Part shown: piece by piece, positions 1 through 11,762 of the stretch
Position numbering within the stretch: position 1 is the stretch's first letter
Layout: each line of letters begins with the position of its first letter
Origin: a bacterium
GTDB taxonomy: Bacteria > Armatimonadota > Zipacnadia > Zipacnadales > Zipacnadaceae
DNA length: 11,762 nucleotides
Assembly (NCBI GenBank): GCA_030603495.1
Contig: JAUVXR010000047.1
Coordinates: forward strand, 1 to 11,762
Reading direction: 5' to 3'
The notes under the pieces: generated by a model
What the model saw: the letters and a program-made list of their open reading frames with translations, nothing else
What the model was told of the DNA's origin: nothing
The model's database searches: none
Program-made: the position numbers and the translations under genes

Positions 1-1
1 A

Positions 2-1177
2 TACGAGGACGAATTGCGAGAGATCAATTCAGGTTCACCGTGGAGGCAGGCGCGCGAGCGAGGAGAGACACATCCTGACTTGGTGCAATTCAATCGGGCA
101 TGGGGGGGACGGATGCCGAAGCGTGAAAACTGGATAGCTGCACCGATCGGGCAGGCCCATCCCGGTCGCCGCGTACTGGAGAAGGCGGCACGGGGCAACC
201 TGCGCACGGTGCGATTCAAGGCCATGCTCAGGGCAACCGACGTCCCGCGCCCGGCACTGATAAATGCTTTTGGGAAGTATGGCCCGACGCAACAGATCAA
301 TCAAGATGCGCTTCTCAGGCAACACGACCTGGCCGGCTTCCAGGTGGAGGTCGAGAAGATCATCAGTCGATTTCAGCCTGACCTGGTCGTGCTACAGGCA
401 CAGCGTGGCACCAATATGCTGCCGGCGACGGTATGGCAGCTGCGCGAGAAATGGCCCTGGATATTCTGGATGAATTTTGACGGTGACGTGCACGTGAAAA
501 TGGAGGAGCAGCCATTTTACTTTGAGATAGCGCGGGCCGTGCACCTCCAGACCGTGATTTCTCCCTCACTGTTCCCGCTGTATGCCTCGCGCGGTGTCGG
601 CGTGGCCTTCTGGCCCATCGGCATCGAGCCGGAATACATCCGGGAGCGCGGGCCGGTAGATGGGCCTGACGTGACCTTTCTGGGATCGTTGTATGGAGAA
701 GGAGTGTTCCCAGAGGCCGAGATGCGACGCGACGCCGTGGTGGCACTGGCAAAGAGCGGCCTGTCCCTCGGCCTATATGGCGGCGGGTGGCCCAGGGTCG
801 GGCTCGAGTCTAAATACACCGGTGAGAATCACACCGAGAACGCCGCGCTATACGCTGGCGCAAAGATGGCGCTCAGCATCTCGCAGAGCAAAGACCTGTG
901 GGGCTACACCTCCAACCGGCTGTATCAGATTTGCACTTGTGGCTGCCCGGCGCTGGTACAGCGATTCGTGGGAATGGAGGCGGGCGGCTACGTGGACGGC
1001 GAGACCTGCATCGCTTGGGCCACGACAGACGAGATGCTGGAGAAGGCGCGGTACTACGTGGCCCACGACACAGAACGCGAGCGCATCGGGGAAGCAGGGC
1101 GAGTGATGACGCTGGGCCGCCACACCTGGGCGCACCGGGTGGAGGCGCTGTTCGAGGTGATAGGGGGGCTGACGTGA
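2..1177 (+). CDS. CgeB-like / GT4-type glycosyltransferase, open at 5' edge
   Basis: Predicted cytoplasmic glycosyltransferase moving a sugar from a nucleotide-sugar donor to an unknown acceptor. The C-terminal half fits the Glyco_trans_1_2 (CgeB-like) pattern: FLGSLYG near nt 677-697, then YTSNRLYQ near nt 904-927 followed by a Cys/Gly-rich CTCGCP turn, a GxExC-like stretch and a closing HTWAHR segment. The N-terminal half has a Rossmann-like PDLVVLQA strand and a GIEP motif near nt 622-633. The reading frame is open to the left edge, so the gene may begin outside the window. In-window starts are TTG 14, with GAGG only 4 nt before it, and ATG 113. The segment before ATG 113, ending FNRAWGG, resembles the C-terminal end of many GT2 enzymes, so a two-domain enzyme is possible. 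The stop overlaps the next gene by 4 nt. Family call is fairly sure; start and acceptor are unknown. Confidence 0.72.
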   Translation, partial: YEDELREINSGSPWRQARERGETHPDLVQFNRAWGGRMPKRENWIAAPIGQAHPGRRVLEKAARGNLRTVRFKAMLRATDVPRPALINAFGKYGPTQQINQDALLRQHDLAGFQVEVEKIISRFQPDLVVLQAQRGTNMLPATVWQLREKWPWIFWMNFDGDVHVKMEEQPFYFEIARAVHLQTVISPSLFPLYASRGVGVAFWPIGIEPEYIRERGPVDGPDVTFLGSLYGEGVFPEAEMRRDAVVALAKSGLSLGLYGGGWPRVGLESKYTGENHTENAALYAGAKMALSISQSKDLWGYTSNRLYQICTCGCPALVQRFVGMEAGGYVDGETCIAWATTDEMLEKARYYVAHDTERERIGEAGRVMTLGRHTWAHRVEALFEVIGGLT

Positions 1178-1386
1178 GCGATGCTTGTACCTGTGACAAA
1201 GAGAGAGAGTTACGAGGCATCATCGTCTTGAATGGCGTAACCCGCGCACGGTTTGAGGAGCTTAAACGTGATCTCGAGATGGCGCTGGAGAGTAAGTCAT
1301 TCGAGGACGGGCTGTTGATACTCCACGAGGTGCCAGAAGTGCTTTACATTCCAGTTGGAGGCAAAAATGACCAGGCGAGCGATTAG
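1174..1386 (+). CDS. Small hypothetical protein (70 aa)
   Basis: I do not recognise this protein. The chosen start is the GTG at 1174, which overlaps the TGA of the upstream glycosyltransferase as GTGA; a purine-rich AGGGGG at 1162-1167 is well placed as ribosome binding site. The product begins SDACTCDKERELRG, contains a central helix-forming segment (RFEELKRDLEMALESK) and ends in a strand-rich part (EVLYIPVGG) followed by NDQASD. There is no signal peptide or membrane segment. Its TAG stop lies inside the first copy of the junction repeat, which also holds the ATG of the next gene, so translation of the two is probably coupled. The tight overlaps on both sides are the main reason to believe it is real. 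It is probably a small phage accessory protein. Confidence 0.6.
   Translation: MSDACTCDKERELRGIIVLNGVTRARFEELKRDLEMALESKSFEDGLLILHEVPEVLYIPVGGKNDQASD
1367..1386 (+). repeat. Gene-junction repeat, copy 1
   Basis: Twenty bases reading ATGACCAGGCGAGCGATTAG. The first three bases start the Cys/His protein gene and the last three are the stop of the 70-residue gene, one frame apart. It matches copies 2 and 4 at 16 of 20 positions. Confidence 0.6.
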
Positions 1387-1603
1387 AGTACCACCAGGCA
1401 GGACGGTCACATCGGCAGATCTGGGTATGCACCCGCAACCAGGCGGAGGTCCCACTTGTTGCACCGGTTTCTGTTCCAAGCGGGCCACGATGCGGGCCAC
1501 ATTCGGCAAGCGCGGATGGGCCTATCTGTGTGACGAGCACTGGCAGGGGGTCAGGGCCAGCGGCATGTGGGGGCACGCTATGACCGACTTTCGGGAGATA
1601 TGA
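1367..1603 (+). CDS. Small Cys/His protein, possibly zinc-binding (78 aa)
   Basis: Small protein of unknown function. ATG 1367 is chosen because GGAGG at 1357-1361 lies 5 nt upstream; the in-frame TTG at 1355 has no comparable site. The sequence has a CC-x3-C cluster (C31, C32, C36) and a later C-x2-H pair (C55, H58, in LCDEHW). This spacing, two metal-ligand pairs about 18 residues apart, is what small treble-clef-like or zinc-ribbon-like phage proteins often show. The N-terminus is basic (MTRRAIRVPPGR). Metal binding is inferred from cysteine spacing only; no named family is claimed. The stop codon sits at the start of the next gene (ATATGATG), a close coupling typical of this operon. Confidence 0.6.
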   Translation: MTRRAIRVPPGRTVTSADLGMHPQPGGGPTCCTGFCSKRATMRATFGKRGWAYLCDEHWQGVRASGMWGHAMTDFREI

Positions 1604-1622
1604 TGACCAAGCCAGCGGTTAG
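1603..1622 (+). repeat. Gene-junction repeat, copy 2
   Basis: Twenty bases reading ATGACCAAGCCAGCGGTTAG, at the start of the 129-residue protein gene. It differs from copy 4 at one base. Here the final TAG is not the stop of the upstream gene, which ends at 1603. Confidence 0.65.
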
Positions 1623-1992
1623 TATGATCCTGAATAGTCAGACCGGCTTATTCATCGGCGACGAGCCATTGCTACAAGTCTGTGTCAGCGGGATCAAGTG
1701 GTATCACGTGGGGGCTGCCGAGGTCGAGGTTTTTGGCCCATTCCCAGAGGCCCGCGCGGCGATGGAAAAGATTGTAGAGGGCAGTGACATCGACATCGTC
1801 GCAATATGCTGTGGGGCAAAGCGGAGATGCCGCCGTGATAACCAGCCCTTAATGTCGCTCAGACACATTCGCAATATCGAGCGGCGCATCGACCATCCTG
1901 TGGTATTGAGTCCCGATGATCTTGGCCGCTTGATGATTCGGGCATCATTCAATTGTGTATTGGAGTTTGCAGACTATGACCAAGCCACTTAG
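1603..1992 (+). CDS. Hypothetical protein (129 aa)
   Basis: Not recognised. The start ATG 1603 has GGGAG at 1593-1597 upstream with 5 nt spacing; ATG 1600 in the same frame would add one Met, and a farther ATG at 1567 lies inside the preceding gene. The protein looks like a small soluble alpha/beta domain: a strand-rich N-terminal third (LLQVCVSGIKWYHVGAAEV), a helix around FPEARAAMEKIVEG, a strand DIDIVAICCG, then a basic patch (KRRCRRD) and a mixed C-terminal part. No transmembrane segment or export signal is visible. The N-terminus, MTKPAVSMI, is nearly identical at DNA level to that of the GT2 gene at 2250, although the rest is unrelated. The TAG stop lies within the third junction repeat and overlaps the next gene by 17 nt. 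Confidence 0.6.
   Translation: MTKPAVSMILNSQTGLFIGDEPLLQVCVSGIKWYHVGAAEVEVFGPFPEARAAMEKIVEGSDIDIVAICCGAKRRCRRDNQPLMSLRHIRNIERRIDHPVVLSPDDLGRLMIRASFNCVLEFADYDQAT
1976..1992 (+). repeat. Gene-junction repeat, copy 3 (3 nt shorter)
   Basis: Seventeen bases, ATGACCAAGCCACTTAG. The first twelve are identical to copies 2 and 4 and the rest is three bases shorter. It provides the start of the 97-residue gene and the TAG of the 129-residue gene. Confidence 0.55.
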
Positions 1993-2269
1993 TGTGAGCG
2001 ACAAACAGAGGCATCGAGCGGTCTGGCGCGAGTTCTGGAATCGCTATGTCGGCAAATACCGTAGCAGATTAGAGGCACATCAGCGTATACAGATTTATGG
2101 CGATGCGCTGAAAGCAGGTCATACACACGATAGAGCCTATGCCCTGGCCATTGCACCAGATGCTCAATTGCCAGATATTGTTTTCGAGGTAGCGGGCCGT
2201 TCCCGTGGTGGAGGATGTGCAATGTGCGCAAGGATTGCGAGAGGTGCAAATGACCAAGCCAGCAGTTAG
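1976..2269 (+). CDS. Hypothetical basic protein (97 aa)
   Basis: Not recognised. ATG 1976 gives MTKPLSVSDKQRHRAVW; TGGAG at 1961-1965 is about 10 nt upstream, and an earlier in-frame GTG at 1955 has no better site. The first two thirds are strongly basic and helix-prone (RHRAVWREFWNRYVGKYRSRLEAHQR), rich in aromatic residues, and could bind nucleic acid or protein. The C-terminal part is Gly/Arg-rich with a CAMC pair (C86/C89 region) and ends GANDQASS. The last codons are created by the fourth junction repeat, where the TAG stop overlaps the start of the GT2 gene by 20 nt. Codon use resembles the neighbours less well than in the large genes, so confidence is moderate. Confidence 0.55.
   Translation: MTKPLSVSDKQRHRAVWREFWNRYVGKYRSRLEAHQRIQIYGDALKAGHTHDRAYALAIAPDAQLPDIVFEVAGRSRGGGCAMCARIARGANDQASS
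2250..2269 (+). repeat. Gene-junction repeat, copy 4
   Basis: Twenty bases, ATGACCAAGCCAGCAGTTAG. They start the GT2 gene (MTKPAVS, a natural GT2 N-terminus) and end the 97-residue gene. Since MTKPAVSIITP is a typical GT2 beginning, this may be the original copy from which the others derive. Confidence 0.65.
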
Positions 2270-3485
2270 CATAATCACACCAGTTCGGGCCACCAATGAA
2301 CAGCACGTCGAATGGTTGCACGGGGCGGTGGGCAGCGTCGTGGCGCAATCGGCGAGTGATTGGGAGATGGTCATAGTTGACGACCATTCTACTGTTGAAT
2401 TGCCACGTTATGTCGATGAAGGTATCACAATTCTCCAGGCTACGGGCAATGGCGCAAGTGCCGCCCGCAACCAGGCGGCAGAGGCAGCGCGGTCTGACCT
2501 GTTGCTACCCCTGGACGCCGACGACCAGCTTGCACCGAACGCGCTTGAGACATTCCTGAAAGCCTGGGAAGGTCGCGGCGATGCCGGTATCATCTATAGC
2601 GACATCGTGATGTTTGGGCAGGATTTTGCCCGCGTGTACCTTGCGCCCGAGTACAGTTTTAGGACGTTACTCAAGGCTACATTTATGCTCGTCGGCAGCC
2701 TCCATCTCAAAGCTGACTGGCAGCGTGTCGGCGGCTGGCGACCGGACATGGAGGGCGGCTTGGAGGACTGGGAATACTGGCTGGCGATGGGCGAGATGGG
2801 TGTGTGTGGCAAGCGCGTGCCCGAGCCGCTATATTGGTACCGCCGGCGGGCGGGCGGACGGCTGGCGGCGCTCAAGGCTGACCCGACACGCTGGCACAAG
2901 GCGTACCAGAAGATGCGGGCGCTACACACAGATTCGTACAACGGGAGGTTTCCGATGGGTTGTTGTGGAGGAGCGGCACAATCAGTACCGAAGCGGCCGC
3001 GGGCGGGCACGCAGCCGCCACAGATCACAGGTGACAGGGTGCCCATCGTCTACATCGGCGCGAGGAAGGGCGACTTTTGGATAGTGGGCCAGACGAGCCG
3101 CGTCCGGTATCACATCATGGGCCAGGGTGAGTTCCTGGCTGACGATAGAGGCCGTGTCGGTGTGGACCGGCGCGACGTGCAGGCATTCACTTCGATGAAT
3201 CGGGGCCGCAACTTTAAGGTGGTCCATCCGCCAGCACCAGCAGCGCCGAAGCCGGTAGCACAAGCCGTGCCAGAAAAGAGCGAGGCGTGGGAGCCGGTGG
3301 CGATGGAGGAGCAGCGCGTCACGGTGAGCGTTCCACAGCCAGGCCCTGGCGACCTGACGCTCAAACAGTTGCGGGCATTGAAAAACCTGACCGCCAAAGA
3401 TGCACTGCGGATGCTGGGGGAGGAGCGAGGCAACAGGAATCGCGTGGGTGCTATTCGTTTCTTGGAGAAGGTGGCCGGTGGTTGA
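2250..3485 (+). CDS. GT2 glycosyltransferase fused to a phage small-protein domain
   Basis: A 411-residue fusion. Residues 1 to about 225 form a family 2 (GT-A) glycosyltransferase: AVSIITPVR at 5-13, VIVDD at 41-45, the donor/metal DAD motif at 89-91 in LPLDADD, and the ED catalytic-base region at 172-173 (GGLEDWEYW). Residues 236-411 differ: an MGCCGG start at 236-241, an SH3-like strand-rich block at about 262-326 (YIGARKGDFWIVG to VDRRDVQAF), a Pro/Ala linker at about 327-366, and a helical end at 368-408. The second half resembles small phage proteins from memory, not from a search. ATG 2250 is chosen for GAGAGG at 2239-2244; GTG 2205 is farther upstream in frame. An internal ribosome binding site precedes codon 236. 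It overlaps the previous gene by 20 nt and the next by 8 nt. GT2 identity is secure; acceptor unknown. Confidence 0.85.
   Translation: MTKPAVSIITPVRATNEQHVEWLHGAVGSVVAQSASDWEMVIVDDHSTVELPRYVDEGITILQATGNGASAARNQAAEAARSDLLLPLDADDQLAPNALETFLKAWEGRGDAGIIYSDIVMFGQDFARVYLAPEYSFRTLLKATFMLVGSLHLKADWQRVGGWRPDMEGGLEDWEYWLAMGEMGVCGKRVPEPLYWYRRRAGGRLAALKADPTRWHKAYQKMRALHTDSYNGRFPMGCCGGAAQSVPKRPRAGTQPPQITGDRVPIVYIGARKGDFWIVGQTSRVRYHIMGQGEFLADDRGRVGVDRRDVQAFTSMNRGRNFKVVHPPAPAAPKPVAQAVPEKSEAWEPVAMEEQRVTVSVPQPGPGDLTLKQLRALKNLTAKDALRMLGEERGNRNRVGAIRFLEKVAGG
2943..2957 (+). promoter_or_regulatory. Internal ribosome binding site inside the GT2 fusion gene
   Basis: GGGAGG at 2943-2948 lies 6 nt before an in-frame ATG at 2955. 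That ATG is exactly the first residue of the MGCCGG phage-type domain, so initiation here would release a separate 176-residue protein (2955-3485) in addition to the full fusion. Confidence 0.5.
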
Positions 3486-3726
3486 ACTAATATCGAGTGA
3501 CGTTAGACCGTTCCCAATCCAGCAGGGAAAACCGCGACGGAACAATGAAGGCGCATTGATAATACCGCATTGCAGTTTTATTCCGTGGTGGTTGGCAGCA
3601 GAAGCATACAAGAGTTACGTTGCACAGTTTGGTGATTCACAGTCTTTGGAACGCTTGGCGGAACGTGGTGGATTTGGGCGGAATGAATTGTTGCAATTGT
3701 TGAGGTTTAGTAATGAGCCCTCGTGA
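3478..3726 (+). CDS. Small conserved-looking phage protein (82 aa)
   Basis: The only suitable start is GTG 3478, with GGAG at 3464-3467 upstream; it overlaps the end of the GT2 gene by 8 nt. The protein has an aromatic/hydrophobic middle (HCSFIPWWLAAEAYKSYVAQFG) followed by a compact motif SQSLERLAERGGFGRNELLQLL. That motif recalls small helical proteins near phage head/tail genes, which I know by pattern but cannot name. No signal peptide or metal site is evident. The base composition is clearly more AT-rich than the flanking glycosyltransferase genes, suggesting a different origin. Its stop overlaps the next gene by 14 nt. Real gene likely; function unknown. Confidence 0.65.
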   Translation: MVELISSDVRPFPIQQGKPRRNNEGALIIPHCSFIPWWLAAEAYKSYVAQFGDSQSLERLAERGGFGRNELLQLLRFSNEPS

Positions 3727-4444
3727 CTACAGAATCCGCGCCGTCTGCTATGGCACGGATGGGCGGCATACTACGCGCAAGATGGTGCCGTGCCTGCGTG
3801 AGCTAGAGGCGCTGTTGCAGAAGCTGCCAGGCGTCGAGGTCGCGGCGTGGACGATGGACAAGTTGATGCAGACGATGTACTGGACGGCACATAAGAAGCT
3901 TGCTACCGGCCCGACCTGCGGGCACAAATCGTGGAAGGCATACATCGTAATGCGTGAGTTGCTGAACGTGGACGAGGGAGACGTGGTTCTCTACTTAGAC
4001 GCCGACATACGCTGGCGTCCGGGCGTGGACCTGTTAGCTCGATTCGTGGATGTGGCGAAGGAGCGGGGAATTGTACTGCGCCGTTCCAGATTCAAGAACA
4101 GGGAATTTACACAGCGCGACACGTTTGTCTGCATGGGGATGAACGAAGAAAAGTATTGGAAAGCCCCCCAGGTCTTCGGCGGCATGTTGGCATTCGAGCG
4201 CGGCAACCGTGCGCTTCGATTCGTCCACGACTGGCTCGTGGCTTCATTGTCCTATGATGTGATCACTGCCAAGAAGAGCACGCGTGGCAAAGAGTTTCCA
4301 ACTTTCTGTGCACATCGGCGGGAACAAAGCATCCTGTCGACTCTAGCCGTACACTATGACGTGGAACTATATCAGGCCGACGATGTATTCGTTCACAAAA
4401 ACCGGTGCGGTGCAGAGCCGCCAGGATACGAGGCGAGAGAATGA
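3713..4444 (+). CDS. Glycosyltransferase-like protein with DxD motif (243 aa)
   Basis: Probable GT-A-fold glycosyltransferase acting on a nucleotide sugar in the cytoplasm. Visible features: a KSWKAYIVMRELL segment at 72-84, then DEGDVVLYLDADIRW with the metal-binding DAD at 96-98, a FGGMLAFERG segment at 155-164, and HRREQSIL at 201-208. This order (K-x-W-K, GD-x3-Y-x-D-x-D, GG, H-x-x-QS) is seen in a broad group of uncharacterised polysaccharide-type glycosyltransferases; I do not assign a CAZy family. Start ATG 3713 has GAGG at 3702-3705 with 7 nt spacing. The stop overlaps the next start as ATGA, so it is translationally coupled to the UDP-sulfoquinovose synthase gene. That makes it a candidate, though unproven, sulfoquinovosyltransferase. 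Confidence 0.7.
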   Translation: MSPRDYRIRAVCYGTDGRHTTRKMVPCLRELEALLQKLPGVEVAAWTMDKLMQTMYWTAHKKLATGPTCGHKSWKAYIVMRELLNVDEGDVVLYLDADIRWRPGVDLLARFVDVAKERGIVLRRSRFKNREFTQRDTFVCMGMNEEKYWKAPQVFGGMLAFERGNRALRFVHDWLVASLSYDVITAKKSTRGKEFPTFCAHRREQSILSTLAVHYDVELYQADDVFVHKNRCGAEPPGYEARE

Positions 4445-5625
4445 AAGTCTACATCGCCGGGATCGACGGCTACCTGGGCTGGCCACTGGCGCAATGCCTG
4501 GCGGCACGTGGTCACGAGATTGCTGGAGGGGATTGCCTCTTACGCCGTAGGTGGGTGACGGAGATGGGTAGCCATAGCGCCATTCCTATCGCGCCCATGC
4601 GGGAGAGGCAGGCAGCTTTCGAGAAGCATTTCGGTGGGTTCACATACCGAGAGGGCAACGTACAGAATTACGCCTTCGTGAAAGAGGCTTTTCGGGCATT
4701 CCAGCCCGACGCCATCGTGCACTTGGCCGAATGTCCATCGGCACCGTACTCGATGATCGACGTACACCACGCTGTATGGACACAGACCAATAATATCGTA
4801 TCCACGCTCAATATACTCTTTGCCATGCGCGACGTATGCCCACAGGCGCACCTGGTCAAACTTGGCACGATGGGCGAGTACGGCACACCGAATCTGGACA
4901 TCCCAGAAGGATCCTTCGAGATCGAGTACCGGGGCCGCACTGAGACGCTGCCATTCCCACGCCAGGCCGGGAGTTGGTATCACCTGTCCAAGGTACACGA
5001 CTCCCACAACGTGGCTTTTGCGTGCAAGATATGGGGGCTGCGCAGCACAGACATCATGCAGGGCGTCGTGTTCGGCACACGCATAGACGAGATGGGTGAC
5101 GATCCGCGACTACTCACCCGCCTGGACTTTGACGAGGGCTTTGGTACGGTGATCAATCGCTACTGCTGCCAAGCCGTCATCGGTCACCCGTTGACGCCAT
5201 TCGGGCAGGGCCAGCAACGGCGCGGCTTCCTACCGCTGCGCGATTCGATGCAGTGCATGACGCTGGCCATCGAGAATCCGCCAGGGGCCGGTGAGTACAG
5301 AGTGTTCAACCAGTTCGAGGAGGTATACAACGTCACCGAGCTGGCGCACAAAGTCCGGGCGGCGGGCGAAGAATTGGGCCTCGACGTCAAAGTGCGCAGG
5401 ATCGAAAACCCACGCCTGGAGATGGAGGAGCACTATTACAACCCAGATCACGAGCACCTGCTGGATTTGGGATACCAACCCACGCCAGTAGATGGGGAGC
5501 TGCACGTCATGCTGGCTGACTTGATGGAGCACCGTGCCCGCATCGAGGAAAAGCGCAATGTGCTGATACCGGCGATTCGCTGGGATGGCACGCGGCAACG
5601 GTCACAGTTTTTGAGCGAGGAATAG
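4441..5625 (+). CDS. sqdB: UDP-sulfoquinovose synthase (SqdB/SQD1 family)
   Basis: Converts UDP-glucose and sulfite to UDP-sulfoquinovose (EC 3.13.1.1), the activated sulfonated sugar used for sulfolipid and, in some archaea, for protein glycans. It is an extended short-chain dehydrogenase of 394 residues, full length for the family. NAD-binding G-x-x-G-x-x-G is at 7-13 (GIDGYLG). The hallmark block LGTMGEYGTPN is at 141-151, and WYHLSKVHDSH at 179-189 supplies the catalytic Tyr and Lys: T143, Y180, K184, with the same spacing as T145/Y182/K186 of Arabidopsis SQD1. SAPYSMID at 100-107 and the C-terminal EYRVFNQFEE and EEHYYNPDH blocks also match the family. The plant-type EQRS before APYSM is ECPS here. 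ATG 4441 overlaps the upstream stop by 4 nt. A sqdB gene in a phage structural operon is unusual. Confidence 0.95.
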   Translation: MKVYIAGIDGYLGWPLAQCLAARGHEIAGGDCLLRRRWVTEMGSHSAIPIAPMRERQAAFEKHFGGFTYREGNVQNYAFVKEAFRAFQPDAIVHLAECPSAPYSMIDVHHAVWTQTNNIVSTLNILFAMRDVCPQAHLVKLGTMGEYGTPNLDIPEGSFEIEYRGRTETLPFPRQAGSWYHLSKVHDSHNVAFACKIWGLRSTDIMQGVVFGTRIDEMGDDPRLLTRLDFDEGFGTVINRYCCQAVIGHPLTPFGQGQQRRGFLPLRDSMQCMTLAIENPPGAGEYRVFNQFEEVYNVTELAHKVRAAGEELGLDVKVRRIENPRLEMEEHYYNPDHEHLLDLGYQPTPVDGELHVMLADLMEHRARIEEKRNVLIPAIRWDGTRQRSQFLSEE

Positions 5626-5626
5626 G

Positions 5627-6409
5627 ATGCAATCACTACGCACTCACGACGGCAAGATGACCATGGCCGAATGGTGGGCAGATCAGGAGAAGAGAAGGCG
5701 CAAACGGCGCATGACCTATCCCTTCGAGCCGTTCATCGAGCCCGGTGACCTGGCCTTCGACATCGGGGCGAGCCGGGGTGTGATGACCATCCTCCTCCGC
5801 TGGCTGGGGGCGCGGGTCATCGCGGTCGATCCACTGTACGTCGCTGCGCCGCAATACGTGCGAGAATTTGGCTGGAAGTTTGGCAAAGATAGCGACGTGA
5901 CCGCCGTGGCGAAGGCCGTCAGTGACCACGAGAATGGGACGACGCTACACGTCCACCGTAATCTGCCGTCCTACAGCACCATGGATAATACCTACCGGAC
6001 GCAGGGAGCACACGCCAGGTACTTTAACGACAAAGTTTGCTCCAAAGTGAGAGTGCCGACTACCACGCTCGATGCACTGATCACCAAGTATGGTGAGCCG
6101 GTATTCATCAAGATCGATGTGGAGGGCCACGAGGAATCAGTCATTCGCGGCTTGAGCGTGCCGGTACGGGCGCTCAATTTCGAGTTCCATCAGGACCGGC
6201 TGCGTATGGTTCTCAGCGCCACGCAGCGCCTCGACTCATTGGCGGACTATGAGTACAACTGGTCCACGAATCAAAGTTCTTTCAGGATCAAGGATGGATG
6301 GCTGGCCAGTGCTGAACTGCTGGTATATCTGCGGGCGAACCTGACCAAGAGTGGAGAGGGGGCATGGGGCGACATCTATTGTCGGCGTAGGGATGTGCAA
6401 TGGACATGA
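5627..6409 (+). CDS. FkbM family methyltransferase
   Basis: A 260-residue SAM-dependent methyltransferase of the FkbM family, typically O-methylating sugars or polyketide/glycan hydroxyls. The SAM-binding motif I is DIGASRG at 45-51, followed by the strand ARVIAVDP at 62-69. The family's second hallmark is VPTTTLDALITKYG at 143-156 followed by FIKIDVEGHEE at 160-170. A basic N-terminal stretch (EKRRRKRR, 21-28) precedes the domain. The start ATG 5627 lies one base after the upstream TAG, with GAGG at 5617-5620. Position directly after sqdB and two or three glycosyltransferases suggests that it methylates a sugar made or transferred by those enzymes (inference). The last 10 nt overlap the next gene. 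The acceptor is not visible from sequence. Confidence 0.88.
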   Translation: MQSLRTHDGKMTMAEWWADQEKRRRKRRMTYPFEPFIEPGDLAFDIGASRGVMTILLRWLGARVIAVDPLYVAAPQYVREFGWKFGKDSDVTAVAKAVSDHENGTTLHVHRNLPSYSTMDNTYRTQGAHARYFNDKVCSKVRVPTTTLDALITKYGEPVFIKIDVEGHEESVIRGLSVPVRALNFEFHQDRLRMVLSATQRLDSLADYEYNWSTNQSSFRIKDGWLASAELLVYLRANLTKSGEGAWGDIYCRRRDVQWT

Positions 6410-6705
6410 TAGTGTTGGCCGTGGCCGCGCTGGCGACCTGGCGTATCAGCGCCAGCCTGTATTACGGCAAAGAGTTTGGGGCCCTACGCCGTCACTTCAC
6501 CCTGGCGGAGGATGCCGACGGGCAACCGCTAACGTGGGTGGGGCGGCAACTGGCCTGCTTCTGGTGCGTGACATTTTGGGTAGCGTGGCCTGTGGCGCTG
6601 GTAGCCCGGGCCTGGTGGTATGCGTTGATTCCACTGGCGTTGAGTGGGGCGGCGATTCTGTCGAGTGGTGGAGGTCGTGTAATATGGCGATCTATGAGCG
6701 AGTAA
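6400..6705 (+). CDS. DUF1360-like small membrane protein
   Basis: A 101-residue integral membrane protein. Hydrophobic segments are at about 2-20 (IVLAVAALATWRISASL), 53-70 and 72-88. The central L-x-C-F-W-C-V-T-F-W motif at 51-60, with C53 and C56, is the recognisable signature of DUF1360-type proteins, which are common in Bacillus and in phages and have no established function. A polar loop (about 22-50) separates the first segment from the CFWC helix. ATG 6400 is chosen because it follows a GGGAT stretch and overlaps the FkbM stop by 10 nt. In phages such proteins sit among structural genes; a role in membrane contact or assembly is only a guess. Confidence 0.7.
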   Translation: MDMIVLAVAALATWRISASLYYGKEFGALRRHFTLAEDADGQPLTWVGRQLACFWCVTFWVAWPVALVARAWWYALIPLALSGAAILSSGGGRVIWRSMSE

Positions 6706-6730
6706 GGCGGATGCTCACGAGGAGAATCTA

Positions 6731-7048
6731 ATGAAGTTATCATTTGAGGAACTGGGAAAGTTACAACCGGACAAAGGCAGACAGTTGACGCCAGAGGAGC
6801 AGAAAGAGATGCTCTTGGAGCTCGAGAGAAGAGCCGAACGTGATAAAGATAACCCTTTCTTCTTCTCCGGCTGGGAAGGGGACACCTTTATTCAGAAACT
6901 TGTGGTGAATGAAGTCACGGTTAGACAATATCTAAAAGATTGCATCGAGTTCTGGCGCAACGATGGTGCCCATTACGCATCTTACTGCGCGGGTGCATTC
7001 CAGAGTGCATACGATGCAATTTTCGAGGGGATTTATCCTGGCCGGTAA
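6731..7048 (+). CDS. Hypothetical protein (105 aa)
   Basis: Not recognised. It has a strong ribosome binding site, AGGAGA at 6719-6724, before ATG 6731. The N-terminal half is charged and helical (LTPEEQKEMLLELERRAERDKD), the C-terminal half is aromatic and mixed (NPFFFSGWEGD, CIEFWRNDGAHYASYCAGAF), with cysteines at about 71 and 87. No membrane span. It is AT-richer than neighbours, as is the small gene at 3478. It lies between the membrane protein and the connector-like gene, in the place where small phage accessory proteins are usual; a short non-coding gap of 25 nt precedes it. Confidence 0.65.
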   Translation: MKLSFEELGKLQPDKGRQLTPEEQKEMLLELERRAERDKDNPFFFSGWEGDTFIQKLVVNEVTVRQYLKDCIEFWRNDGAHYASYCAGAFQSAYDAIFEGIYPGR

Positions 7049-7059
7049 GGAGCCAATCA

Positions 7060-8286
7060 ATGGCACGCAGTGACACACTAACCTTGCTACCGCTGGATGC
7101 TTATGCCAAACTGATGGCGATCCAGCAATGTGCTTTCAACCAGGTGTACAACCCAACCGTGGCCTACCCGCAACCGTGTAACGCGGTGTGGCTGCAATCG
7201 GCTTGGGTGGGCACATCGGCACGGCTTGTCGGGCGTGACGAGATCGCCACGGCGATCAACATGGCCGAGGAGATGATAGCGCAGGCGCTCGGTTTCTGGC
7301 CTGCGCCCACCTGGCTCACCGGTGAACAACAGCCCTGGCCCATTCCCAGGCGCGGGGCGCAGGTCACGTATCCGCCATTCAAGTTGAATTGGGGCCACAT
7401 TATAGGTGCCGGGGTGGAGAATAGCATAGCCATCCTCACCGACGAACCAATTACCTACACTGACCGTGACGGCGATGGCGTGCTGGACACAGCCACCATC
7501 ACCATCACAGCGGCAGAGATGGCGGCGGCGGGTGCGGCGTGGAACGAGATCGCGGTGTACTATCCGTCCGTGTACCTGGACTGGTCACCGTGGCCGCGTG
7601 ACGAATCGTGGCGCATCAAGCCGCTAAAGATCGCACTCGATCCGGTAACCGGCAACGTAGAGCTGACCGGCAGCCGGTGCCAGTTCGTGCGGCCTGACCT
7701 GTGGGACACCGATAATGCTATAGACCAGAGTGACGCGCCATCATTCATAGCGGCGGTGGACATCTACCGCCGCTATCACGACACGACGCAGCAGGCACAA
7801 CTGGTGTGGCAGTCGCTCGGCGATTGCCTGGACCCGCCGTGTGGCGAGACTTGTCAAACGGCCTGTGTCCAGGTTGGTGATCAGCGCAACAGCATCGTGA
7901 AAGTGATACCGGCGACGTACAGCGCTGGAGCCTGGACATACAATACATTTAGCCAGTGCTGCGTACTACCGGATTTTACGCGCACCTGGTATCTATCCGG
8001 CTTCTACAAGAAGTTGGCCGGATGGATGGAAGCGGACTTATTGGCACAGTACAATCCGGCGATGGCCCAGGCCATCGCGCGGCTGGCAAACACCTACCTT
8101 CCAGAGGCTCCCTGTGACTGCCAGATGACGCAGGCGCGGTGGAAGCGTGACCGGGAAGAGATGGACATCAATAACTTGGACACGGCGCTGGCTATGAGCG
8201 CCTTCGGCACGACCATGCGTGGTGCGGTGTTCGCGTGGTCGGTGATAAAACGACTGAATCCACTCGCAGGAGTGGGGACGCTTTAG
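7060..8286 (+). CDS. Phage structural protein, connector/adaptor-like, Cys-rich (408 aa)
   Basis: Probably a virion structural protein, judged mainly from its place directly before the tail tube gene. The helical N-terminal part, DEIATAINMAEEMIAQALGFWPAPTWL at about 60-86 in pieces, recalls head-tail connectors of the gp6/adaptor type. Residues 135-143 form a DxDxDGxxD calcium-loop motif (TDRDGDGVLD) inside a beta-rich segment with TATITIT. Cysteines are frequent: C256, C261, C265, C269, the pair C300/C301, and C352/C354. The C-terminal end is helical. ATG 7060 is chosen for AAGGAG at 7047-7052; the longer frame to 6940 would overlap the previous gene. The exact role (connector, stopper or other neck protein) is not proven; a tail-tip or decoration role is possible. 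Confidence 0.6.
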   Translation: MARSDTLTLLPLDAYAKLMAIQQCAFNQVYNPTVAYPQPCNAVWLQSAWVGTSARLVGRDEIATAINMAEEMIAQALGFWPAPTWLTGEQQPWPIPRRGAQVTYPPFKLNWGHIIGAGVENSIAILTDEPITYTDRDGDGVLDTATITITAAEMAAAGAAWNEIAVYYPSVYLDWSPWPRDESWRIKPLKIALDPVTGNVELTGSRCQFVRPDLWDTDNAIDQSDAPSFIAAVDIYRRYHDTTQQAQLVWQSLGDCLDPPCGETCQTACVQVGDQRNSIVKVIPATYSAGAWTYNTFSQCCVLPDFTRTWYLSGFYKKLAGWMEADLLAQYNPAMAQAIARLANTYLPEAPCDCQMTQARWKRDREEMDINNLDTALAMSAFGTTMRGAVFAWSVIKRLNPLAGVGTL

Positions 8287-8305
8287 GAGTAGGAGGTATG
8301 AAAGA

Positions 8306-9817
8306 ATGGCCGAGAACGTAATCGAAGCATCTGAGCAGGGGCTTTTTGTGCAGGAGAACCCATCGAGCGTGACGGAACCGCTGACCTGCATCGGCATCGG
8401 GGACGTGACGATCCCCAAGGGTGAACGCACCATCGTCTACTGTCCCGCTGCGCTGGCGGGGAAATATGATGCAGCGGGCTTCATCACAGGCGAGGCCGGG
8501 CCGGTGACGCTGCAAATCACCCGCCCGCTGAGCGCTGTGTACAATTATCTACTGGAAACCGTGTGCGCCGGGGCCTACCGCGTCAACGTGGTGTGCCCAG
8601 AGACATCGAGACACCTGGTCACTAACTACCTGTGGGCGCTGTTGCTGTACGGCGGTGAGTTTACGACCGGCGGCATCACGGGCCTGATGGCATTGCAACC
8701 GGCTGACAACGCACGGGTCAACACGACCGGCGACCTGGCTGCACTCAACGCCGATTTCATCAAGCGACTACAGAGCATCCGCCAGACGTTGACGCAGGTA
8801 CAGGACGTGAATGGCATCGATATGCTGCCGCGCTCCTGTGGTACCAAGTGTGGTGTGTACCGGTCACTGTGCCACGAGGGCTACGCCGTGCTGGACACAG
8901 ACTATCTCGGCGTGTATGGCGACACAGTGCTGTGGACCGAGGACGGCGGCGCAATCTGGACGCCAACGCCAACCAGTCCGTTTGCCTACATCGGGCGTAA
9001 CGCCACGGACGTGGAGACTATCGTCACATCGGGTGGCCATCGCGTCATCGTGTCGGGTGGCGCAGTGCCGGGCGCTCCGCCGGAGATCGCATACAGCGAC
9101 GACGGCGGCGCACTATGGTACAACGTCTTTCCCGAGGCCGGGCTGGGCACAGCCAATCGGGGTGTCAACGCGCTGGCCTGGGATGCGCGGCTGAGGCTGT
9201 GGGCAGCGGCGGACGATGGCAGAATCTACGTCAGCACGAACCTCGGCACAGCCTGGAGCATAGCCGAGGCAGGCGTGGAGACAATCCAGGACCTGAACGA
9301 CATCGTGTTCTACACCGACCTGATTGGCTATGCGGTCGGCGACTCTGCCGTAGCGCCTGCAACCGGCGCGTTTCTGCGGACGACCGATGGGGCTACGTGG
9401 GACCTGCTCCCTGGGCCGGTCGCTGGCGTAAACCTGCTATCGGTGGCGGTCAACCGCTATGGTCACGTGTTCGTCGGCACCAACGATGCGCGCGTGTTCC
9501 GCAGCGTGGATGGTGGAGTGACCTGGGAAGAGATGGTAGACTTTGGCTGCGGCACAGTGGACGTGATCGAGTTCGAGCCGAACAACCGGTACGTCGGCTA
9601 CTTAGCGTGGACCAACTGCTCGAATGACGGGTTCATGTACCGCACCGAGGATGGCGGCAACACCTGGCTGGCCGGCGAGATCGGCCTGACCACGCCCGCC
9701 AACAATGGCATCTATGCACTGGCGATATGTGACGCCAATAATCTCTTTGCCGGTGGCAACGTGCACGCCGGTACATCCTGGATCGCCAGATACTCACCGG
9801 TAACGACACCGGTCTAG
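8306..9817 (+). CDS. Major tail tube protein fused to Asp-box beta-propeller
   Basis: A 503-residue two-domain virion protein. Residues 1 to about 165 look like a phage major tail tube domain: the CIGIGDVTIPKGERTIVYCP block (28-47) and the GEAGPVTLQI turn-strand (62-71) match a pattern I know from siphovirus tail proteins. A Cys-rich linker (C178, C182, C189) leads to a propeller with six Asp-box (S/T-x-D-x-G-x-x-W) repeats ending at W218, W271, W317 (degenerate), W365, W407 and W454, spaced 42-53 residues apart, as in BNR/Ycf48-like proteins. AGGAGG at 8291-8296 precedes ATG 8306; ATG 8298 is out of frame and short. If the tube call is right, many propellers would project along the tail, possibly contacting glycans. 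Propeller is secure, tube domain likely. Confidence 0.78.
   Translation: MAENVIEASEQGLFVQENPSSVTEPLTCIGIGDVTIPKGERTIVYCPAALAGKYDAAGFITGEAGPVTLQITRPLSAVYNYLLETVCAGAYRVNVVCPETSRHLVTNYLWALLLYGGEFTTGGITGLMALQPADNARVNTTGDLAALNADFIKRLQSIRQTLTQVQDVNGIDMLPRSCGTKCGVYRSLCHEGYAVLDTDYLGVYGDTVLWTEDGGAIWTPTPTSPFAYIGRNATDVETIVTSGGHRVIVSGGAVPGAPPEIAYSDDGGALWYNVFPEAGLGTANRGVNALAWDARLRLWAAADDGRIYVSTNLGTAWSIAEAGVETIQDLNDIVFYTDLIGYAVGDSAVAPATGAFLRTTDGATWDLLPGPVAGVNLLSVAVNRYGHVFVGTNDARVFRSVDGGVTWEEMVDFGCGTVDVIEFEPNNRYVGYLAWTNCSNDGFMYRTEDGGNTWLAGEIGLTTPANNGIYALAICDANNLFAGGNVHAGTSWIARYSPVTTPV
8936..9667 (+). repeat. Six Asp-box (BNR/Ycf48-like) repeats
   Basis: Protein-level repeats of about 42-53 residues, each with an S/T-x-D-x-G-x-x-W box: TEDGGAIW, SDDGGALW, STNLGTAW (degenerate), TTDGATW (one residue shorter), SVDGGVTW and TEDGGNTW. 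They form the propeller part of the tail tube fusion. Confidence 0.8.
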
Positions 9818-9826
9818 TGAGGGCCT

Positions 9827-10531
9827 ATGTATGAACTAGAGTTCAGTGGCGGGGCGTGGCTACGGCTGCGCCCCGTCCCTACCCACGTTTATCTGATGTT
9901 TCGCGGCCAGATATTGGCCAAGAAAGTGATTGGCATCGGGCCAAAACCAGATCCACCGATGGTCGAGGTCAGAATGAAGGCCGGCCACATCGAACGGCAG
10001 CCAGCCGGTGAGGATGCGCCAGAATACCAGGAGTTCGCGGCACGGCGCGATGAATGGCAAGCCCGGCACGACGAGGTGATGGCCGATGCCAACGCTGACT
10101 GGGTGATGCTATGCCGCGATTATGCCGTGGTGGAATGGTCGCACGACGACCGCGTGACCTGGGCACAGGATGTGCCAGAGGACTGGCAGCCAAGCGGAGC
10201 AGTGACACGTGCGGGTATTCAGTTATCCGACAATCTACGGGCGGAGTACATCAGCCTGGTACTCTGTCAATCCTGGCAAGATCACGAGGCGCTGACCAAT
10301 ATCGCCGAGGCTAGAGTCAACGACATCGCCGACGAGGAGGTGGCCGCCGTCCTGGCCGGGTTTCGGCTTGGCGCTAGACGAACGGGGCACGCCGTTGCCA
10401 CAGCCGGCACCGACCGGCATCCTCCACAGCGGCTTCCACGAACAAATGGCGGCGGCGCGCGCCTGGGGAAAAGACCCAGATGGCTGGTACGCCTGTTCGC
10501 GGGGCGCAAGGGCGGCGATGATGGCGTTTGA
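9827..10531 (+). CDS. Tail assembly chaperone, unshifted product (G-like)
   Basis: Located between the tail tube and tape measure genes, the canonical position of the tail assembly chaperone (lambda G/GT arrangement). ATG 9827 follows GAGGG at 9819-9823. Residues 1-60 are beta-rich (LEFSGGAWLRLRPVP, VYLMFRGQIL); residues 63-180 are acidic and mostly helical (EYQEFAARRDEWQARHDEV, DEEVAAVLAG). After F179 the composition changes abruptly to Arg/Gly/Pro-rich sequence up to the stop, which looks like reading in the wrong frame. A well-formed coding sequence continues in the +1 frame from 10365. The short unshifted product would carry a basic tail of about 55 residues. Function is inferred from order and the frameshift arrangement, not from a recognised domain. 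Confidence 0.65.
   Translation: MYELEFSGGAWLRLRPVPTHVYLMFRGQILAKKVIGIGPKPDPPMVEVRMKAGHIERQPAGEDAPEYQEFAARRDEWQARHDEVMADANADWVMLCRDYAVVEWSHDDRVTWAQDVPEDWQPSGAVTRAGIQLSDNLRAEYISLVLCQSWQDHEALTNIAEARVNDIADEEVAAVLAGFRLGARRTGHAVATAGTDRHPPQRLPRTNGGGARLGKRPRWLVRLFAGRKGGDDGV
10358..10366 (+). promoter_or_regulatory. Candidate +1 ribosomal frameshift site GGG TTT CGG
   Basis: In the chaperone frame the codons are GGG TTT CGG. A tRNA-Phe on TTT can re-pair with TTC one base later, and CGG is a rare, slow Arg codon in many bacteria. The TTT CG core equals the established +1 site of influenza PA-X (UCC UUU CGU). AGGAGG lies 20 nt upstream at 10335-10340. A 5-bp hairpin (10381-10385 with 10392-10396) and another (10403-10407 with 10414-10418) lie downstream; both are weak. 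Confidence 0.5.
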
Positions 10532-10580
10532 GCGGGCAGCGGGGCAGATCGCGGAGGCACTAAAGAGCGATGGCGGCTAA
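10365..10580 (+). CDS. Tail assembly chaperone, frameshift extension (T-like)
   Basis: Coding sequence in the +1 frame relative to the chaperone gene, 71 residues after a shift at TTT 10361, giving a fused product of about 250 residues (179 + 71). The segment reads GLALDERGTPLPQPAPTG, then a helical HEQMAAARAWGKDPDGWYACSRG and AAMMAFERAAGQIAEALK, balanced in composition, unlike the zero frame over the same bases. The frame is closed upstream by TGA 10293, and no convincing independent start exists: TTG 10368 and ATG 10446 lack ribosome binding sites. In lambda-like phages the shifted product binds tail tube and tape measure proteins. Its stop overlaps the tape measure start by 11 nt. A sequencing error or real mutation are the alternatives. 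Confidence 0.55.
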   Translation, partial: GLALDERGTPLPQPAPTGILHSGFHEQMAAARAWGKDPDGWYACSRGARAAMMAFERAAGQIAEALKSDGG

Positions 10581-11762
10581 TCCAGAGAGGTTCGGCGTTG
10601 AGGCAACGTTCGGCACAGCGGCCTTCGAGCGCGGCGTGCGGACGTATGAGCGTGCGCTCACTCGTGCCGAAAAGGTGACACTGGCCTTTGCCCGTGGCTC
10701 TACCAGGGCAGTCGGTGAGGCTGACCGGGCGACGAAGAAGGGCACCAAAAATATGATTCGCTCATTCACCGACGTCAGGGCAGCTATAGACGTGGCCCTG
10801 CGGGCACTGCGCACGTTTGGGCGGGTAGCGAGGGCGGCCTACGATGCGATACGTGAAGGCGCAGAGAGATTGAGAACGCGGCGTGTCTTTGCACAGTTAA
10901 CCGCCGATATTGGCGGCGCAGCAAAGACGCTGGAAGTGATGCGCACAGCCACGCGCAGCGCGGCGTCAGACCAGGCGCTCATGGAACAGGCCACGGGGTT
11001 ACTCACACTCAAGATCGTCAAGAATTCAGAGGAGTTGGGAAAGGCAGCACGTAGCATCACGACCGTGGCGAACTTAGTCAAAGGCTTCTCGGCAGAGCGA
11101 GCCATCCAAAGCTTTACCCTGCTGACATCAAACTTTGAATCCTCCAAGTTGCGCCTCGATGACTTTGGCTTGACGCTAGACGACGTGCAACCAAAGATCG
11201 ACCGATACGCGGCGTCTGGTGCATCGGCGTCGGAAGCCATCCGGCTGGCACTATTGGAGGCGGTAGACGAAAAGTTCATTGAGTTGGGCGGCAGCGTGGA
11301 GGATGCGGCGCTGGCGATGGATCAGTTGGAAGCCAGCGCGGCTAACGTGAGCGGTCAATTCAAGCAATCACTCGCGCCGGCGATGACGATCTTCATCGAC
11401 CAGTTTCTCCTCGGCCTGACGGGCATCGAGGAGCAAACCGCCGCTTTCGACAAGTTGGCGAGTACGCTAATCAAAATCTCTGCCTACTTCGTGGCAAAGA
11501 ATAAGGCGCTAGAGGCAGGCCGGCGGGGCGAGGATGCCTCACTGGTGTTCCAAGAAGCATACAACGCGGCGCTGGAACGTGGCTTTGGTATCATGAAGCA
11601 AGCCACACGCGGACAGAAGGCACTCGCCAAGGCGACCAAAGAGGCCGGTGATGCAAGCGCGGAAGCGGGTGAGGATTGGGAAAAGTACTCGGATAAGCTG
11701 GAGCAACTGCGCATCCGTGGCTTGGAGCAATTGGTACAGCAGGCCATAGCCGCAGAACGCCA
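10570..11762 (+). CDS. Tape measure protein, 3' end beyond window
   Basis: An open reading frame running to the right edge (397 complete codons), so only the N-terminal part is seen. ATG 10570 overlaps the chaperone extension stop by 11 nt; a weak AAAGAG precedes it. The translation begins MAANPERFGVEATFG, is highly helical and rich in Ala, Arg, Lys and Glu with little Cys or aromatic content, and has the T-x-A-x-RxxA-type heptads and the F-x-A-x-L-TADIGGAA and ALAMDQLEAS-like stretches usual in tail tape measure proteins (ruler of tail length and channel for DNA release). Coiled-coil-like sequence near the edge (KYSDKLEQLRIRGLEQLVQQA). Position right after the chaperone pair supports the assignment. 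Full length, transmembrane part and any hydrolase domain are not visible here. Confidence 0.8.
   Translation, partial: MAANPERFGVEATFGTAAFERGVRTYERALTRAEKVTLAFARGSTRAVGEADRATKKGTKNMIRSFTDVRAAIDVALRALRTFGRVARAAYDAIREGAERLRTRRVFAQLTADIGGAAKTLEVMRTATRSAASDQALMEQATGLLTLKIVKNSEELGKAARSITTVANLVKGFSAERAIQSFTLLTSNFESSKLRLDDFGLTLDDVQPKIDRYAASGASASEAIRLALLEAVDEKFIELGGSVEDAALAMDQLEASAANVSGQFKQSLAPAMTIFIDQFLLGLTGIEEQTAAFDKLASTLIKISAYFVAKNKALEAGRRGEDASLVFQEAYNAALERGFGIMKQATRGQKALAKATKEAGDASAEAGEDWEKYSDKLEQLRIRGLEQLVQQAIAAER

Follow-up and report, generated by a model that had tools for sequence, protein, structure and literature searches.

The window analysed here is the whole of contig C53, 11.8 kb (11,762 nucleotides) of a 2.67-Mb genome bin. 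It carries a gene for an SQD1-type UDP-sugar enzyme, a putative UDP-sulfoquinovose synthase, which is co-oriented and overlapping with its neighbours and lies beside glycosyltransferase genes in a phage late-gene region (Table 1). The start of this gene, called SQD1 below, overlaps the end of the upstream gene GT3713 by 4 bases, and the FkbM gene begins 1 base after its end. GC3 is uniform over the window genes, at 0.67-0.76.

Table 1. Features of the window. L205 is a locus of the sibling phage described in the text.
Position	Strand	Feature	Evidence
2..1177	+	GT2-GT4-like fusion glycosyltransferase, C-terminal part	PF13524 1.5e-22
1355..2269 (1355-1603, about 1594-1992, 1955-2269)	+	Three small overlapping ORFs	ORF list
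2250..3485	+	Family 2 glycosyltransferase with C-terminal extension	PF00535 1e-19
3713..4444	+	GT3713, putative glycosyltransferase with LDAD (DxD-like) motif	Viral matches
4441..5625	+	SQD1-type UDP-sugar enzyme, putative UDP-sulfoquinovose synthase, 394 aa	NF041015, PDB 1qrr/1i24, residue table
5627..6409	+	FkbM-type SAM methyltransferase	TIGR01444 4.8e-21, PF05050 2.8e-12, phrog_8156 2.8e-15; 45% to L205
6400..6705	+	Small phage protein, phrog_781 family	phrog_781 6.5e-6; 46% to L205
6731..7048	+	Small ORF	ORF list
7060..8286	+	Phage protein retained in sibling	49% to L205:17603-18799
8306..9817	+	Phage protein, Ycf48/BNR-like repeats in C-terminal part	PF14870 2.1e-8, phrog_8700 3.2e-9; 27% to L205
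9827..10580 (9827-10531, 10368-10580, +1)	+	Tail-chaperone-like overlapping frame pair	ORF list, sequence
10570..11762	+	Start of a long protein, tape-measure position, open at contig end	ORF list

The phage setting extends beyond the window. C57, another contig of the same bin, begins with 83 bases whose reverse complement is exactly the first 83 bases of C53, and the first ORF of the window continues a GT2 ORF of C57. The N-terminal GT2 half of the fusion glycosyltransferase is found there (L177:1-655, minus strand; PF00535, 1.2e-21), its frame runs continuously through the 83-bp overlap, and in the sibling phage (L205) the fusion is a single ORF of 578 aa. Read towards the window, C57 encodes a terminase large subunit (TerL), a portal-like protein, head genes, a capsid-like protein, a sulfotransferase, a methyltransferase and the GT2. 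TerL is matched by PF20441 (1.4e-14), PF03237 (8.3e-9) and phrog_2 (7.4e-18), the sulfotransferase by PF03567 (2.6e-5, above its cut-off), and the methyltransferase by PF08241 (1.7e-8). Portal and capsid are names given by position and on weak evidence: portal PHROGs match a relative of the portal-like protein at 0.0012, and a model of the capsid family from 7 sequences was poor (pLDDT 42.5), with top PDB matches that were nearly all phage capsids, none of them significant. TerL has 27 relatives in IMG/VR, the closest 92% identical, and a search of 101 genomes (the bin and 100 related genomes) returned, outside the bin, just two weak matches, of 27-33% identity over partial lengths. The capsid-like gene of C57 (L177, minus, around 2401-3900) shows one frame break relative to its IMG/VR relatives, which is either an assembly error or the mark of a decayed copy. 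The reading frames of TerL and of the window genes are open. Through C57 and the 83-bp overlap the region thus has a TerL with head genes in order, as in the late region of a tailed phage, and the SQD1 gene sits inside a genome segment of an uncultured tailed phage. The sequence-only reading had placed it in a phage structural operon, and this is confirmed mainly from outside the window, by the TerL and head genes of C57 and by a co-linear sibling phage.

The last genes of the window are candidates for a tail chaperone and a tape measure; their position, size and overlapping-frame architecture would fit, and no homologue or profile match to them was found. ORFs 7060, 8306, 9827 and 10570 gave no significant match to a named structural family. 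The structural genes of the window, searched alone, found no homologue in viral contigs or phages except one 28% match (ORF 8306), nor did genomes of the same phylum or of relatives yield any. Position alone suggests a structural role for ORF 7060, and position also suggests a tail role for ORF 8306, for which a single-sequence AlphaFold model reached a pLDDT of only 31.5. The frame pair that follows is tail-chaperone-like by its architecture, and no homologue of it was found. Its overlapping +1 frames directly precede the ORF in the tape-measure position and contain a GGG-AAA-A run at 10466-10472, resembling the programmed frameshift of tail assembly chaperones. That last ORF is a candidate tape measure by position and composition only; PHROG and profile searches with it gave no match, and neither did a profile-profile comparison with tape-measure proteins from other phages that carry SQD1. 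At the other end of the window, the small ORFs between the first two glycosyltransferase genes matched neither a family nor a locus.

The SQD1 reading frame is intact. NF041015, the NCBIfam equivalog for UDP-sulfoquinovose synthase (SQD1/SqdB/Agl3), matches the protein end to end (E 1e-163, profile positions 1-383 of 384), and the Arabidopsis SQD1 structures 1qrr and 1i24 in the PDB match it over its full length (E 1.5e-123). The NF041015 score of 544.8 bits misses the curated equivalog cut-off of 575 bits. Residues were compared in an alignment of the window enzyme with 137 relatives and SQD1. The GxxGxxG NAD motif is present (G7, G10, G13), the catalytic Thr145, Tyr182 and Lys186 correspond to T143, Y180 and K184, and His94, Thr143, Met144, Glu146, Tyr147, Ser178, Tyr180, His181 and Lys184 are all retained. 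The enzyme shares with Arabidopsis SQD1 (1qrr, 1i24) the GxxGxxG motif, the Thr/Tyr/Lys triad and the GTMGEYGTPN and YHLSK blocks. It differs from the plant enzyme in having Pro99 for Arg101 and Met206 for Asn208, and its gene is phage-borne and stands without a visible sulfolipid partner gene. With Agl3 of Sulfolobus acidocaldarius it shares the equivalents of His95, Met145, Glu147, Tyr148, Tyr182 and Lys186 (PMC4388408); the first four, all required in Agl3, are H94, M144, E146 and Y147 in the window enzyme (numbering per PMC4388408). In Agl3, alanine at His95, Arg101, Met145, Tyr182 or Lys186 abolishes activity, E147A and Y148A impair the enzyme, and T144A leaves it active (PMC4388408). The window enzyme has Pro in place of Arg101, which mutation shows to be essential in Agl3. 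Agl3 belongs to archaeal N-glycosylation, whereas the window enzyme is set among phage late genes. The sequence-only reading was right about a full-length gene with its catalytic triad and NAD motif, and wrong that the family-specific blocks are intact, given the loss of Arg101.

The substitution at position 101 is widely shared. Pro occupies this position in 42/42 bacterial relatives from the clade of the window enzyme and in 28/28 members of the largest viral-only clade; the clade that includes cyanobacterial SqdB has it in 13 of its 16 rows. Across the SQD1-family sequences sampled, most have Pro there, all the close bacterial relatives among them. Judged from the alignment, the Arg101-to-Pro caution is one that extends to the whole bacterial sister clade. 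A literature search found no activity test of a Pro-type SQD1 enzyme.

The product of the window enzyme is uncertain, because a residue essential in Agl3 is replaced and the score falls below the equivalog cut-off. These same points, with R101A abolishing Agl3 activity (PMC4388408) and Pro invariant in the bacterial relatives and in the largest viral-only clade, would fit an SQD1-fold group that makes another UDP-hexose, such as a UDP-4-keto, 5,6-ene or epimerised sugar, in place of UDP-sulfoquinovose. However, every other residue that is conserved in SQD1 and was tested in Agl3 is kept, the cyanobacterial SqdB clade also has Pro in most of its rows, and an alanine scan does not prove that Pro is inactive at this position. 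We consider a different product somewhat doubtful, and the window enzyme probably makes UDP-sulfoquinovose. An active synthase had been called likely from the sequence; the triad speaks for this, the substitution and the missed cut-off speak against it, and synthase activity is plausible.

Relatives of the enzyme are encoded by 62 contigs in IMG/VR, at 37-65% identity, and by at least 589 loci in bacterial and archaeal genomes, at up to 69% identity. A tblastn search of INPHARED (50,697 annotated phages) found an SQD1 relative in none of them at that sensitivity. A close SQD1 is absent from the 14 same-genus and same-family genomes searched and present in one same-order genome. In a tree of 138 sequences, the window enzyme falls in a 50-row set (SH-aLRT 96) together with 42 bacterial and 7 viral sequences, the bacterial ones coming from Chloroflexota, Thermodesulfobacteriota, Gemmatimonadota, Acidobacteriota and others. 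Two groups are exclusively viral. The larger, of 28 rows, has a support of 80 (95 for 26 of these rows) and stands apart from the window's set; the smaller, of 17 rows and support 98, is sister to the clade with cyanobacterial SqdB. Both keep the active-site residues. Within the clade of the window enzyme the best tree requires 5 viral/cellular changes, and a single viral origin of the 8 nearest phage sequences occurs in 0% of bootstraps; the AU test does not reject one viral group (p-AU 0.18).

The surroundings of the viral genes differ between groups. L003 and L007 each carry SQD1 within a sugar cassette that has a major-head or virion structural protein on one side and neck or tail genes on the other. 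In L002, tail sheath and tube genes are upstream of it and a tape-measure gene is downstream, and L022 also has a tape-measure gene downstream. Pfam matches around ten such viral SQD1 genes are most often to GT2, methyltransferase and GT4 families, and four are to sulfotransferases; 109 of 117 SQD1 neighbours in viral loci share its strand. Where flanks are readable in the 28-row group, SQD1 lies in a conserved DNA replication module with a PD-(D/E)XK nuclease, an AAA ATPase, a ParB/DNA methylase, a uracil-DNA glycosylase-PolA fusion and DUF3987; the IMG/VR loci of this type are L015, L018, L021, L023, L025, L026, L028 and L037. A role in DNA modification or in early modification of the host surface are possibilities for these enzymes. 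SQD1 of the 17-row group is often accompanied by genes for NeuB, a cytidylyltransferase and a UDP-GlcNAc 2-epimerase. Loci with such genes are L039, L041, L043, L044, L053, L056, L060 and L017, and these phage cassettes seem to combine nonulosonic acids with sulfoquinovose-type sugars.

One viral locus bears on the source of sulfite. In L010, a phage contig with TerL, a CysH-type PAPS reductase gene (PF01507, 1e-40; L010:9357-10004) overlaps the start of SQD1 (10001 onwards), and its product could supply sulfite or a precursor of it. Sulfite supply as a general partner function of SQD1 was rejected, since L010 is the only one of 50 viral SQD1 records with a PAPS reductase. The bin has one PAPS_reduct-domain gene, at 54 bits.

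The closest view of the cassette comes from a sibling phage, IMGVR_UViG_3300017963_000372 (46 kb; L179, L205), which is co-linear with C57 and the window. It shares the gene order from TerL to ORF 8306 and the same cassette backbone. On the head side, identities are 66% for TerL, 65% for the portal-like and 66% for the capsid-like protein. In the cassette they are 41% for the sulfotransferase, 45% for the methyltransferase, 67% for the GT2 of C57, 57% for the GT4-like part and 51% for the GT2 of the window (to L205:15278-16399, with 45% in the C-terminal extension); values for FkbM, the phrog_781 protein and ORFs 7060 and 8306 are in Table 1. In the sibling, the GT2 (15251-16561) and FkbM (16548-17321) genes overlap, whereas in the window they are separated by GT3713 and SQD1. 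Exactly this one pair is missing from the sibling, whose cassette carries a different nucleotide-sugar epimerase (phrog_540, 3.3e-64). GT3713-SQD1 is a unit present in the window phage and absent from a close sibling in an otherwise co-linear region, and the pair is therefore a sugar module gained in the window phage or lost in the sibling. No full SQD1 gene was found in 28 phage records related by TerL or capsid, several of which are fragments. The metagenome of the sibling, 3300017963, is also the source of the SQD1-bearing phage contig L017, where SQD1 adjoins NeuB-like, UDP-GlcNAc 2-epimerase-like and terminase/portal-like ORFs.

We infer that GT3713 is a glycosyltransferase. A Pfam search with it gave no match. 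It is 28.6% identical to a protein of marine virus AG-345-E08 (2e-21) and 25% identical to one of cyanophage P-TIM68 (7e-13), and the P-TIM68 match sits among putative glycosyltransferase genes.

It is quite possible, if short of probable, that the phage produces UDP-sulfoquinovose, or a close UDP-hexose product, to feed its own glycosyltransferases, which would modify virion proteins. The cassette between the capsid-region gene and the downstream late genes comprises the sulfotransferase, methyltransferase, GT2-GT4 fusion, GT2, GT3713, SQD1 and FkbM, and its glycosyltransferases are co-directional with the structural genes, an arrangement kept in the sibling. The SQD1-type enzyme would bind NAD and UDP-glucose and, with sulfite, form UDP-sulfoquinovose or a close UDP-hexose; GT3713 would use this sugar; the sulfotransferase and methyltransferases would further cap the glycan; and a virion protein would receive it, giving the particle an anionic glycan coat. 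A virion protein is the most likely target because head and tail genes stand in line with the cassette and are probably expressed together with it, and recurrence in unrelated phages and the precedent of mycobacteriophages point the same way. As an acceptor it is nevertheless put forward only tentatively. The late-gene position is only suggestive as a link to virion proteins; the position of SQD1 is not tied to structural genes, and in two other viral clades it lies near replication or NeuB/cytidylyltransferase genes.

In Che8-type mycobacteriophages, glycosyltransferases encoded by the phage are known to glycosylate the virion (cited in PMC11256854). The proposal for the window phage is similar in that the phage-encoded glycosyltransferases of Che8 and other mycobacteriophages act on capsid proteins. 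It differs in that no sulfonated-sugar enzyme is described for these mycobacteriophages, and in that the glycosyltransferases of Maravista are near the 3' end (PMC11256854), whereas those of the window phage are between capsid and tail genes. A closer parallel was published in 2020 from the Cariaco Basin, where a putative UDP-sulfoquinovose synthase was reported in a Mu-like phage and another on a separate contig; the role proposed was N-glycosylation of host proteins (PMC7785012). Like the window phage, this virus carries an SQD1-type gene proposed for glycosylation. Unlike the window phage, it is Mu-like, and the accessible part of the report has no comparison with a co-linear sibling (PMC7785012). 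Between this report and the 62 IMG/VR contigs, the earlier remark that no described phage pathway of this kind was known does not fully hold.

The main rival to virion modification is modification of the host surface. Here the cassette sugar would go onto a surface polysaccharide or lipid carrier in a serotype-conversion-like manner, excluding other phages or altering the cell surface. PHROG matches to 'GtrB-like O-antigen conversion' do occur in the cassette (phrog_841, 5.8e-8 for the C57 GT2 and 0.0033 for the window GT2), and some bacterial SQD1 relatives adjoin GT2, epimerase and Polysacc_synt genes. But the annotated genes of the cassette include none recognised as a flippase or as an integral membrane protein of the GtrA/GtrC type, and in several unrelated phages the cassette is flanked by head and tail genes. 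We regard a host surface glycan as an unlikely acceptor, and the host-surface reading as a whole as unlikely too.

SQD1/SqdB makes the sulfolipid head group in phototrophs, and the phage might by this route boost host sulfolipid (SQDG) synthesis during infection, as the sequence-only reading had suggested. The cassette gives this no support: an SqdX-type Glycos_transf_1 gene was not found in it, and its glycosyltransferases are PF13524, PF00535 and one unassigned phage type. The window enzyme also falls outside the cyanobacterial SqdB clade, and close SQD1 genes are missing from the same-genus and same-family genomes noted above, so a sulfolipid role is very improbable. That the region is a chimeric contig or a host island next to a decayed prophage is the least credible reading and was rejected, for although the contig is binned with a bacterial genome and the capsid-like gene has its frame break, an independent phage contig is co-linear on both sides of SQD1, the genes are co-directional and overlapping with uniform GC3, SQD1 is absent elsewhere in the bin, and the gain or loss of a module within a co-linear phage cassette argues strongly against it.

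Phage sugar cassettes are of a known kind, and most of what is known of sulfoquinovose concerns sulfolipids and archaeal glycans. What is new here is the GT3713-SQD1 unit recognised by comparison with a sibling, the recurrence of SQD1 between capsid genes and tail genes, the existence of two clades made up only of viral sequences, and the caution over the replacement of Arg101 by Pro. The sibling pair, with and without GT3713-SQD1 and otherwise co-linear, makes the question directly testable through glycan products. The recurrence of SQD1 relatives in phage contigs suggests, as far as predicted genes go, that phages may decorate their particles or hosts with an unusual acidic sugar. On a bolder reading, which we hold to be rather unlikely, phages would be a long-standing reservoir of UDP-sulfoquinovose synthases, making sulfonated sugars that are worn on the virion or put on DNA or host surfaces; it is just as speculative that this history would include repeated captures of SQD1 into capsid-to-tail cassettes, beside the clade that has a conserved place in a replication module. 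If true, sulfonated sugars used in this way would be a chemical coat of a new class for phages. Should phages recurrently carry a gene for activated sulfoquinovose within glycan cassettes, they would gain a sulfonated coat of strong acidity or a new sugar for surface conversion, and organosulfur chemistry would gain a viral branch.
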